NCBI RefSeq assembly: GCF_024055665.1
Contig: NZ_JAMXMC010000002.1
Coordinates: forward strand, 372,001 to 436,000
Direction of reading: 5' to 3'
Origin: Ideonella oryzae
GTDB lineage: Bacteria; Pseudomonadota; Gammaproteobacteria; Burkholderiales; Burkholderiaceae_C
Length of the DNA stretch: 64,000 nucleotides
Part shown: positions 1 through 64,000 of the stretch, piece by piece
Numbering within the stretch: the first letter of the stretch is position 1
Layout of the letters: each line of letters starts with the position of its first letter
The notes under the pieces: generated by a model
What the model was told of the DNA's origin: nothing
Database searches by the model: none
What the model saw: the letters and a program-made list of their open reading frames with translations, nothing else
Made by a program: the position numbers and the translations under genes

Positions 1-878
1 TCCACCAGCTCCTCGGCCAGCACCAGGCAGCCCTTGGGGGTGTTGACCAGGGCGTAGCTCAGCTCGGGGTGGGCGTTCAGGGCCTGGTTGGCCGGGATGG
101 TCCAGGCGGTGGTGGTCCAGATGACGATGAAGCCACTCTTGCCCACGGGCAGCGCCGGCAGGCCGAAGGCGGCGGCCAGCGCATCCGCGTCATCGGTCTC
201 GAAGGCCACGTCCAGCGTGTCGCTCTTCTTGTCGGCGTATTCGATCTCGAACTCGGCCAGCGAGCTGCCGCAGTCGAAGCACCAGTAAACCGGCTTCAGG
301 CCGCGGTAGACGAAGCCGCGTTCGATCACCCGCTTGAAGGCGCGGATCTCGCCGGCCTCGTTGGCGAAGTCCATCGTGCGGTAAGGACGCTCCCAGTCGC
401 CCAGCACGCCCAGGCGCTTGAAGTCCTCGCGCTGCTGCTGGATCTGCTCCGTGGCGTAGGCACGGCTCTTGGCCTGCATGTCGTCGCGGCTCAGATTGCG
501 GCCGTGCTTCTTCTCGATCGCGTTCTCGATCGGCAGGCCGTGGCAGTCCCAGCCCGGGATGTACTGGGCGTCGAAGCCGGCCAGCTGGCGGCTCTTGACG
601 ATCATGTCCTTGAGCACCTTGTTGACGGCGTGGCCCATGTGGATCTGGCCGTTGGCGTAGGGCGGGCCATCGTGCAGCACGAACAGCGGGGCGCCGTGGC
701 GGGCGTCGCGCAGGCGCTTGTACAGGCCGCTCTCGTTCCAGTCCTTCACCCAGCCCGGCTCGCGCTTGGGCAGGTCGCCACGCATGGGGAAGGGGGTGTC
801 GGGCATGTTCAGCGTGGCGCGGTAGGCACCGCCGCTGTCCTTGGCGTCGTTCTTCGGGGCAGGGTTCTTGTCGGTCAT
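1..878 (-). CDS. ileS: Isoleucyl-tRNA synthetase, N-terminal part (cut by window edge)
   Basis: Cytoplasmic class I aminoacyl-tRNA synthetase that charges tRNA-Ile. About 292 N-terminal residues are present; the gene runs off the left edge. The start MTDKNPAPK is followed by the typical IleRS entry ([13 protein letters not shown]) and by the class I signature [15 protein letters not shown], a HIGH-box variant, at about residues 68-82. The [10 protein letters not shown] motif and the start of the CP1 editing insertion follow. It lies 238 bp downstream of ribF on the same strand, the order usual in proteobacteria (ribF-ileS-lspA), so lspA would be expected just outside the window. Confidence 0.95.
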
Positions 879-932
879 GGCGTCTCGCACGGCGCGTGGG
901 GCCGCGCGCAGGGGCAGGCGAAAAGGGAGGAA

Positions 933-949
933 CGGCGCCGCGGGCGCCG
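933..949. other. Inverted repeat in the ribF-ileS gap
   Basis: CGGCGCC and GGCGCCG flank a 3-nt loop, giving a perfect 7-bp stem inside the 238-bp ribF-ileS intergenic stretch. It could attenuate or process ribF-ileS transcripts. There is no T-tract, so a classical terminator is not supported. Confidence 0.35.
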
Positions 950-1116
950 CGCGACAGGGCTGGCGGGGCCGGGTTCAGGCCGCGCCGAGCGGAATTCGGT
1001 CGCGCGTGGTCTGCCGCCGCACGGCGCTGTGCGCGCGGGGGTGGCCGGCCAGGAAGGGAGCGGGGCGCATCCAGTGATTCTAACGGCCGGGCCCGCCCGA
1101 AGCGGCCGGCCCAGGT

Positions 1117-2082
1117 TCAGGCCTGGGTGCGCCACCAAGCCTTGGCGTCCACCACGTCCTGGGCGATGCCCTCGCGCAGCGCGTCCAGCGAGGGGTAGCG
1201 GCGCTCGTCGTGCAGCTTGTGCATCAGCTCCACCCGCAGCAGCCGGGCGTAGCCGCCCTCCAGCGCGATGTGGGCCGGCCAGTTCAGGCAGTGCACCTCC
1301 AGCAGCACGCGGCCGGCGTCTTCCACCGAGGGCCGCACGCCCAGGCTGGCCACGCCGGGCAGCGGGCTCGGCCCCAGGCCATGCACCCGCACCACGAAGA
1401 TGCCCTGGGCCGCAGGCCGGTGGGATGGAAAACGCAGGTTCAGGGTGCGGAAGCCCAGGTCGCGGCCCAGCTTGCGGCCATGCACCACATGGCCGGAGAT
1501 GCTGTAAGGCCGGCCCAGCAGGGCCGCGGCGCGACGCATGTCGCCAGCGGCCAGGGCCTCGCGCACGGCCGAGCTGGACACGCGCAGGCCGTGCACCTCG
1601 TAGCTCATCATCCGGGCGACATCGAAGCCCAGGTCGTTGCCCGCGGCGTCCAGCAGGGCGTAGTCGCCCGCTCGCTTGGCGCCGAATCGGAAGTCGTCGC
1701 CCACCAGCACATAGCGGGCGCGCAGCTGCTCCACCAGCACCTGGCGGATGAAGTCCTCGGCCGGCAGACTGGCCAGGCGGTCGTCGAAGCGCATCAGCAC
1801 CACATCGTCCACGCCGCAGTGCTCCAGCTCCTGCAGCTTGTCGCGCAGGGTGGCAATGCGCAGCGGCGCGGCCTCGGGCTTGCCCAGCTTGCGGGCGAAC
1901 CAGTCGCGCGGATGCGGCTCGAAGGTCATCACGCAGCTGCGCAGGCCGCGCAGCCGGGCTTCGTTGTTCAGCAGGGCCAGCATGGCCTGGTGGCCACGGT
2001 GCACGCCGTCGAAATTGCCGATGGTGAGGGCGCAGCCGGAACCGGCAGCGAAGGACGGGTGATGACCTCGGAAGACTCGCAT
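1117..2082 (-). CDS. ribF: Bifunctional riboflavin kinase / FAD synthetase
   Basis: Cytoplasmic enzyme that phosphorylates riboflavin to FMN and adenylylates FMN to FAD. The 321 residues match the family length. The N-terminal nucleotidyltransferase domain shows the HxGH-like motif NFDGVHRGHQ near residues 23-32 and TFEPHPRDW near residue 54. The C-terminal flavokinase domain begins around residue 190 with GRPYSISGHVVHGRKLGR and includes GFRTLNL (family consensus PTANL) and an EVHCLNW core. It sits directly upstream of ileS on the same strand. The start methionine MRVFRGHH aligns with the family N-terminus. Confidence 0.95.
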   Translation of the reverse strand: MRVFRGHHPSFAAGSGCALTIGNFDGVHRGHQAMLALLNNEARLRGLRSCVMTFEPHPRDWFARKLGKPEAAPLRIATLRDKLQELEHCGVDDVVLMRFDDRLASLPAEDFIRQVLVEQLRARYVLVGDDFRFGAKRAGDYALLDAAGNDLGFDVARMMSYEVHGLRVSSSAVREALAAGDMRRAAALLGRPYSISGHVVHGRKLGRDLGFRTLNLRFPSHRPAAQGIFVVRVHGLGPSPLPGVASLGVRPSVEDAGRVLLEVHCLNWPAHIALEGGYARLLRVELMHKLHDERRYPSLDALREGIAQDVVDAKAWWRTQA

Positions 2083-2109
2083 GACCGGCGGATTATCGGC
2101 GCGCAGCCA

Positions 2110-2799
2110 TCACTCTGCGGGCCAGCCGGGAATCCAGCACCACTGGCCCGGGGCCAGGTCGGCCGGCAGGACCAGCGGGCCGAAGCGGCTGCGGTGCAGC
2201 GCCTCCACCCGGTTGCCCACTGCGGCGATCATGCGCTTGACCTGGTGGTACTTGCCTTCGGTCAGGGTCAGGCGCAGGTGGGTGTCGTCCACCTGCTCGC
2301 AGGCGGCCGCGGCCACCGGGGCGGGGTCGTCGTCCAGCACCACGCCGGCCAGCAGGCGAGGGACCGCATCGGCGGCCAGCGGGTGCTTGCAGGTCACCTC
2401 GTAGACCTTGGGCACATGGTGCTTGGGCGATGTGAGCTTGTGGATCAGCCGGCCGTCCTCGGTCAGCAGCAGCAGGCCCGTGGTGTCCTCGTCCAGCCGG
2501 CCGATGGGCTGCACGCCGCGCTGGCGCAACGGCGGCGGCAGCAGGGTCAGCACGCTGGGGTGGTGCTTGGGCTTCTGCGAGCACTCGTACCCGGCAGGCT
2601 TGTGCAGCATCACCAGCGCCTGGGCGTGGAAGGGCCAGTCGCGGCCCTCCACGTTCAGCACCAGGCCCTCGGTGGGCAGGTCCTCGTCGGGGTCGTCCAG
2701 TTCGCGGCCCGCGTGGCGGACCAGGCCGGCGTAGACCAGGCCGGCGCAGGCGCGGCGGGTGCCGAAGCCCTGGGAGAACAGGATCTGCTGGAGTTTCAT
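2110..2799 (-). CDS. rsuA: RsuA-family 16S rRNA pseudouridine synthase
   Basis: Predicted to isomerise a uridine to pseudouridine in 16S rRNA (U516 in E. coli). At 229 residues it matches RsuA (231). An S4-like N-terminus (MKLQQILFSQGFGTRRAC) precedes the synthase domain, which carries the catalytic-Asp motif GRLDEDTTGLLLLT at about residues 100-113. The conserved motifs KVYEVTC and GKYHQVKRM follow. It ends 27 bp upstream of the ribF start on the same strand, so co-transcription with ribF is possible. RsuA and the RluE/RluF subfamilies are hard to separate by eye; the overall length and the S4 start favour RsuA. Confidence 0.85.
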   Translation of the reverse strand: MKLQQILFSQGFGTRRACAGLVYAGLVRHAGRELDDPDEDLPTEGLVLNVEGRDWPFHAQALVMLHKPAGYECSQKPKHHPSVLTLLPPPLRQRGVQPIGRLDEDTTGLLLLTEDGRLIHKLTSPKHHVPKVYEVTCKHPLAADAVPRLLAGVVLDDDPAPVAAAACEQVDDTHLRLTLTEGKYHQVKRMIAAVGNRVEALHRSRFGPLVLPADLAPGQWCWIPGWPAE

Positions 2800-2860
2800 G
2801 GCCGGGCCGGCAGGCGACGGCCGGACAAAAGAGGCAAGGGGCGGGTCGGAAGGCGCTGGA

Positions 2861-3355
2861 TCAATCGCGGAAGTTGTCCATCGTCAGCGGCTGCTCGGCG
2901 AATTCCTTGCGCAGGAAGCTGATCGCCAGCTGCAGGTCGTCGCGGTTCTTGCCGGAAACCCGCACCTCGTCGCCCTGGATGCTGGCCTGCACCTTGAGCT
3001 TGCTGCCCTTGATCGCACCAGTGATCTTCTTGGCCAGCTCGGACTCGATGCCGTCCTTGATCTTGTCCGTGCGGCGCAGCTTGTCGCCGCCGAGCTTCTC
3101 GAGCTTCTCGCCCCTGTCGATGAAGTTGACGGTGACGCCCTGCTTGACCAGCTTGCCCACCAGCACGTCGGTGAGCTGCTCGATCTGGAAATCGCTGTCG
3201 CCGATCAGGTGGATCTCCTTTTCCTTCTCCTTGAGCTCCAGGCTGGCGCTGGTGCCCTTGAAGTCAAAACGGGTGCTGACTTCCTTGATGGCGTTCTCGA
3301 CCCCGTTGCGCACCTTGACCATGTCGGGCTTGAGGGAGACGTCGAAACTGGGCAT
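2861..3355 (-). CDS. yajQ: YajQ family nucleotide-binding protein
   Basis: Small cytoplasmic protein of the YajQ/DUF520 family (164 residues). Family members bind nucleotides, and the Xanthomonas member is a cyclic di-GMP effector. The sequence shows the conserved start PSFDVSLKPDMVKVRNGV, the segment EVSTRFDFKG, the central DIKDGIESELAKKI-like helix and the end LQLAISFLRKEF. I use the ATG at 3355 because MPSFDVS is the family N-terminus; an upstream in-frame ATG at 3391 would add 12 unrelated residues. It is divergent from murB with 62 bp between the starts. Confidence 0.92.
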   Translation of the reverse strand: MPSFDVSLKPDMVKVRNGVENAIKEVSTRFDFKGTSASLELKEKEKEIHLIGDSDFQIEQLTDVLVGKLVKQGVTVNFIDRGEKLEKLGGDKLRRTDKIKDGIESELAKKITGAIKGSKLKVQASIQGDEVRVSGKNRDDLQLAISFLRKEFAEQPLTMDNFRD

Positions 3356-3417
3356 GGGGAACTCTTTCGCTCGGAAGGAAGGTGAAAACAAGGACGGGAA
3401 AGGCGGAAAATTCTGCC

Positions 3418-4434
3418 ATGCAAATCGAACCGGGCGTCAGCCTGAAACCCTACAACACCTTCGGCCTGCCCGCCGTGGCCGGCCAGTTGGTGCGCATCCG
3501 CTCCGAAGCCGACGTGCGCGCCGTGGTGGACCACCCCGAACTGGGCCTGGCGCCCAAGTTCGTGCTGGGTGGCGGCAGCAATGTGATTCTCACCCGCGAC
3601 ATGCCCGAGCTGGTGCTCAAGGTCGAGATTCTGGGCCAGCGTCTGGTGGCCGAGACGGACCGCGCGGTGATCGTCGAGTTCGGTGCCGGCGAGCGCTGGC
3701 ACGACGCCGTGGCCTGGACCCTGGACCAGGGCTGGCCCGGCCTGGAGAACATGGCCCTGATCCCCGGCACGGTGGGGGCGGCGCCGGTGCAGAACATCGG
3801 GGCCTATGGGCTGGAGCTGCAAGACCGCTTCGAGTCCCTGGACACGGTGGACCTGGTGACGGGCCGGACGGTGACGCTGAACGCCGCCCAGTGCAAGTTC
3901 GCCTACCGCGATTCCATCTTCAAGCGGGCGCTGGCGGGCAAGAGTCTGATCACCCGGGTGCGGCTGCGCCTGCCCAAGCCCTGGCAGCCCATGCTGGGCT
4001 ACCTGGACCTGGAGCGCAAAATGGAGGAGACCGGCAACCGGCAGCCGGATGCTCGCACCATCTTCGACTGGGTCTGCAGCATCCGCCGCGCCAAGCTGCC
4101 GGATCCGGCCCAGATCGGCAATGTGGGCAGCTTCTTCAAGAACCCGGTGGTCACGCCGGAGCAGTGCCGCGACATCATTGCCCGCGACCCGCATGTGGTG
4201 CACTACCTGCTGGAGGACGGCCGCTTCAAGCTGGCCGCTGGCTGGCTGATCGACGCCTGCGGCTGGAAGGGCAAGACCGTGGGCCATGCCGGGGTCTATG
4301 ACAGGCAGGCCCTGGTGCTGGTCAACCGGGGAGGCGCCATCGGCTCGGAGGTGCAGACGCTGGCGCTGGCCATCCAGGAGAGCGTCTACGGTCGTTTCGG
4401 CATCCGCCTGGAAATGGAGCCGGTGATGGTCTGA
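3418..4434 (+). CDS. murB: UDP-N-acetylenolpyruvoylglucosamine reductase
   Basis: FAD- and NADPH-dependent cytoplasmic enzyme that reduces UDP-GlcNAc-enolpyruvate to UDP-MurNAc in peptidoglycan precursor synthesis. The 338 residues fit the long, E. coli-like MurB class. Visible features are the entry VSLKPYNTFGLPA, the FAD-binding segment VLGGGSNVILT near residue 57, GLENMALIPGTVGAAPVQNIGAYG (residues about 112-135), the YRDSIFK motif, and GNVGSFFKNPVV, where the Ser is the family catalytic residue. The chosen ATG at 3418 gives MQIEPGVSLKPYNTFG; an upstream in-frame ATG at 3382 adds 12 non-conserved residues. Confidence 0.95.
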   Translation: MQIEPGVSLKPYNTFGLPAVAGQLVRIRSEADVRAVVDHPELGLAPKFVLGGGSNVILTRDMPELVLKVEILGQRLVAETDRAVIVEFGAGERWHDAVAWTLDQGWPGLENMALIPGTVGAAPVQNIGAYGLELQDRFESLDTVDLVTGRTVTLNAAQCKFAYRDSIFKRALAGKSLITRVRLRLPKPWQPMLGYLDLERKMEETGNRQPDARTIFDWVCSIRRAKLPDPAQIGNVGSFFKNPVVTPEQCRDIIARDPHVVHYLLEDGRFKLAAGWLIDACGWKGKTVGHAGVYDRQALVLVNRGGAIGSEVQTLALAIQESVYGRFGIRLEMEPVMV

Positions 4435-4437
4435 GCC

Positions 4438-4451
4438 CGGCCTGCGGGCCG
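4438..4451. terminator. Possible bidirectional terminator hairpin
   Basis: CGGCC-TGCG-GGCCG forms a 5-bp stem with a tetraloop in the 24 bp between convergent murB and the exonuclease gene. No T-run follows, so termination is inferred from position only. Confidence 0.3.
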
Positions 4452-4458
4452 TGGGCGT

Positions 4459-4998
4459 TCAGGCGGCGCCGGTCGCGCCGGCTGTGGCCGGCTGCTGGCG
4501 CAGCTGACCCAGGGCCAGCTGCAGCACCCGGGCGTCGCTGCTGGCGCGGTGGCGGGTCAGCTGCAGGTTCGCCCGCACCTCGGCGCAGGTGTGGTCCCAG
4601 CGGGGGGCGTTGTCTTCGCCGATCAATTCGTGCAGGTGGCGCAAGGTGAAGGCCGGGTGCAGGCCGGCCTCCTCGAACAGCATGGCCAGCCAAGTGTAGT
4701 CATGGGCCCAGCCGTCGCAGTAGACAGTGCAGCCGCGCAGCCGCTCGTTGAGCAGCCGGGCCACCTCTTCAGGGTCCCGCCCGCGCTGCTCCAGCAGCTC
4801 GCGGTTCAGGCCGTGCAGGCGCTCGGCCCGGCCGTCCCAGTGGGTCCAGTGGGCCGGGGGGCGGACCAGGGTGCAGACGGCTTCGCCGTCGGGCATCACG
4901 AAACCGACCTCGATCGGGTAGCTGCCACGGCCGAAGCCGGAGGCTTCGACGTCGATCACGCAGGGCAGCGGACCGAAGGGGTGGGGGGCTGACGACAT
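4459..4998 (-). CDS. DEDDh-type 3'-5' exonuclease-like protein
   Basis: A 179-residue protein with the RNase H-fold exonuclease motifs: Exo I as CVIDVEASGFG near residue 14 (D and E), Exo II around VYCDGWAHDYTWL, and Exo III as RHRASSDARVL (H and D of the DEDDh type). These residues bind two metal ions in DnaQ-like nucleases. The function is probably 3'-5' degradation of DNA or RNA, but the specific substrate is unknown. The start at 4998 (MSSAPHPF) is followed closely by the first motif; an in-frame ATG at 5037 is possible. It is convergent with murB. Confidence 0.75.
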   Translation of the reverse strand: MSSAPHPFGPLPCVIDVEASGFGRGSYPIEVGFVMPDGEAVCTLVRPPAHWTHWDGRAERLHGLNRELLEQRGRDPEEVARLLNERLRGCTVYCDGWAHDYTWLAMLFEEAGLHPAFTLRHLHELIGEDNAPRWDHTCAEVRANLQLTRHRASSDARVLQLALGQLRQQPATAGATGAA

Positions 4999-5081
4999 GG
5001 AACTTCCTGCAATGCTGAACGGAGTGTCTCCCCGCACCCAGCAACTCGCGTACCCGGGAGAGCCCTGAGGTGCCTGCTGTG

Positions 5082-5097
5082 TCCCCCGCCTGGGGGA
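5082..5097. terminator. Hairpin 3' of the small acetyltransferase gene
   Basis: TCCCCC-GCCT-GGGGGA forms a 6-bp stem directly after the stop codon of the minus-strand gene ending at 5098. Its position suggests a terminator or RNA-stabilising hairpin; no T-tract is seen. Confidence 0.4.
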
Positions 5098-5388
5098 TCA
5101 GCGCACCTGCAGGTCCAGCGTCTCGGGGTGGCGGCGCATGTACACCGCCACATAGCTGCAGCTGGGGCGCACCTTCCAGCCCTGGGTGCGCGCATGGTCC
5201 AGCGCCGCCGCCACCAACCGGCCGGCAATGCCGCGGCCCTCCAGGGCCGGGGGCACGCCGGTGTGCACCATGTCCATCACGCCGTTGTGCAGGTGGTAGC
5301 TGGCCACGCAGAGCAGGCCGTTCACCTTGGTCTCGAAACGCGAGGCGGCGGCGTTGTGCACGATGACAGGTTCGGTCGAATCGCTCAT
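5098..5388 (-). CDS. Small GNAT-fold N-acetyltransferase (YjdJ/COG2388-like)
   Basis: A 96-residue single-domain protein resembling the minimal GNAT family typified by E. coli YjdJ and human GTLF3B/NATD1-like proteins. Visible features are an N-terminal strand (VIVHNAAASRFE), the central MDMVHTGVPPALEGRGIAG segment that carries the acetyl-CoA pyrophosphate-binding R-G-x-G loop (here EGRGIAG), and a C-terminal SCSYVAVYMRRHPE motif typical of the family. The substrate is unknown. It lies 24 bp downstream of the prolyl oligopeptidase gene on the same strand and is probably co-transcribed with it. Confidence 0.82.
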   Translation of the reverse strand: MSDSTEPVIVHNAAASRFETKVNGLLCVASYHLHNGVMDMVHTGVPPALEGRGIAGRLVAAALDHARTQGWKVRPSCSYVAVYMRRHPETLDLQVR

Positions 5389-5412
5389 CGGGGGCTCCGG
5401 TCGATCAGCGGG

Positions 5413-7578
5413 TCAGCGCTGGGGCATGGGCCCCAGCTGCTCCCACAGGAAGGCGAACTCCAGGGCCTGGCGGTCGGCCAACTGGGCGTTGTTGGCCGCG
5501 CTGCCATGGCCCCCTTCGATGTTCTCGTAGTACAGCACATCGTGGCCCTGCGCCATCATGCGCGCGGCCATCTTGCGCGCATGGCCCGGGTGCACCCGGT
5601 CGTCGCGGGTGGAGGTGACGAAGAAGACCTTGGGGTAGGTCACGCCGACCTTGACGTTCTGGTAGGGGCTGTAGCGCGAGATGTAGGCCCATTCGGCCGG
5701 CACATCCGGGTTGCCATACTCGGCCATCCAGCTGGCGCCGGCCAACAGCTTGTTGAAGCGCTTCATGTCCAGCAGCGGCACCTGGCAGACCACGGCGTTG
5801 AACAGGTCCGGCCGCTGCACCAGCACCGCGCCCATCAGCAGGCCGCCATTGCTGCCACCCATGATGCCCAAGTGCTTGGGCGCTGTGATCTTGCGGGCCA
5901 CCAGGTCCTCGGCCACGGCGATGAAGTCGTCGTAGCTGTGCTGCTTGTTGGCCTTGACGGCGGCCTGGTGCCAGGCCGGGCCGTATTCGCCGCCGCCGCG
6001 AATGTTGGCCACCACGGCCACGCCGCCATGGGCGAGCCAGGCCTGGCCCCAGCTGGCCGAATACCAGGGCTGCATCGAAACCTCGAAGCCGCCATAGCCG
6101 TAGAGCAGGGTGGGGTTGCTGCCATCCGCCTTGGCGCCCCGAGGCCAGACGACGAAGTAGGGCACCCGGGTGCCGTCCTTGGAGGTGGCGAAATGCTGCT
6201 CCACCTTCATGCCGTTGGCGTCGAAGAAGGCCGGGCGCGACTTGATCTTGACCAGCCGGTCGGTCGTCGCGTCACCCAGGTACAGCGAGTCCGGGGTCAG
6301 GAAATCGACGTAGGACAGCAGGTACTGCTCGGCCAGGGCATCCTGGGCCACCTGCGGGTCGTGCAGGGCCTGGACCTGCAGGGTGCCGGGGAAGGGGGTG
6401 TCGATGGCGCGCTCGACCCACTGGCCCTGGGCGCCCTGGCGCCATGCCACCACACGGTTGGCCACGTTGTCCATCACCGACAGCAGCACCTGCTGGCCGG
6501 TGGTGGTGTAGGCATCCAGCGAACGGGTGCTGGTGGGCGTGAACAGCGCCGTGAAGTGGCGCTCGCCCTTCAGGTAGGCCGCCGCATCGCCCAGCAGCAG
6601 CGCGCCGCTGGGCCAGGTGCGGCCGGCCACGGTCCAGTCGCTGCGCAGCTTGATCAGCACATGCTGGCGCCAGAAGCTCAGTTGGGCGTCCAGTGGCTTG
6701 TCGATGGGCAGCAGCTTGCCGTCCTGCCACAGGGCCATTTCGTTGGTGTAGAAGTCCGGCGAGCGGCCGACCACCACCCGCTCGAAACCAGGTGTCGGGT
6801 CCACCGAGGCGAAGGCCGCCACATCGGCCTTCTGGCCTTCGTAGACGGTGCTCGCCGCGCTCAGCGGGGTGCCGCGCTTCCACAGCTTGATCACCCGCGG
6901 GTAGCCGGAGTCGGTCAGCGCGCTGGGGCCGAAATCGGTGCCGACCAGAAGATGGTCCTGGTCCAGCCACTCCACTTCGGACTTGGCTTCGGGCAGCGAG
7001 AAGCCGTCGGCCAGGAAGCGTCGGGTGGCCAGGTCGAATTCCCGCACCACCTTGGCGTCGGCGCCGCCGCGCGAGAGCGAGATCAGGCAGCGGTTGGATG
7101 GGCCGCCCACCTGCTGGACGCCGCCCCAGACCCAGTTCTCCTTCTCGTCCCGGGCCAGGGCGTCCAGGTCCAGGATCACGTCCCAGGTCGGCGCCGCCAG
7201 CTGAAAGCTCTGCAGCGTGGTGCGCCGCCACAGGCCGCGGGGGTTCTTTTCGTCGCGCCAGAAGTTGTAGAGCCAGTCGCCCCGGCGGACCACCGCAGGG
7301 ATGCGTTCCTTCGAATCCAGGATGGCCTGCAGGCTCTGGCGGGTGTCGGCAAAGCCCGGCTCGGCCTCCAGCAGCTTTCGGCTGGTCGCGTTGTGCTCGC
7401 GCACCCAGTTCAGGGCGCGCTCGCCTTCCACGTCCTCCAGCCACAGGAAGGGATCCTCTTCGGTAGAGGGCAGAGGGGTTGCAGCAGCGGTCTGGGCCAT
7501 GGTGAAGGGGGCGCTGGTGGCGCCCAGCAGGGCAAGGGCCTGGCGGCGGGTGAGCAAGGTCATGCGAGAAAGCGGCAT
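5413..7578 (-). CDS. S9A prolyl oligopeptidase family serine peptidase, Tat/Sec exported
   Basis: A 721-residue peptidase that would cleave short proline-containing peptides. The N-terminus (TLLTRRQALALLGATSAPFTMAQ) has a twin-arginine-like RR followed by a hydrophobic stretch and a likely cleavage near residue 29, so export to the periplasm is predicted. The mature start EEDPFLWLEDVEG is typical of S9A enzymes. A beta-propeller region is followed by the alpha/beta-hydrolase domain with the nucleophile motif GGSNGGLLMG at about residue 572, Asp in TRDDRVHPGHA (about 655) and His in EGGHGSAAN (about 693). Starts at 7578 or 7563 (MTLLTRRQ) are both plausible. Confidence 0.9.
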   Translation of the reverse strand: MPLSRMTLLTRRQALALLGATSAPFTMAQTAAATPLPSTEEDPFLWLEDVEGERALNWVREHNATSRKLLEAEPGFADTRQSLQAILDSKERIPAVVRRGDWLYNFWRDEKNPRGLWRRTTLQSFQLAAPTWDVILDLDALARDEKENWVWGGVQQVGGPSNRCLISLSRGGADAKVVREFDLATRRFLADGFSLPEAKSEVEWLDQDHLLVGTDFGPSALTDSGYPRVIKLWKRGTPLSAASTVYEGQKADVAAFASVDPTPGFERVVVGRSPDFYTNEMALWQDGKLLPIDKPLDAQLSFWRQHVLIKLRSDWTVAGRTWPSGALLLGDAAAYLKGERHFTALFTPTSTRSLDAYTTTGQQVLLSVMDNVANRVVAWRQGAQGQWVERAIDTPFPGTLQVQALHDPQVAQDALAEQYLLSYVDFLTPDSLYLGDATTDRLVKIKSRPAFFDANGMKVEQHFATSKDGTRVPYFVVWPRGAKADGSNPTLLYGYGGFEVSMQPWYSASWGQAWLAHGGVAVVANIRGGGEYGPAWHQAAVKANKQHSYDDFIAVAEDLVARKITAPKHLGIMGGSNGGLLMGAVLVQRPDLFNAVVCQVPLLDMKRFNKLLAGASWMAEYGNPDVPAEWAYISRYSPYQNVKVGVTYPKVFFVTSTRDDRVHPGHARKMAARMMAQGHDVLYYENIEGGHGSAANNAQLADRQALEFAFLWEQLGPMPQR

Positions 7579-7714
7579 GGGTGGTGCCGGAACAAGCGGC
7601 CGGGGCGGGTCGCGCCATCAGCCAATCAACACGAACAAGGGGGTGCCCGGGCTCCCTGAGGTCACACCGGGACGACGATGATAGGGGCCATGCCGGCTCT
7701 TGTTCTGGGGATGG

Positions 7715-8281
7715 TCAGCGACGCGCGGTGGGGCGTTGCAGCGCCACCGGTTCCAGGGCGACCGAGTGATCGCCGTTGCCCACCCAGATCTGCCCTTCCT
7801 GGACCGTGATCTGCAGCTGCATGCCACGTGCCGCCAGGGCGGCCAGCTCGCGACTGGCCTCGGGGGGCACCTGCCAGACCTCCAGGTTGCTCAGCCGGGC
7901 CACCTTGCCGGCGATGCTCTGCCACCAGATGGGGGTGGAGCTGCCGTAGGCCCAGATGCGCACCTGCTCGGCCCGGCCGCAAGCCTTGGCCAGGCGGCGG
8001 TCGTCGGGCTGCCCCACCTCGATCCACTGCACCAGGGCGCCGGTCAGGTCCTTCTGCCACAGGTCCGGCTCGTCGGTGTCCGACAGACCCGCGGCGAACT
8101 CCAGCGCGCCACGGTCGGTGTCGGCCGGCACCGCCAGCGCAAAGGCCAGCAGCCGCATCATCATGCGCTCGTCGGTCTCGGACGGGTGGCGGGCCAGGGT
8201 GAGCGAATGGTCCGCATAGAGCGAGCGGTCCATGTCGGCGATCTGGATCTGGGCCTTGTAGATGGTGGACTTGAGAGCCAT
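7715..8281 (-). CDS. yaeQ: YaeQ family protein
   Basis: A 188-residue cytoplasmic protein of the YaeQ family, whose structure has a PD-(D/E)XK nuclease-like fold; the E. coli protein was once linked to RfaH-related haemolysin transcription. The sequence has the family start MALKSTIYKAQIQIADMDR, the motif ETDERMMMRLLAFAL, WIEVGQPDDRRLAKAC and RIWAYGS. The start at 8281 was chosen because MALKST is the conserved N-terminus; an upstream ATG at 8308 adds nine residues. It is divergent from the M3 peptidase gene with 164 bp between them. Confidence 0.9.
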   Translation of the reverse strand: MALKSTIYKAQIQIADMDRSLYADHSLTLARHPSETDERMMMRLLAFALAVPADTDRGALEFAAGLSDTDEPDLWQKDLTGALVQWIEVGQPDDRRLAKACGRAEQVRIWAYGSSTPIWWQSIAGKVARLSNLEVWQVPPEASRELAALAARGMQLQITVQEGQIWVGNGDHSVALEPVALQRPTARR

Positions 8282-8445
8282 GGAGAGGGGATGAGAGGAG
8301 ATGGGCAAGCGTGCAAGCCCGGCAGTGTAGGCCGACCGGTCTGGAACCCCGGTTCACACCAGGGCTGGCATGGCCTGTCACCGGCGTGGTGGCATCATGG
8401 TGTCACCGTTTCGCCATGAAACGCTTTCGACCAGAAGAGACTTCG

Positions 8446-10524
8446 ATGAACACCAAGAACAACCCCTTGCTGTCCCCCTGGTCCACGCCCTTCGGGCTGC
8501 CGCCCTTCGATGAGATTCGCCCCGAGCACTTCGTGCCGGCCCTGCAGGCGGCCATGGCCGAGCAGCGCCTTGAACTGGACGCCATCGGGGCCCAGGCCGA
8601 GCCCCCCAGCTTCGAGAACACCGTGGCGGCCCTGGATCGCTCGGGCGCCTGGCTCTACCGCCTGGACGCGCTGCTGTCCAACCTGACGGCCTCGGCCACC
8701 TCACCAGCCTTGCAGGCGGTGCAGCGCGAGCTGGCCGCGCCGCTGGCCGCGCACGACAGCGCGGTGAAGATGCACCCCGGGGTGTTCGCCCGGCTGGATG
8801 CCCTGCACGCCCAGCGCCACAGTCTGGGCCTGGAGCCCGAGGCCCTGCGCCTGCTGGAGCGTCTGCACCTGGACTGCGTGCGCGCCGGCGCCCGCCTGGG
8901 GCCGCAGGCCCAGCAGCGCTACGCCGCCATCATGCAGGAGCTGGCCACGCTGTGCACCCAGTTCGCCCAGAACGTGCTGGCCGACGAGGCCGCCTACCAG
9001 CTGGTGCTGCGCGGCGAGGACGATCTGGCCGGTCTGCCGGATTTCGTGCGGGCCGCGGCCCGTCAGGCGGCCGCCGAGCGCGGTCTGGATGAGGCGGCCC
9101 ATGTCATCACCCTGAACCGCTCGTTGATCGAACCCTTCCTGACCTATTCCGACTGCCGCGACCTGCGCGAGCAGGCCTGGCAGGCCTGGAGCCGGCGCGG
9201 CGAGATGCCGGGTGAGACCGACAACCGCACGCTGATCCAGCGCATCCTGGTGCTGCGCAACGCCCAGGCGCGCGAGCACGGCTTCGACAACTACGCCGAC
9301 TACGTGCTGACCGACAGCATGGCCGGGGCGCAGCGGGCGGTGCGGCAGCTGCTGGGCGAGGTCTGGCAGCGTGCCCTGCCGGCGGCCGAGCGCGAGCGCC
9401 AGGCCCTGATCGCGATGATGCGCAGCCATGGCGTGCAGGGCGAGCCCGAAGCCTGGGATTGGCGCTACTGGTCGGAGAAGGTGCGCCAGGCCCGCTATGA
9501 CATCGACGACGCCGAGGTGAAGCCCTATTTCTCGCTGGAGCGCATGGTCGAGGCCCTGTTCGACTGTGCCCAGCGCCTGTTCGGCGTGCGCTTCGAAGTG
9601 CGGCCGGAGGTGCGCGCCTACCACCCGGATGTGCAGGTCTACGAGATGTTCGACGCCCAGGGGCGCAGCGCCGGGCTGTTCCTGCAGGACAACTTCGCGC
9701 GGGCCACCAAGCGCTCGGGTGCCTGGATGAGTGACTTCGCCTACCAGTCGCGCAACCGTGGGGTGGACCGGCCCATCATCGTCAACAACAACAATTTCGC
9801 CAAGGCCGCGCCCGGCCAGCCCACGCTGCTGTCCTTCGACGACGCGCGCACGCTGTTCCACGAGTTCGGCCATGGCCTGCACGGGCTGCTGTCCAACGTC
9901 ACCTACCACCGGCTGGCCGGCACCCAGGTGCTGCGCGATTTCGTGGAGCTGCCTTCGCAGTTGTTCGAACATTGGCTGGGCGAGCCCGAGGTGCTGCGCC
10001 GCCACGCCCGCCACTGGCAGACGGGCGAACCCATCCCGCAGGCGCTGATCGACCGTCTGCAGACGGCACGGCGCTGGGGGCAGGGTTATGAGACGGTGAG
10101 CTACACCGGCAGCGCGCTGGTGGACCTGGAGATCCACGCGCTGAGCGACCCGGCGGGACCGGGCGATGTGGTGGCCTTCGAGCAGGCCACGCTGCGGCGG
10201 CTGGGCATGCCGCCGGCGGTGGGCATGCGGCATCGCTTGCCGCATTTCCAGCATCTGTTCGCCGGCGCGGGCTATGCCGCGGGCTACTACGTCTACCTCT
10301 GGGCCGAGGTGCTGGACGCCGATGCCTTCAACGCATTCGTTGAGGCCGGCAACCCGTTTGATCCGATGGTGGCGCAGCGCTTGCTGCGCCACATCTACGC
10401 GGTGGGGGACACAGTGGACCCCACCACGGCTTACACGTCCTTCCGGGGACGCTTGCCGGCGTTGGAACCGTTGCTGGCAAAGCGCGGCTTGTTGCCGGCA
10501 GAGGCCGGCTTGCCGGCGCCCTGA
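8446..10524 (+). CDS. M3 family zinc metallopeptidase (Dcp / oligopeptidase A type)
   Basis: A 692-residue cytoplasmic thimet-type oligopeptidase that degrades short peptides. It starts with NPLLSPWSTPFGLPPFDEI, as in Dcp and OpdA. The zinc site HEFGHGLHG lies at about residues 472-480. The downstream segment FVELPSQLFEHW and the GYETVSYTGSALVDLEIH region match the Dcp (dipeptidyl carboxypeptidase) side of the family better than PrlC. The ATG at 8446 is preferred over the 8311 start because the first conserved residues follow it. Its last 94 bp overlap the 3' end of the convergent helicase gene, and conserved C-terminal residues (FRGRLPALEPLLAKRG) lie inside the overlap. Confidence 0.92.
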   Translation: MNTKNNPLLSPWSTPFGLPPFDEIRPEHFVPALQAAMAEQRLELDAIGAQAEPPSFENTVAALDRSGAWLYRLDALLSNLTASATSPALQAVQRELAAPLAAHDSAVKMHPGVFARLDALHAQRHSLGLEPEALRLLERLHLDCVRAGARLGPQAQQRYAAIMQELATLCTQFAQNVLADEAAYQLVLRGEDDLAGLPDFVRAAARQAAAERGLDEAAHVITLNRSLIEPFLTYSDCRDLREQAWQAWSRRGEMPGETDNRTLIQRILVLRNAQAREHGFDNYADYVLTDSMAGAQRAVRQLLGEVWQRALPAAERERQALIAMMRSHGVQGEPEAWDWRYWSEKVRQARYDIDDAEVKPYFSLERMVEALFDCAQRLFGVRFEVRPEVRAYHPDVQVYEMFDAQGRSAGLFLQDNFARATKRSGAWMSDFAYQSRNRGVDRPIIVNNNNFAKAAPGQPTLLSFDDARTLFHEFGHGLHGLLSNVTYHRLAGTQVLRDFVELPSQLFEHWLGEPEVLRRHARHWQTGEPIPQALIDRLQTARRWGQGYETVSYTGSALVDLEIHALSDPAGPGDVVAFEQATLRRLGMPPAVGMRHRLPHFQHLFAGAGYAAGYYVYLWAEVLDADAFNAFVEAGNPFDPMVAQRLLRHIYAVGDTVDPTTAYTSFRGRLPALEPLLAKRGLLPAEAGLPAP

Positions 10525-12098
10525 CGCGGGCCGCGGTTGCCTTCCCAGCCGCCTTCGCGGCGGGCTTCGAACGGGGCGCGCTGCGGGCGGTCGCCACCCT
10601 CGCGGCGCTCGAAGGCCGGGCGATCGGCGCGCGGGGCGCGATGCTCGAAGGGCGCGCTGTCGCGGCGCTCGAACTGACCGCCTTCGCGGCGCTGCTCGAA
10701 GTGGCCGCCGTCACGGCGTTCGAACGGACCGTCCTGACGACCGAAGGCCGGACGCTCCGAGCGCTGCTCGAAGGGGCGGTCGTTCGGACGGCGGTCACGC
10801 GGGGGGCGTGCGCCGTAGCCCTGGCGGTCCTGCTGGCCACTGAAGCCACCGCCGAAGCCGCCACCAAAACCACCGCGACCGCGGGGGGCACCGCCACGCG
10901 GCGGGCGCTGGTTGAAGATCTCCGGCGACGGCCGGCTCGGCTCCAGGCCTTCCACCGTGGCCACCGGGATGGGCTGGGTGGTGTAGTGCTGGATGCGACG
11001 GATCATCGGCACGTCACGGCGCTCGGCCAGCGTGACCGCACGGCCTTCGCGGCCGGCACGGCCGGTGCGGCCGATGCGGTGCACGTAGTCCTCGGCCTTG
11101 AGCGGCAGGCCGTAGTTGATGACGTGGGTGATGGTGGGCACGTCAATGCCACGGGCGGCCACGTCGGTGGCCACCAGGATGCGCAGCTGGCGGCTGCGCA
11201 GGCCTTGCAGCACGCGGTTGCGGCGGCCTTGCGGCATGCCACCGTGCAGGGCGGCCACGCGGTGACCCATGTCGGCCAGACGGTCGGCCAGGAAGTCGGC
11301 ATCCACCTGGGTGCTGGTGAAGACCACGGCCTGGTCCACCGCGTTGTCGGTCAGCAGGCTGTCCAGCAGGGCCTTCTTGTGGTCCAGGCTGTCGGCCCAC
11401 ATCAGTTGCTGGGTGATGTTCTCGTGCTTGGCGGTGTGGCCGGCGATTTCGATGCGCTCGACGTCGTCCTTCTGCAGGCGCTGGGCCAGACGGCCGACTT
11501 CGCCGTCGAAGGTGGCGCTGGCCATCAGGGTCTGGCGCTTGGCGGGCAGTTGCTCGGCAATGTGCTCGATGTCCTCGATGAAGCCCATGTCCAGCATGCG
11601 GTCGGCCTCGTCCAGCACCAGCATCTCGACGTTGTCCAGCACGGCCTTGCCGCTCTGGATGTGGTCGATCAGGCGGCCCGGGGTGGCGATCAGGATGTCC
11701 AGCGGGCTGCGCAGGGCCTTGAGCTGGGCGGGGTAGGGCACGCCGCCGACCACGCTGGTCACGGTCAGCCAGGGCACGTTGCGACCGTAGTCGGAGGCGG
11801 CCTTGGCCACCTGCATCGACAGTTCACGGGTGGGCACCAGCACCAGGATGCGCGGGCCCTTGATTTCGCCGCGCTTGGGCTTGTTGGCCGGATCCTTGCG
11901 GGCCTCGAGCACGCGCATCAGCGCGGGCAGCACGAAGGAAGCGGTCTTGCCGCTGCCGGTGGAAGAGCACACGCGCAGGTCGCGGCCTTGCAGGGCTGCG
12001 GGGATGGCGCGGGCCTGGACTTCGGTGGGGTTCTCGTAGCCGGCGGTGCGAACAGCGCTCAGCAGGGTCTCGTCGAGACCCAGGGATTCAAAACTCAT
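10431..12098 (-). CDS. rhlE: DEAD-box RNA helicase, RhlE-like, with RG/FExR-rich tail
   Basis: ATP-dependent RNA helicase (555 residues) likely acting in ribosome assembly or RNA turnover. The core shows the Q motif before SSTGSGKTASF (motif I), PTREL (Ia), VLDEADRMLDMGF (II), MASATF (III), VATDVAARGID (V) and HRIGRTGRAGREG (VI). After about residue 390 comes a basic low-complexity tail with RGG-type segments and repeated FE-x-R units (PFEQR, PFERR, HFEQR, QFERR, PFEHR, AFERR, PFEAR). The start at 12098 (MSFESLGLDE) is the family N-terminus. The 3' end overlaps the M3 peptidase gene by 94 bp on the opposite strand. Confidence 0.93.
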   Translation of the reverse strand: MSFESLGLDETLLSAVRTAGYENPTEVQARAIPAALQGRDLRVCSSTGSGKTASFVLPALMRVLEARKDPANKPKRGEIKGPRILVLVPTRELSMQVAKAASDYGRNVPWLTVTSVVGGVPYPAQLKALRSPLDILIATPGRLIDHIQSGKAVLDNVEMLVLDEADRMLDMGFIEDIEHIAEQLPAKRQTLMASATFDGEVGRLAQRLQKDDVERIEIAGHTAKHENITQQLMWADSLDHKKALLDSLLTDNAVDQAVVFTSTQVDADFLADRLADMGHRVAALHGGMPQGRRNRVLQGLRSRQLRILVATDVAARGIDVPTITHVINYGLPLKAEDYVHRIGRTGRAGREGRAVTLAERRDVPMIRRIQHYTTQPIPVATVEGLEPSRPSPEIFNQRPPRGGAPRGRGGFGGGFGGGFSGQQDRQGYGARPPRDRRPNDRPFEQRSERPAFGRQDGPFERRDGGHFEQRREGGQFERRDSAPFEHRAPRADRPAFERREGGDRPQRAPFEARREGGWEGNRGPRQGAGKPASAGNKPRFASNGSNAGKRPRKDV

Positions 12099-12603
12099 GA
12101 TCAACCTTGGAGAGCACCGGTCAACCCACGGAAGGCAGGCTGAAAACGGCGCGGTGGGGCAGTAAAAGGCATCGCCACCGACCGCGCTGGGCCAACTGCA
12201 AAAGCAGCCTGCCCGGCTCTGCTGAACTACCCCGCATGCCGAAGCGCGCAAGGCAAAAAACCGGAGGGTCGAAGGGGATGTGCGAAAGGCGGCTTGAACC
12301 GGTTCAGGACCAGATCAAGTCCGCAGGAGCGGCCAGATGGCTCCGGCAAAAGACCAACTCACACAGAAAGACCAGAAGGAATCCAGTCCGTGGCGGTCAG
12401 CATTTTTGCTCCAAGCCTGAGATTCTATCAGCTTGTGTCAGTTTCGACAAACTGGGAACTCGGTCGGACTTCACAATTCACAGCAGACGCGTGTCGCTTC
12501 GCCTGTGCGAAGCCCGCCGCCGCCCGATGCGCGTCGTTCCCGCATCCCAACAGAATCCGAGGCCTTCTTGTCGTCCACACCCCTCCGGCGCCCCCGTCCG
12601 GCC
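12099..12603. other. Divergent intergenic region, helicase / TonB receptor (505 bp)
   Basis: This long shared upstream region has no credible ORF. It is visibly less GC-rich than its neighbours around 12240-12480. It contains a perfect inverted repeat at 12439-12454 and, on the minus strand near 12205-12245, a tRNA D-arm-like string that does not extend into a tRNA. The long helicase leader (over 100 nt) would be compatible with RNA-level autoregulation, known for several cold-induced DEAD-box genes; this is inference. No clear Fur box was seen for the receptor. Confidence 0.5.
12439..12454. promoter_or_regulatory. Inverted repeat upstream of the TonB-dependent receptor
   Basis: CAGTTT-CGAC-AAACTG is a perfect 6-bp inverted repeat with a 4-nt spacer, 150 bp before the receptor start. 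It could be an operator for a dimeric regulator or an RNA hairpin. The assignment rests on symmetry and position only. Confidence 0.3.
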
Positions 12604-14805
12604 ATGCGTCTTTCCCTTCTGGGCCAGAGTCTCGCGGCGGCCGGCCTGCTGATCAGCCCCCTGTGCAGCTTGGCGCAGTCGACGCCCACTGCCACGCCGG
12701 CGCCGCCAGCATCGGCACCGGCGCAGACGGCTCCGCCGGCCAGCCCCACGGTGCAACAGATCCAGATCAACGGCAACAAGCTCAGCGACGTCGAGGAGCG
12801 GCGGCGCTCCACCGCGGCCAAGATCATCGTCGGACGCGACGAGATCGAGAAATTCGGTGACAGCACCGTGGGCGACCTGCTCAAGCGCCTGCCGGGCGTC
12901 ACGTTGTCGGGCACACCTGGGCGTGGCGGCAACATCCGCATGCGCGGCCTGGGCGGCGGCTACACCCAGATCCTGCTGGACGGCGAGCGGGTGCAGGGCG
13001 GCTTGTCGCTCGACTCCATCGACCCGGACCAGATCGAACGCATCGAGATCCTGCGCGCGCCCACCGCCGAGACGGGCGCCCGGGCGATCGCCGGCACCAT
13101 CAACATCATCACCCGCGACGGCTTCACCAAGCGCCGCAACGATGTGCGGGCCAGCATCGGCCTGGAAAATGGCCGCGTGCAGCCGCGGGCCTCGTGGTCG
13201 CGCGAAGACACGCTGGGGCCGATGAACTACAACGTCACGCTCTCGGCCTTCCGCTTCGACCGGGCCGATGCCAGCCAGGTCCGCACCGTCAACGACACCG
13301 ACGACCGCACCGAGGACAAGCGCTCCAACAGCACCCGCAACGGGGTGCACCTGGGCAGCAAGTTCCAGTGGAAGTTCGAGGATGGCGACACACTGATGCT
13401 GATGCCGATGCTGGTGTACTCCAGCGGCAGCAGCCATGGTGACTCGAGCTTCGAGCCTGGGGCCCTGGGCACGCTGCCCTACAGCGCCAGCAGCAGCAAG
13501 ACGGACAGCGAGTTCTCGCTGGCGCGGGTCAACAGCCAGTGGCGCGGCCGGGCCGGCGAGGGCAGCCTGGAGCTCAAGGCGGGGGTGGGCCAGTCGCGCA
13601 ACCTCAGCCACAGCTGGACCACCGAGTTCGACAGCGAGCAGGGCGGTGACCCACTGGAGGACGACCGCTCACAGGGCGTGGAGCGCACCGGCAACGCCAG
13701 CGCCAAGTACAGCCTGCTGCTGGAGAACGACCACAGCCTGGTCACCGGCTTCGAGAGCGAGTACGCGCGCCGCAACCAGACCAGCCAGCAGCTCACCAAC
13801 GGCGTGCCCGCCACCGCCGACTATGGGGATGACTACCTCGCCAACAGCCTGCGGCTGGCCGGCTATGCGCAGGACGAGTGGAACATCAGCCCGCAGTGGG
13901 CCGCCTATGCCGGCCTGCGCTGGGAGGGCATCCGCACCCAGAGCCAGGGCAGCGACGATGTGAACCACAGCAACCTCAGCAGCGTCTGGACGCCGCTGCT
14001 GCATGCGGTCTACAAGTTCGACCCCAAGAGCCGCGACCAGATCCGCATCAGCCTGACCCGCAGCTACCGCTCGCCCGACCTGAGTGACCTGATCGGCACG
14101 ACCTGGCTGGCCAAGGGCACCAATTCCGAGACCAACCCGGACAAGGCCGGCAATCCGAACCTGAAGCCCGAACTGGCCACCGGGGTGGACCTGGCCTACG
14201 AGGTCTACCTGGACGATGGCGGCATGCTCAGCGCCAACCTGTTTGCGCGCCGCATCAGCAACCTGATGCGCACCCTGACCACGGCCGTGCCGCAGGGCGA
14301 TGGCAGCACCCGCTGGGTGGCCCGCCCGCAGAACATCGGCAACGCCTCCACCCAGGGCATTGAGCTGGAAGCCAAGTTCCGGTTGACCACCTTGTGGGCC
14401 GATGCGCCGGCGGTGGACCTGCGCAGCAACGCCAGCCTCTACCAGTCGCGCGTGGACGGGGTGCCCGGGCCGGACAACCGCCTGAGCCAGCAGGCCGCGG
14501 GCTCGCTGAACCTGGGGGCCGACTACAAGATCCCGCACACCCCGGTGACGGTGGGCGGCAACGTCAACTGGACGCCGGGCTACCGCACCCGCCTGTCGGA
14601 GAACCAGTGGGCGTTGCAGAGCCCCAAGCGGGTCGTCGACCTCTACGGGCTCTACCAGATCTCCCCCAATGCCCGGGTGCGGCTGAGCGCCAGCAACCTG
14701 GACCCGCGCGAAGTGGAGACGGCCAGCACCGTGGGCGATGAAACGGCCACCACGCTGTCGCGCAGCTACATCAACTGGGCGCTGCAGCTCGAGATGAAGC
14801 TCTGA
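12604..14805 (+). CDS. TonB-dependent outer-membrane receptor
   Basis: A 733-residue outer-membrane receptor, probably for a siderophore or other scarce ligand. A Sec signal peptide (MRLSLLGQSLAAAGLL...CSLAQ, cleavage near residue 25) is followed by a Pro/Ala-rich linker. The plug domain carries IIVGRDEIEKFGDSTVGDLLKRLPGV and GGNIRMRGLGGGYTQILLDG, ending with IERIEILRAPTAETGARAIAGTIN-like residues. The rest is beta-barrel sequence ending in the aromatic-poor terminus INWALQLEMKL. The ATG at 12604 is chosen because the signal peptide begins there; the reading frame is open upstream to 12433. No strong Shine-Dalgarno is visible. The ligand cannot be told from the sequence. Confidence 0.9.
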   Translation: MRLSLLGQSLAAAGLLISPLCSLAQSTPTATPAPPASAPAQTAPPASPTVQQIQINGNKLSDVEERRRSTAAKIIVGRDEIEKFGDSTVGDLLKRLPGVTLSGTPGRGGNIRMRGLGGGYTQILLDGERVQGGLSLDSIDPDQIERIEILRAPTAETGARAIAGTINIITRDGFTKRRNDVRASIGLENGRVQPRASWSREDTLGPMNYNVTLSAFRFDRADASQVRTVNDTDDRTEDKRSNSTRNGVHLGSKFQWKFEDGDTLMLMPMLVYSSGSSHGDSSFEPGALGTLPYSASSSKTDSEFSLARVNSQWRGRAGEGSLELKAGVGQSRNLSHSWTTEFDSEQGGDPLEDDRSQGVERTGNASAKYSLLLENDHSLVTGFESEYARRNQTSQQLTNGVPATADYGDDYLANSLRLAGYAQDEWNISPQWAAYAGLRWEGIRTQSQGSDDVNHSNLSSVWTPLLHAVYKFDPKSRDQIRISLTRSYRSPDLSDLIGTTWLAKGTNSETNPDKAGNPNLKPELATGVDLAYEVYLDDGGMLSANLFARRISNLMRTLTTAVPQGDGSTRWVARPQNIGNASTQGIELEAKFRLTTLWADAPAVDLRSNASLYQSRVDGVPGPDNRLSQQAAGSLNLGADYKIPHTPVTVGGNVNWTPGYRTRLSENQWALQSPKRVVDLYGLYQISPNARVRLSASNLDPREVETASTVGDETATTLSRSYINWALQLEMKL

Positions 14806-14809
14806 GCGC

Positions 14810-14828
14810 GGGGTGGACTCCGGACCCC
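14810..14828. terminator. Imperfect hairpin between convergent genes
   Basis: GGGGT and ACCCC flank a short GG-ACT-CC inner stem between the receptor gene (ends 14805) and the convergent S4-domain gene (ends 14839). It is a plausible terminator for either strand; no T-tract is present. Confidence 0.3.
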
Positions 14829-14838
14829 GGGCGGGGGC

Positions 14839-15075
14839 TTAGCCCTCGCCGGTTTCCGTGTCGGCCACCACGTGCACGGCCTGGTCGCCCAGCGTGACGC
14901 GCTGGCCTGCGCGGATCTTGCAGGTCTTGCGCAGTTCCACCTGTCCGTCCACCTGCACGTCGCCCGCGGCAATCAGCTGCTTGGCCGTGCCGCCGCTGGG
15001 GGCCAGGCCGGTGGCCTTGAGCAGGGCGTCCAGGGGGATGTGCTCGCCGCGCAGCGGCAGTTCGATCTCTTGCAT
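14839..15075 (-). CDS. Small S4-domain RNA-binding protein (YbcJ-like)
   Basis: A 78-residue protein that is essentially one S4 RNA-binding domain. It has the alpha-L shape motif IPLDALLKATGLAPSGGTAKQLIAAGDVQVDG, with the conserved G-G-x-A-K and V-x-V-N/D-G elements, as in E. coli YbcJ. The likely role is rRNA or tRNA binding; no catalytic domain is attached. Starts at 15075 (MQEIELPL), 15084 and 15096 are all in frame; the first agrees best with YbcJ. It is divergent from rsgA with a 329-bp gap. Confidence 0.8.
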   Translation of the reverse strand: MQEIELPLRGEHIPLDALLKATGLAPSGGTAKQLIAAGDVQVDGQVELRKTCKIRAGQRVTLGDQAVHVVADTETGEG

Positions 15076-15089
15076 GCCAGGCATTGTGC

Positions 15090-15095
15090 TTGACA
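15090..15095 (+). promoter_or_regulatory. Consensus -35 element TTGACA upstream of the rsgA leader
   Basis: An exact TTGACA lies 73 bp before the leader ORF. No convincing -10 hexamer is seen at 17 bp; CAGAGT is the closest at 18 bp. It is offered as a candidate promoter element only. Confidence 0.3.
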
Positions 15096-15167
15096 AGCTC
15101 CGGTGACCGGGCGCAGAGTGCGCCTCTCATCTCATTCATCAACCCCTCAACCCGCAGGAGGACGACC

Positions 15168-15212
15168 ATGATGCACCGCACAGATCTTTCCCACCCTGCC
15201 GTGGCCCGTTGA
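15168..15212 (+). CDS. Putative 14-residue leader peptide upstream of rsgA
   Basis: A short ORF encodes MMHRTDLSHPAVAR and ends with TGA. It is preceded by a strong Shine-Dalgarno (AGGAGG at 15157-15162, 5 nt before the ATG), which is much better than the site in front of rsgA itself. It sits in a 329-bp leader, 192 bp upstream of the rsgA ATG. No run of one regulatory codon is obvious, so the signal it would sense is unknown. It could be a translated regulatory leader or a chance ORF behind a good SD; translation was not demonstrated. Confidence 0.4.
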   Translation: MMHRTDLSHPAVAR

Positions 15213-15404
15213 GCGCCGGTTGATTCTTCTCGCGGGTGTGCCATCCGCGTCGCCCCACCGGGGCACCTTCCTCCCGCTTCCTTCCGGTCACGGCCCCTTC
15301 CGCCGTCACGCGTGCGCCCGTTGGCGCCTGCGCGTCTCTCGACCCTGTGCGCCTTGCGCGCACCCGGGCGGGCCCCCCGTGGCCGGCCCACGGAAGCGAC
15401 TCCC

Positions 15405-16490
15405 ATGTTCGACTCGAACGACTTCGACGCCTTGCGTCGTCTCGGCCTCCAGACCTCTCTTGTTTCCCAGGCCCTGGGCCTGTCCACCCAGGACGAAGAG
15501 CGCCTGATGCGCGTCGTCGAGGTGCAGCGCGACCGCTGCACCCTGCACGACGGCCACCAACTCCACGAGGCCCGGCTGTGGCCCGCCCTGCAGGCGCGCC
15601 TGCAGGTGCAGGGCGAGGGCCTGACCGTCGGTGACTGGGTGCTGGCCCGCCCGGACGGCTGCGGCGGCCAGTGGATCTCGGCCCAGCTGCCACCCGACCA
15701 CCGCCTGGTGCGGCGGGATGCCAGCGGGCACCGCCAGGGCCTGGTCAGCCATGTGGACCATGCCTTGCTGGTGATGACCTGCGGGCACGACTTCAACCTG
15801 CGCCGCCTGGACCGCTACCTGGCCCTGGTGCGCCTGGCCGAGGTGGACCCGGTGGTGGTGCTCACCCAGGCCGACTGCCATGCCGATCCGGACGCCCGCG
15901 TGCGTGCGGTGCATCAGCACCTGGGGGCAGGCGCGCTGCAGCCCCCGGTGCTGGCGGTGGACGGGCGCCAGGCCCAGGCGGCCCAGGCGCTGTCGCCCTG
16001 GCTGGCGCCGGGGCGCACCCTGGTGCTGCTGGGCTCCAGCGGAGCGGGCAAGAGCACGCTGCTCAACACCCTGGCCGGCCATGGCGCTGACGATGCGCAG
16101 CCCACCGGCGCCGCGCGCGAGCACGATGGCCGCGGACGCCACACGACCACCGCGCGCTCGCTGCACCTGTGTCCCTCCGGGGCCTGCGTGATCGACACAC
16201 CGGGCCTGCGGGGCCTACAGCTGGATGCCGACGAGGCCGATCTGGCGCGCGCCTTCGACGACATCGCGGCGCTGTCGCACCACTGCCGCTTTCGCGACTG
16301 CCAGCACGAGGAGGAGCCCGGCTGCGCGGTGCGCGGCCGGGTCTCGCCCGACCGCCTGCTGAGCTGGCACAAGCTGCAGCGCGAGGCGCGCCGGCATGAG
16401 CAGGACGCCTTGCAACGGCGCGAGCAGCTGTCGGTGTGGAAGGCGCGCAGCCGGGCCACGCGCGAGGTGATGCGGCTCAAGCGGGGCTGA
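15405..16490 (+). CDS. rsgA: Small ribosomal subunit biogenesis GTPase RsgA
   Basis: Circularly permuted GTPase (361 residues) that checks late 30S maturation. An N-terminal OB-fold (about residues 30-100) is followed by G-motifs in permuted order: G4 as VVLTQAD (151-157), G1 P-loop GSSGAGKSTLLN (210-221), G2 around RGRHTTT (243-249) and G3 DTPGLRG (264-270). The C-terminal zinc-binding stretch is HHCRFRDCQHEEEPGC (292-307). The G4 motif has TQAD instead of the usual N/TKxD. The start at 15405 (MFDSNDFDAL) gives the expected length; the frame is open upstream to 15312. Confidence 0.92.
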   Translation: MFDSNDFDALRRLGLQTSLVSQALGLSTQDEERLMRVVEVQRDRCTLHDGHQLHEARLWPALQARLQVQGEGLTVGDWVLARPDGCGGQWISAQLPPDHRLVRRDASGHRQGLVSHVDHALLVMTCGHDFNLRRLDRYLALVRLAEVDPVVVLTQADCHADPDARVRAVHQHLGAGALQPPVLAVDGRQAQAAQALSPWLAPGRTLVLLGSSGAGKSTLLNTLAGHGADDAQPTGAAREHDGRGRHTTTARSLHLCPSGACVIDTPGLRGLQLDADEADLARAFDDIAALSHHCRFRDCQHEEEPGCAVRGRVSPDRLLSWHKLQREARRHEQDALQRREQLSVWKARSRATREVMRLKRG

Positions 16491-16506
16491 GCCGCATCGG
16501 CCTTGT

Positions 16507-19002
16507 TCAGCTCACCGTGACGGCCGCGGTGCCGGCCGTCACCACCGCGGTGGTGGTGCGGGCGATGACCGAGGTGGCCGGGGCGCTGCTGCCCACCAGC
16601 CGGTTGACCTGGCGGAACTCGCAGCTCAGCTGCTGGGCCGTCAGCGTCACCACCGAATAGCCCTGGGCGTCGGTGTTGACGTGCTGCAGCCAGGGGTTGG
16701 AGTTCAGCCCGGCCAGCTGCTGGGCCAGCCCCAGCAGCGTGGTGTTGAAGCCGCTGTCGGCCTTCAGGGCGGTCAACACCGTGTCGGTCGTGCTGTCCAG
16801 CGCGGCCTCGGCCATGCCGGCCTGGGCCAGCGCGCCGCGCAGCCGCACGCGGGCTTGCTCGGCCAGGCTGTCCAGCGTGGGCGTGGCCTTGCCCATGGTG
16901 TAGTCCAGCAGGTTGAAGGGCACGCTCAGGGGGCCGGCCGACGTCGGAATGGACAGGGTGTAGACCACCAGCGTGGCCAGTTCGGCCGACAGGTCGCCCA
17001 CCGCGCTGCTGAGGTAGGAGAAGAAGGAGTCCGAGCTCATGCCCGCGGTCACCAGGTCCACCATCACGTCCTGGCCCGTTTCGGCGTCGTAGTCGTCGCG
17101 CACCGTGCCGGCGAAGAAGGCGTGGATGTCACCGGTCAGCGCCACCACGTTCTGGATGGCGTGGTCGCGCAGAAAGCCCATCATCGACTTGCGCTCGGCG
17201 TTGTAGCCGTCCCACTGGTCGCAGTTGAGCAGGAACTTCTGGAAGTAAGGCGCCAGACTGGTTTGCAGGCCCGCGGCGGTGATGAAGCTGGAGCCGACCC
17301 CGTGGGCCTGGATGTCGGGTTGGATCAGGCCGAAGGCGATCACCTGGGCGGCCGCGCCCGCCTGGGCCGTGCTGCCCGCGGTGGCCGCTGACTTGGCGGC
17401 ACCGTAGGCGGCCACGGCGATGCCGGCCTGGATGGTGTTCAGGCCCGCGCCCACGGCGGCGGTGGCCAGGTCGGCGCTCGTCGCGTCGGCGGTGGCGATG
17501 GCCACGGCCGCGTTGGTGGCCGTGGTCTGGCTGGCGCCGGCCGTCATGGCCGCCACCAGGGCCGCCGCCACCGTCACGCTGCCGGTGCTGCTGGCGGCGC
17601 TGCCGATCTGGGTGGCCAGGGTGCCGATGGCGTTCAGGGCCACCAGCGTGGCGATGGCGTCGGTGCCGTTCAGGCCCATGCGCAGCAGCGAGACTTCATT
17701 GCCCCACAGCTTCCAGGTGGTGGTGGCCTGCTTCATCGTGTCCTGCCACCAGGCACGCTGGGTGGTGCCCAGCATGGACACGGGGGCCAGCGGGTCGGCC
17801 GCGCCGGCGGACTGCGTGGCCGCCATCTTGGCGGCGGTGGCCGAAGCGATGGTGGCCGCCGGCACCATGTAGCGCGAGCCGATGCTGGAGCCCACGGCCG
17901 CCTCGGGGAGGGTGTGGTCGGCGCGGTAGAGGCGCTCGTCGGTCATGGCCAACTGGGCCAGGTTGCCGAACTGGAAGCTGCGGTAGATCTGGATCGCGTC
18001 GATGCTGCTGCTGTTGGCGTCGTAGCTCACATCGGCCGGCATGAACTCGAACCAGGCCCGGTTGGCGTGCAGGCGGCGGGGCGTCTGGCGGGTGTTGTCG
18101 GCCGCCCCGGTGGCGGCGTCGTAGGTCCCCAGGTCGTAGGTCTCCGCGTCCTGCCAGCAGTCGTCGCTGAACTCGTGGTCGTCCCAGATGGCGATCATCG
18201 CGAAGCGCTCATGCAGGGCCTGGATGCGGCTGTCGCTGCGGTAGGTCTTGTAGAGGTAGCGGTAGTCGTCCAGCGCATTGGCGTACTTGCCGCTGCTGCC
18301 GTCGGCCTTGGTAGCGCCCTCGGGCAGGGTCATCGCGGCATGGCGGCTCTCCACCAGGCCGGTCTGGAAGTCGGCGCCCACCGTTTCGTAGATGTAGTCG
18401 CCCAGGTGCAGGAAGAAGTCCAGGTCGGTTTCGCTGGCCACCAGGTGCTCGTAGCCGGCCCAGTGGTTGATGCTCCAGTCCTGGCAGGTGATGAAGGCGA
18501 AGCGCAGTTGGTCCAGCGCCGCGCCGCTGGCCGGGGCGGTCTTGAAACGGCCCACCTTGGAGCGCACGGCCCCGGCGGTGAACTGGTAATAGTAAGTCGT
18601 GGCCGGGGACAGGCCGGTCAGCTTGTGGCGGATGGTGCCGTCGTAGTCGGCATAGGCCGTCAGTTTCAGGTCGGCCAGGGCCGTGCCGACCAGAGGACTG
18701 TCGCTGCCCAACATGGCGCCGTTGTCCGCGGCTGTCACCACCAGGCGGATGGCGACGTCCGAGCCACCCTGCAGGGACGCGGCGTCATCCACGCTGCTGG
18801 GTGACACCCGGGTCCACAGCACGATGCTGTCGGGCCGCGGGTCCGCCGAGGCCACGCTCTGCGGGAACTTCCAGTTGGCGCCGGTGGCTTCGGGGGTGCT
18901 GGGGTCGTCCCCGTTGCAGGCGCTCAGCCCGGCAGACAGACCGGCAGTCAGGGAGGAGACGGAGAAGAAGCTGCTCAGCTTCAGAAAGCGACGGCGATCC
19001 AT
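16507..19002 (-). CDS. PhoD-like phosphodiesterase/alkaline phosphatase, Tat lipoprotein, with Ala-rich insert
   Basis: An exported metallophosphatase of the PhoD family. The N-terminus MDRRRFLKLSSFFS is a twin-arginine signal that ends in a lipobox-like LSAC (Cys29), so a Tat-exported lipoprotein is likely. The PhoD N-domain (FPQSVASADPRPDSIVLWTR) and metal ligands are visible: HLGDYIYE (199-206), IWDDHEFSDD (272-281) and ALTGDIHAFF (621-630). At 831 residues it is much longer than typical PhoD. Residues about 445-560, between the conserved WGNEVSLLRM and CDQWDGYNAER, are an Ala/Thr/Ser-rich low-complexity insert, and a second insert lies at about 660-765. It is convergent with rsgA (16-bp gap). 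Confidence 0.88.
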   Translation of the reverse strand: MDRRRFLKLSSFFSVSSLTAGLSAGLSACNGDDPSTPEATGANWKFPQSVASADPRPDSIVLWTRVSPSSVDDAASLQGGSDVAIRLVVTAADNGAMLGSDSPLVGTALADLKLTAYADYDGTIRHKLTGLSPATTYYYQFTAGAVRSKVGRFKTAPASGAALDQLRFAFITCQDWSINHWAGYEHLVASETDLDFFLHLGDYIYETVGADFQTGLVESRHAAMTLPEGATKADGSSGKYANALDDYRYLYKTYRSDSRIQALHERFAMIAIWDDHEFSDDCWQDAETYDLGTYDAATGAADNTRQTPRRLHANRAWFEFMPADVSYDANSSSIDAIQIYRSFQFGNLAQLAMTDERLYRADHTLPEAAVGSSIGSRYMVPAATIASATAAKMAATQSAGAADPLAPVSMLGTTQRAWWQDTMKQATTTWKLWGNEVSLLRMGLNGTDAIATLVALNAIGTLATQIGSAASSTGSVTVAAALVAAMTAGASQTTATNAAVAIATADATSADLATAAVGAGLNTIQAGIAVAAYGAAKSAATAGSTAQAGAAAQVIAFGLIQPDIQAHGVGSSFITAAGLQTSLAPYFQKFLLNCDQWDGYNAERKSMMGFLRDHAIQNVVALTGDIHAFFAGTVRDDYDAETGQDVMVDLVTAGMSSDSFFSYLSSAVGDLSAELATLVVYTLSIPTSAGPLSVPFNLLDYTMGKATPTLDSLAEQARVRLRGALAQAGMAEAALDSTTDTVLTALKADSGFNTTLLGLAQQLAGLNSNPWLQHVNTDAQGYSVVTLTAQQLSCEFRQVNRLVGSSAPATSVIARTTTAVVTAGTAAVTVS

Positions 19003-19090
19003 GGGTCATGCTCCGGAAAAACAAGGGCCCGCAGCGGCGGGCAGCGGGCCATGTTTGCCGGCGACGGTGACCGTCGCGTGACGGGAGTGC

Positions 19091-21124
19091 TCAGTTTTGC
19101 GGCTTGAGCAGCGTCTGCTGCATGAACAGCACCGTGGCGTAGAACTGGAAGTCGGCGTTCTCCTTGCGCTGGAAGCCGTGGCCTTCGTTCTCGGCGCGCA
19201 GATACCACACGGGCACGCCGTTGGCACGGGCCTTGGCCACGATCTGCTCGGCCTCGGTCCAGGGCACGCGCGGGTCGTTCTTGCCCTGCACCACGAACAT
19301 CGGCTTCTGGATCTTCTCGGCGTTGGCCAGTGGCGAGATGCGATCCAGGAAGGCGCGCATCGCCGGGTCGCGCTCGTCGCCGTACTCCACGCGGCGCAGG
19401 TCGCGCCGGTAGCTCTCGGTGTTGTTCAGGAAGGTGACGAAGTGCGAGATGCCGACGATGTCGATGTTGCCGGCGATGCGGTCGGCGTAGTGCTCGGCCA
19501 CGGCCAGGCTCATGTAGCCGCCGTAGCTGCCGCCGGTCACCAGCACGCGGCTCGGGTCCAGGTCGGGCTGGGTGGCGATCCAGTCGAGCAGGGCGCCGAT
19601 GTCCTTGACCGAGTCCTCGCGCTTCATGCCGTTGTCCGCGGCCAGGAAGGTCTTGCCGAAGCCGCTGGAGCCGCGCACATTGGGCTGGATGAGGGTGACG
19701 CCCAGTTCCTGCACGTAGTAGTTGCCCCGGCCCAGAAAGCCCACGCTGGCCTGGCCCTCGGGGCCGCCGTGGATGGCGATCAGCACCGGCCGGCGGCCCG
19801 GAAAGCGCTGCGGGTCGGCGCGTGAGATCAGGCCCGAGATGCTCAGGCCGTCAAAGCTCTTCCAACGCACCACCGCCTGGCGGGCGAACTGGCGGGGGTC
19901 CACGCCTTCCGGGGTGCGCGCCTCTGTCCATTGCTGCACCTGGCCGCTGGCCGGGTTCAGGCTGTAGAGCTGGCTGGGGCCGGCGCTGCTGTTGAGCGAG
20001 AAGGCCAGCTCGCGGCTGGCCGGGTGGAAGCTGGCCTGCCCCACCGTGCCTTCCGGCAGGGCGGGTTGCGGCACCTCGCTGAGGGTGCGGCTGTCCACCA
20101 GGTGCAGCACCTCGCGGCCGTCCTCGTTGGCCAGCACGGCCAGCAGGTCCCCTTCCTCGGTGCTGCTGGCCAGGTCCAGGTCCCAGGGGATGCTGAGCTG
20201 CGCCGGGCGGAGCTGGCCACTCTTCAGGTCCAGGCGCAGCAGCTGGCGGAACTCGCCACGGGCGTCGCTGGTCAGCAGCAGGCCCTGGCCGTCAGGCTGA
20301 AAGGCCTGGGGGAACCAGGTGGTGGCGGCGGTGTCTCCGGCCTGGGGCAGCAGCTGGCGCTTCTCGCCGCTGGCCAGGTCGAGCAGCCAGACCTCGGTGC
20401 GGTTGGCCGACAGGTAGTGCAGCAACGCCACCTGGCGGTCGTCGGGCGAGACGGCCTGGGCCTCCCAGCCCGTGCCGGGCAGGGTGGCGACGGCGCGGCG
20501 GCCCTCGGGGTGCAGCGGGTCGCCCAGCCAGAGCGTGGTGTCCACGCTGGCGCGGCTGCCGCCCGGGGCCGTGCGGTCCAGCGGCACCGCGGTGTAGAGC
20601 AGGCGGGCCGGCGGCGCCTCTGCGCCCGGGGCGGTGTTGCCGTGCAGCCAGACGTTCATGGCGTAGCGCTGGCCGGGCTCCACCAGCGGGGTCACCACGC
20701 GGGTGTCCAGGTCCAGTCGGTAGAGCTGGTCGGCCTCGTTGCCGCCGGCCGCGCGCTGGAAGACGATGTAGCGGCCGTCGCGCGGGTCGTAGCGGCCCAC
20801 CCGCACCGGGTCGGCGAACTCGGTCAGGGCCTCCGGCTCGGCCATCGGGCCGCTCAGGCGGTAGAGCTGCGGTGTGCTGGCGCCCTGGGCGCGGTGGCTG
20901 ATCAGCATCTCGCGCCGGTTCGGATGCCAGTCGACGAAGCTGTCGCCGCTGAACTCGGTGTACTTCTCCACCGCCTTGACCAGGCTCATCGGCACCGGCG
21001 GAATGCCTTGCACCACCAGGTTGGGGTTGGGCGCCAGCAAGCCGCTGTCGGCGGAGGGCAGCGAGCTGCAGGCGCTGGCCAGCAGCGCGGTGATCAGGCA
21101 CAGGGCGGTCGTCGTGTGGCGCAT
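19091..21124 (-). CDS. S9 family peptidase lipoprotein (DPP-IV/acylaminoacyl type)
   Basis: A 677-residue exported serine peptidase. The signal peptide ends in a lipobox (LLASAC, Cys about 19), predicting a membrane-anchored lipoprotein. The N-terminal two-thirds are beta-propeller repeats of WD40-like type. The C-terminal alpha/beta hydrolase has the motif GGSYGGYMSLAVAEHYADR (nucleophile Ser about 534), FVVQGKNDPRVPWTEAEQI (Asp) and NEGHGFQRKEN (His about 649). It would release dipeptides or acyl-amino acids from peptides. It is adjacent to the PhoD-like gene (88 bp) on the same strand and divergent from the MFS gene. Confidence 0.9.
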   Translation of the reverse strand: MRHTTTALCLITALLASACSSLPSADSGLLAPNPNLVVQGIPPVPMSLVKAVEKYTEFSGDSFVDWHPNRREMLISHRAQGASTPQLYRLSGPMAEPEALTEFADPVRVGRYDPRDGRYIVFQRAAGGNEADQLYRLDLDTRVVTPLVEPGQRYAMNVWLHGNTAPGAEAPPARLLYTAVPLDRTAPGGSRASVDTTLWLGDPLHPEGRRAVATLPGTGWEAQAVSPDDRQVALLHYLSANRTEVWLLDLASGEKRQLLPQAGDTAATTWFPQAFQPDGQGLLLTSDARGEFRQLLRLDLKSGQLRPAQLSIPWDLDLASSTEEGDLLAVLANEDGREVLHLVDSRTLSEVPQPALPEGTVGQASFHPASRELAFSLNSSAGPSQLYSLNPASGQVQQWTEARTPEGVDPRQFARQAVVRWKSFDGLSISGLISRADPQRFPGRRPVLIAIHGGPEGQASVGFLGRGNYYVQELGVTLIQPNVRGSSGFGKTFLAADNGMKREDSVKDIGALLDWIATQPDLDPSRVLVTGGSYGGYMSLAVAEHYADRIAGNIDIVGISHFVTFLNNTESYRRDLRRVEYGDERDPAMRAFLDRISPLANAEKIQKPMFVVQGKNDPRVPWTEAEQIVAKARANGVPVWYLRAENEGHGFQRKENADFQFYATVLFMQQTLLKPQN

Positions 21125-21210
21125 GGGGTGGACGCGTGACAGGAACGGAGGAGGGCCGCGTCCCGGTTGGGGATGGCCCGCATGGACTCCGGAATGTACC
21201 GTTCCGGCCC

Positions 21211-22503
21211 ATGAACGCCAGCCCCGTCCCGCCCGAGCCGCGGTTTGCCCTGCCGGTGGCCATGCGCTGGCTGCTGGGCTGCGACGCCCTGATGCTGACC
21301 GCCTGGCGGGCCGGCCAGGTGGCCTTGCCCTGGTGGGTGCTGCAAGCAGGGGGGGCCCGGCACCTGGCGCTCTATGCCGTGTCGGCGGGGGCGATGAGCC
21401 TGCTGGCCATGCCGCTGCTGGCTCCGCTGGGGGACCGGTTCGGCAAGCGGCGCCTGGTGGCCCTGGGGCTGTGGGCCATGGCGCTGCAGGCCGGCGGCCT
21501 GGCCGCGCTGTGTCTCACCGGGCGTTACAGCCTCGCGGGGGTGCTGCTGCTCACCGCCTGGGGCATGGGGGCCTTTGCCGTCATCACCCCGGCCGCGCTC
21601 AGCGTCACGCCCGAGCTGCTGCCGCCGGCCCAGCTGACGCGGGGCCTGGGCCTGCAGAAGAGTGCCCAGGCCATCGGCCGCGTGCTGGGTCCGGTGCTGG
21701 CGGGCTCGGTGCTGGGCGTGGCCGGCGTGGGCATGGCGCTGGCGCTGTACCTGGGGCTGATGCTGGTGGCGGCCGCGATGGCCCAGCAGCTGTTGCGCCA
21801 CGGCGGGCTGCCGCCGCCCACCGCCGGCGAGGCGCCGCGGGCCTGGTGGCAGGCGTTGCGCAGCGGCTGGCAGGTGAAGTGGGCGATGCCCCTGGAGCGC
21901 TACTGGACGCTGGCGACCTTTGTGGTCAGCCTCTTCGTGCAGCTGGGCATGGGCCTGCTGTTGCCGCTGAAGGTCCAGTCCCTGGGCTTGGGCGGGGGCT
22001 GGCTGGGGGCCTGTGAGGCCGCGCTGGCGGTGGGCGCGCTGGCCGCTGCGCTGGGCGGCTCGGGGGCCCTGGTGCGGCGTTGGGGCCGGCCGGTCACCAG
22101 CTACGGCGCGCTGGCCGGCCAGGTGCTGGCGCTGGCCGGGCTGGCCGGGTTGCGGCAGGGGCCGTGGCTGCTGCCGGTGCTGGGCCTGCTGGGCGCCAGC
22201 GTCACCACGGTGCAGTTGGTGGGGCAGACGCAGCGCCTGCTGGCCGTGCCACCGCATTACCGGGCCCGGCTCACCGCGGTCAACCTGACGGTGATGCAGG
22301 CCGCGGCGGCGCTGGGGCCCGCCCTGGCGGGCTGGGGCCTGCAGCACGCCGGGGTGGATGTGCTGTATGCCGGCGCGGCCTTGGGCACCTTGCTGGGCCT
22401 GGGCGCCTACCTGTGCATCCCGGGCTACCGGGCCTTTTTGAGCCTGCCGGCCGAGGCCGCTCAGGGGGCCTACCAGCGTCGCCATCCCGGGCTGTTTCGC
22501 TGA
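21211..22503 (+). CDS. MFS-type membrane transporter
   Basis: A 430-residue inner-membrane protein with about 12 hydrophobic segments and the MFS motif A-like loop GDRFGKRRLVALG between helices 2 and 3 (about residues 72-84). A central cytoplasmic loop lies around residue 200 (GGLPPPTAGEAPRAW). It resembles MFS drug-exporter subfamilies related to enterobactin exporter EntS or MdtH, but the substrate is not evident. The ATG at 21211 is preferred; the upstream frame to 21136 is arginine/glycine rich and not membrane-like. It is divergent from the S9 lipoprotein gene with an 86-bp gap. Confidence 0.8.
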   Translation: MNASPVPPEPRFALPVAMRWLLGCDALMLTAWRAGQVALPWWVLQAGGARHLALYAVSAGAMSLLAMPLLAPLGDRFGKRRLVALGLWAMALQAGGLAALCLTGRYSLAGVLLLTAWGMGAFAVITPAALSVTPELLPPAQLTRGLGLQKSAQAIGRVLGPVLAGSVLGVAGVGMALALYLGLMLVAAAMAQQLLRHGGLPPPTAGEAPRAWWQALRSGWQVKWAMPLERYWTLATFVVSLFVQLGMGLLLPLKVQSLGLGGGWLGACEAALAVGALAAALGGSGALVRRWGRPVTSYGALAGQVLALAGLAGLRQGPWLLPVLGLLGASVTTVQLVGQTQRLLAVPPHYRARLTAVNLTVMQAAAALGPALAGWGLQHAGVDVLYAGAALGTLLGLGAYLCIPGYRAFLSLPAEAAQGAYQRRHPGLFR

Positions 22504-22621
22504 ATCGGGCGGTATCGGCGGCGGCCAGGGCTCTCTGGATGGGGATCGACCCTGTCGGCATTTGTCCGACAGCCTGCCGCGTGCGTGCGCCGACAGCCGG
22601 CACCGGCCCGCGCCGATGTTG

Positions 22622-22631
22622 CCCCCGGGGG
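22622..22631. other. CCCCCGGGGG palindrome
   Basis: A 10-bp perfect palindrome lies in the 184-bp gap between the MFS gene and the small ORF at 22688. It may be part of a terminator or a spacer repeat; nothing else of note was seen in the gap. Confidence 0.25.
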
Positions 22632-22687
22632 TGTCTGCCTAGAGTTTCGGTCATGGCATCCGCCCCTGGGTGCCGGGAGACAACACC

Positions 22688-22924
22688 ATGGTCAGTCTGC
22701 ACACCGCCTGTGGCGCGACGGCCTCCGACCTCGCGCAAACGCAGTACCTGCTCCGGTTCGAGTCCCTGTTTCATGCCGGCCGCGGCATGGCTTTTCCCTG
22801 TGATGCGCAGGGCCATGTGGACCTCGACGGCATGACCGACCGGGCCCGCGACAGCTACCTCTACGCCCGTGCCGTGATCGGCAGGGAGTACGCCTTTCCC
22901 CAGGTGCTGTCGCTGGCGCACTGA
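22688..22924 (+). CDS. Small conserved hypothetical protein
   Basis: A 78-residue soluble protein of unknown function. It has clear coding character: GC-rich third positions and a conserved-looking core (YLLRFESLFHAGRGMAFPCDAQGHVDLDGM...RDSYLYARAVIGREYAFP, read in pieces). I recognise similar short proteins from other Burkholderiales as hypothetical proteins only. The start is the ATG at 22688 (MVSLHTACG); an upstream frame to 22670 adds six residues. It has no signal peptide, membrane segment or known motif. It stands alone, 58 bp upstream of the DusC-like gene on the same strand. Confidence 0.65.
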   Translation: MVSLHTACGATASDLAQTQYLLRFESLFHAGRGMAFPCDAQGHVDLDGMTDRARDSYLYARAVIGREYAFPQVLSLAH

Positions 22925-22982
22925 GCCGGCCGGGCCGGCTGCGGGTATCGTCTCGGGTTTGCTTGCGCCTGCCCGATCTGCG

Positions 22983-24152
22983 ATGAACCTGCTGCTGGCC
23001 CCGATGGAAGGGCTGCTCGACGCCACGCTGCGCGATGTACTGACCCGTGCGGGCGGCATCAGCCGCTGCGTCAGCGAGTTCATCCGCGTCACCGACACCC
23101 TGCTGCCCGAGCGGGTGTTCTTCCGCGTCATGCCGGAGCTGGCCGACGGCGGCTGCACCCCGGCGGGTGTGCCGGTGCGGGGGCAGTTGCTGGGCTCTGA
23201 CCCAGTCTGCCTGGCCGACAACGCCGCCCGTCTGGCCAGCCTCAGCCCCCATGGGGTGGACCTGAACTTCGGCTGCCCCGCCAAGGTGGTGAACCGCCAT
23301 GGCGGCGGCGCCGCGCTGCTGGACGAGCCGGAGCTGATGCACCGCATCCTGCGCGAGGTCTGCCGCACCGTGCCGGCCGGCACGGTCGTTTCGGCCAAGA
23401 TGCGCCTGGGCACCCAGGATGACGCCCGCGCCGTCGAATGCGCCCAGGCCCTGGCCGAGGGCGGAGCGAAGGAATTGGTGGTGCACGGCCGCACCAAGCT
23501 GCAGGGCTACCGGCCGCCGGCCCACTGGGACCGCATCGGCGCCATCCGCGAGGCCGTGGCGGTGCCCGTCGTGGCCAACGGCGAGATCTGGACGGTGGAC
23601 GATGCCCGCCGCTGCCAGGCCGAGAGCGGCTGCACCGACCTGATGCTGGGCCGTGGCATGGTCTGCGACCCGGGCCTGGCCTTGGCCGTGCGGGCGGCCG
23701 TGGCGGGCGAGAGCGCAGGCGAGGGGGCAGGCACGGGGGCCCGGGCGCCGACCGGGCTGGACTGGGCCGCACTGCAGCCGCTGCTGGCGGTTTTCTGGGA
23801 CCGGGTGCGGCTGCACATCGTTCCGCGCCACCAGGCCGGCCGGCTCAAGCAGTGGCTCAACCTGCTGCGCCGGCACCACCCCGAGGCCGAGGCGGCCTAC
23901 CAGGCCTGGCGTGGCGAGACCGACGGCCGGCGCATCGCGCTGGGGCTGCTGGGCCCCGAGGGCGCGGGCCCCGGCGGCGAGGGGCGCACGGCGGGGGCCC
24001 GGTACACTGCAGGGTCGCTCCCGTCTGGCGGAGCCTTTGTCCCAACGCTTTCTCCGCGCCATGTCCCTGTCTTCCAAGGTCCCGGCGACCTCGGTGTTCG
24101 AACTCAAGAGCGCTGCGCTGACCGTCCTGGCGCTGCAACTCAAGACGTCTGA
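22983..24152 (+). CDS. dusC: tRNA-dihydrouridine synthase, DusC-like, with C-terminal overrun into minC
   Basis: FMN-dependent enzyme that reduces specific uridines of tRNA to dihydrouridine. The TIM-barrel is clear: LLLAPMEGLLD at the start, DLNFGCPAKVVNRHGGGAALL (catalytic Cys about 97), VSAKMRLG, ELVVHGRTKLQGYRPPAHW, VPVVANGEIW, and the family-C end RLKQWLNLLRR. DusC proteins are usually near 310-330 residues; this frame stays open for 389. The last 60 residues have no conserved look and overlap minC by 92 bp in another frame. Either the gene truly overlaps or the ancestral stop was lost. Confidence 0.88.
   Translation: MNLLLAPMEGLLDATLRDVLTRAGGISRCVSEFIRVTDTLLPERVFFRVMPELADGGCTPAGVPVRGQLLGSDPVCLADNAARLASLSPHGVDLNFGCPAKVVNRHGGGAALLDEPELMHRILREVCRTVPAGTVVSAKMRLGTQDDARAVECAQALAEGGAKELVVHGRTKLQGYRPPAHWDRIGAIREAVAVPVVANGEIWTVDDARRCQAESGCTDLMLGRGMVCDPGLALAVRAAVAGESAGEGAGTGARAPTGLDWAALQPLLAVFWDRVRLHIVPRHQAGRLKQWLNLLRRHHPEAEAAYQAWRGETDGRRIALGLLGPEGAGPGGEGRTAGARYTAGSLPSGGAFVPTLSPRHVPVFQGPGDLGVRTQERCADRPGAATQDV
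24003..24008 (+). promoter_or_regulatory. Candidate -10 box TACACT for minCDE
   Basis: TACACT lies 53 bp upstream of the minC ATG, inside the 3' extension of the dusC frame. The same hexamer type (TACACT/TACAAT) recurs before other genes in this window. No good -35 was found, so this is tentative. Confidence 0.35.
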
Positions 24153-24903
24153 TCTGGCGTCCCTGGCCGAGGCCCTGGCGGCCCGCTACGGTGCCACGCC
24201 GGGCCTGTTCGAGCACGAGCCGCTGTGCGTGGACCTCAGCCTGCTGCGCGACGAGGCCGAGTTGCCTGACTTTGAGGGCTTGGTGGCGCTGTTGCGCCGC
24301 CATGGCTTCAACCCGATGGCCGCCCGCGGCGGCAATCCCGAACAGATGGCCGCGGCGCTGAGCGCCGGCCTGGCCGAGGCCCCCGATGTGAGCCAGCCGC
24401 GCCCCGAGGCGGCGCCGGCTGTGGCCGAAGCCCCCGCCCCGGAGCCGACGGCGGCCACCCCGGCCCAGGCCGAGCTGCCGCTCGCCGAGCCGGCTCCAGC
24501 GGCCCAACGGACCCCGGTCGCCGAAGCGCTTGAAGCTGCCGAACCCGCCGCCGAGGCACCGTCAGCCCCGGCCACCGTCATCATCGACAAGCCGCTGCGC
24601 TCGGGCCAGCAGGTGTATGCCCGCGGGGCCGACCTGATCGTGCTGGCCGTGGTGAGCTTCGGTGCCGAGGTGATCGCCGACGGCAGCATCCACGTGTACG
24701 CGCCGCTGCGGGGCCGGGCGATTGCCGGCGCAAAGGGCGACACCCAGGCCCGCATCTTTGCCGCCTGCATGGAGCCGCAGCTGGTCTCCATCGCCGGCAC
24801 CTGGCGCACCACCGAGGCCGGCCTGCCGCCCGAGGTGGCCGGCAAGCCCGCCCAGGTGCGCCTGGACGGGGACAAGCTGCTGTTCGAGCCCCTGAAGTTC
24901 TGA
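24061..24903 (+). CDS. minC: Septum site-determining protein MinC
   Basis: FtsZ assembly inhibitor that works with MinD to block division at the poles. The 280 residues comprise an N-terminal MinC domain (about 1-105: FELKSAALTVLALQLKT...), a long Ala/Pro/Glu-rich linker (about 110-178) and the C-terminal beta-helix domain (about 180-275) with RSGQQVYARGADLIVLAVVS, GAEVIADGSIHVYAPLRGRA and AGAKGDTQARIFA, which bind MinD. It is first in the minCDE operon: 47 bp before minD, followed by minE. Its first 92 bp overlap the open end of the dusC frame. Confidence 0.95.
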   Translation: MSLSSKVPATSVFELKSAALTVLALQLKTSDLASLAEALAARYGATPGLFEHEPLCVDLSLLRDEAELPDFEGLVALLRRHGFNPMAARGGNPEQMAAALSAGLAEAPDVSQPRPEAAPAVAEAPAPEPTAATPAQAELPLAEPAPAAQRTPVAEALEAAEPAAEAPSAPATVIIDKPLRSGQQVYARGADLIVLAVVSFGAEVIADGSIHVYAPLRGRAIAGAKGDTQARIFAACMEPQLVSIAGTWRTTEAGLPPEVAGKPAQVRLDGDKLLFEPLKF

Positions 24904-24950
24904 CCGTTTTCGCAAAAGTTTTCCGAAAAGTTTCGAAAGGACCTGTACCG

Positions 24951-25766
24951 ATGACCAAGATCGTCGTGGTGACCTCTGGCAAGGGAGGTGTGGGCAAGAC
25001 CACCACATCGGCCAGCTTCGCCTCCGGCCTGGCCCTGCGCGGCTTCAAGACGGCCGTGATCGACTTCGATGTCGGCCTGCGCAACCTGGACCTGATCATG
25101 GGCTGCGAGCGCCGCGTGGTCTATGACCTGATCAACGTGATCCACAACGAGGCCAGCCTCAAGCAGGCGCTGATCAAGGACAAGCAGTGCGACAACCTGT
25201 TCGTTCTGGCCGCCTCGCAGACGCGTGACAAGGACGCGCTGACTCAGGAGGGCGTGGAGCGGGTGCTGAACGATCTCAAGGAGATGGGCTTCGATTACAT
25301 CGTCTGCGACTCGCCGGCCGGCATCGAAACCGGCGCGCTGATGGCCATGCACTTCGCCGACGAGGCGCTGGTGGTGACCAACCCCGAGGTGTCCTCGGTG
25401 CGCGACTCTGACCGCATCCTGGGCATCCTGGCGTCCAAGACCCAGCGTGCCATCTCCGGCGCCGAGCCGATCAAGGAGCACCTGCTGATCACCCGCTACA
25501 ACCCCAACCGGGTGGTGGGTGGCCAGATGCTGTCGCTGGAAGACATCCAGGAGATCCTGCGCATTGAGCTGATCGGCGTGATCCCGGAATCGGAAAGCGT
25601 GCTGGAGGCCTCCAACCAGGGCCTGCCGGCGGTGCACCTCAAGGGCACCGACGTGTCCGAGGCCTACCAGGACGTGGTCGCCCGCTTCCTGGGTGAAGAC
25701 AAGCCCATGCGCTTCACCGATGCCGTCAAGCCCGGCTTCTTCAAGCGCATCTTCGGAGCGAGGTGA
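24951..25766 (+). CDS. minD: Septum site-determining ATPase MinD
   Basis: Membrane-associated ParA-type ATPase (271 residues) that recruits MinC and oscillates with MinE. The deviant Walker A is [11 protein letters not shown] (residues 9-19). Switch regions [17 protein letters not shown] and [11 protein letters not shown] are present. The C-terminal amphipathic membrane-targeting helix is [12 protein letters not shown] Shine-Dalgarno-like GAAAGGA precedes the ATG at 24951. The stop codon overlaps the minE start region. Confidence 0.97.
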
Positions 25767-25771
25767 TGCCC

Positions 25772-26032
25772 ATGTCCTTCCTCTCCTTCCTGCTCGGCGA
25801 GAAGAAGACCACCGCCACCGTCGCCAAGGAGCGGCTGCAGATCATCCTGGCCCACGAGCGCAGCGGCCGCAATGCCGCGACGCCCGACTACCTGCCCGCG
25901 CTGCAGCGCGAGCTGGTGGCCGTGATCTCGAAGTACGTGAAGATCAACCCGGACGACCTGAAGGTCCAGCTCGAGCGCCAGGACAACCTGGAAGTGCTCG
26001 AGGTGAAGATCGAACTGCCGGACAACCGCTGA
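25772..26032 (+). CDS. minE: Cell division topological specificity factor MinE
   Basis: An 86-residue regulator that stimulates MinD ATPase and drives oscillation. It has the membrane-binding N-terminus [20 protein letters not shown], the anti-MinCD helix [14 protein letters not shown] and the topological-specificity domain with [18 protein letters not shown] chose ATG 25772 because [12 protein letters not shown] is the family start; ATG 25766 or GTG 25763 would overlap the minD stop by 1-4 bp and add two or three residues. Confidence 0.95.
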
Positions 26033-26050
26033 GGCGGTGCCGTCGATCGG

Positions 26051-26070
26051 CGCCTGCGTTTCAGCAGGCG
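26051..26070. terminator. Hairpin at the minE / HDOD convergent junction
   Basis: CGCCTGC-GTTTCA-GCAGGCG gives a perfect 7-bp stem with a 6-nt loop, 18 bp after the minE stop. Its right part overlaps the stop codon of the convergent HDOD gene (ends 26061). It is probably a shared terminator, although no T-run follows. Confidence 0.5.
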
Positions 26071-26951
26071 TCCAGCAGTGGCAGCAGCTCTTCCTCCCAC
26101 TGGGCCAGGTCACCTGGCGCGAGGTGCAGCCAGTCCAGGGCTGCGGCTTCGTGTCCGGCCCAGTCCGCATCCGGCGGCAGGCCTTCGTGGCGGCGCATCA
26201 GGTGCTCGGCCACCAGGCCCGCGGCCACCAGGGTGTGGGCCTCGGGTTCGGTCTCGCCGTCGCCCAGCATGTCCAGATCGTGGTGGCGGCGGATCGCCAC
26301 CATCACCTCCGGGGCCAGCTGCCACACGCGGGCCACCAGGGCTCCCACCACCGCGTGGTCGGTGCGGTGGTTGGCGTTCTCGGTGGCGATGTAGGAGCGG
26401 TCGATCCGCGCCGCCGCTTCCACCATGGTGCTGGCATAGCCGCGCAGGCTTTGCATCATCACCGGCATGCCCACATGGGCGAACAGGCCGTAGGTGTGGG
26501 CCAGGTCCACCGACAGGCCCGGCAGGTGGTGAGCGATGTGGCCCATGGCCACCGCCCGCTGGGTGGATCGCTCCCAGAAGCGCTGCAGCTGCGGGCTGTT
26601 GACCTTCAGCGTGGTGCGCACCAGGTAGGCCGTCATCTCCTGGGCCGTCTTCTGCAGGCCCAGCCGGGTCATGGCCTGACCCACCGTGTGCACCGGCTGC
26701 CCCAACGAAAACGCGGGGCTGTTGGCCAGCTTGATCAGCGTGGCCGACATGGCCACATCGCTGGCGGCGATGCGGGCCACCTCGGTCAGGTCAGGTTCGG
26801 TCTGCGCCAGGGCCGAGCGCATGCGCGTGAGCAACTCCGGGCAAGGCGGGATGACGATGGTCTTCAGCGGCCCGCTGCGGTGGGCCTGATCCAGTTCCTG
26901 GCGGACTTGCTGGGCGCGCGAGCGCGGGGGCGCGAGGGTGTCGTCGGTCAT
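26061..26951 (-). CDS. HDOD domain protein
   Basis: A 296-residue cytoplasmic protein with an HDOD domain, an HD-related output module found in signalling proteins. The domain spans about residues 25-225: IVIPPCPELLTRMRSAL, the helix SDVAMSATLIKLANSPAF, and VGQAMTRLGLQ, which is diagnostic. HD-type catalytic residues are degenerate, so an enzymatic role is unlikely. The C-terminus is acidic with no second domain. Its function is unknown; relatives take part in motility and c-di-GMP signalling networks. It is convergent with minE. Confidence 0.85.
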   Translation of the reverse strand: MTDDTLAPPRSRAQQVRQELDQAHRSGPLKTIVIPPCPELLTRMRSALAQTEPDLTEVARIAASDVAMSATLIKLANSPAFSLGQPVHTVGQAMTRLGLQKTAQEMTAYLVRTTLKVNSPQLQRFWERSTQRAVAMGHIAHHLPGLSVDLAHTYGLFAHVGMPVMMQSLRGYASTMVEAAARIDRSYIATENANHRTDHAVVGALVARVWQLAPEVMVAIRRHHDLDMLGDGETEPEAHTLVAAGLVAEHLMRRHEGLPPDADWAGHEAAALDWLHLAPGDLAQWEEELLPLLDAC

Positions 26952-27033
26952 GTCGGCGTTGGGTGCGGCGTCATCACCTTATCGACATCCTGCGGGGGCA
27001 CTGAAGGCGTTCCTGACCGGATCTGCGAATCGC

Positions 27034-27447
27034 TCAGGTGCCCAGGCCCAGCGCAGCGATGCCGGCCTTGGCGATCTGGGCGTCTTCGCTGGACTTCACG
27101 CCGCTCACGCCCACGGCACCGGCCACCTGGCCATCGATCAGCACCGGCACGCCGCCTTCGAGCATGCCCTCGATTTCCGGGGCACTCAGGAAGGACACGC
27201 GGCCCTTGTTGATCATCTCTTCGTAGACGATGCTCTCGCGGCGGCCCAGCGCAGCGGTGCGGGCCTTGGCCGGGGCGATGTGGGCGGACAGCGGGGCGGC
27301 GCCGTCCAGGCGGTACAGGCCCAGCAGGTGGCCGCCATCGTCCGCCACGGCGATGCTCACCGCCCACTGGTTGCGCTCGGCTTCGGCGCGGGCGGCGGAC
27401 AGGATGGTGGCCACATCGGCATGGCTCAGGCAGGGCTTGGTGTACAT
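27034..27447 (-). CDS. GlcG/HbpS family protein (haem-binding-like)
   Basis: A 137-residue protein of the GlcG/HbpS (DUF336) family. Visible features are LSHADVATILSAARAEAERN, the core VSIAVADDGGHLLGLYRLDGA, KARTAALGRRES and the glycine-rich GGVPVLIDGQVAGAVGVSG near residues 95-112. The family includes extracellular haem-binding HbpS and the unassigned GlcG of glycolate operons; the exact role here is not evident. No signal peptide is seen. The start at 27447 (MYTKPCLS) is used because an upstream extension to 27537 is low-complexity. It is divergent from the YgjP-like gene. Confidence 0.85.
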   Translation of the reverse strand: MYTKPCLSHADVATILSAARAEAERNQWAVSIAVADDGGHLLGLYRLDGAAPLSAHIAPAKARTAALGRRESIVYEEMINKGRVSFLSAPEIEGMLEGGVPVLIDGQVAGAVGVSGVKSSEDAQIAKAGIAALGLGT

Positions 27448-27494
27448 CGTGGGGTTCCGTGACAGGGTTGAACTCAGGGCCGCAAGGGCTGGCG

Positions 27495-27512
27495 GCCTTC
27501 TCTGCAGAAGGC
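27495..27512. promoter_or_regulatory. Palindrome between the GlcG-like and YgjP-like genes
   Basis: GCCTTCT-CTGC-AGAAGGC is a perfect 7-bp inverted repeat in the 111-bp divergent promoter region. It could be an operator controlling both genes; no regulator gene is adjacent. Confidence 0.35.
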
Positions 27513-27558
27513 AGAAAGTATCGCTGCCTGCGCGCAAACCAGCACCGACAATCCGGTC

Positions 27559-28122
27559 ATGTCTGTTTCACCGTCCACGCACAGCCCGGCGGCCCAGCTG
27601 ATGGCCCGCTTTCTGGGTGGCTATCCACCCGAGCTGCTGGGCCAGGTGCTGCCGCTGCTGGAGGCCGGCCGCCTGGGCGAGGCCCTGGCGCAGCGCCACC
27701 CCGAGCGGCACACCGTGCGCACCGATGCGGCGCTGTACGACTACGCGATGGACCTGAAGCAGCGCCACATGCGCCAGAGCGGTCCGGTGTCGCTGGTGGT
27801 CTACGACGCCAAGCTCAAGGTGCTGACCCAGGCCCTGGGCACCCACACCACGATCGCCCGGGTGCAGGGCGGCAAGCTCAAGGCCAAGCGCGAGATCCGC
27901 GTGGCCAGCCTGTTCCGCGATGCGCCGGCCAGCTTCCTGCGCATGATCGTCGTGCATGAGCTGGCCCACCTCAAGGAGCGGGAGCACGACAAGGCCTTCT
28001 ACGCCCTGTGCAGCCACATGGTGTCCGACTACCATCAGCTGGAATTCGACACCCGGCTCTGGCTGCTGGCCCAGGAATGGGCCCGGCGCCAGCCGCCAGG
28101 ACCCACCCCGTCCCCGGCCTGA
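27559..28122 (+). CDS. YgjP-like metal-dependent hydrolase (M48-like HELAH)
   Basis: A 187-residue protein of the YgjP/DUF45 group. It contains the zinc motif VVHELAHLKEREHDKAFY at about residues 131-148, where HELAH supplies two His ligands and a third His follows in the same helix as in the family. The E. coli homologue has been described as a UTP pyrophosphatase, so peptidase activity should not be assumed. A candidate -10 (GACAAT) lies just before the ATG, suggesting a very short or absent leader. The VOC gene follows after 25 bp. Confidence 0.82.
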   Translation: MSVSPSTHSPAAQLMARFLGGYPPELLGQVLPLLEAGRLGEALAQRHPERHTVRTDAALYDYAMDLKQRHMRQSGPVSLVVYDAKLKVLTQALGTHTTIARVQGGKLKAKREIRVASLFRDAPASFLRMIVVHELAHLKEREHDKAFYALCSHMVSDYHQLEFDTRLWLLAQEWARRQPPGPTPSPA

Positions 28123-28147
28123 TTCCCAAGGATTCCAAGGAGACCCG

Positions 28148-28534
28148 ATGCCCGGACCCGCCCGCGCTGGCGCGCTGATCTATGCCAAGGACATGAATGG
28201 CCTGGCCGTCTTCTACGAGGGGGTGCTGGGCATGCGCACGCTGCACGCCACGGCCGAGCTGATGGTGATCGAGTCGGCCGACTTCCAGATGGTGCTGCAC
28301 GCACTGCCGCCGGCCTATGCCGAGCGCGTGCAGATCAGCACGCCGCCGCTGCCGCGCGAGGACACGGCCATCAAGCTCTTCTTCACGGTGTACAGCCTGG
28401 CCGAAGCCCGGGAGCGCGCCATCGCCCTGGGCGGCATCGTCTTCGACGACGAATGGGCCGGCCCGCGTTTCCGGGTGCGCAATGCCTGCGACCCGGAGGG
28501 CAACGTCTTTCAGCTGCGCGAGTTCTTCGCCTGA
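28148..28534 (+). CDS. VOC (glyoxalase/bleomycin-resistance fold) protein
   Basis: A 128-residue single VOC domain: LIYAKDMNGLAVFYEGVLGM at the N-terminus, the first edge strand MVIESADFQMVLHAL, and DPEGNVFQLREFFA at the C-terminus, where the Glu is a usual metal ligand. Family members act as glyoxalases, dioxygenases or binding proteins; the substrate here is unknown. It is co-directional with the YgjP-like gene (25-bp gap), so a small operon is likely, and convergent with parA (6-bp gap). Confidence 0.85.
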   Translation: MPGPARAGALIYAKDMNGLAVFYEGVLGMRTLHATAELMVIESADFQMVLHALPPAYAERVQISTPPLPREDTAIKLFFTVYSLAEARERAIALGGIVFDDEWAGPRFRVRNACDPEGNVFQLREFFA

Positions 28535-28540
28535 GCGGCC

Positions 28541-29317
28541 TCAGCCCTGGGCGCTGATGGCCGCATGCAGGGCCAGGAAGTCCTGCGTCAGCTTGTGTCG
28601 CGCATCCAGGTGGATCAGCGGCAGGTTGCGCTCGTGGGATTCCTTCACCTTCACGCTGCTGCCCAAATAGGGTTGCAGCACCGGCAGCCCCTCGTCCACC
28701 AGCTCCTGCACGATGCGCTGGGGCAGGCTGGCCCGCGGCTGGAACTGGTTGACCACGATGCCGCTGACCTTCAGCGCCTCGTTGTGGTCGGACTGGATCT
28801 CTTGCACGTTCTCCAGCAGGGTGTAGAGGGCCCGGCGCGAGAAATCGTCGCAGTCGAAGGGGATCAGGCAGCCTTCGGCCGCGATCAGCGCCGAGCGGGT
28901 GTAGAAGTTCAGCGCCGGCGGCGTGTCGATCCAGATCTCGTCGTAGCCGGCTTCCTGCAACTCGGCCAGGGCGTCGCGCAGCTTGTAGATCTTGTAGCGC
29001 GACTCCAGCTTGCCGTGCATGTCGTCCAGCGCCGGGCTGGAGGCCATCAGGTCCAGGCCCTCGAAAGGCGTCTGGGTGATGAATTCGTCCAATGTGGGTG
29101 TGCGCACGCTGAACTTGAGCTGCTGCTCGAAGAAATCGGCCACGCCCGCAGGGGCCTCGTCGGCCGCCTCGCCCAGCAGGTAGCGGGTGGAATTGCCCTG
29201 GGGGTCCAGGTCCACCAGCAGGGTGCGCAGGCCCTGGCTGGCGCTGATGGCCGCCAGGTTGCTGGCGATGGTGGACTTGCCCACGCCGCCTTTCTGATTG
29301 AACACCACGTATCGCAT
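28541..29317 (-). CDS. ParA family ATPase, orphan
   Basis: A 258-residue ParA/MinD-type ATPase. The deviant Walker A is NQKGGVGKST (residues 7-16), motif A' is VDLDPQGNST (about 37-46) and Walker B is IWIDTPPALNFYT (about 132). It probably positions a chromosome, plasmid-like element or protein cluster. No parB or parS site was seen nearby, so it is an orphan in this window. The start is the ATG at 29317 (MRYVVFNQ); the frame is open far upstream but without homology. It is divergent from the DUF1415 gene. Confidence 0.87.
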   Translation of the reverse strand: MRYVVFNQKGGVGKSTIASNLAAISASQGLRTLLVDLDPQGNSTRYLLGEAADEAPAGVADFFEQQLKFSVRTPTLDEFITQTPFEGLDLMASSPALDDMHGKLESRYKIYKLRDALAELQEAGYDEIWIDTPPALNFYTRSALIAAEGCLIPFDCDDFSRRALYTLLENVQEIQSDHNEALKVSGIVVNQFQPRASLPQRIVQELVDEGLPVLQPYLGSSVKVKESHERNLPLIHLDARHKLTQDFLALHAAISAQG

Positions 29318-29482
29318 GTGAACGTCTCCTGTGGGGGCGCTGCGTGACGGGTCGGCCGCCATGGCGCTGTCCCGATTGTGCATCGCAACAAGGTCCGTCC
29401 GGACCCGGGTGCACCCTGGCTGGCGCAAATGCACCGCAGCGGTGACGGTGGACAATCCGGGCCAGAACATTCGGAGCCCACC

Positions 29483-30040
29483 ATGGACGAGACCTTCCGC
29501 CAGCAGGTGCTGGATGACACCCTGGACTGGCTGGACAAGGCCGTCATCGGCCTGAACCTGTGCCCCTTTGCCAAGAGCGTGCGGGTGAAGGGCCAGGTGC
29601 GCACCGTGGTGAGCGAGGCCACCACGCCCGAAGCCCTGCACGAACAACTGGTGGCCGAGCTGCGCCATCTGGCCGAGGTGGACCCCGAGGTGACCGACAC
29701 CACGCTGCTGGTGCATCCGCTGGCGATGCAGGACTTCCTGGATTTCAACGACTTCCTGGACGAGGCCGACGCCGTGCTGGAAGCGCTGGGCCTGGAAGGC
29801 ACGCTGCAGATCGCCAACTTCCACCCGCAGTTCCAGTTTGCCGGCACCGAGGTGGACGACATCTCCAACTTCACCAACCGGGCGCCGTACCCCACGCTGC
29901 ACCTGATCCGCGAGACCAGCATCGACCGCGCGGTGGAGGTCTTCCCCGAAGCAGAGACCATCTACGAGCGCAACATCGAGACGCTGGAGCGCCTGGGGCT
30001 GGCGGGTTGGCGCGAGCTTTTCCCCGCCAAGAAGGCTTGA
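29483..30040 (+). CDS. DUF1415 family protein
   Basis: A 185-residue cytoplasmic protein of the DUF1415 family, function unknown. It shows the hallmark NLCPFAKSVRVKGQVR near residues 25-40, LVHPLAMQDFLDFNDFLD, and HPQFQFAGTEVDDISNFTNR near residues 112-132, with RAPYPTLHLIRE after it. The single CPFA cysteine suggests a redox or metal role, but this is inference. The ATG at 29483 follows a GGAGCC site; a GACAAT hexamer lies 31 bp upstream. Psd follows on the same strand after 90 bp. Confidence 0.87.
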   Translation: MDETFRQQVLDDTLDWLDKAVIGLNLCPFAKSVRVKGQVRTVVSEATTPEALHEQLVAELRHLAEVDPEVTDTTLLVHPLAMQDFLDFNDFLDEADAVLEALGLEGTLQIANFHPQFQFAGTEVDDISNFTNRAPYPTLHLIRETSIDRAVEVFPEAETIYERNIETLERLGLAGWRELFPAKKA

Positions 30041-30063
30041 GAAGAGGGTCGGGGCAGCGTCCT

Positions 30064-30069
30064 TACAAT
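30064..30069 (+). promoter_or_regulatory. Candidate -10 box TACAAT for psd
   Basis: TACAAT lies 67 bp upstream of the GTG start of psd. It is close to the bacterial -10 consensus; no convincing -35 is seen at the right spacing. Confidence 0.35.
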
Positions 30070-30130
30070 CGCCCGCCATCCTGCCCGGGCATGCGTGCCT
30101 GGGCGCTCACCCCAGCCTGCCGCCGCCAAC

Positions 30131-30991
30131 GTGTCCGATCGCCTCGCCGTCCTGCCCCAGTACCTGCTGCCCAAGCGGGCCCTCACGTCCTTTGCCGGCT
30201 GGGTGGCTGGGGGGCGCTGGGGCGTCATCACCACCGGCATCATCCGGCGCTTCATCCGCCGCTACGGCGTGAACATGGACGAGGCGGTGCAGTCCGACCC
30301 GGCGGCCTACCGCAGCTTCAACGATTTCTTCACCCGGGCCCTGAAGCCGGAGGCTCGGCCGCTGGCCCGCGCCGACCTGATCTGCCCGGTGGACGGCGCC
30401 ATCAGCCAGTTTGGCCCGCTGCAGCGTGACCAGCTGCTGCAGGCCAAGGGCCACCACTACAGCAGCACCGCCCTGGTGGGCGGTGACGCGGCGCTGGCCG
30501 CCCGCTTCGACCACGGCCACTTTGCCTGCCTGTACCTGAGCCCGCGCGACTACCACCGCATCCACATGCCTTGTGACGGCCGGCTCACTCGCATGATCCA
30601 CGTGCCGGGCGAGCTGTTCTCCGTCAACCCCACCACCGCCCGTGGCGTGCCGGGGCTGTTCGCCCGCAACGAGCGGGTGGTGTGTGTGTTCGAGGGCGTG
30701 AACCCGGGGCAGAGCCCCTTCGTGCTGGTGCTGGTGGGCGCCACCATCGTCGGCAGCATGGCCACCGTGTGGCACGGCGTGGTCAACCCGCCGCGCCCCG
30801 GCCAGGTGCGGGAATGGCGTTATGACGACAGCGCCGCGCCGGTGCAGTTGCGCCAGGGCGAGGAGATGGGCCGCTTCCTGCTGGGCTCCACCGTGGTGAT
30901 GCTCTTTCCGCAGGGACCGCTGCAGTTCAACCCCGGATGGGCGCCGGGCGGCGCCATCCGCCTGGGCGAGGCGATGGCCAGCCGCGGCTGA
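30131..30991 (+). CDS. psd: Phosphatidylserine decarboxylase proenzyme
   Basis: Inner-membrane enzyme that makes phosphatidylethanolamine from phosphatidylserine. It is a self-cleaving proenzyme: the LGST site is at residues 251-254, with cleavage between Gly252 and Ser253 creating the pyruvoyl group on the alpha chain. Other markers are YRSFNDFFTRALKPEARP, CPVDGAISQFG, LSPRDYHRIHMPCDG (His and Asp of the autoendoprotease site) and GATIVGSM. I choose GTG 30131, which gives a start like E. coli Psd (LPQYLLPKRALTSFAGW). Another GTG at 30095 adds 12 residues. The 286 residues fit the family. Confidence 0.93.
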   Translation: MSDRLAVLPQYLLPKRALTSFAGWVAGGRWGVITTGIIRRFIRRYGVNMDEAVQSDPAAYRSFNDFFTRALKPEARPLARADLICPVDGAISQFGPLQRDQLLQAKGHHYSSTALVGGDAALAARFDHGHFACLYLSPRDYHRIHMPCDGRLTRMIHVPGELFSVNPTTARGVPGLFARNERVVCVFEGVNPGQSPFVLVLVGATIVGSMATVWHGVVNPPRPGQVREWRYDDSAAPVQLRQGEEMGRFLLGSTVVMLFPQGPLQFNPGWAPGGAIRLGEAMASRG

Positions 30992-31006
30992 GCGGGGAAG
31001 GGGGGC

Positions 31007-31028
31007 GCGGCGGTCGGCTGCCCGCCGC
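31007..31028. terminator. GC-rich hairpin between psd and the chemoreceptor gene
   Basis: GCGGCGG-TCGGCTGC-CCGCCGC forms a perfect 7-bp stem in the 61-bp gap between convergent genes. Its position fits a bidirectional terminator. Confidence 0.45.
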
Positions 31029-31052
31029 CGGCGCTCCCTGGGGGCCGTCCGT

Positions 31053-32801
31053 TCAGAAGGCCGCCCACTCCTCGCTTGGCGCGTTGGCAGCCGAGTTGGC
31101 CGAGGGCGCGCTCTGGCCGTGGGCGGCTCCGCTTGCCGCGGGCGCGGTCTGGGCGGGCCGGCGCTTGACTGCACTGCGGGCCGCTGCGGCCGGTGTGGCG
31201 CGGGGGCTGTGCGTGGCGGGCGCCGAAGAGGTCACCGCCAGCTGGTGATGGCCCACCAGCTTGAAGACGGAGACCGCCTGCACCAGTTGCTGGGCTTGGT
31301 GCTTCATGCTTTCGGCCGCGGCAGCGCTCTGTTCCACCAGGGCGGCATTTTGCTGCGTCACCTGGTCCATCTGGCCGACGGCGTTGACCACCTGCACGAC
31401 GCCGTCACTCTGTTCGGTCGAGGCGGAGCTGATCTCGCCCACGATGTCGCTGACCTGCTTGATGGAGCGGACGATCTCGTCCATGGTCTTGCCGGCCTGG
31501 TCAACCAGGGCCGCGCCCTGATCCACCTGTTCGACGTTGCTGGTGATCAGGCGCTTGATCTCCCGGGCGGCTTCGGCGCTGCGCTGGGCCAGCGTGCGGA
31601 CCTCGCCGGCCACGACGGCAAAACCGCGCCCCTGTTCCCCGGCACGCGCGGCTTCCACCGCGGCATTCAGGGCCAGGATGTTGGTCTGGAACGCGATGCC
31701 GTCGATCACGCCGATGATGTCGCCGATCTTGCGGCTGCTGCCGCTGATGCCCTGCATGGTGGTGACCACCTGTTCGACGATCGCACCGCCCTGGGTGGCG
31801 ACGGTGGAAGCCCCCTGGGCCAGTTGGTTGGCCTGGTGGGCGCTGTCGGCGTTGGTGCGCACGGTGGAGCCGAGCTGGTGCATGGTGGCCGCCGTCTGCT
31901 GCAGCGCGCCGGCCTGTTCCTCGGTGCGTTGGCTGAGGTCCTGGTTGCCCTGGGCGATCTCCGCGCTGGCCGTGGCCACGCTCTCGGCACTGCCGCGGAC
32001 CTGGGCCACCACCTCCGTCAGCGAGGCCTGCATGGCGGCCAGCGTGGCCAGCAGCGGGCTGAACTCGTCCACCGCGGTGTCTTCGACGGTCGTGGAGAAG
32101 TCACCCTGCTTGACGCGGTCGGCCACGATCTGGGCCTGGGCCACGCGCCGGCGCAGCGAGCGGGCGACCATCCAGGACATGGCCACCAGGCCCGCGGCAA
32201 CGGCCGCGACCAGCAGCGTCAGCTGGAGCCGAACCTCCTCGACATTGGTGCCGATGGTCGCCACGTCCTGACCCAGCACCTGGGTCTGGCGGCTGCGCTC
32301 TTCGCTGAGCCATTTCTGGATCTTGGCGAACTGCGGAACCGTGGTCTGGGCCAGCATCGTCAGGGCTTCGTCATGCTTGCCCGACCGGATCAGATCCAGG
32401 TTCTTTTCTGCCACGGGCCAGGAGACCTGCTGCAGGTCCAGCCAGTCGCGCTTGAAGGCGTCACGGCCCGCCTGGTCCTGGATCTCGGCCAGGAAGTCGT
32501 CGTCGTTCTTGGTGATCTCCTGTCGCCGGGCCTGCAGGGCCTTGGCGGCCTGCTCCATCTCCTGCGGGGTGCCCGCCAGCATGGCCTGTCGGATGTCCGA
32601 CAGTGCCTGCGAAATCTTCAGTTCGGTGCTGGCGATCAGGCTCAGCTGAAGCACCTTGATGTCACCGGTGCGGTGGGCCAGTTCGCGGACTTCGCGCAGT
32701 TGGATCCAGGTGCTGGCCGTGACGGCCATGAGGGCAACGATGAGTGCGAACGACACCGCGTAGAGGCGCTGGCTGAGGCTGATTCTCTTGAACAAAGACA
32801 T
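31053..32801 (-). CDS. Methyl-accepting chemotaxis protein
   Basis: Inner-membrane chemoreceptor (582 residues). TM1 is at about 13-31, followed by a four-helix-bundle-like periplasmic sensor (32-190), TM2 at about 195-215, a HAMP domain to about 270 and a cytoplasmic coiled coil. The hairpin tip is [37 protein letters not shown]-like (read in parts), the universal CheA/CheW contact. The last residues are EEWAAF, fitting the xWxxF pentapeptide that tethers CheR/CheB. The ligand is unknown. The start at 32801 ([10 protein letters not shown]) lies about 145 nt downstream of a sigma-28-type promoter, so the gene is probably expressed with the flagellar regulon. Confidence 0.93.
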
Positions 32802-33181
32802 GATGCTCCTTAACGGGAGAAGGGAAATCTGACTGACCTCGGCGGTGGCGGGCAGGCCTGCGCTGGGTCGGCCCCCGGGGCAACGACCGTGTCTCCTGAG
32901 CGCACTGCTTGATTTCGCCGGTGACCTGAGGGGGATGCTCCTCTTCTTATCGGCTGAGGATCCTCTGTATTGAGGATTTCGCGTAGGTCTTTTCTGACAT
33001 TCGAGTGGCCGGGGGTTTGCCATGGAACGCTTAGGTCACCGGGAAAGCGCCCCCCGGCGCCGATGTGGCCAGCCTTCTACGATGGGCCGCCGCCTGCTGG
33101 GCGCGGTCCGTGGCCTGCGCCACCACCTTGCGCCACCAACCCGGTCAGGCGGGCACCTGCATCCACTCAGAAAGACTTGCC
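32802..33181. other. Divergent intergenic region, chemoreceptor / PHB depolymerase (380 bp)
   Basis: Apart from the sigma-28-like promoter (32947-32973) and a self-complementary GAGGATCCTC inside its spacer, there is no credible gene. A GGTCACC and a GC-rich CGCCCCCCGGCGCCG stretch occur near 33033-33062. No clear housekeeping promoter for the depolymerase gene was identified. Confidence 0.5.
32947..32973 (-). promoter_or_regulatory. Sigma-28 (FliA) type promoter for the chemoreceptor
   Basis: Read on the minus strand the sequence is TCAA, then 15 nt, then GCCGATAA. The -10 is an exact match to the FliA consensus and the -35 has one mismatch to TAAA, with exactly the consensus spacing. It lies 146 bp upstream of the start codon of the methyl-accepting chemotaxis gene. 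Confidence 0.75.
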
Positions 33182-34699
33182 ATGACAACCTTTGCCCGCC
33201 TCCGGGCGCGGGGCGTGGCGGTGCTGTTGGCCGCGCTCACCCTTGCCTGTGCATCCACGTCCGCCACTGCCGCCGTGGCCTTGCCTCAGCTCCACATCGA
33301 CACCGGCCAGATCACCGTGTCCGGCCTGTCCTCGGGCGGCTTCATGGCCAATCAGCTGGGCTATGCCTATTCGGGCACCTTCAAGGGTGTGGGGGTGTTC
33401 GCGGGCGGGCCGTACATGTGCGCGGGCCACAGCAACTACACCGCCTGCATGTACAACGCCAGCATCTCCAGCAGCATGCTCAGCACCCTGCAGGCGGACC
33501 TGAACAACTGGAGCGGCACCGCCATCGACCCCCTGGCCAACGTGGCCGGGCAGAAAGTGTTCATGTTTGTGGGCACCAGCGACACCACGGTGGGCCCCAA
33601 GCCCATGAACGCGGTGCAGACCCAGTACACCAGCAACGGGGTGCCCGCCGCCAACCTGAGCTATGTGCAGCGCAGCGGCACGGCGCATGTGTTCCCCACC
33701 GACTTTGCCGCCACCGGCAACAACAGCTGCGGCACCAGCGCCTCGCCCTACATCGCCAACTGCGGCTACGACGGCGCCAAGGCGGTGCTGAGCCAGTTCT
33801 ACGGCACGCTCAACGCCCGCAACGACGCGCCGGCCGCGGCCAACTACATCGAGTTCGACCAGACGCCCTTCACCGCGGGCAACCCCGGCATGGCCGCCAC
33901 CGGCTGGCTCTATGTGCCGGCCAACTGCGCCAGCGGGGCGGTGTGCCGCCTGCATGTGGCCCTGCATGGCTGCCAGCAGAATGTCGCCACGATTGGCGAC
34001 AAGTTCCTGAAGAACACCGGCTACACCCGCTGGGCCGACACCAACAGCATCGTCGTGCTCTTCCCGCAGACGAAGGTGGACAACACCAGCCGCAGCACCG
34101 CCGCCAGCGGCTCGCTGGCCAACCCCAACGGCTGCTGGGACTGGGTGGGCTGGTACGGCGGCAACTTCGCCCAGCGCACCGGCGCGCAGGCGCAGGCCAT
34201 CAAGGCCATGGTGGACCAGGTGGCCTCCGGCTCGGGTGGTGGGGGGGGAGGAGGCGCCCTGCCTGCGCCCACCGGGCTGGTGGCTTCGGGCGCCACCGAC
34301 ACCACCATGACCCTCGGCTGGAACGCGGTCAGCGGCGCGGTGGGCTACCACGTGTTCCGCAACGGCGTGCAGGTGGACACCTCGGCCGTCACCGGCACCA
34401 GCTACGTGGACAGCGGCCTGTCGCCCGCCACCCCCTACAGCTGGACCGTGGCCGCCCTGGACAGCGGCGGCACGCAGGGCGCGCTCTCGGCCGCGGTCAG
34501 CGCCACCACCACCGGGGCCGCCGCCACCTGCTTCACCGCCAGCAACTACGCCCACACCACGGCCGGCCGGGCCCACCAGAGCGGCGGCTACACCTACGCC
34601 AACGGCTCCAACCAGGCCATGGGCCTGTGGAACGTGTTCGTCACCACCACGCTGAAGCAGACGGGGGCCAACTACTACGTGATTGGCAGCTGTCCCTGA
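33182..34699 (+). CDS. Extracellular PHB depolymerase, type II catalytic domain, Fn3 linker and substrate-binding domain
   Basis: Secreted enzyme (505 residues) that hydrolyses extracellular poly(3-hydroxybutyrate). A signal peptide of about 30 residues is followed by the catalytic domain with the lipase box GLSSG (Ser50) near its N-terminus, Asp134 (GTSDTTV), His169 (GTAHVFP) and the oxyanion-hole segment LHGCQQN (His262) C-terminal to the triad. That order is typical of type II depolymerases. A glycine linker (351-358), a fibronectin-III-like domain (about 362-443) and a C-terminal substrate-binding domain (about 450-505, with two Cys) follow. The start at 33182 begins the signal peptide. 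Confidence 0.9.
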   Translation: MTTFARLRARGVAVLLAALTLACASTSATAAVALPQLHIDTGQITVSGLSSGGFMANQLGYAYSGTFKGVGVFAGGPYMCAGHSNYTACMYNASISSSMLSTLQADLNNWSGTAIDPLANVAGQKVFMFVGTSDTTVGPKPMNAVQTQYTSNGVPAANLSYVQRSGTAHVFPTDFAATGNNSCGTSASPYIANCGYDGAKAVLSQFYGTLNARNDAPAAANYIEFDQTPFTAGNPGMAATGWLYVPANCASGAVCRLHVALHGCQQNVATIGDKFLKNTGYTRWADTNSIVVLFPQTKVDNTSRSTAASGSLANPNGCWDWVGWYGGNFAQRTGAQAQAIKAMVDQVASGSGGGGGGGALPAPTGLVASGATDTTMTLGWNAVSGAVGYHVFRNGVQVDTSAVTGTSYVDSGLSPATPYSWTVAALDSGGTQGALSAAVSATTTGAAATCFTASNYAHTTAGRAHQSGGYTYANGSNQAMGLWNVFVTTTLKQTGANYYVIGSCP

Positions 34700-34709
34700 G
34701 GGCCTGTGC

Positions 34710-34738
34710 GGGGCGCGGGCTCTTCTACACTGCGCCCC
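34710..34738. other. Inverted repeat with embedded -10-like TACACT
   Basis: GGGGCGC (34710-34716) and GCGCCCC (34732-34738) flank 15 nt that include TACACT (34726-34731). The right arm ends directly before the ATG of the truncated ORF at 34739. It could be the terminator of the depolymerase gene, the promoter of a leaderless downstream gene, or both. Confidence 0.4.
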
Positions 34739-34837
34739 ATGATCTGCTTGGCCCCAGTGACCCACCAGGACCACGAGAAACTGCTGCAGTTTGAGCAGGA
34801 GAACTTGGCCGTCGGCTCCTGGGGCTGCGTCGGCTGA
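34739..34837 (+). pseudogene. Truncated ORF resembling a GNAT acetyltransferase N-terminus
   Basis: A 32-codon ORF whose first residues, MICLAPVTHQDHEKLLQFEQ, resemble the start of RimI/RimJ-like GNAT acetyltransferases (x-L-R-P-V-x-x-x-D-x-x-x-L-L-x-F-E). After about residue 23 the resemblance ends and the frame stops at 34837. Immediately downstream, base composition falls and a foreign-looking gene begins. The simplest reading is a resident gene whose 3' part was deleted or displaced when the 34.84-38.46 kb block arrived. The family assignment rests on about 20 residues and is tentative. Confidence 0.4.
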
Positions 34838-34844
34838 AAGCCCC
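34821..34844. other. Inverted repeat at the left junction of the low-GC block
   Basis: GGGGCT and AGCCCC flank 12 nt spanning the stop codon of the truncated ORF. It lies exactly where the composition changes. It may be a terminator remnant or a junction feature; no matching repeat was found at the right end near 38456. Confidence 0.25.
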
Positions 34845-34916
34845 GGCGCGCCTCACCAATCCGGTCTCGGTGTGGTGGCTACAGCGCTGCGATTCCGTAC
34901 AGTTTGGACACTCACT

Positions 34917-34940
34917 CACGAGCATGAAATTTCACTCGTG
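34917..34940. promoter_or_regulatory. Compound palindrome upstream of the orphan 1154-residue gene
   Basis: CACGAG (34917-34922) and CTCGTG (34935-34940) are exact reverse complements and enclose the perfect palindrome TGAAATTTCA (34925-34934). The site is 51-74 bp upstream of the GTG start, so it may be an operator or a hairpin controlling this gene. No regulator gene is adjacent. Confidence 0.4.
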
Positions 34941-34990
34941 CGCAGGGTTGCTGCCACTTCCCGACCAGCAGGTGAGAGCAAGAATAGACC

Positions 34991-37900
34991 GTGAGCAATA
35001 CGATGAATCGAATTCCAAGCCTGCACTACTCATTGTTCCAGGCGCGAGCCGTGCTAAGCGCAAGATTCGCTGCATTGCCTTCGATGCCCCGTCCTCACCT
35101 GGGTTTGATGTCTGCCGAACAGGAGACGCCCAGAGACGGGGATCTGCTTGAGCTTTTGCTGAATACGACTTCGAGCAGAAACGATGACGAAGCGACTGCG
35201 CGGCAGGAGTACATGCGCATTCGCTTGGAGGTGGGAGCCGAGCTGCCGGACTTCGACCAAGCGCTGGCGAGGGGATGGTTTCGGCTCATCCAGGGACGGG
35301 TAGTTCCTGCCGTTGCGTTGAGCGACTATTACCTTCGGCACGATGTGCCGTATGCAGAGGCGCTACGGTCTTTTGTCTACTGGCTTAGCGACGTGAAATA
35401 TCAAATCGCGCAGCCAGGCGCACATGTCAGTGCAAGTACCTTTGAAGACTACCTCGTCGCTGGAGCCGAATCGGGGCACAAGCCGCCCGTCCAGACGCCG
35501 ACCTGGATTGCGGCGCGACTTTGGGATGACCAGCCACCAGTCGATCTCGCAACGTGGGCCATGCGCTGGGAAGTGCTCGATTTGGTCCCCCTGATTCCTT
35601 CTGCCGTTTGGTCCGAGCAGGATGCACAGCGGTTCAGGGAGGCTTCACTTCAAGCCCTACGCAATGCCAATCTCCCCACATGGGACCACGTGTCCGTTGC
35701 CGAAAGCCTGCGGGCCTCCGGGGACATGCAAGAGCTGGTACCTATCGAAGTGAAGCCTGATCTGCTGGGACGCGTCCTCGCTCGTACGCGCGCTCACTAC
35801 GGGACCGACCTCTATGAGGCGCATGCGCTCTGCGCACTCATGAGAGTACTGGTGCTTGAGCTGGCGCATGTCGAGGCTGGACCGGTCCCTTCCAAGATGA
35901 CTCAGGAACTGGTCGCGCTGGCGACGTGCCATCCTGAACTTTGCGACGTGCTGATTGACTGCTGCCTACAAGCGCCGCAGGTCCTTGCCGACCTCATTTT
36001 CTGTCCGCCTGCAGCGGGTCTGGTCTGCCACCTGGTCGCTACATGGCATGTGCAGTTCCAGATCGACCGGGACTATCGCAATGAGGCTGCCGACTCGGTG
36101 CAAGCGTCATTGTTGGCGGACTGCCTGGAGGTTCTCCGGTATCACTTTGTTCAGGGCGACGTAGCTCCGGCTGAATCCGCGCGCTTGCTGATCGTGATGC
36201 AGGAGCACGATTGCGGGGGGAGTGATGGCGTGCCTTTGCTACCCATTGGCCTAGACCACCTGCGTGGACTGCCCGTGGATATCAAGCGGCAAGTTCGCCA
36301 GTCACTTATAGAAATGGCAAGCGCCCAGGCCACCTCCCTGGAGTTTGCGGTCATGCTGAAGGCCGTTGCCGTGGTGGGTGAGTCGTTGCCTCCTGCAGAA
36401 GCGGAGACCGTGGCTTCTGCTTATCGAAAGGCATTCCATGCAAAGGAACGGGCCGATACACGATGGGTAGACGTTACGGGCGCGGCCGCGCTGGCCCGAC
36501 TGGCAATGGATCACGGCCACCTCCAACCCAGGATCTTCTATCCCCTCGACTTGCAGGCCGAACTGGCTCGTCGACCGGACGATGTCGTGGGTCTGGGTTT
36601 GTCCATGCGTGAGCAGATACGAATGCTGAGCCGTGCGGTGGTGGGCTACCCCGAAAGCGTACCTGGCGACCTCGTCGAAGCATTGGCTTTGGCGATCCAG
36701 GCTGGGGCGAGTAATCGCCCGGACAGGGGCCGGGTCGACGCCTTCACATTCCAGCTGGACAACCAGGTCCGAGGTCGGCAAGGGCCGCGTCTGGAGTCAG
36801 ATTTGATCGAGGCCGTGAACAGGCTGGAGGTCCCTGCTCAACAAGAGCGCCTCGTAAAGGCGCTCCTGCTGGTCGAGGATCCTCTGATACTGGCCATGTT
36901 GCTGCCCCGTGTGCCGGCGGTGTACCGAGAGCGCATTGTTGCCCGGTTGCGGGTATTGACACCCGACGAAGCTAGCCGTGCAGCGTTCGTCACACAAGCG
37001 TCGGAGCGCGGGCAAGCGCTTCTGGATGCAGGGCTTCCTGAGCTTGCCAGTGCATATCTGCGAGAGGCCCAAGAAGCGCAACGTGGAAGAAATCTTCCCG
37101 CGTTGGCCGTGCAGACCCTGAATCAGCAATTGCAGATCCACTACCTGAGCGGCACGTTTGATGCGGTTGCATCAGCCAAGATTCCAGACGGTCTGCGGCC
37201 GGAACACCAGGCCGAGGCGCAGAGAACACTGGATTTCTTCCGCGCGTTGGTGTGCCTCAAGAACGAGCCACCCGAAGCCTTGAAAGCTGCAGGGATTTTT
37301 CACAGCCTGTATCGGCAGCACCCGTTGCCTGCATACGCGATCAACCTGCTCGCCGCACGTGTGGTCAAGCTCCTCGGGGAGAACCTGTTTCGTGTCGTGG
37401 TCGGGGAGGATGCTGAGATGGCCCGCCTCGCAATTGATGAGGCTGACCGGGCCATTCCTTCTATCAAGGGACTCAGCGACATGTCCCGCGCCATCCATGT
37501 GCCAAATTGCGCAGCCATGCTGCTGGCCGTTGGGCGCCCCAGGGAGGCCATGAATCGCCTCAAGGAACTTGCGTCTGTGGAGCGCACCGCCGAGAGCACG
37601 GCATTCGAGGCGGTGGCCAGCGCGAGGCTTGGCGAGCCGGATCGTGCCCGTGCGTTGATTCGGTCAGGCAGGGAGCGCTACGGCGACGCATCGCTGCTCG
37701 TCGGGGCCGAGAGCCACATCGATCATTCGGCCGGCTTTGGCGCGCCTCCCCTCGTGCTTTTCAAACAGGAGGCGGCGGTCCAGTTGCGCGCAGCCATGCG
37801 TTCATTCATGGAGCTCCCCGCTTCGGAGCAGGCAGAAGTTCTGATGGGGCCACCCTTGGCATTGGAGAAGCTGCTGACGGCAGCCTTTCAGGACGCGCTC

Positions 37901-38455
37901 GCCGCTTTTCAGCGAACGCTGTCATTCCTCAAGCTCGACAGGCATACGGAATTCGATGAAGACGACTTCAATGGCATCGTCGCCGAGTTGGTCGAGGCGC
38001 GACTCGAAGGAAGTTTGGGTTGGCAGGCGCACGAGCAGTCACCGGGCGGCTACACGGAGAAGGGCAATGCCGGAAGGCGTGACTTCGTGGTCCGTCGCCG
38101 AGGCGTAGACATCACCGTTTTCGAGGCGCTGAAAGCATCGCAGCCTAACGACAAGCGGATTTCTGCACATCTCCACAAGCTCCTTGGCTACTCTTGGGCC
38201 GACATCCTCTTCCATGTCACCTACAGCAATCGCAAGGACGTCTCAGAGATGCGCACTGCAGTCGAAGAGGTGGCAAGGCGTCCACCTCCGGGCACAACGT
38301 ATCAATGCCAATCGGCGATACCCGCCGACGGGGCAAGGCCCGGCGCTGTCAGGGGAAGCTATCGCAGGAATGGAGACGATGTCACAGTCATCTTCTTTGT
38401 GATCGACATGCGAGAGGATGGTTTGCGAGCTGCGGTGGGGGCGCCAGCTTTGTAG
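34991..38455 (+). CDS. Large orphan protein, helical repeats plus nuclease-like C-terminal domain (putative defence factor)
   Basis: A 1154-residue protein I do not recognise as a named family. Residues about 60-980 look all-alpha with repeated helix pairs; about 838-905 (LLAVGRPREAMNRLKEL and following) look TPR-like. No P-loop, signal peptide or membrane segment is seen. The C-terminal domain (about 990-1110) has a D at 1031 (GRRDFVV) and E1045-A-L-K1048 in VDITVFEALK, then HLHKLLGY, a layout reminiscent of PD-(D/E)XK-type nuclease modules at the ends of bacterial defence proteins. GC content and codon use are clearly lower than in neighbours. Start GTG 34991 or ATG 35003 (MNRIPSLHYS). It is convergent with hmgL, 13 bp apart. 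Function is inferred only. Confidence 0.8.
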   Translation: MSNTMNRIPSLHYSLFQARAVLSARFAALPSMPRPHLGLMSAEQETPRDGDLLELLLNTTSSRNDDEATARQEYMRIRLEVGAELPDFDQALARGWFRLIQGRVVPAVALSDYYLRHDVPYAEALRSFVYWLSDVKYQIAQPGAHVSASTFEDYLVAGAESGHKPPVQTPTWIAARLWDDQPPVDLATWAMRWEVLDLVPLIPSAVWSEQDAQRFREASLQALRNANLPTWDHVSVAESLRASGDMQELVPIEVKPDLLGRVLARTRAHYGTDLYEAHALCALMRVLVLELAHVEAGPVPSKMTQELVALATCHPELCDVLIDCCLQAPQVLADLIFCPPAAGLVCHLVATWHVQFQIDRDYRNEAADSVQASLLADCLEVLRYHFVQGDVAPAESARLLIVMQEHDCGGSDGVPLLPIGLDHLRGLPVDIKRQVRQSLIEMASAQATSLEFAVMLKAVAVVGESLPPAEAETVASAYRKAFHAKERADTRWVDVTGAAALARLAMDHGHLQPRIFYPLDLQAELARRPDDVVGLGLSMREQIRMLSRAVVGYPESVPGDLVEALALAIQAGASNRPDRGRVDAFTFQLDNQVRGRQGPRLESDLIEAVNRLEVPAQQERLVKALLLVEDPLILAMLLPRVPAVYRERIVARLRVLTPDEASRAAFVTQASERGQALLDAGLPELASAYLREAQEAQRGRNLPALAVQTLNQQLQIHYLSGTFDAVASAKIPDGLRPEHQAEAQRTLDFFRALVCLKNEPPEALKAAGIFHSLYRQHPLPAYAINLLAARVVKLLGENLFRVVVGEDAEMARLAIDEADRAIPSIKGLSDMSRAIHVPNCAAMLLAVGRPREAMNRLKELASVERTAESTAFEAVASARLGEPDRARALIRSGRERYGDASLLVGAESHIDHSAGFGAPPLVLFKQEAAVQLRAAMRSFMELPASEQAEVLMGPPLALEKLLTAAFQDALAAFQRTLSFLKLDRHTEFDEDDFNGIVAELVEARLEGSLGWQAHEQSPGGYTEKGNAGRRDFVVRRRGVDITVFEALKASQPNDKRISAHLHKLLGYSWADILFHVTYSNRKDVSEMRTAVEEVARRPPPGTTYQCQSAIPADGARPGAVRGSYRRNGDDVTVIFFVIDMREDGLRAAVGAPAL

Positions 38456-38468
38456 CGCGTGCGAGCCT

Positions 38469-39410
38469 TCAGGCGCCCCGCTTGGCCAGCAGCGCCCGCG
38501 CCGTGCGCGAGCCGTTGACCTGGCCCAGCGCCTCGCGGATGAACGCGCCAGCGTCGATCAACGCGTCCAGGTCGATGCCGGTGTCGATGCCCAGGCCGTG
38601 CAGCAGGTAGACCACGTCCTCGGTGGCCACGTTGCCGGTGGCGCCCTTGGCGTAGGGGCAGCCGCCCAGGCCGGAGACGCTGGCATCGAAGGTGTGGATG
38701 CCCAGCTCCAGACTGGCGTAGACGTTGGCCAGGGCCATGCCGTAGGTGTCGTGGAAATGGCCGCTCACCTCCGCCAGCGGGAAGTGGCGCAGCGCGGCTT
38801 CCAGCGCGCGCTGCACCTGGCGCGGGGTGCCCACGCCGATGGTGTCGGCCACGCCCACGTGCTGCACGCCGATGCCGGCCATCAGCCGGGCCACCAGTTC
38901 CACCCGCTCGGGGGCGATGGCGCCCTCATAGGGGCAGCCCACCGCGCAGGAGATGGCGCCGCGCACCTTGACGCCCACGGCGCGGGCGGCTGCCACCACT
39001 GGCGCGAAGCGCTCGATGGATTCGGCGATGGAGCAGTTGATGTTCTTCTGGCTGAAGGCCTCGCTGGCGGCGCCGAAGACGACGATCTCGTCCGGCCGCG
39101 TGGCAGCGGCTGCTTCCCAGCCCTTCAGGTTGGGCGTCAGCACCGAGTAGCGCGCGCCGGCCTGGCGCTGCACGCCGGCCATCACCTCGGCGTTGTCGGC
39201 CATCTGCGGCACCCACTTCGGGCTGACGAAGCTGGTGACCTCGATCTCGCGCAGGCCGGCGGACTGCAGGCGGTGGACGAGCTCAATCTTGGTGGCGGCC
39301 GGGACGGTCTGCTTTTCGTTCTGCAGGCCGTCGCGCGGGCCCACCTCGACCAGGGTGACGCGGGCGGGGAGATGGGCGGTGGAAACAGCGGTCGTGCTCA
39401 TGGGCTTCAT
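38469..39410 (-). CDS. mvaB: Hydroxymethylglutaryl-CoA lyase
   Basis: Last step of leucine degradation: splits HMG-CoA into acetoacetate and acetyl-CoA. The 313 residues form a TIM barrel with the entry VTLVEVGPRDGLQNEKQ (metal and substrate residues R and D), EVTSFVSPKWVPQMAD, SGHFHDTYGMALAN (metal-binding HxH) and GLGGCPYAKGATGNVATED, the signature with the catalytic Cys. The start at 39410 overlaps the mccA stop by 4 bp (ATGA), which implies translational coupling; the alternative ATG at 39401 would lose it. It is last in the liu operon. Confidence 0.95.
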   Translation of the reverse strand: MKPMSTTAVSTAHLPARVTLVEVGPRDGLQNEKQTVPAATKIELVHRLQSAGLREIEVTSFVSPKWVPQMADNAEVMAGVQRQAGARYSVLTPNLKGWEAAAATRPDEIVVFGAASEAFSQKNINCSIAESIERFAPVVAAARAVGVKVRGAISCAVGCPYEGAIAPERVELVARLMAGIGVQHVGVADTIGVGTPRQVQRALEAALRHFPLAEVSGHFHDTYGMALANVYASLELGIHTFDASVSGLGGCPYAKGATGNVATEDVVYLLHGLGIDTGIDLDALIDAGAFIREALGQVNGSRTARALLAKRGA

Positions 39411-41425
39411 TCTCCCGCCAGCGTGAGCAGCGCGGCGCCTTCGCTCACCTGGTCGCCCACGGCGTAGAGCAGCTCGCCCACCACACCATCGCGCGGGGCG
39501 TGCAGCGTGTGTTCCATCTTCATCGCCTCCATCACCGCCAGCGGCTGGCCGGCCGTGACGCTGGCGCCGGCCTGCACCAGCAGGGCCACCACCTTGCCGG
39601 GCATGGGCGCGGTCAGCGAGCCGCCGCCGCCGGACTGGTCGGCCGCGTGGGCGATGGGGTCGTACTCGGTCAGCTCCAGGCTGCCGTGCTCGCCGAACAC
39701 CGCCAGCGTCTCTCCGGCTGCGTGCACGGCCAGCACGTGGCGCTGGCCGGCCAGCAGCACCTCGTAGCGCTGCTCGCCCAGCGCGCGCCAGTGCAGCGGC
39801 CAGTGCTGGTCGGCCAGGCTCAGGCGCAGCGCGCCGTCGTGCAGGCGCGCCAGCGTGAAGCCGTGGTGCTCGCCGCCCAGGGCCAGGTCGATGCGGCGGC
39901 GCGCGCCGCCGTGCAGGCGCCAGCCGTCGCGACGGCTCCAGGGGTCGGTGCCTTCCAGCGTCTGCTCGTGGTGCAGCTGGTGGGCCACCACACCCGCGGC
40001 GGCCACCTCCAGCGGCAGGCCGGCGTGGCCGAACAGGGCGGGGCGTTCGCGCTCGATCAGCGCGGTGTCCAGGTCGGCGGTGGCGAAGGCGCGGCTGCCC
40101 ACCACGCGGCGCAGGAAGGCCACGTTGGTCGCCAGGCCGACGATGCGGGTGTCGCGCAGCGCGGCGTCTAGCCGGGCCAGGGCCTGGGCGCGGTCTTCGC
40201 CCCAGACGATGAGCTTGGCCACCATCGAGTCGTAGTGCGGGCTGATGGCGTCGCCCTCGCGCACGCCGGCATCCACCCGCACCGGGGCGGGCGTCAGCGC
40301 ATCGCCCCCGCGCTGGAAGGCCGCGTGGGCGGGCCAGCGCAGCACCTGCAGCGTGCCGGTGGCGGGCAGGAAGCCGGCGTCCGGGTTCTCGGCGCAGATG
40401 CGGGCCTCGATGGCGTGGCCGTGGATGCGCAGTTCGTCCTGCCGGCGCGGCAGCGGCTGGCCGGCGGCCACGCGCAGTTGCCATTCCACCAGGTCCAGGC
40501 CAGTGATGGCCTCGGTCACCGGGTGTTCCACCTGCAGGCGGGTGTTCATCTCCATGAAGTAGAAGCGGATGTCGCCGTCGTCACGCTCCTCGGCAATGAA
40601 CTCCACCGTGCCCGCGCCCACATAGCCCACGGCCTGGGCGGCGGCCACGGCGGTGGCGCCCATCTCTGCGCGGCGCTCGGCCGACAGTCCGGGGGCGGGG
40701 GCCTCTTCCAGCACCTTCTGGTGGCGGCGCTGCACCGAGCAGTCGCGCTCGAACAGGTAGACGCACTGGCCCTGGGTGTCGGCGAAGACCTGGATCTCGA
40801 TGTGGCGCGGGCGGGTGACGTAGCGCTCCACCAGCACATGGTCGTTGCCGAAGCTGGCGGCGGCTTCGCGCTGGCAGGAGGCCAGGGCGGCGACGAAGTC
40901 CTCGGCGCGGTCCACCCGGCGCATGCCGCGGCCACCGCCACCGGCGCTGGCCTTGATCAGCACCGGAAAGCCGATGGCCTCGGCCTGGCCCAGCAGGAAC
41001 TGCGGGTCGTTGTTGTCACCGTGGTAGCCGGGCACCAGCGGCACACCGGCTTCGGCCATCAGGGCCTTGGCGGCGGCCTTGCTGCCCATGGCGGCAATGG
41101 CCTCGGGCGGCGGGCCGATGAAGACCAGGCCGGCCTCGGCGCAGGCGCGGGCGAAGTCCTCGTTCTCGCTCAGGAAGCCGTAGCCCGGGTGCACGGCCTG
41201 GGCGCCGCTGGCCTTGGCCGCCTCGAGGATGCGCTGCCACTGCAGGTAGCTGTCCTTGGCGGCGTGGCCGCCGATGGGCACGGCCTCGTCGCAGGCGCCC
41301 ACATGAGCGGCCTGGGCGTCGGCCTCGGAATAGACGGCCACGGTGCGCACGCCCAGGCGGCGCGCGGTCTGCGCCACACGGCAGGCGATTTCGCCTCGGT
41401 TCGCAATGAGAATTTTCTTGAACAT
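39407..41425 (-). CDS. mccA: Methylcrotonyl-CoA carboxylase, biotin-containing alpha subunit
   Basis: Carboxylates 3-methylcrotonyl-CoA with the beta subunit in leucine catabolism. The 672 residues include a biotin carboxylase domain (about 1-450: KILIANRGEIACRVAQTARR, HPGYGFLSEN, KASAGGGGRGMR, FMEMNTRLQVEHPVTE), a middle BT domain and a biotinyl domain with EAMKMEH, Lys636 being the biotin acceptor. The start at 41425 (MFKKILIANRG) follows a GAGGCACC site; an upstream ATG at 41440 is less likely. It overlaps hmgL by 4 bp. Confidence 0.95.
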   Translation of the reverse strand: MFKKILIANRGEIACRVAQTARRLGVRTVAVYSEADAQAAHVGACDEAVPIGGHAAKDSYLQWQRILEAAKASGAQAVHPGYGFLSENEDFARACAEAGLVFIGPPPEAIAAMGSKAAAKALMAEAGVPLVPGYHGDNNDPQFLLGQAEAIGFPVLIKASAGGGGRGMRRVDRAEDFVAALASCQREAAASFGNDHVLVERYVTRPRHIEIQVFADTQGQCVYLFERDCSVQRRHQKVLEEAPAPGLSAERRAEMGATAVAAAQAVGYVGAGTVEFIAEERDDGDIRFYFMEMNTRLQVEHPVTEAITGLDLVEWQLRVAAGQPLPRRQDELRIHGHAIEARICAENPDAGFLPATGTLQVLRWPAHAAFQRGGDALTPAPVRVDAGVREGDAISPHYDSMVAKLIVWGEDRAQALARLDAALRDTRIVGLATNVAFLRRVVGSRAFATADLDTALIERERPALFGHAGLPLEVAAAGVVAHQLHHEQTLEGTDPWSRRDGWRLHGGARRRIDLALGGEHHGFTLARLHDGALRLSLADQHWPLHWRALGEQRYEVLLAGQRHVLAVHAAGETLAVFGEHGSLELTEYDPIAHAADQSGGGGSLTAPMPGKVVALLVQAGASVTAGQPLAVMEAMKMEHTLHAPRDGVVGELLYAVGDQVSEGAALLTLAGE

Positions 41426-41456
41426 GGTGCCTCGGCTCAATCGGGGTGGGCTGCGC

Positions 41457-42239
41457 TCAGGCCAGCCAGGCGGGGGGGCGCTTCTGCAGGAAGGACGAGA
41501 CGCCTTCCTTGCCTTCGGCGCTGCCGCGGATGTCGGCGATGCGCCGGGCGGTGTCGGAGCGCAGTTCGTCGCTCAGGGGCTGCCGGGCCAGGTCCTGCAC
41601 CAGGCGCTTGCAGGCGCGCACGGCGGCCGGGCCGTTGGCCACCAGGGCCTCGGTCAGGGCTTGCACGCGGACGTCCAGCTGATCGGCGGGGCAGAGCTCG
41701 TGCACCAGGCCCAGGCGGTGGGCCTCGGCGGCGCTGAAGCGCTCGGCGGTGGTGAAGTAGCGCTGGGCGGCGCGCTGGCCGATGGCAGCGATCACATAGG
41801 GCGCGATGGTGGCCGGCAGCAGGCCCAGCTTGGCCTCGCTCAGGCAGAAGTGCACGCCGTCGGCGGCCACCAGCACGTCGCACAGCGCGGCCAGGCCCAC
41901 GCCACCGGCGTAGCAGTCGCCCTGCACGCGGCCGATGACGGGCACCGGGCACTGGTGGATCGTCCACAGCATGTCGGCCAGGGCCTGGGCATCGGCCCAG
42001 TTCTGTTCCCAGCTGTAGTCGGCCATGGCGCGCATCCAGTTCAGGTCCGCGCCGGCACAGAAGGCCTTGCCATGGCCGGCCAGCACCACGGCGCGCAGCG
42101 TGTCGTCCTGCGACAGCGCGCGGAAGGTGGCGGTCAGCTCGGCGATGACCTGGTCGTTGAAGGCGTTGCGCACATCCGGCCGGTTGAGCCAGACCTCGGC
42201 CACATGGGGCGAAGGGCGCCGTAGTTCCAGGGTGTTCAT
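41457..42239 (-). CDS. liuC: Enoyl-CoA hydratase, likely methylglutaconyl-CoA hydratase
   Basis: Crotonase-fold enzyme (260 residues) expected to hydrate 3-methylglutaconyl-CoA to HMG-CoA. The CoA-binding entry is VAEVWLNRPDVRNAFND. The oxyanion-hole motifs are GKAFCAGADLNWM (about residues 57-69) and VQGDCYAGGVGLAALCD (about 104-120), and the catalytic Glu region is CLSEAKLGLLPATIAPYV. Its position between mccB and mccA in the liu operon supports the specific substrate. The ATG at 42239 (MNTLELRRPS) is used; the frame is open to 42305 but not conserved. Confidence 0.9.
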   Translation of the reverse strand: MNTLELRRPSPHVAEVWLNRPDVRNAFNDQVIAELTATFRALSQDDTLRAVVLAGHGKAFCAGADLNWMRAMADYSWEQNWADAQALADMLWTIHQCPVPVIGRVQGDCYAGGVGLAALCDVLVAADGVHFCLSEAKLGLLPATIAPYVIAAIGQRAAQRYFTTAERFSAAEAHRLGLVHELCPADQLDVRVQALTEALVANGPAAVRACKRLVQDLARQPLSDELRSDTARRIADIRGSAEGKEGVSSFLQKRPPAWLA

Positions 42240-42290
42240 GGACGCGTGATCAGCGGGTGTTGTCAAGGGATTGGCGTGGATCCGGCTTGG

Positions 42291-42330
42291 CCGGTCCGCT
42301 GCCAAAGCCCCCTTGGGGGGCAGCGACCGG
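42291..42330. repeat. Long imperfect palindrome inside the liu operon (REP-like / attenuator)
   Basis: CCGGTCCGCTGCC (42291-42303) pairs with GGCAGCGACCGG (42319-42330), leaving one bulged base, and the loop contains CCCCC-TT-GGGGG (42308-42319). The whole 40-nt element sits in the 108-bp gap between mccB and liuC. C5-x-G5 palindromes of this type recur between genes in Burkholderiales genomes, from general experience. It may trim or stabilise the polycistronic mRNA. Confidence 0.5.
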
Positions 42331-42347
42331 AAGGGAGCGTGGGGGCT

Positions 42348-43978
42348 TCACATCCTGAAGACGCCGAACTTGGCGTCCGGGATCGGTGCGTTGAGACTGG
42401 CCGACAGGCCCAGGGCCAGCACGCGGCGGGTGTCGACGGGGTTGATGATGCCGTCGTCCCACAGGCGGGCGCTGGCGTAGTAAGGGTGGCCCTGCACCTC
42501 GTACTGCTGGCGGATCGGGGCCTTGAAGGCCTCTTCCTGCTCGGCGCTCCACTGGCCGCCCTTGGCCTCAATGCCGTCGCGCTTGACGGTGGCCAGCACG
42601 CTGGCGGCCTGCTCGCCACCCATCACGCTGATGCGGGCGTTGGGCCACATCCAGAGGAAGCGCGGGGAATAGGCGCGGCCGCACATGCCGTAGTTGCCGG
42701 CGCCGAAACTGCCGCCGATGATGACGGTGAACTTGGGCACGTTGGCGCAGGCCACGGCCGTGACCATCTTGGCGCCGGCCCGGGCAATGCCCTCGTTCTC
42801 GTACTTGCGGCCGACCATGAAGCCGGTGATGTTCTGCAGGAAGACCAGCGGGATCTTGCGCTGGCAGCACAGCTCGATGAAGTGGGCGCCCTTGTTGGCG
42901 CTTTCGGCGAACAGGATGCCGTTGTTGGCCACGATGCCCACCGGCGTGCCCTCGATGTGGGCGAAGCCGCAGACCAGGGTGTTGCCGTAGCGGGCCTTGA
43001 ACTCGTCGAACTCGCTGCCGTCGACGATGCGGGCGATGATCTCGCGCACGTCGAAGGGCTTGCGGGTGTCGGTGGGGATGACGGCCAGCAGTTCCTCCGC
43101 CGGGTAGAGCGGGGCCTGCGGCGTGCGCAGGGCCAGCGGGGCGGGCTTTTGCCAGTTCAGGTGGCCCACCGCCTGGCGGGCCAGGGCCAGGGCGTGCAGG
43201 TCGCTCTCGGCCAGGTGGTCGGCCACGCCGGACAGGCGGGTGTGCACGTCGCCGCCGCCCAGGTCCTCGGCGCTCACCACCTCGCCGGTGGCGGCCTTCA
43301 CCAGCGGCGGGCCGCCCAGGAAGATGGTGCCCTGGTTCTTGACGATGATGGTCTCGTCGCTCATGGCCGGCACGTAGGCGCCGCCGGCGGTGCAGGAGCC
43401 CATCACCACGGCGATCTGCGGGATGCCTTCGCCGCTCATCGTGGCCTGGTTGTAGAAGATGCGGCCGAAGTGGTCGCGGTCGGGGAAGACCTCGTCCTGG
43501 TTGGGCAGGTTGGCGCCGCCGGAATCGACCAGGTAGATGCAGGGCAGGCGGTTCTCGCGGGCCACCTCCTGCGCGCGCAGGTGCTTCTTGACGGTCAGCG
43601 GGTAGTAGGTGCCGCCCTTGACGGTGGCGTCGTTGCAGACGATGACGCACTCCACACCCGCCACCCGGCCGATGCCGGCGATCATGCCGGCGGCCGGAGC
43701 GCTGTCCACCATCTCGCCGTTGGCGTCGGCCTCGCGGTAGACGCCGTGCGCGGCCATCGGCGCGATCTCCAGGAAGGGCGTGTCCGGGTCCAGCAGCATC
43801 TCCACCCGCTCGCGTGGCAGCAGCTTGCCGCGGGCCAGGTGCTTGGCACGGGCGGCCTCGCCGCCGCCCTGGGCGATGCGGGCCAGGCGGGTGTTGAGGT
43901 CGTCCACCAGCGCGCGCATGGCCAGGGCGTTGGCCCGGGCTTCCTCGCTGCGGGGGTTGAGCTGCGTCTTCAGCGTGG

Positions 43979-43982
<4 letters not shown>
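42348..43982 (-). CDS. mccB: Methylcrotonyl-CoA carboxylase beta (carboxyltransferase) subunit
   Basis: Carboxyltransferase partner of MccA (544 residues). Markers are [21 protein letters not shown] at the N-terminus, [21 protein letters not shown], the CoA/biotin-site segments [26 protein letters not shown] and [18 protein letters not shown], and [20 protein letters not shown] and [11 protein letters not shown] in the C-domain. The sequence is typical of MCC beta rather than propionyl-CoA carboxylase. The start at 43982 overlaps the upstream synthetase stop by 4 bp (ATGA). Confidence 0.95.
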
Positions 43983-45715
<1,733 letters not shown>

Positions 45716-45758
45716 GGGTGTGTCTCCTCGCCTCGTGGCCTTGGGGGCTCTGGGATGG

Positions 45759-46931
45759 TCAGATCGTCTCGGCGAACAGCTCGCGGCCGATCAGCATGCG
45801 GCGGATCTCGCTGGTGCCCGCGCCGATCTCGTAGAGCTTGGCATCGCGCCACAGGCGCTCCACCGGGAACTCCTTGGTGTAGCCCACGCCGCCCAGGGTC
45901 TGGATGGCTTCGCCGGCCATCCAGGTGGCCTTCTCGGCGGTGTAGAGGATGACGCCGGCCGCGTCCTTGCGCAGGGTGCGGCTGTGGTCGCCGCGGTCGC
46001 AGGCCTGGGCCACCGCATAGGCATAGGCGCGGCAGGCCTGGAAGGTGCTGTACATGTCGGCCAGCTTGCCCTGCATCAGCTGGAACTCGCCGATGGGCTG
46101 GCCGAACTGCTTGCGCTCGTGCACATAAGGGACCACCGCGTCCATGCAGGCGGCCATGATGCCCAGCGGCCCGCCGGAAAGCACCACGCGTTCGTAGTCC
46201 AGGCCGCTCATCAGCACCTTGACGCCGTTGCCCTCGCCGCCCAGCACGTTCTCTTCCGGCACTTCACAGTTGTCGAAGAACAAGGGGAAGGTGTTGGAGC
46301 CGCGCATGCCCAGCTTGTCCAGGTGCTGGCCGTGGCTGAAGCCTTTGAAGCCCTTCTCGATGATGAAGGCGGTCATGCCCTTGGCACCCGCGCCCGGCGC
46401 GGTCTTGGCATAGACCACCAGCGTGTCGGCGTCGCCGCCGTTGGTGATCCACATCTTGCTGCCGTTGAGCACGTAGCGGTCGCCCTTCTTCTCGGCGCGC
46501 AGCGTCATGCTCACCACGTCGGAGCCGGCACCCGGCTCGCTCATGGCCAGGGCGCCCACATGTTCGCCGCTGACCAGCTTGGGCAGGTACTTCTGCTTCT
46601 GCGCCTCGGAACCGTTGCGCCTGATCTGGTTGATGCACAGGTTGCTGTGCGCACCGTAGGACAGCGCGATCGAGGCGCTGGCCCGGCTGATTTCCTCCAT
46701 CGCCACCATGTGGGCCACATAGCCGAGGGCGGTGCCACCGTGCTCTTCCGGCACCGTCAGTCCGTGCAAGCCCATCTCGCCCAGCTTGCGCCAGAGGTCG
46801 GCGGGGAAGAGGTTGTCGCGGTCGACCTGGGCGGCGCGCGGGGCGATCTCGGCCTGGGCGAAGGCGCGCACGGCCTCCCGCAGTGCGGCGATGTCCTCGC
46901 CCAGCGGGAAGGTGAAGATGGATTCGAACAT
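45759..46931 (-). CDS. ivd: Isovaleryl-CoA dehydrogenase
   Basis: FAD-dependent acyl-CoA dehydrogenase (390 residues) that oxidises isovaleryl-CoA to 3-methylcrotonyl-CoA. Features are [34 protein letters not shown] (FAD/substrate site), [19 protein letters not shown], the [16 protein letters not shown] region with the IVD-type Glu, and [21 protein letters not shown]-like sequence. It is the first gene of the liu operon; a palindromic operator lies 28-42 bp upstream of its ATG. The start at 46931 has the strong site AGGAGACACACCCC; the frame extends to 46973 through the operator, which argues against the longer form. Confidence 0.94.
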
Positions 46932-46958
46932 GGGGTGTGTCTCCTGCGGATCGTTGTT

Positions 46959-46973
46959 TTGAGTGTCACTCAA
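46959..46973. promoter_or_regulatory. Operator palindrome 1 (ivd side)
   Basis: TTGAGTG-T-CACTCAA is a perfect 15-bp palindrome, 28 bp upstream of the ivd ATG. It shares TTGAGTnnnACTCAA with the second copy at 47059-47073, exactly 100 bp away. It is most likely bound by the adjacent TetR-type regulator. Confidence 0.75.
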
Positions 46974-47027
46974 TAAGTCATCGATAGATCCCAGGGGATT
47001 TCCCTAGTCATCTGGCAGTCACTCAGA

Positions 47028-47039
47028 GATTGATCAATC
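47028..47039. promoter_or_regulatory. GATTGATCAATC palindrome in the liu divergent promoter
   Basis: A perfect 12-bp palindrome lies between the two TTGAGT operators. TTGATC inside it could also be a -35 for the regulator gene, with CAAAAT 18 bp downstream as -10. Its role is undetermined. Confidence 0.35.
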
Positions 47040-47058
47040 CATGGCGGGTCTGCCAAAA

Positions 47059-47073
47059 TTGAGTAACACTCAA
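47059..47073. promoter_or_regulatory. Operator palindrome 2 (regulator side)
   Basis: TTGAGT-AAC-ACTCAA is a 6-bp inverted repeat with a 3-nt centre that matches operator 1. It ends 8 bp before the ATG of the TetR-type regulator and occupies the place of its Shine-Dalgarno. This fits autorepression. Confidence 0.75.
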
Positions 47074-47081
47074 AAAATACC

Positions 47082-47801
47082 ATGCCCCAGACCGAAACCG
47101 GCTTTGCCACCACCCGCCGCGGCGGCACCAGTGCCCGCAGCGAACAGCGCATGCGCGACATTCTGAGGGTGGGGCGGGAGGTGTTCGCCGAGAAGGGCTA
47201 CGAGCGCGCCACCACCACGGAGATCGCCCAACGCCTGGGCGTCTCCGAGGCCACGGTGTTCACCTACTTCCACGGCAAGCGCGAGCTGTGCGTGCGCGTC
47301 ATCGCCGACTGGTACGACGAAATCATCGCGGCGACGGAGGGTGGCATGCCGCCCGATCGGCCGGCCCGCGAGCAGTTGGCCTACTTCGTGCGCACCCATC
47401 TGCGGCTGTTCCTGATCCAGGGCACCGGCCTGTGCGCGCTGGTGCTGTCCGAGGGGCGCAGCAAGGGCCAGGATTTCGCCGAGGCCTTCCAGCCGCTGCA
47501 GCGCCGTTACACCGCGCCGCTGATGGACCTGCTGGCGCGCGGCCGCGAACGGGGCGAGATCCGCCAGGATCTGCCCCTGCGCCTGATGCGTGCGCTGGTG
47601 CTGGGCCCGGTGGAACACCTGCTGTGGGAGGTCGTCGGCCAGGGGGCTGCCGGGGCGGACAAGCTGGACGTGGAGGCCACCGCCGCCGGCTTGGTGGAGC
47701 TGTTCTGGCCCGCACTGGCCGCGCCCGAGGGCGAGCTGGCGGCGCTGCGCCAGTTCCACCAGACGGTGGGCGAGGCGATGGGGCGGGTCGACTGCCGCTG
47801 A
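47082..47801 (+). CDS. TetR/AcrR family regulator of the liu operon (LiuQ-like)
   Basis: A 239-residue dimeric DNA-binding regulator. The N-terminal TetR HTH is clear (about 22-70: RMRDILRVGREVFAEKGYERATTTEIAQRLGVSEATVFTYF, read in pieces). The C-terminal ligand domain has the TetR_C style LDVEATAAGLVELFW. It is divergent from ivd and flanked by two matching palindromes, so it very likely represses the leucine/isovalerate operon and itself, with an acyl-CoA intermediate as inducer. TetR-type LiuQ is known as the branched-chain catabolism regulator in several betaproteobacteria. No Shine-Dalgarno precedes the ATG, so leaderless translation is possible. Confidence 0.88.
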   Translation: MPQTETGFATTRRGGTSARSEQRMRDILRVGREVFAEKGYERATTTEIAQRLGVSEATVFTYFHGKRELCVRVIADWYDEIIAATEGGMPPDRPAREQLAYFVRTHLRLFLIQGTGLCALVLSEGRSKGQDFAEAFQPLQRRYTAPLMDLLARGRERGEIRQDLPLRLMRALVLGPVEHLLWEVVGQGAAGADKLDVEATAAGLVELFWPALAAPEGELAALRQFHQTVGEAMGRVDCR

Positions 47802-47828
47802 GGGCGCATGGGCGTCGAGGGGGAGAGG

Positions 47829-47845
47829 CCGAGCCAGGGGCTCGG
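47829..47845 (+). terminator. Hairpin after the TetR regulator gene
   Basis: CCGAGCC-AGG-GGCTCGG is a perfect 7-bp stem with a 3-nt loop, 28 bp after the regulator's stop codon. It is a likely terminator separating it from mosBA, although the following T content is low. Confidence 0.45.
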
Positions 47846-47940
47846 TGACGGTTGCATCTATACAGCGTTTTCCCTTAGGGTTGTGGGGTTTTGGCAGGCC
47901 TGCGCCATGCGGCCGGCCCAGAAACGTCACCTGCGCGCCG

Positions 47941-47953
47941 GCATGCAGCATGC
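47941..47953. promoter_or_regulatory. GCATGC-A-GCATGC symmetric site upstream of mosB
   Basis: Two GCATGC palindromes flank a single A, 43 bp before the mosB ATG. It may be an operator in the 194-bp mosBA upstream region. It does not resemble the ModE consensus. Confidence 0.3.
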
Positions 47954-47995
47954 TTGTGTCCAGCCATCCATTGGATTGAACCGGGAAGGACGCCC

Positions 47996-48808
47996 ATGAC
48001 CCCCACCCCCACGGCGCTGGAAGCGCTGCTGATGCAGCGCACGCTGTCCGATCCCGAGCTGCTGGCAGCGGCCGAGACTGCGCCGGACTTTCGCATCCTG
48101 CCGGACGCCACGGTGCTGAAGATCGGTGGCCAGAGCATCATCGACCGGGGCCGCGCCGCGGTCTTCCCGCTGGTCGACGAGATCGTCGCGGCGCGCCGGC
48201 AGCACAAGATGCTGATCGGCACCGGCGCCGGCACCCGGGCCCGCCACCTCTATTCCATCGCCGCGGGGTTGAACCTGCCGGCCGGCGTGCTGGCGCAACT
48301 GGGCGCCTCGGTGGCCGACCAGAACGCCGCCATGCTGGGCCAGCTGATGGCCCAACACGGCATCTCCGCAGTGGATGGCGCCGGCCTGTCGGCCGTGCCC
48401 CTGTACCTGGCCGAGGTGAACGCCGTCGTCTTCAGCGGCATGCCGCCCTACAAGCTCTGGATGCGGCCCTCGCCGGATGGCGTGATCCCGCCGTACCGCA
48501 CCGACGCTGGCTGCTATTTGGTTGCCGAGCAGTTCGGCTGCCGGCGGATGATCTACGTGAAGGACGAGGACGGCCTGTTCACCGCCAACCCCAAGACGGA
48601 CAAGGGAGCCACCTTCATCCCGAAGATCTCGGTGAACGAGATGAAGGCCAAGGGCCTGCAGGACTCCATTCTGGAGTTCCCGGTGCTGGACCTGCTGCAG
48701 TCGGCCCGGCATGTGCACGAGGTGCAGGTGATCAACGGCCTGAAGCCTGGCAACCTGACCCGGGCGCTGGGCGGCGAACACGTCGGCACCCTCATCACCG
48801 CGGATTGA
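47996..48808 (+). CDS. mosB: Molybdenum storage protein, beta subunit
   Basis: Subunit of MoSto, the cytoplasmic hexameric cage that stores polyoxomolybdate or tungstate in an ATP-dependent way. The 270 residues have the UMP-kinase-like fold: [100 protein letters not shown] and the end [15 protein letters not shown] recognise close similarity to the Azotobacter vinelandii beta subunit, including length. A good Shine-Dalgarno (GGAAGGA) precedes the ATG at 47996. mosA follows after 13 bp. Confidence 0.93.
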
Positions 48809-48821
48809 AAGGCCACATGCC

Positions 48822-49649
48822 ATGACTGACACCACCATCGGCATCAAGCATGTCGCCTCGGCGCTGGCGCGCCAAACCCTGCAGAACAGCGCATTGACCC
48901 GCCCCGTCGCGGGCGTCAAGCCCATCCGCCTGATGCCCTGGCTGCAGGTCGTGAAGATCGGCGGCCGCCTGATGGACCGCGGCGCGGCCGCCATCCTGCC
49001 GCTGGTCGAAGAGATCCGCCAACTGCTGCCGGAACACCGGCTGCTGTTCCTGACCGGCGCCGGCCTGCGGGCACGGCACGTCTACGGCGTGGGCCTGGAT
49101 CTGGGCCTGCCGGTCGGCTCGCTGGCCCCGCTGGCGGCCAGCGAGGCCGGGCAGAACGGGCACATCCTGGCGGCCATGCTGTCGGCCGAAGGCGTGTCCT
49201 ATGTGGAACACCCGACCATCGCCAACCAGCTGGCCATCCACCTGCAGGCCGCGCGGGCGGTGGTGGGCAGCGCCTTTCCGCCCTACCACCACCACGAGTT
49301 TCCCGGCGCGCGCATCCCCGCGCACCGGGCTGACACCGGCGCCTTCCTGGCGGCCGATGCGCTGGGGGCCGCGGGCCTGACCATCGTGGAAGACGTGGAC
49401 GGCATCTGCAGCACCGACCCCAATGGCCCGGAGGCCGGCAGCGCCGAGCTGCTGCGCGAGGTGAGCGCGGCCGAGTTGCTCAAGACCACCGGACCGCTGC
49501 CGGTGGACCGGGCGATGCTGGAGAGCATGGCCAACGCGCGCCACATCGCCCAGGTGCAGGTGGTCAATGGCCTGGTGCCCGGCCGCCTGACCGCAGCCCT
49601 GCGCGGCGAGCATGTGGGCACGCTGATCCGCACCGGCGCAGCAGCCTGA
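48822..49649 (+). CDS. mosA: Molybdenum storage protein, alpha subunit
   Basis: Alpha subunit of MoSto (275 residues), forming an alpha3-beta3 cage with MosB. It has the same fold with alpha-type signatures: [74 protein letters not shown] and the His-rich polyoxomolybdate-binding segment [25 protein letters not shown] near residues 148-172. The latter is what distinguishes MoSto from plain uridylate kinases. The C-terminus [17 protein letters not shown] matches the beta subunit's end. It is co-transcribed with mosB. Confidence 0.94.
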
Positions 49650-49674
49650 GCCGGCGCTTGAGCCGGCGCCTCAG
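49646..49674. terminator. Hairpin covering the stop codons of mosA and the convergent acetyltransferase
   Basis: CTGAG-CCGGC ... GCCGG-CGC-CTCAG: outer arms at 49646-49650 and 49670-49674 with inner arms CCGGC/GCCGG. The structure contains both TGA stops and is a likely bidirectional terminator. Confidence 0.5.
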
Positions 49675-50204
49675 CCGTCCACCGGCTGGTTGGGCGTGGC
49701 CAGGGTCAGCTGCCAAAAGCCCAGGTCCAGCCAGCGGCCGAACTTGAAGCCCACCTGCGGCAGCACGCCCACCGACCGGAAGCCCAGCTTCTCGTGCAGG
49801 GCGATGCTGCCGGTGTTCTGCATGTCGATGCCGGCAATCAGGGCGTGCACCCGGTCGCTGGCCTCGGCCAGGCGCAGCAACTCGCGCAGCAGCTGCTTGC
49901 CGATGCCGCGGCCGCGCTGGTCGTGGCGCACATAGACCGAGTGCTCCACGGTGTACTTGAAGGCGGGGAAGGCCCGGAAGCTGCCCCAGCTGGCGAAGCC
50001 CAGCAGCTCGCCGGCGGCGTCGAAGGCACCGATGACCGGAAAGCCGCCGGCCTGCTTGGTGGCGAACCAGGTTTCCATGGTCTTCAGCGTGCGCGGCTGG
50101 TACTCGTACAGCGCGGTGCTGTGGGCGATGGCGTCGTTGAAGATGGCCAGGATGGCGCTGGCGTGCGCGTCGGCCTCGCAGGGGCGCAGGGTGATGTCGT
50201 TCAT
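49671..50204 (-). CDS. GNAT N-acetyltransferase (phosphinothricin-acetyltransferase-like)
   Basis: A 177-residue GNAT enzyme similar in layout to PAT/MddA-type acetyltransferases of amino-acid analogues. Visible features are ITLRPCEADAHASAILAIFNDAIAHSTALYEYQPRT (start; typical FNDAI...T), GFASWGSFRAFPAFKYTVEHSVYVR, the acetyl-CoA motif DQRGRGIGKQLL and HEKLGFRSVGVLPQVGFKFGRWLDL. The start at 50204 overlaps the upstream stop by 4 bp (ATGA), so the three minus-strand genes down to 51338 form one operon. The natural substrate is unknown; methionine derivatives or an antibiotic are possible. Confidence 0.87.
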   Translation of the reverse strand: MNDITLRPCEADAHASAILAIFNDAIAHSTALYEYQPRTLKTMETWFATKQAGGFPVIGAFDAAGELLGFASWGSFRAFPAFKYTVEHSVYVRHDQRGRGIGKQLLRELLRLAEASDRVHALIAGIDMQNTGSIALHEKLGFRSVGVLPQVGFKFGRWLDLGFWQLTLATPNQPVDG

Positions 50205-50764
50205 GTGAGCTGCTTGTGGAAGTAGGTGGTGGGGCAAGGGCGACCATCGGGCCACAGCGCATAGCCGGGCACTTCGCCCACCCGCTGCCAGCCCATGCGG
50301 CTGTAGAGCCGGTCGCCGGCGCTGCCGGTGACGGTGTCCAGCACCAGCACCGTCTTGCCGCAGGCGCGGGCGGTGTCCTCGGCGGCCTGCATCAGGGCCG
50401 CGCCCAGGCCCCGGCGCTGCATCTCGGGGGCCACCTGCATCTTGGCCAGGTCGGCGCGGTGGGGCTGGTTCTCCGGCTGGTCCAGCACGAGCTGCACCGT
50501 GCCGACCACACGGCCCGGCGCGTGGGTATCTTCGTCGCTCAGCGCGGCCAGCAGCAGGGCGCGTTCGCCGCGCTGCACGGCGGCGTCCACCCCTTGCCAG
50601 AACCGCCGGGCTTTCTCCAGGCTCAGCGGCGCCATGAAACCCACCGAGGCACCGCCGTGCACCACGGCCACCAGCAGAGCGGCGAGGTCCTCGGTCTGGC
50701 CCGGGCTGAGCTGCTCGACGCGACGGATGGTCCAGGCGGGGGCGTGGGGGCGGGCGGGGCTCAT
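50201..50764 (-). CDS. GNAT N-acetyltransferase
   Basis: A 187-residue acetyltransferase. The fold shows IRRVEQLSPGQTEDLAALLV, an internal GTVQLVLDQPENQPHRADLAKMQV strand pair, the CoA-binding loop VAPEMQRRGLGAALMQ (Q/RxxGxG/A), and DTVTGSAGDRLYSRMGWQRVGEVPGYALWPDG, a C-terminal half typical of the subgroup that includes aminoglycoside- and tabtoxin-type acetyltransferases. The substrate is unknown. It is the middle gene of a three-gene operon: 1 bp after the XRE-cupin gene and a 4-bp overlap with the next acetyltransferase. Confidence 0.85.
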   Translation of the reverse strand: MSPARPHAPAWTIRRVEQLSPGQTEDLAALLVAVVHGGASVGFMAPLSLEKARRFWQGVDAAVQRGERALLLAALSDEDTHAPGRVVGTVQLVLDQPENQPHRADLAKMQVAPEMQRRGLGAALMQAAEDTARACGKTVLVLDTVTGSAGDRLYSRMGWQRVGEVPGYALWPDGRPCPTTYFHKQLT

Positions 50765-50765
50765 C

Positions 50766-51338
50766 TCAGCTCCGGGTCAGCACCACGGCATAGCGCGCAG
50801 GCACCTGGCCGGGGTTGTGGAAGACGATGGGCACGCCCAGCGTCATGGCCAGGCAGTCGCCGGCCTCCAGGGTGTGGACGGCCTGGTCCACGGTGAGCTG
50901 AAGCCGGCCCTCCAGCAGCCAGACCAGTTGCTGCACGCCCTGCAGCCGCTCCAGGCTGTCGTAGGCCACCCGGGCCTGGGGCGGGAACTCCACCTCGACC
51001 AACTGGGTGCGGATGTCGGGCCCGCCGGGGGAGACGCTGCGGCGCAGGTAGCCGGAGGCCGGGTCGCGCCACACGGTTTGCGCGGCGCGCCGGGCGATGG
51101 GCTCGGGCGGTGGCGTCGGGTTGTCGAACAGCGAGGCCAGGGGCACGTCCAGGGCCTGGGCCAGGCGGTCCAGCAGCACGGCCGTGGGGTTGTTCTCGCC
51201 GCGCTCGATCAGCGAGATCATCGAGCGGCTGACCCCCGAGCGGGTGGCCAGGGCGTCCAGTGAGAGGCCGCGCTCGGCCCGCAGGCCACGCACCCGCTCG
51301 GCGATGCGGGCATTCAACTCGGTGGATGGCTCCTTCAT
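50766..51338 (-). CDS. XRE-family regulator with C-terminal cupin
   Basis: A 190-residue transcription factor with an N-terminal HTH_3 domain (about 12-66: RVRGLRAERGLSLDALATRSGVSRSMISLIERG, read in pieces) and a C-terminal cupin (about 110-188: LVWLLEGRLQLTVDQAVHTLEAGDCLAM). Such HTH-cupin proteins often regulate amine, amino acid or detoxification genes and bind a small ligand in the cupin. It heads the operon with two acetyltransferases and probably controls it. The start at 51338 (MKEPSTELNAR) is chosen; the frame is open to 51392. An ATCC-T-GGAT palindrome lies just upstream (about 51352-51360). Confidence 0.88.
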   Translation of the reverse strand: MKEPSTELNARIAERVRGLRAERGLSLDALATRSGVSRSMISLIERGENNPTAVLLDRLAQALDVPLASLFDNPTPPPEPIARRAAQTVWRDPASGYLRRSVSPGGPDIRTQLVEVEFPPQARVAYDSLERLQGVQQLVWLLEGRLQLTVDQAVHTLEAGDCLAMTLGVPIVFHNPGQVPARYAVVLTRS

Positions 51339-51407
51339 GATGGAGGAATCATCCAGGATATTGGAGTTCCGTGCAAGCATCGGCGGGTGCACCCGCCGGC
51401 CGGGATC

Positions 51408-52517
51408 TCAGCGCGTGACCGGCAGCGCCTGGGCGGGCAGGCGCACCGTGGCCCGGCCCCAGCCCTTGACCTGCTGCTCCACGCCCACATGCAGGGCCCA
51501 GCCGGCCAGCAGGGCCAGGCCCCAGGTGACCAGCAGGCCCAGGGCGCTGAAGACGGCGGTGTCGGGCCAGAAGGCGCTGATCACCGCACCGGTCAGCACG
51601 CAGACCGGGTAGTGGGCCAGGAAGACCGCGTACGAGGTGCGGGCCAGCCAGGGCAGCGGGCCCCACTGGGCCAGGCGGCTCCACAGCGGGCCGTTGAGCC
51701 AGGGGTTGGCCAGGCACAGGGCGGTGATGCCGGCCACCACCAGGCGGTCGCGCCAGGCCAGGTTCAGCGCCATCAGCACCACCCCCGCCAAGAAGGCCTG
51801 TCCCAGCCAGGCGTGGTGGCGGTGGCGGGCGTTGCGCACCCAGGCCGCCAGCATGCCCAGGCCATAGCTGCCGAAGAAGTACAGCGCCCAGGCGTCCAGC
51901 TCGTGCCGCAGGTTGAAGCCGAACAGCGAAGCCACCGTCAGGCCCAGCACCAGGCCGAAGGTCAGCCCACCGCGCCAGGCTGCATGGTGGCGCAGCGCCA
52001 CGATCAGCAGCACCAGGCCGAAAAGCTGCAGGTCGATGGCCACGTACCAGAGCCCCGCGTTGAGAGCGTCCTGGCCCAGGATGTCCTGCAGCAGCAGCAG
52101 GTTGATCAGCCACTGGCTCCAACTGGGCGTGGGCGGCAGGTTCGGGTCGCCGGTGAGCCAGCGGGCCAGTTCGGCGCTGAGCACGGCGGCGCCCAACGCC
52201 ACGATGCAGGCCGGCACCAGGCGCAGGTAGCGCTGCCACAGCGCGCGCGGCAGCGCGGTGGGGGGCAGGCGGTCACCGGCATCAGGATGGGGCAGCCACT
52301 GCATGGCGGCCAGGTAGCCGCCCATCACCAGGAAGATCTGCACCGCCATGCGGGCGGGGTCGGCCAGCCAGGACCACAGCGAGGGCGCCAGCGGGTCGAG
52401 CTGGGCCTGCAGCGGGCTGTAGATGGTCAGGTGGTGCCAGACGATCAGCTGGGAGGCCAGCACGCGACCGAGGTCGATCAGCGGCACGCTGGCCGCGCGG
52501 TTTGCAGGGCGGGACAT
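51408..52517 (-). CDS. Acyltransferase 3 family membrane protein
   Basis: A 369-residue inner-membrane protein with about ten hydrophobic segments. It is an acyltransferase-3/OafA-type enzyme that O-acetylates or acylates surface sugars. The N-terminal signature is LIDLGRVLASQLIVWHHLTIY (the conserved H is in the first helix), with FLVMGGYLAAMQWL and TSYAVFLAHYPV later. The acceptor is unknown. The start at 52517 follows the frame's first sensible Met (MSRPANRAAS); 52541 is possible. It lies 67 bp downstream of glnS and 69 bp before the XRE gene on the same strand. Confidence 0.85.
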   Translation of the reverse strand: MSRPANRAASVPLIDLGRVLASQLIVWHHLTIYSPLQAQLDPLAPSLWSWLADPARMAVQIFLVMGGYLAAMQWLPHPDAGDRLPPTALPRALWQRYLRLVPACIVALGAAVLSAELARWLTGDPNLPPTPSWSQWLINLLLLQDILGQDALNAGLWYVAIDLQLFGLVLLIVALRHHAAWRGGLTFGLVLGLTVASLFGFNLRHELDAWALYFFGSYGLGMLAAWVRNARHRHHAWLGQAFLAGVVLMALNLAWRDRLVVAGITALCLANPWLNGPLWSRLAQWGPLPWLARTSYAVFLAHYPVCVLTGAVISAFWPDTAVFSALGLLVTWGLALLAGWALHVGVEQQVKGWGRATVRLPAQALPVTR

Positions 52518-52584
52518 GGTGGGTCTTGCCAGAAGCGGCACAGGCGCCCGGGTGGGGCGCCTGCGCGGGAGAACGGGGAGGGGC

Positions 52585-54378
<1,794 letters not shown>

Positions 54379-54431
54379 GAAAGCGCAGGGTGTCCTGGAG
54401 ACGGGCCGACGGTGGCTCGGTGATCCTGCCA

Positions 54432-54437
54432 ATTGTA
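54432..54437 (-). promoter_or_regulatory. Candidate -10 box TACAAT for glnS
   Basis: On the minus strand TACAAT occurs 54 bp before the glnS ATG, in the 96-bp gap after the response regulator gene. There is no good -35. Placement and match to consensus make it a plausible promoter. Confidence 0.4.
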
Positions 54438-54474
54438 GCGACGCCCCCCGTCTTCCGCAGGGAGCGCCCTGGGC

Positions 54475-55299
54475 TCACATGCCCTTGAACCGGGGGGCAT
54501 AGATGCGGCTGACGGCCAGGCGCTCGGGGCGCTGGTGCAGGGTCAGCTGGACCCGCCCGGCCTCGTCGCGCAGGGCCTGGGCGATGGCGTCGGCCCGCAC
54601 GATGGTGCCGCGGTGCACCTGCCAGAAGCGCTGCGTGTCCAGCTGCGGCAGCAGCTCGCGCAGCGACATGCGGATCAGGTATTCGCGCTCGGCGGTCAGC
54701 ACGCGCACGTACTTGTCGGCGGCCTCGAAATAGACCACCTCGCCCACCGGCACCATGTGCACCGCGGTGCCCACGCCGGCCTGGATCAGCCGCAGCGGCG
54801 TGCCCGCCGGCGCGGCGGAGTGGCCCGGGCCGCCCAGCAGCTGGCGCAGGCGCTCGACCAGGGCGGCGTCCTCTGTCCCCGCGGCCGGGCCGGCCGGCGC
54901 GCTCCGCTGGGCCAGCAGGCCCTGCAGCCGCCGGCAGGTGGCGGCCAGGCGCTCGGCCTGCACCGGTTTGAGCACATAGTCCACCGCGCTGGCCTCGAAG
55001 GCCTGCAGCGCGTACTGGTCGTAGGCGGTGACGAAGACGATCAACGGCAGCGGCCGCTCGGCCGGCCAGTCCTCGACGATGGCCTGGGCCGCCTCCAGCC
55101 CGGTCTGGCCGGGCATGCGGATGTCCAGGAACAGCAGGTCGGGCAGGGCGGTCAGGGCCTGGGTCACGGCCTCCTCGCCATCCGGCGCGGTGGGCAGCAG
55201 TTGCAGCCCGGGCCAGGCGCGTTGTAGCTCCGTGGCCAGCGCGCGGGCCAGCAGGGGTTCGTCCTCGGCGATCAGGGCGGTGGGGGCAGACAGGGTCAT
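54475..55299 (-). CDS. LytTR-type response regulator
   Basis: A 274-residue two-component regulator. The receiver domain (1-125) has the acidic pair AEDE (11-14), phospho-acceptor Asp59 in LLFLDIRMPG, VTAYDQYALQAFEASAVDYVLKP with the conserved T/A and K. After an Ala/Pro-rich linker comes a LytTR DNA-binding domain (about 168-272: VGEVVYFEAADKYVRVLT, IRMSLRELLPQL, FWQVHRGTIVRADAI). It lies 12 bp after the histidine kinase gene. Relatives (AlgR/LytR) control surface polysaccharides and motility; the targets here are unknown. Confidence 0.92.
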   Translation of the reverse strand: MTLSAPTALIAEDEPLLARALATELQRAWPGLQLLPTAPDGEEAVTQALTALPDLLFLDIRMPGQTGLEAAQAIVEDWPAERPLPLIVFVTAYDQYALQAFEASAVDYVLKPVQAERLAATCRRLQGLLAQRSAPAGPAAGTEDAALVERLRQLLGGPGHSAAPAGTPLRLIQAGVGTAVHMVPVGEVVYFEAADKYVRVLTAEREYLIRMSLRELLPQLDTQRFWQVHRGTIVRADAIAQALRDEAGRVQLTLHQRPERLAVSRIYAPRFKGM

Positions 55300-55311
55300 G
55301 GCGGGGCGGGT

Positions 55312-56415
55312 TCAGTCCAGGGGCAGGGTGAGGTCGGCGCTGGTGCCGCCCTCGGGCGGCTCGCTCAGACGGAAGCTGGCCCGACCGCCGAACAGGGCCT
55401 GCAGGCGCTCGCGCACCTGCTGGGTGCCAAAGCCGGTGCCCGGCGCGGCCGTGCCGTCGCGCCCGGCGGCGGCCAGGCCGCGGCCGGTGTCGCGCACCTG
55501 CAGATGCAGCTGGCCATCGGCCTGCCAGGCCCGTACCGTCAGCTGGCCGGGGCCGCGCTGGGGCTCCAGCCCGTGCTTGATGGCGTTCTCCACCAGGGGT
55601 TGCAGCAGCAGCGGGGGCACGGGCAGTTCGGCCAGCTCGGCCGGCAGGTCCAGCGTGGTGCCGAGCCGATCGCCCATGCGCACCTGCATCAGCGCCAGGT
55701 AGTCGGCCAGGCGGGCGAACTCGACCGACAGGGCGTGGCGCTCGACCCGGGTGGCCTGCAGCGTGCCGCGCAGGAAATCGATCAGCCGGTCCAGCATGGC
55801 CTGGGCCTGGGCCGGGTCCACGCCGATCAGCGCCCGCAGGTTGGCCAGGGTGTTGAACAGCATGTGCGGCTCCAGCTGGCTTTCCATCAGCTTGAGCTGG
55901 GTCTCGGCGGCCAGGCGCTGGGCGGCCTCGGCCCGGGCCTGGGTGGCGGCCAGCCGACCGCGCAGCCAGAACAGGTAGGTGGCGATGACCCCGATGGAGA
56001 TGCTGAAGGTCAGGGTGCCGGCCGAACCGGCCTGGCGCCCCAGTTCCCAGGGCAGGGGCAGACGGTAGCCGGTGAGCGCGTTGCCCAGGACCACGCCGGT
56101 GGTGTAGCCGGCCAGCGTGGCCAGCAGCAGCACGGGAGCCATCAGAGGCCAGCCGGGCCAATCGTTGCGGGCTTCTTCGTCGTCGGGGCGGCGCTGTCGC
56201 ACCCAGCGGGCTGCGGTCCGCCGGCCGGCTTCGATGAACACTGAGCAGCTCAGACCGATGGTGTTGGAGTAGGCCAGGCTCTCCCAAAAGCCACGGCCGC
56301 CCTGCAGCACCGTGATGAACAGGGCCACGCCGGTGCAGATCAGCACGGCCCGCAGGGTCTGGCGGCCCAGGGTCAGCAGACGGGCCGCGGCGAGGGGGGG
56401 ATGCTTCAGGGACAT
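55312..56415 (-). CDS. LytS/YehU-type sensor histidine kinase
   Basis: A 367-residue membrane sensor with four predicted TM helices (about 23-38, 47-62, 93-112, 134-152), a short coiled linker (157-180) and the His-kinase domain of the LytS class. The phospho-acceptor is His184 in QLEPHMLFNTLANLRALI. The N box is LLLQPLVENAIKHGLE and the G boxes are VRDTGRGL and GTGFGTQQVRERL. There is no periplasmic sensor domain of size, so sensing is probably in the membrane. It pairs with the downstream LytTR regulator. The start at 56415 is chosen as the first Met before TM1. Confidence 0.9.
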   Translation of the reverse strand: MSLKHPPLAAARLLTLGRQTLRAVLICTGVALFITVLQGGRGFWESLAYSNTIGLSCSVFIEAGRRTAARWVRQRRPDDEEARNDWPGWPLMAPVLLLATLAGYTTGVVLGNALTGYRLPLPWELGRQAGSAGTLTFSISIGVIATYLFWLRGRLAATQARAEAAQRLAAETQLKLMESQLEPHMLFNTLANLRALIGVDPAQAQAMLDRLIDFLRGTLQATRVERHALSVEFARLADYLALMQVRMGDRLGTTLDLPAELAELPVPPLLLQPLVENAIKHGLEPQRGPGQLTVRAWQADGQLHLQVRDTGRGLAAAGRDGTAAPGTGFGTQQVRERLQALFGGRASFRLSEPPEGGTSADLTLPLD

Positions 56416-56419
56416 GGGT

Positions 56420-56938
56420 TCAGGGGTGAAGGGTGGCCGGCTGCGGGCCGGACGGACAGCGCAGGATACCGATCGGGCGACCCAGCAGGGCACCTGCCAG
56501 GATGCCCAGGACCGCACCCAGCCCGATGCCGAAGCCTGCTTCGCTGCCCCAGTGGGGGTGCAGCGCGAGCATCACCGCCGACAGGTACTTGCTGGCAAAA
56601 AGCCCCAGCATCAGGCCCAGGGGGGCCCAGCTGCCGGGCACATGGTAGAGCTCTTGGTCCGCGTCATAGCGGGCGCGGCGGCCGCCGCCCCGCCTCAGGA
56701 CCAGTGCCAGGCTCAGAGCCAGACCCGCCCACCAGGCCAGCATGCCTGGGCTGAACCAGCCAGCCAGATGGGCCATGCTGGCTGCACCGGCCAGCAGCCA
56801 GAGCGCGGGAGGCAGCAGCAGGCGGGTGCGGCCCTGGCGCAGGCCTCGGGTCTGTCGCAGGCCCAGGGCCAGGATCAGGGCCAGCAGGGCCCACACCCCG
56901 ACGGGGGTGTGCTGAAGGATGGGAAGCAGGGCGTTCAT
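56420..56938 (-). CDS. Small membrane protein (DUF6622-like)
   Basis: A 172-residue inner-membrane protein with about five hydrophobic helices. It starts MNALLPILQHTPVGVWALLALILALG and ends with the glycine-rich GFGIGLGAVLGILAGALLGRPIG. I recognise the opening (LQHTPxWVWxLLxxLxxLG) from DUF6622/YgaP-like hypothetical membrane proteins; no activity is known. It ends 4 bp before the histidine kinase start, so it is in one operon with the two-component pair and could be its sensor partner. Upstream in-frame ATGs (56971) exist. Confidence 0.7.
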   Translation of the reverse strand: MNALLPILQHTPVGVWALLALILALGLRQTRGLRQGRTRLLLPPALWLLAGAASMAHLAGWFSPGMLAWWAGLALSLALVLRRGGGRRARYDADQELYHVPGSWAPLGLMLGLFASKYLSAVMLALHPHWGSEAGFGIGLGAVLGILAGALLGRPIGILRCPSGPQPATLHP

Positions 56939-57060
56939 CGGGAGCTCCGGAAGGGCGGGGATGAACGCCATGGTGGCGGGGCGGCAACCTGCTGGCGAGC
57001 CGGGTGCGACAGACGGTGCCGCCGAGGCGCGAATGGCTGCCCGCGCGCGCGAACGGCAGC

Positions 57061-57522
57061 TCAGCCGGCTGGCTGTGCACCAGGCAGCCAGGTGGACAGC
57101 TGGGCGCGGACGTCCCGTGGCCAGGCACAGGGCGCCTGTGTGTCGCGATCCACACAGACCTGGCGCACCCGGGCCACCAGGCGCTCCTGGTGAGGGCCCG
57201 GTGCGCTGAGCAGCAGCTGGAGCCGGATCGACGAGCGTTGCAGTGATTCCACCCACAGGGTGGCCGTCAATGTATCGCCCATGCGGGAGGGACGCAGGAA
57301 CTGGGTCTCAAGGTGGGACAGGGGGGTGAACAGCCCGCGCCGGGGCAGCTCGGCATGCCAGGACAGGCCGGCCTGGGCCCACCAGTCCTCGATGACCGAG
57401 TTGATCAGGTCCATGTAGCGGGGGTAGTAGACGATGCCGGCGGGATCGCAGTCGCCGAAGCGCACCTGGCGCCGAGCCTCGAACAGCGGCTGGTTGGACG
57501 GAGGAGTCAGGGACGGGACCAT
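57061..57522 (-). CDS. Acyl-CoA/ACP thioesterase, hotdog fold (4HBT family)
   Basis: A 153-residue hotdog thioesterase. It has the 4-hydroxybenzoyl-CoA thioesterase signature RQVRFGDCDPAGIVYYPRYMDL with the catalytic Asp in DCDPAGIV (about residues 23-31), then FLRPSRMGDTLTATLWVESLQRSSIRL. Equivalent thioesterases occur in aryl polyene clusters, where they could release or edit acyl chains. It lies 11 bp after the methyltransferase gene and is the last gene of the pigment operon on the minus strand. Confidence 0.88.
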   Translation of the reverse strand: MVPSLTPPSNQPLFEARRQVRFGDCDPAGIVYYPRYMDLINSVIEDWWAQAGLSWHAELPRRGLFTPLSHLETQFLRPSRMGDTLTATLWVESLQRSSIRLQLLLSAPGPHQERLVARVRQVCVDRDTQAPCAWPRDVRAQLSTWLPGAQPAG

Positions 57523-57533
57523 CGGGACACTTT

Positions 57534-58412
57534 TCAGGCGAGCGGAAATGGCAGCGACAGGCCGCCGGCCCGGAACCAGCCCGCGAGCGCCTGGAGGTCG
57601 CGCTGCTGGGCCGCGCTCATCCGCGCATGACGCTGCCGCGCCCGTGCCGCAGCGGGGCCGTGGGTGCCATCGTGCCGGGGATGGCGCGCGATCAGCAGGA
57701 AGGGGGCCAGTGCCGTGGCATGCCAGCGCAGCCCTGCGGGCAGGACCTGGGCGGCTGCGCGCAGCTCCTGTGGGCTGAAGGCCGCGCGCAGGGAGTTGTG
57801 GTAGTCCTGGGTGAACTGGGGCGACTGCTCGGCCTCGCGGTCGTGTGCGAAATAGGCCTGGGTGGCACGCCGCCGCAGGCGGCCGAAGTCGGCCAGAAAG
57901 ACACCGCCACCCGGCCGCAGCACGCGCGCGGCTTCGCGCAAGGCCTGGGCCAGGGCGAGGGTGTCTTCCAGGTGGTGCAGGGACAGTGTGCAGGTCACGG
58001 CGTCGAAGCTGGCGTCGTCGAACTGTTCCAGGCGGCAGATGTCGGCCTGGGTCAGCTGCACATTGTCCAGCCGGTGCTGGGCCAGGGTCTCGCGGGCCTG
58101 CGCCAGCATGTGGGGAGCGATGTCCACGCCCACGAACTCCGTGTCCGGGTTCAGGTCGGCCATCTCGGCGAGCTGGTTGGCGGGGCCGCAGGCCAGGTCC
58201 AGCACCCGATCCCCCGGCAGGATGGCGGGCAGCGCCTGCACCGCGTTGTAGAAGTACACCGGCCCCAGCACCCCATCGCGCCGGCCGCAGGCCTGGAAGG
58301 CAGCGATCTGGGCCGGGTCGTCCATCACCAGGTCCGGCTCGGGGGTGCGCGGCTGCTTCCGCCAGCTCAGGCGCTCGAGCAGCATGTGGGCCAGCATGAC
58401 CGGACCAGACAT
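57534..58412 (-). CDS. Class I SAM-dependent methyltransferase (pigment cluster)
   Basis: A 292-residue Rossmann methyltransferase. Motif I is RVLDLACGPANQLAEM (about residue 68), acidic motif II is FVGVDIAPHMLAQARE, and the post-motif is FDAVTCTLSLHHLEDTLALAQALREAARVLRPGG (in pieces). The substrate is unknown; location in the aryl polyene operon suggests O-methylation of the aryl head group or a quinone-like step. Start: ATG 58412 (MSGPVMLAHMLLERL); the frame is open to 58712 but overlaps the upstream gene. It follows the UbiE-like methyltransferase with a 23-bp gap. Confidence 0.82.
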   Translation of the reverse strand: MSGPVMLAHMLLERLSWRKQPRTPEPDLVMDDPAQIAAFQACGRRDGVLGPVYFYNAVQALPAILPGDRVLDLACGPANQLAEMADLNPDTEFVGVDIAPHMLAQARETLAQHRLDNVQLTQADICRLEQFDDASFDAVTCTLSLHHLEDTLALAQALREAARVLRPGGGVFLADFGRLRRRATQAYFAHDREAEQSPQFTQDYHNSLRAAFSPQELRAAAQVLPAGLRWHATALAPFLLIARHPRHDGTHGPAAARARQRHARMSAAQQRDLQALAGWFRAGGLSLPFPLA

Positions 58413-58435
58413 CGCGGCGGCTTTCCCGTGGGGGT

Positions 58436-59200
58436 TCAGAGGGGCTTGGTGGCCTGGTACTCGGCCAGGATGCTCATCGGCTTGGCATCGATGTGGCGGC
58501 GCACTTCGGTGAAGCCGGCCGCCTGCAGGGCCTCGACGATCTGGGCCGGCGGCACGCAGGCCTCGATGGTGTCCCAGTAGTAGCGCCAGAGCTTGCGGGT
58601 GTTGGGCTGGCGGCCCACCACCCAGGAGGCCAACGGCACCAACCCCTTCATGTAGAACTTCAGCAGCGAGCGCCCCCAGCGGGTCTCGGGGCAGGTGATC
58701 TCCAGCAGACACAGCCGTGCACCCGGCTTGAGCACCCGATGGAACTCGCGGAAGGCCACGGACAGATCACTGATGTGGCGCAGCGCGTAGCCCATGCTGA
58801 GGAAGTCGAAATGGGCATCGGGGAAGGGAATGCGCTCGGCCGTGCCCTGCACCAGCTGCACGCCGGAAGGAACCTTCGCATGCGCCAGCATGCCTTCGCT
58901 CGGATCCACGCCCACGACCAGCGTGGCATCGCCGGCGATGCGGGCGGCTTCGCGCGCCACCAGCCCGGTGCCCACACCGACGTCGACCACGCGCATGCCG
59001 CTGCGCAAGCCGGCGCGCTCCAGCGCCTGGCCGCGGTACCACTGGCCGGAGCCGAGCCCCAGCACGGCCTCCATGCGGTCGTAGTCGGCCGCCGTGCTGT
59101 CGAACATGGCCCGCACAAAGCTGGAGCGCTTGCTCTCGTCGGCGTAGTACTCGGTCAGGGGCTGGTGGGGCGCCTGGATCGGCACGGACGAGTCAGACAT
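58436..59200 (-). CDS. UbiE-like SAM-dependent methyltransferase (pigment cluster)
   Basis: A 254-residue methyltransferase similar to UbiE/COQ5: FDSTAADYDRMEAVLGLGSGQWYR near the start, motif I RVVDVGVGTGLVAREAAR (about 70-87), VVGVDPSEGMLAHAK, and DFLSMGYALRHISDLSVAFREFHRVLKPGARLCLLEIT (UbiE-like GLRNVxD variant, in pieces). A second methyltransferase follows. Since it sits among aryl polyene genes, methylation of the aryl head or polyene is more likely than ubiquinone synthesis. It begins 30 bp after the glycosyltransferase gene. Confidence 0.85.
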   Translation of the reverse strand: MSDSSVPIQAPHQPLTEYYADESKRSSFVRAMFDSTAADYDRMEAVLGLGSGQWYRGQALERAGLRSGMRVVDVGVGTGLVAREAARIAGDATLVVGVDPSEGMLAHAKVPSGVQLVQGTAERIPFPDAHFDFLSMGYALRHISDLSVAFREFHRVLKPGARLCLLEITCPETRWGRSLLKFYMKGLVPLASWVVGRQPNTRKLWRYYWDTIEACVPPAQIVEALQAAGFTEVRRHIDAKPMSILAEYQATKPL

Positions 59201-59230
59201 GGGGAACCTTTCTGGAATCGGGATGGGGTG

Positions 59231-59992
59231 TCAGTGGCCGGCCAGGCGGCGCCAGGCCAGCACGGGCAGCCGCAGCACGAAGCCCACCATGAGCCGGATG
59301 TGCATCCAGGTGAGCAGGCGGTTGTCGCGCCAGTAGTTGAAGTGGGAAACCCCGCCCTCGGCAGCGTCGAGGTAACGGACAGGGGCCGGCAGGTTCACCG
59401 GCCGGACGCCGCACCAGGCCAGTCGCACCACGGCTTCCGGGTCGAAGTCGAAGCGACGCATCCAGCGCTGACCTCGCATCACCTGGCGCAGGGGCTCGAT
59501 GGGGTAGACCCGGAAACCGTACAGCGAGTCCCCGATGCCCATCCACAAGGTTTCCAGATTGGCCCACCAGTTGGACACTTTGCGGCCCTGGACCCGCAGC
59601 GCCGGTGCGCTGGCATCGAACACCGGCACGCCCAGCACCATCGCCCCCGGCTGGGCCTGGGAGGCGCCCATGAACTCGGGGATCAGGTCGGCCGGGTGCT
59701 GGCCGTCCGAATCCATGCACAGCGCATGGGTGAAGCCCGTCTGCGCTGCGGCGTCCAGCCCGTGCAGCACGGCCGCGCCCTTGCCGCTGTTGCGGGGCAG
59801 TACCAGCACGCGCAGCCCGGCATCGTCGCGGGCCATGGCTTGCAGGCCTTCGGTGGTGCCGTCCGTGCTGCCGTCGACCACGACCCAGACGGGGCACCAC
59901 TGCGCCCGGGCGGCCTGCACCGTCTCATAGACCTTGGGGCCGGGGTTGTAGCTGGGGATGAGGACCAGATGGGTGGACGAGGTCGTGACCAT
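59231..59992 (-). CDS. Family 2 glycosyltransferase (pigment cluster)
   Basis: A 253-residue GT-A glycosyltransferase: LVLIPSYNPGPKVYETV at the N-terminus, VVDGSTDGT, LPRNSGKGAAVLHGLDAA, and the DxD-like metal motif MDSDGQHPADLIPEFM (about 93-108). It resembles dolichyl-phosphate mannosyltransferase-type GT2 enzymes found in aryl polyene clusters, where the pigment is thought to be linked through a sugar to lipid. It overlaps none of its neighbours; a 6-bp gap separates it from the acyltransferase gene. Confidence 0.87.
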   Translation of the reverse strand: MVTTSSTHLVLIPSYNPGPKVYETVQAARAQWCPVWVVVDGSTDGTTEGLQAMARDDAGLRVLVLPRNSGKGAAVLHGLDAAAQTGFTHALCMDSDGQHPADLIPEFMGASQAQPGAMVLGVPVFDASAPALRVQGRKVSNWWANLETLWMGIGDSLYGFRVYPIEPLRQVMRGQRWMRRFDFDPEAVVRLAWCGVRPVNLPAPVRYLDAAEGGVSHFNYWRDNRLLTWMHIRLMVGFVLRLPVLAWRRLAGH

Positions 59993-59998
59993 GGCGGT

Positions 59999-60769
59999 TC
60001 AGAGCTTGAAATCGGGGTCGATGGAGGCGGTGGGCAGCTGCTGCCGGAAGGCCTCGTGCAGTGCCGCCATGGTCTCGCCCACATGGCGCGGTGCCGGCAC
60101 GCAAGGCCCCAGCCGAGCCTGGTAGACGACCGGGAAGCGGGGCGCTCGCCAGATCGGCCAGCCCTTGCAGAGGTACTGGGAGTTGGTGCGCAGGATGACG
60201 ACCTGCAGCGGGGCATGGGCGAGTTTGGCGATCAGGCCAGCGCCCGGCTTGAGCGGGTTGACCGGGTCCTCCACCGTGCGCGTGCCTTCGGGAAAGACCA
60301 GCAGTCTCTGGCCCCGCCGAACGGCGCGTGTGGCGGCCCGGATCAGATGCTCCGGCCGGCTGTTGCTGACGTAGCCGGCCAGCAGGGCCCCGATGGCGAG
60401 GAAGGCATTGGTCACCAGATCGGCCTTCATCAGGCACAGGGCCTCGCGCACACGGGACAGGATCAGGAAGACATCGATCATGCTCGGGTGGTTGGCCACG
60501 ATCAGCAGGCCGCCACGACGCGCGTTGAGCTCGTCCAGCGCGGCCAGGTCCAGCTGCATGAGACCGCAGGCGGTGCAGCCGCTCAGGAAGAGACGGAACA
60601 CGGCGCTGATGAGGCGCTGCATCAGAGGCTGGCGCAGCCGGGCCGGCATGGCCACCAAAGGCAGGCACAGCAGGTTGCCGGCCAGCAGCATGCCACCGAG
60701 CCAGAGCAGCAGCAGGTAGAACAGCAGCAGCTGTGCCATCCGGCGTGCAAGGGCGATCTCAGGACGCAT
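59999..60769 (-). CDS. Lysophospholipid-type acyltransferase (PlsC fold, pigment cluster)
   Basis: A 256-residue membrane-bound acyltransferase with an N-terminal hydrophobic segment (QLLLFYLLLLWLGGMLLAGN) and PlsC motifs NHPSMIDVFLILSR (NHxxxxD, about 92-105) and LVFPEGTRT (motif III, about 155-163). It would transfer a polyene or fatty acyl chain to a glycerol or sugar acceptor in the inner membrane. In aryl polyene clusters this is the step that anchors the pigment. Its start overlaps the chorismatase stop by 11 bp, consistent with tight coupling. Confidence 0.88.
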   Translation of the reverse strand: MRPEIALARRMAQLLLFYLLLLWLGGMLLAGNLLCLPLVAMPARLRQPLMQRLISAVFRLFLSGCTACGLMQLDLAALDELNARRGGLLIVANHPSMIDVFLILSRVREALCLMKADLVTNAFLAIGALLAGYVSNSRPEHLIRAATRAVRRGQRLLVFPEGTRTVEDPVNPLKPGAGLIAKLAHAPLQVVILRTNSQYLCKGWPIWRAPRFPVVYQARLGPCVPAPRHVGETMAALHEAFRQQLPTASIDPDFKL

Positions 60770-61781
60770 GGTTCACCCAGCCCTCGGCCTCGATCTCCAC
60801 CAGCAGTTCCTGCCGGCAGATGTCGGCCTGCAGCAGGCTCAGGTGTTGCACGCCCTGTGCGGACAGCCGCTGCAGCACGGCCGCCGCATCGGCGCCGTGC
60901 CGCAGATAGACCCGGCCGGAAAGGTCCGCCAGGCGGGCGTTCGGTCCGCCCCGGGTCAACAGGGCTGCGATGTTGCGCAGTGCCTCGTCGGTCTGGGCCT
61001 GCACATCGCCCTCATGCAGGCTCTGGTGTCCCACGATGCTGGCCGTGCCGCTGACCAGCAGCAGGCCCCGGCCGGGTGTGGTTGCCAGCAGGGCGGCCCT
61101 GGAGAACACCGGCGGCATGGCGCCATACCGGGGTGGGTAGTGGTAGGCGCTGACCTGGCGGGGGTTCTCGATGGCCCGTGGCGGCCGTGGGCCGGCCAGC
61201 ACCGCCGCGCGCAAGAGGCCCTCGGCGCAGCCCAGCGCGCACGCCGCCGGGGCGCCTTCGGTCACCGTGTAGCCGAGGGTCTGCATGGCCTCGCGCCGCC
61301 CCTGGTTGAACAGGCGGTAGCGTTCCTCGCCTTCCTGGGTGCCGTGGATGTCACCCAGGTAGTTCCAGAAGCGCAAGGGATGGGGGTGGTGGCTGCTGCG
61401 CAGGGCCGACAGCAGCTCGGTGTAGAGATGGCGGCTTTGCGTGGCCATCGGGGCGTTGACCGTGGCCTCGGCCACCAGAAACAGCCCCTCCTTCGCCACG
61501 CAGGCCCGCAGCCGGATGCCGGTGTCGCTGGTGCGTTCCCAGGTCTCGGTCGGACCGGGCAGGCACCACAGCTGGCAGGACAAGGCGTGGCCGGCCAGCA
61601 CGGGCATCTGCAGGGCCAGCCAGGGGGCGTGACAGCCGATCGGGGCCGGGCCAGGGCTGAGCCCGCCCAGCGGCGACAGGCCCAGGGCGCGGGCCTGCTG
61701 TTCGGCGGCCTGGGGGCTGGCCGCATGGACGAAAGCCAGTCCGGACGTCAGGGCGGTGAGCGGAGCGAAGGTGGTCTGCAT
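60759..61781 (-). CDS. xanB2: Chorismatase of the FkbO/Hyg5/XanB2 family
   Basis: A 340-residue protein of the chorismatase family, which hydrolyses chorismate. XanB2/Hyg5-type members give 3- (and 4-) hydroxybenzoate plus pyruvate, the aryl starter of xanthomonadin. Family-like stretches are RFWNYLGDIHGTQEGEERYRLFNQGRREAM (in pieces; near 137-166), PAACALGCAEGLLRAAVLAG, ENPRQVSAYHYPPRYG and a C-terminal YjgF-like domain (GTASIVGHQSLHEGDVQAQTDEALRNI). The start at 61781 (MQTTFAPLTAL) is 5 bp after the ketoreductase gene. Whether it makes 3-HBA, 4-HBA or both cannot be read from sequence by eye. Confidence 0.85.
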   Translation of the reverse strand: MQTTFAPLTALTSGLAFVHAASPQAAEQQARALGLSPLGGLSPGPAPIGCHAPWLALQMPVLAGHALSCQLWCLPGPTETWERTSDTGIRLRACVAKEGLFLVAEATVNAPMATQSRHLYTELLSALRSSHHPHPLRFWNYLGDIHGTQEGEERYRLFNQGRREAMQTLGYTVTEGAPAACALGCAEGLLRAAVLAGPRPPRAIENPRQVSAYHYPPRYGAMPPVFSRAALLATTPGRGLLLVSGTASIVGHQSLHEGDVQAQTDEALRNIAALLTRGGPNARLADLSGRVYLRHGADAAAVLQRLSAQGVQHLSLLQADICRQELLVEIEAEGWVNHAS

Positions 61782-61785
61782 CGGC

Positions 61786-62526
61786 TCAGACCATGCCGCC
61801 ATTGACCGAGATGACCTGCCCGGTGATGTAGCGGGCCTGCTCCGAGGCGAGAAAGCCCACCAGGTGGGCGACATCCTCCGGCGTGCCAGCGCGCTTCATC
61901 GGCACCAGGCGGGCGATGGCTTCGGCGTCGAAGCTGCCGGCGGACATCTCCGAGGTGATGATGCCCGGGGCCACCACATTGACCGTGATGTTGCGGCTGG
62001 CCAGTTCCTGGGCCAGCGACTTGCTGGCCGCCTGGAGTCCGGCCTTGGCCGCGGCGTAGTTCGTCTGACCCCGGTTGCCCATCAGGGCCGCCACCGAGGA
62101 CACCGAAATGATCCGGCCCCAGCGCCCGCGGACCATGGGCATGGTCAGCGGCTGGGTGACGTTGAAGAAGCCGTGCAGGGACACGTCGATCACCCGGTGC
62201 CACTGCTGGGCGGTCATGCCGGGGAAGGCGGCGTCGTCATGGATGCCGGCGTTGTTCACCAGCACCTGCACCGGGCCTTCGGCCAGCACGGCTTCCAGGG
62301 CCTGGGTGCAGGCTGCTGCATCGGTGACGTCGAACTGCAGCCAGTCGGCCCGCAGGCCATCGGCGCGCAGCTGCTCGCACAGGGCCTGGGCGGCGCCGGC
62401 CTGCCGGTTGGCGTGGATCAGAACGTGCAGGCCATCGGCGGCCAGCCGGCGGCAGATGGCCGCGCCGATGGCGCCGCTGCCGCCGGTCACCAGGGCTTTG
62501 CGCCGGGGTAGGTCGGGAGTGTTCAT
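61786..62526 (-). CDS. 3-oxoacyl-ACP reductase (FabG-like SDR) of the pigment cluster
   Basis: NADPH-dependent ketoreductase (246 residues). Motifs: KALVTGGSGAIGAAICRRL (TGxxxGxG), LVNNAGIHDDA, the catalytic Ser in ISVSSVAALMGNRGQ, YAAAKAG (YxxxK, about 153-159) and the end ARYITGQVISVNGGMV. In this cluster it would reduce beta-ketoacyl-ACP intermediates during polyene elongation. It is flanked by the hotdog dehydratase (12-bp gap) and the chorismatase (4-bp gap). Confidence 0.92.
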   Translation of the reverse strand: MNTPDLPRRKALVTGGSGAIGAAICRRLAADGLHVLIHANRQAGAAQALCEQLRADGLRADWLQFDVTDAAACTQALEAVLAEGPVQVLVNNAGIHDDAAFPGMTAQQWHRVIDVSLHGFFNVTQPLTMPMVRGRWGRIISVSSVAALMGNRGQTNYAAAKAGLQAASKSLAQELASRNITVNVVAPGIITSEMSAGSFDAEAIARLVPMKRAGTPEDVAHLVGFLASEQARYITGQVISVNGGMV

Positions 62527-62538
62527 CGAGAGAAGGGA

Positions 62539-62976
62539 TCAGAGCCGTTCGGCGTCCAGCACCACGGTGGCCCGGCCGCTCAGGAGATTGTGCCCATGGA
62601 CGTCGATCCGAAAGCCATACAGCACGGTCAGCCCGTTGGCCGACAGGCGCTCGGCGTGGACCTGCAGCGGCCCGGGGGCGGTGTGCAGCCAGGGTTGCCG
62701 CCATTGCACGTCACGCACGCTGGTGAGGTAGCCCTGGCGTGCGGCGGCGGCCTCGGCCGTGGTCAGGGCGCCATGCACCGCCATGGCCTGGGCGGCGTAC
62801 TCGACGCCGGCCGTGATGTTCAGGCCCTGCGCCGTGCGCAGCGGGTGGTCAGGCGCCTGGTGGCTGGTGGCCCCGCAGAGGATGTGATCGGCATCCCATT
62901 GCTCCACCGACTCGAGCAGGCACATGCGCCCTTGGTGCGGGATGTGGGTGGCGATCCAGCGATGGTCGAGCATCAT
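62539..62976 (-). CDS. Hotdog-fold 3-hydroxyacyl-ACP dehydratase (ApeP-like)
   Basis: A 145-residue hotdog protein that resembles ApeP-type dehydratases: IPHQGRMCLLESVEQWDADHILCGATSHQ near residues 12-40, with the His in IPHQGRM as likely catalytic residue, and GVEYAAQAMAVHG near 58-70. With the ketosynthase and ketoreductase it would create the conjugated double bonds. The start MMLDHRW at 62976 overlaps the upstream stop by 4 bp (ATGA), which decides between the two adjacent ATGs. Confidence 0.87.
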   Translation of the reverse strand: MMLDHRWIATHIPHQGRMCLLESVEQWDADHILCGATSHQAPDHPLRTAQGLNITAGVEYAAQAMAVHGALTTAEAAAARQGYLTSVRDVQWRQPWLHTAPGPLQVHAERLSANGLTVLYGFRIDVHGHNLLSGRATVVLDAERL

Positions 62977-63767
62977 GGCAGCAGTTCCACGCGCAGCTGC
63001 AACTGGTCCAGGTATTCCAGCACCCAGGTGCCGTGCCGCTGGCGGGCCAGGCCCTGCAGCAGCGGCAGGGCACGCGCGGCCGGGACGGCCGTGCGCAGCG
63101 ACTCCAGCACCGGGTCGGCCAGGGTGTCGATCGGCGCCTGGGCCCAGCCCACACGCAAGGCCGGTCCCGTGCCCGGGGTCGGGCTCAGCAGCAGGGCCAC
63201 GCCAACAGCATGGGGGATGGGGCGGATCTGCTGCAGGGGCGCGGGGTAGGCCGTGTCATAGGCCACCAGCAGACAGGGTTGGCCGCTGGCCTGCATCTGC
63301 ACCACGGCCTCGAGCAGCCCGGCCGCGAAGGTGGCGTCGTAGGCACACAGGCTGGTGGAAGGGGCCTGGCACTGGTTGGCGATGCCCCAGTAGCCCGCCG
63401 GCATGTTGTGCACCGAGTTGTGAAAGCGCGTTGGAGACACGGCCCGGTCCGCAGAGGCGAGGGTGTCGAGCAACTGGTGGCAGTTGTCGCAATCTCCACC
63501 GGTCGAGGAGAAGACCGTGGCCAGGCCGCTGGCGTCGGCGCCCGCCACCTGGACGGCGTCGAAGCCGGCAGCCATGGCCAGTTTGAGGGCCAGGCCCACC
63601 CGGCGCCGCTCGGCCGGCGGCAGCGAGGTGGGCGCGGGCAGCACGGTGGGTTGCAGAACCAGGGGGCGCTCGCCACGCAGCACGGGCAGGGCATCGGACC
63701 AGCCGCTCATGCCCGGACCGAACAGCCCGATGCCTTGCACATGGACGGCGAAGGGGGGGGCGCTCAT
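62973..63767 (-). CDS. Ketosynthase-like protein / chain length factor of the pigment cluster
   Basis: A 264-residue thiolase-fold protein, shorter than a full FabF (about 410). It resembles ApeC-type beta-ketoacyl synthase chain-length-factor-like proteins of aryl polyene operons: VHVQGIGLFGPGMSGW start, VFSSTGGDCDNCHQLLDTL, and VHNMPAGYWGIANQCQAPSTSLCAYDATFAAGLLEAV (in pieces). The usual KS His-His pair is not evident, so it is probably a partner of the full ketosynthase rather than an enzyme alone. It overlaps the ketosynthase gene by 4 bp and the dehydratase by 4 bp. Confidence 0.82.
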   Translation of the reverse strand: MSAPPFAVHVQGIGLFGPGMSGWSDALPVLRGERPLVLQPTVLPAPTSLPPAERRRVGLALKLAMAAGFDAVQVAGADASGLATVFSSTGGDCDNCHQLLDTLASADRAVSPTRFHNSVHNMPAGYWGIANQCQAPSTSLCAYDATFAAGLLEAVVQMQASGQPCLLVAYDTAYPAPLQQIRPIPHAVGVALLLSPTPGTGPALRVGWAQAPIDTLADPVLESLRTAVPAARALPLLQGLARQRHGTWVLEYLDQLQLRVELLP

Positions 63768-64000
63768 GCGGCACCTCGGGACAGCAGGACGCTGCAGTTG
63801 CTGCCGCCGAAGCCGAAGGAATTGCCCAGCACATGGCGCAGCGGCAGGGGCAGGTTGTCCAGCAGGTAGTGGGCGGACAAGGCCGGGTCGATTTGCCGGG
63901 TGCCCACGCCGGCGGGTGCCAGGCCATGCCGCAGGGCCAGGGCCCCGACCACGGCGTTGACGATGCCGGCAGCGCCCAGCGTGTGGCCGGTGTGCCCCTT
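63764..64000 (-). CDS. Beta-ketoacyl-ACP synthase (FabF-like), C-terminal part cut by window edge
   Basis: The last 78 residues of a ketosynthase are visible; the 5' part lies beyond the right edge. They include KGHTGHTLGAAGIVNAVVG, with the conserved Lys and His of the active site, and GNSFGFGGSNCSVLLS near the C-terminus, the classic KS ending. It should be the elongating enzyme of the polyene. It overlaps the next gene by 4 bp (ATGA). The ACP, AMP ligase and further KS genes typical of such clusters are expected outside the window. Confidence 0.9.
   Translation of the reverse strand, partial: KGHTGHTLGAAGIVNAVVGALALRHGLAPAGVGTRQIDPALSAHYLLDNLPLPLRHVLGNSFGFGGSNCSVLLSRGAA

Follow-up and report, generated by a model that had tools for sequence, protein, structure and literature searches.

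A rare gene of atypical composition at a variable site in Ideonella oryzae, probably a one-gene antivirus system with a nuclease-like C-terminal module

The locus raises the question of why a single long gene of low GC content stands at this site and whether its product could be a stand-alone defense protein, as the first-pass annotation proposed. The window, that is, the whole stretch of 64,000 nucleotides of DNA that was analyzed, contains the following features around the gene:

33065–34699, + strand: left flank, an intact depolymerase-like gene (name by eye; start uncertain)
34705–38465, no strand: variable interval, at whose edges homology with three genus-mates ends (34701–34704) and resumes (38466–38469)
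34740–34837, + strand: scrap of about 33 codons, read directly, acetyltransferase-like by eye only
34991–38455, + strand: focal ORF of 1154 aa encoding a stand-alone large protein, with a GTG start and a possible in-frame ATG at 35003
38469–39400, − strand: right flank, a hydroxymethylglutaryl-CoA lyase-like gene (name by eye; start approximate)

The single long ORF of 1154 residues and the low GC content of the block, both described previously, were confirmed. The focal ORF had a GC content of 0.606 and a GC3 of 0.670, compared with 0.641–0.753 and 0.727–0.965, respectively, in 36 of the 38 remaining window ORFs with a length of 200 aa or more (two rows were left out, owing to a broken edge coordinate in one and a wrong-strand reading at 42568–43650 in the other), a contrast that is somewhat flattered, since the comparison ORFs were picked by length and high GC3. 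The plain GC profile showed the same contrast, with 0.58–0.64 inside the block and mostly 0.65–0.76 in the flanks. The ATG at 35003 may be the true start of the protein, since it was aligned with MGRFKS... of a relative (L065).

Three relatives, which were 93–96% identical in both immediate flanks, held unrelated DNA at the focal site, including in one case a LeoA-like dynamin gene (PDB 4aur, E = 1.6e-63). Related strains were found without the block, and the compact cargo between housekeeping genes that had been proposed is supported, as precise cargo at a variable site. The identity of the left flank was 93.7–94.4% over 33160–34704 in two relatives and 92.6% over 31495–34704 in the third, and a strong match to the right-flank gene (80–96% identity, E < 1e-200) was found in 14 of the 15 other genus genomes, all but G009. 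This gene is convergent with the focal ORF, and its stop (38469) lies 13 bp from the ORF stop, as annotated earlier. The "truncated gene" placed on the left by the first-pass annotation did not hold as a neighbor, the gene at 33065–34699 being intact and 93–94% conserved in three relatives; it probably corresponds to the scrap at 34740–34837. A tblastn search with this scrap in 14 relative regions gave chance matches only (E ≥ 5); by eye, two relatives carry a similar short string (HFEQEKRTFF) at its position, so the scrap may be an old decayed gene start at the site. Among the DNA repeats around the interval, none was defensible as transposon ends.

In the focal protein, the following elements were considered:

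37616–37693, + strand: TPR-like stretch, residues 876–901 (sub-threshold TPR_14, E = 0.42 in the focal protein)
37943–38410, + strand: C-terminal nuclease-like module, residues ~985–1140, common to several unrelated architectures
37958–37960, + strand: E990, a conserved acid where the module begins (invariant in all 5 rows of alignment A3 and in all 9 covering rows of alignment A4, in which the L065 row was cut short)
38081–38083, + strand: D1031, candidate metal ligand, invariant in 10 of 10 rows
38123–38125, + strand: E1045, candidate metal ligand, invariant in 10 of 10 rows
38132–38134, + strand: K1048, named earlier, not conserved (K/I/V/V/V/R/R/C/I/R)
38168–38179, + strand: H1060..K1063, basic pair after E1045, each invariant in 10 of 10 rows

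Comparison of the focal protein with Pfam, PADLOC, NCBIfam, and PHROGs revealed no family above threshold, and none of the six family members matched the system models of PADLOC-DB 2.0.0 at E up to 10. NTPase families were matched neither by the focal protein nor by its five relatives at E up to 10, in agreement with the earlier statement that no NTPase is recognizable. The helical-repeat claim obtained modest support: TPR_14 was detected below threshold in five of the six family members (E up to 10, best 0.09), with 11.9 bits against a cut-off of 23.5 in the focal protein, and the helical periodicity of residues 1–330, 330–660, 660–930, and 930–985 was reached by 6, 12, 35, and 5 of 300 shuffles, respectively, although this measure discriminates poorly, because the C-terminal module also scores (24 of 300 shuffles).

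The alignment of the module comprised ten sequences, nine of which were only 21–34% identical to the first, and residues Q1016, G1020, G1025, G1028, D1031, E1045, H1060, K1063, and Y1067 were invariant in all of them. D1031, E1045, and K1048, which had been named earlier, were all present at their stated positions; the conserved acidic pair D...(D/E) of the PD-(D/E)XK superfamily was found in D1031 and E1045, whereas K1048 was variable. Since K1048 varies and only H1060 and K1063 are invariant among the basic residues, the module lacks the canonical (D/E)xK lysine; position 1047, two after E1045, is L/A/F in 10 of 10 rows, never K.

When the C-terminus was compared with nuclease profiles, the focal sequence itself gave no significant match. 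Only P0003 matched a nuclease family in the Pfam scan of ten module-bearing proteins (PDDEXK_4, E = 0.08, below the cut-off), and it was also the only one of seven such proteins with a nuclease-family match in the PADLOC scan (CARF_PDDEXK, E = 0.0042, below the cut-off). The hhalign comparisons with CARF_PDDEXK and PDDEXK_4 gave E = 0.093 and 0.058, respectively (probability < 1%), and in each case the best register placed D1031/E1045 over the D and E of the nuclease family. These scores were matched by 4 and 2 of 200 column shuffles and by 4 and 0 of 93 decoys cut as overlapping segments from the helical part of the focal family; the nuclease sets included the 4 of 7 and 2 of 4 loci with the full ORF including the nuclease part, one locus of the seven being a second view of one used. 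The search of PDB with the module profile revealed nothing convincing. These data weakly suggest a PD-(D/E)XK-like fold.

Judging from the motif layout and the profile matches, the module would be a PD-(D/E)XK-like metal-dependent nuclease; according to conservation, its active site would comprise E990, D1031, and E1045, and H1060/K1063 would fill the basic role in place of a (D/E)xK lysine. The N-terminal ~960 residues would form an alpha-helical, partly TPR-like solenoid sensing a phage component or invading nucleic acid, and activation would lead to the degradation of phage and/or host nucleic acid. The leading alternative, which we regard as unlikely, is that the product is a defense protein in which the module is not a DNA-cutting nuclease, being either another enzyme or an altered PD-(D/E)XK relative (RNase, binding domain, or signaling platform). 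The residue found two positions after E1045, the lack of a significant profile match for the focal sequence, and the PDB result speak for it, whereas the D, E, H, and K are strictly invariant across distant hosts and architectures and the best register in the two hhalign tests puts D1031/E1045 on the PD-(D/E)XK acids.

Five distant relatives of the focal protein (22–28% identity) were found in Dechloromonas, Pseudomonas (two), Rhodanobacter, and Polyangiaceae. Defense-type genes (TerB, SIR2, DUF4011-REase, and MORC-type with CD-NTase) were located within 3 kb in four of the five (n = 5, without a background rate), and mobile genes also adjoin the homologues. The relative L065 had only mobile-element-like neighbors by eye, and the integrase calls at L061 and L065 are likewise by-eye readings. 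The operon beside the L062 homologue, compared by sequence for a possible Tn7-like nature, showed only a weak TniB match (E = 8e-4, six-protein comparison) and no PDB match.

The C-terminal ~165 residues constitute a transferable module. Two Roco GTPases, one inside a CRISPR-Tn7 element, likewise terminate in it, as do ORF333 of the P2-EC5 prophage adjoining an AAA_15 ATPase, a Vibrio plasmid protein beside an AAA ATPase, and a 1269-residue protein beside an OLD-family gene. Since this tail module is also carried by quite different defense-type proteins, the rare, undescribed focal gene is probably a one-gene antivirus system. The defense interpretation given earlier is supported in part, by the variable-site cargo, the defense and mobile neighbors, the lack of an NTPase match, and the nuclease-like module with invariant D1031/E1045, but K1048 is not conserved. 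On balance, we favor, as rather probable, a single-gene anti-mobile-element (most likely antiphage) system that is exchangeable cargo and combines a helical sensor with a nuclease-like effector. It seems quite improbable that the gene is cargo of a non-defense kind, namely a regulatory or scaffold protein of the TPR type whose transfer between strains has some other cause; no recognized defense gene adjoins the focal gene, and the intervals of relatives G001 and G008 include ordinary-looking ORFs, but the homologues lie near the defense-type genes listed above, and the module was found both in a gene pair of a prophage and within a CRISPR-Tn7 element.

The focal gene was not found in any of the 15 other genus genomes (two less than 90% complete) or in 398 other family-sample genomes, barring three short and weak matches that were considered chance. 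With the whole protein as the query, plasmids, phages, viral contigs, and genome contigs (first scan) gave no match, and the relatives surfaced only via the search with the C-terminus alone and a later alignment-based search. Absence in the genome searches is not proof, because few candidates were scored per genome (2 in the family- and class-level searches, up to 8 in the order- and phylum-level searches). Three family-level and four class-level short matches (E from 4e-4 to 0.009), as well as 28 of 30 order-level and 18 of 20 phylum-level matching genomes (E = 0.004–0.1), were attributed to chance or generic TPR similarity; match H1, which overlies ORFs of other kinds, was rejected, as were the matches to TREX1 (E = 0.27) and SUV3_C (E = 0.09). 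Viral-contig scans with alignments A1 and A3 gave no match, the scan with P0003 gave a near-identical copy only, and the A4 module profile matched, in 13 genomes of the G1474 genus, nothing besides G1474 itself. A resident gene inherited vertically at the locus and lost in relatives has no positive support and is highly improbable, given these absences in the genus and family, the atypical composition, and the scattered hosts of the relatives.

Among known systems, P2-EC5 ORF333 (GenBank AM157364), a prophage gene, resembles the focal protein in having a C-terminal module with the same layout of invariant D, E, H, and K; however, it is 333 aa long, lacks the long helical N-terminus, and probably works with a separate ATPase (the adjoining AAA_15 ATPase ORF555). 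In the Roco (LRR-Roc-COR) proteins of a Photobacterium toruni plasmid and Spirosoma linguale pSLIN03, the module forms the very C-terminal end and follows a large N-terminal part of sensor type, as in the focal protein, but this part consists of LRR and GTPase regions, whereas the focal helical part is NTPase-free. Roco GTPases are relatives of the Parkinson's protein LRRK2. P0005 (1269 aa) from Burkholderia pyrrocinia pBPJTT is similar to the focal protein in size, carries the same module, and has no NTPase over the cut-off; pairwise BLASTP revealed no convincing similarity outside the module, and P0005, unlike the focal protein, may act with an OLD-family ATPase-TOPRIM gene 83 bp upstream. 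CARF-PDDEXK effectors, which are of the Can2/Card1 type, have weak profile similarity to the module with D and E in register; they contain a classical ECK-type motif and a CARF ligand sensor, whereas the focal module is without the lysine. Avs/STAND defense proteins, which comprise a large repeat-rich sensor, a STAND NTPase, and a terminal nuclease-like effector, are similar only as an idea, since no such NTPase was detected in the focal protein.

Tentatively, the module could be a transferable immune effector of an undescribed kind that has a distinct active-site layout, E...D...E...H..K without the (D/E)xK lysine, placed on at least three unrelated sensor types, namely, Roco GTPases, AAA_15/OLD-type ATPase partners, and NTPase-free helical proteins. 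It would then represent a defense-associated effector domain, present on several architectures, for which the searched libraries contain no dedicated family. Helical proteins such as the focal one would be one-gene immune systems without a nucleotide switch, a large single-gene form dispensing with the NTPase switch that large immune proteins of bacteria typically have. Little is known about the natural role of bacterial Roco proteins, and this reading would supply a testable function for the C-termini of some of them.

The block contains a single long ORF and, to its left, one short gene remnant:
34991–38455, + strand: focal ORF of 1154 codons, the sole long ORF of the block
34740–34837: gene scrap of about 33 codons
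The focal ORF ends 13 bp from the stop of the convergent lyase-like gene, and its GC (0.606) and GC3 (0.670) were lower than those of every one of the 36 usable ORFs of the window (GC 0.641–0.753, GC3 0.727–0.965; 38 ORF rows selected by length and GC3 were compared, and two were left out as artefacts). The first-pass annotation was correct on these points; the truncated left neighbour that it described was not found, the depolymerase-like gene there being intact and the scrap being the only fragment.

The focal protein was not found in any of the 15 further genomes searched within the genus, three of which (G013, G001 and G008) matched both flank queries with 94–96% nucleotide identity. When longer flanks were compared, identity next to the interval was 92.6–94.7% across the matched pieces of these three genomes, and one piece farther left was 85.7% identical in G013. 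Flank homology stopped at 34701–34704 and restarted at 38466–38469, enclosing intervals of about 5.1, 2.9 and 4.7 kb, respectively, which had no blastn match to the interval of the window (E up to 1e-3); most of the G001 interval was common to G001 and G008. Related strains without the block were thus found, with the site differently filled, and these different contents between matching flanks mark the block as cargo that can be exchanged at a variable site. In the more distant G009, G015 and G003, an ABC-transporter-like gene directly followed the depolymerase (by eye). Inside the G008 interval (L134, 4.7 kb), 42 bp of the right-flank lyase gene are present a second time (local match 100%), perhaps the scar of an exchange.

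The G013 interval holds two GTPase-like genes, a candidate defence pair, one of which matched LeoA (PDB 4aur, E = 1.6e-63):
L132 4663–6528: LeoA-like dynamin gene
L132 2522–4816: second GTPase-like gene
Another bacterial dynamin, DynA, has been tied to phage resistance (PMC8844932).

No above-threshold family was found for the focal protein in Pfam, PADLOC, NCBIfam or PHROGs, and, as first noted, no NTPase was detected in it. Its C-terminal 194 residues retrieved one relative from 399 order-level genomes (E = 1.0e-23) and one from 398 phylum-level genomes (E = 6.1e-23); the remaining matches, all with E > 0.004, were discounted. Scanning with A1, a three-way alignment, yielded five loci, of which two lay on contigs already found, bringing the relatives to five (22–28% identity to the focal protein):
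L060/L063: Dechloromonas hortensis
L061/L066: Pseudomonas sp. EpS/L25
L062: Pseudomonas sp. BP8
L064 9047–11776: Rhodanobacter MAG, stopping at 909 aa, without the module
L065: Polyangiaceae MAG
The Rhodanobacter copy is either naturally truncated or cut short by a break in the assembly. In Dechloromonas, a 1103-aa protein with N-terminal membrane-like segments (L060 5995–9306; no Pfam family over the cut-off) lies 30 bp from the family member, and no such protein was seen beside the other relatives (by eye).

In residues 1–330, 330–660, 660–930 and 930–985, the helical periodicity of the family profile was reached by 6, 12, 35 and 5 of 300 shuffles, a modest excess, and the helix/strand ratio by 20, 21, 44 and 3 of 300. 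Since the C-terminal module also gave 24/300 for periodicity, this support for a helical N-terminal part is weak. A TPR_14 match was sub-threshold in five of the six family members.

The proposed site residues D1031, E1045 and K1048 are located where the first-pass annotation placed them. In a ten-row alignment (21–34% identity to the focal module), Q1016, G1020, G1025, G1028, D1031, E1045, H1060, K1063 and Y1067 were invariant, and E990 was kept in all rows covering it. D1031 and E1045 are candidate site residues; K1048 is not conserved, this position being K, I, V, V, V, R, R, C, I and R. The order of an acid, D, E and then H..K resembles that of the PD-(D/E)XK superfamily; the second residue after E1045 is L, A or F, where a classical enzyme has lysine, and because this lysine feature was sought and not found, membership is not claimed. 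The module-bearing ORF333 of prophage P2-EC5 matched CARF_PDDEXK (E = 0.0042) and PDDEXK_4 (E = 0.08) below the cut-off, and none of nine other module proteins matched a nuclease family in Pfam. Profile–profile comparison with members of these two families was weak (E = 0.093 and 0.058, probability <1%), but in the best alignment to each the catalytic D and E were paired with D1031 and E1045. As controls, 4/200 and 2/200 column-shuffled templates equalled or exceeded these scores, 4 and 0 of 93 overlapping stretches of the family's helical part reached the respective scores, and reversed templates scored 10.0 and 14.8. Sequence comparison of the module with solved structures gave no convincing match. 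A 433-aa PDDEXK_4 nuclease protein is encoded elsewhere in the window's own genome (L155, G000:C28:2753-3166).

With the L062 homologue as the tblastn query, the module was also found in a Photobacterium toruni plasmid Roco protein with LRR, Roc, COR-A and COR-B domains and in ORF333, directly downstream of the AAA_15 ATPase ORF555. ORF333 as the query reached a Vibrio plasmid protein adjoining an AAA ATPase, a second Roco protein (Spirosoma) and a Burkholderia pyrrocinia protein downstream of an OLD-like gene:
L067 5697–8435: module-bearing Roco GTPase inside a type I-F CRISPR-associated Tn7 element, flanked by its TniB and TniQ genes
L068 243–2913: ORF555 and ORF333 of P2-EC5 (AM157364)
L069 2542–8543: OLD-family ATPase-TOPRIM gene, then, after 83 bp, the 1269-aa module protein
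A reverse-transcriptase gene lies near the L069 pair. ORF555 matched PADLOC NsnB (1.1e-49), which we take to be the Menshen ATPase, and together with ORF333 it resembles a defence pair of two genes. At megablast sensitivity, this pair was present in 4 of the 5426 complete E. coli genomes. In P2-like prophages, one variable locus is a hotspot of antiphage genes (PMC9122126), where this pair would appear to sit; no test of it was found in the sections of that source covered here.

The simplest account of the focal gene, as read from sequence, is a one-gene immune protein carried as cargo, in which the helical N-terminal part would act as the sensor and the C-terminal module as a nuclease-like effector with an altered site. 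REase effectors, an unreported clade among them, are mentioned along with COR domains in a survey of NTP-dependent conflict systems (PMC7159879). A machine-learning study reports that, of 31 additional defence systems that were validated, 13 have PD-(D/E)XK domains (PMC13092281); therefore, even were the module new, it would act in a familiar way.
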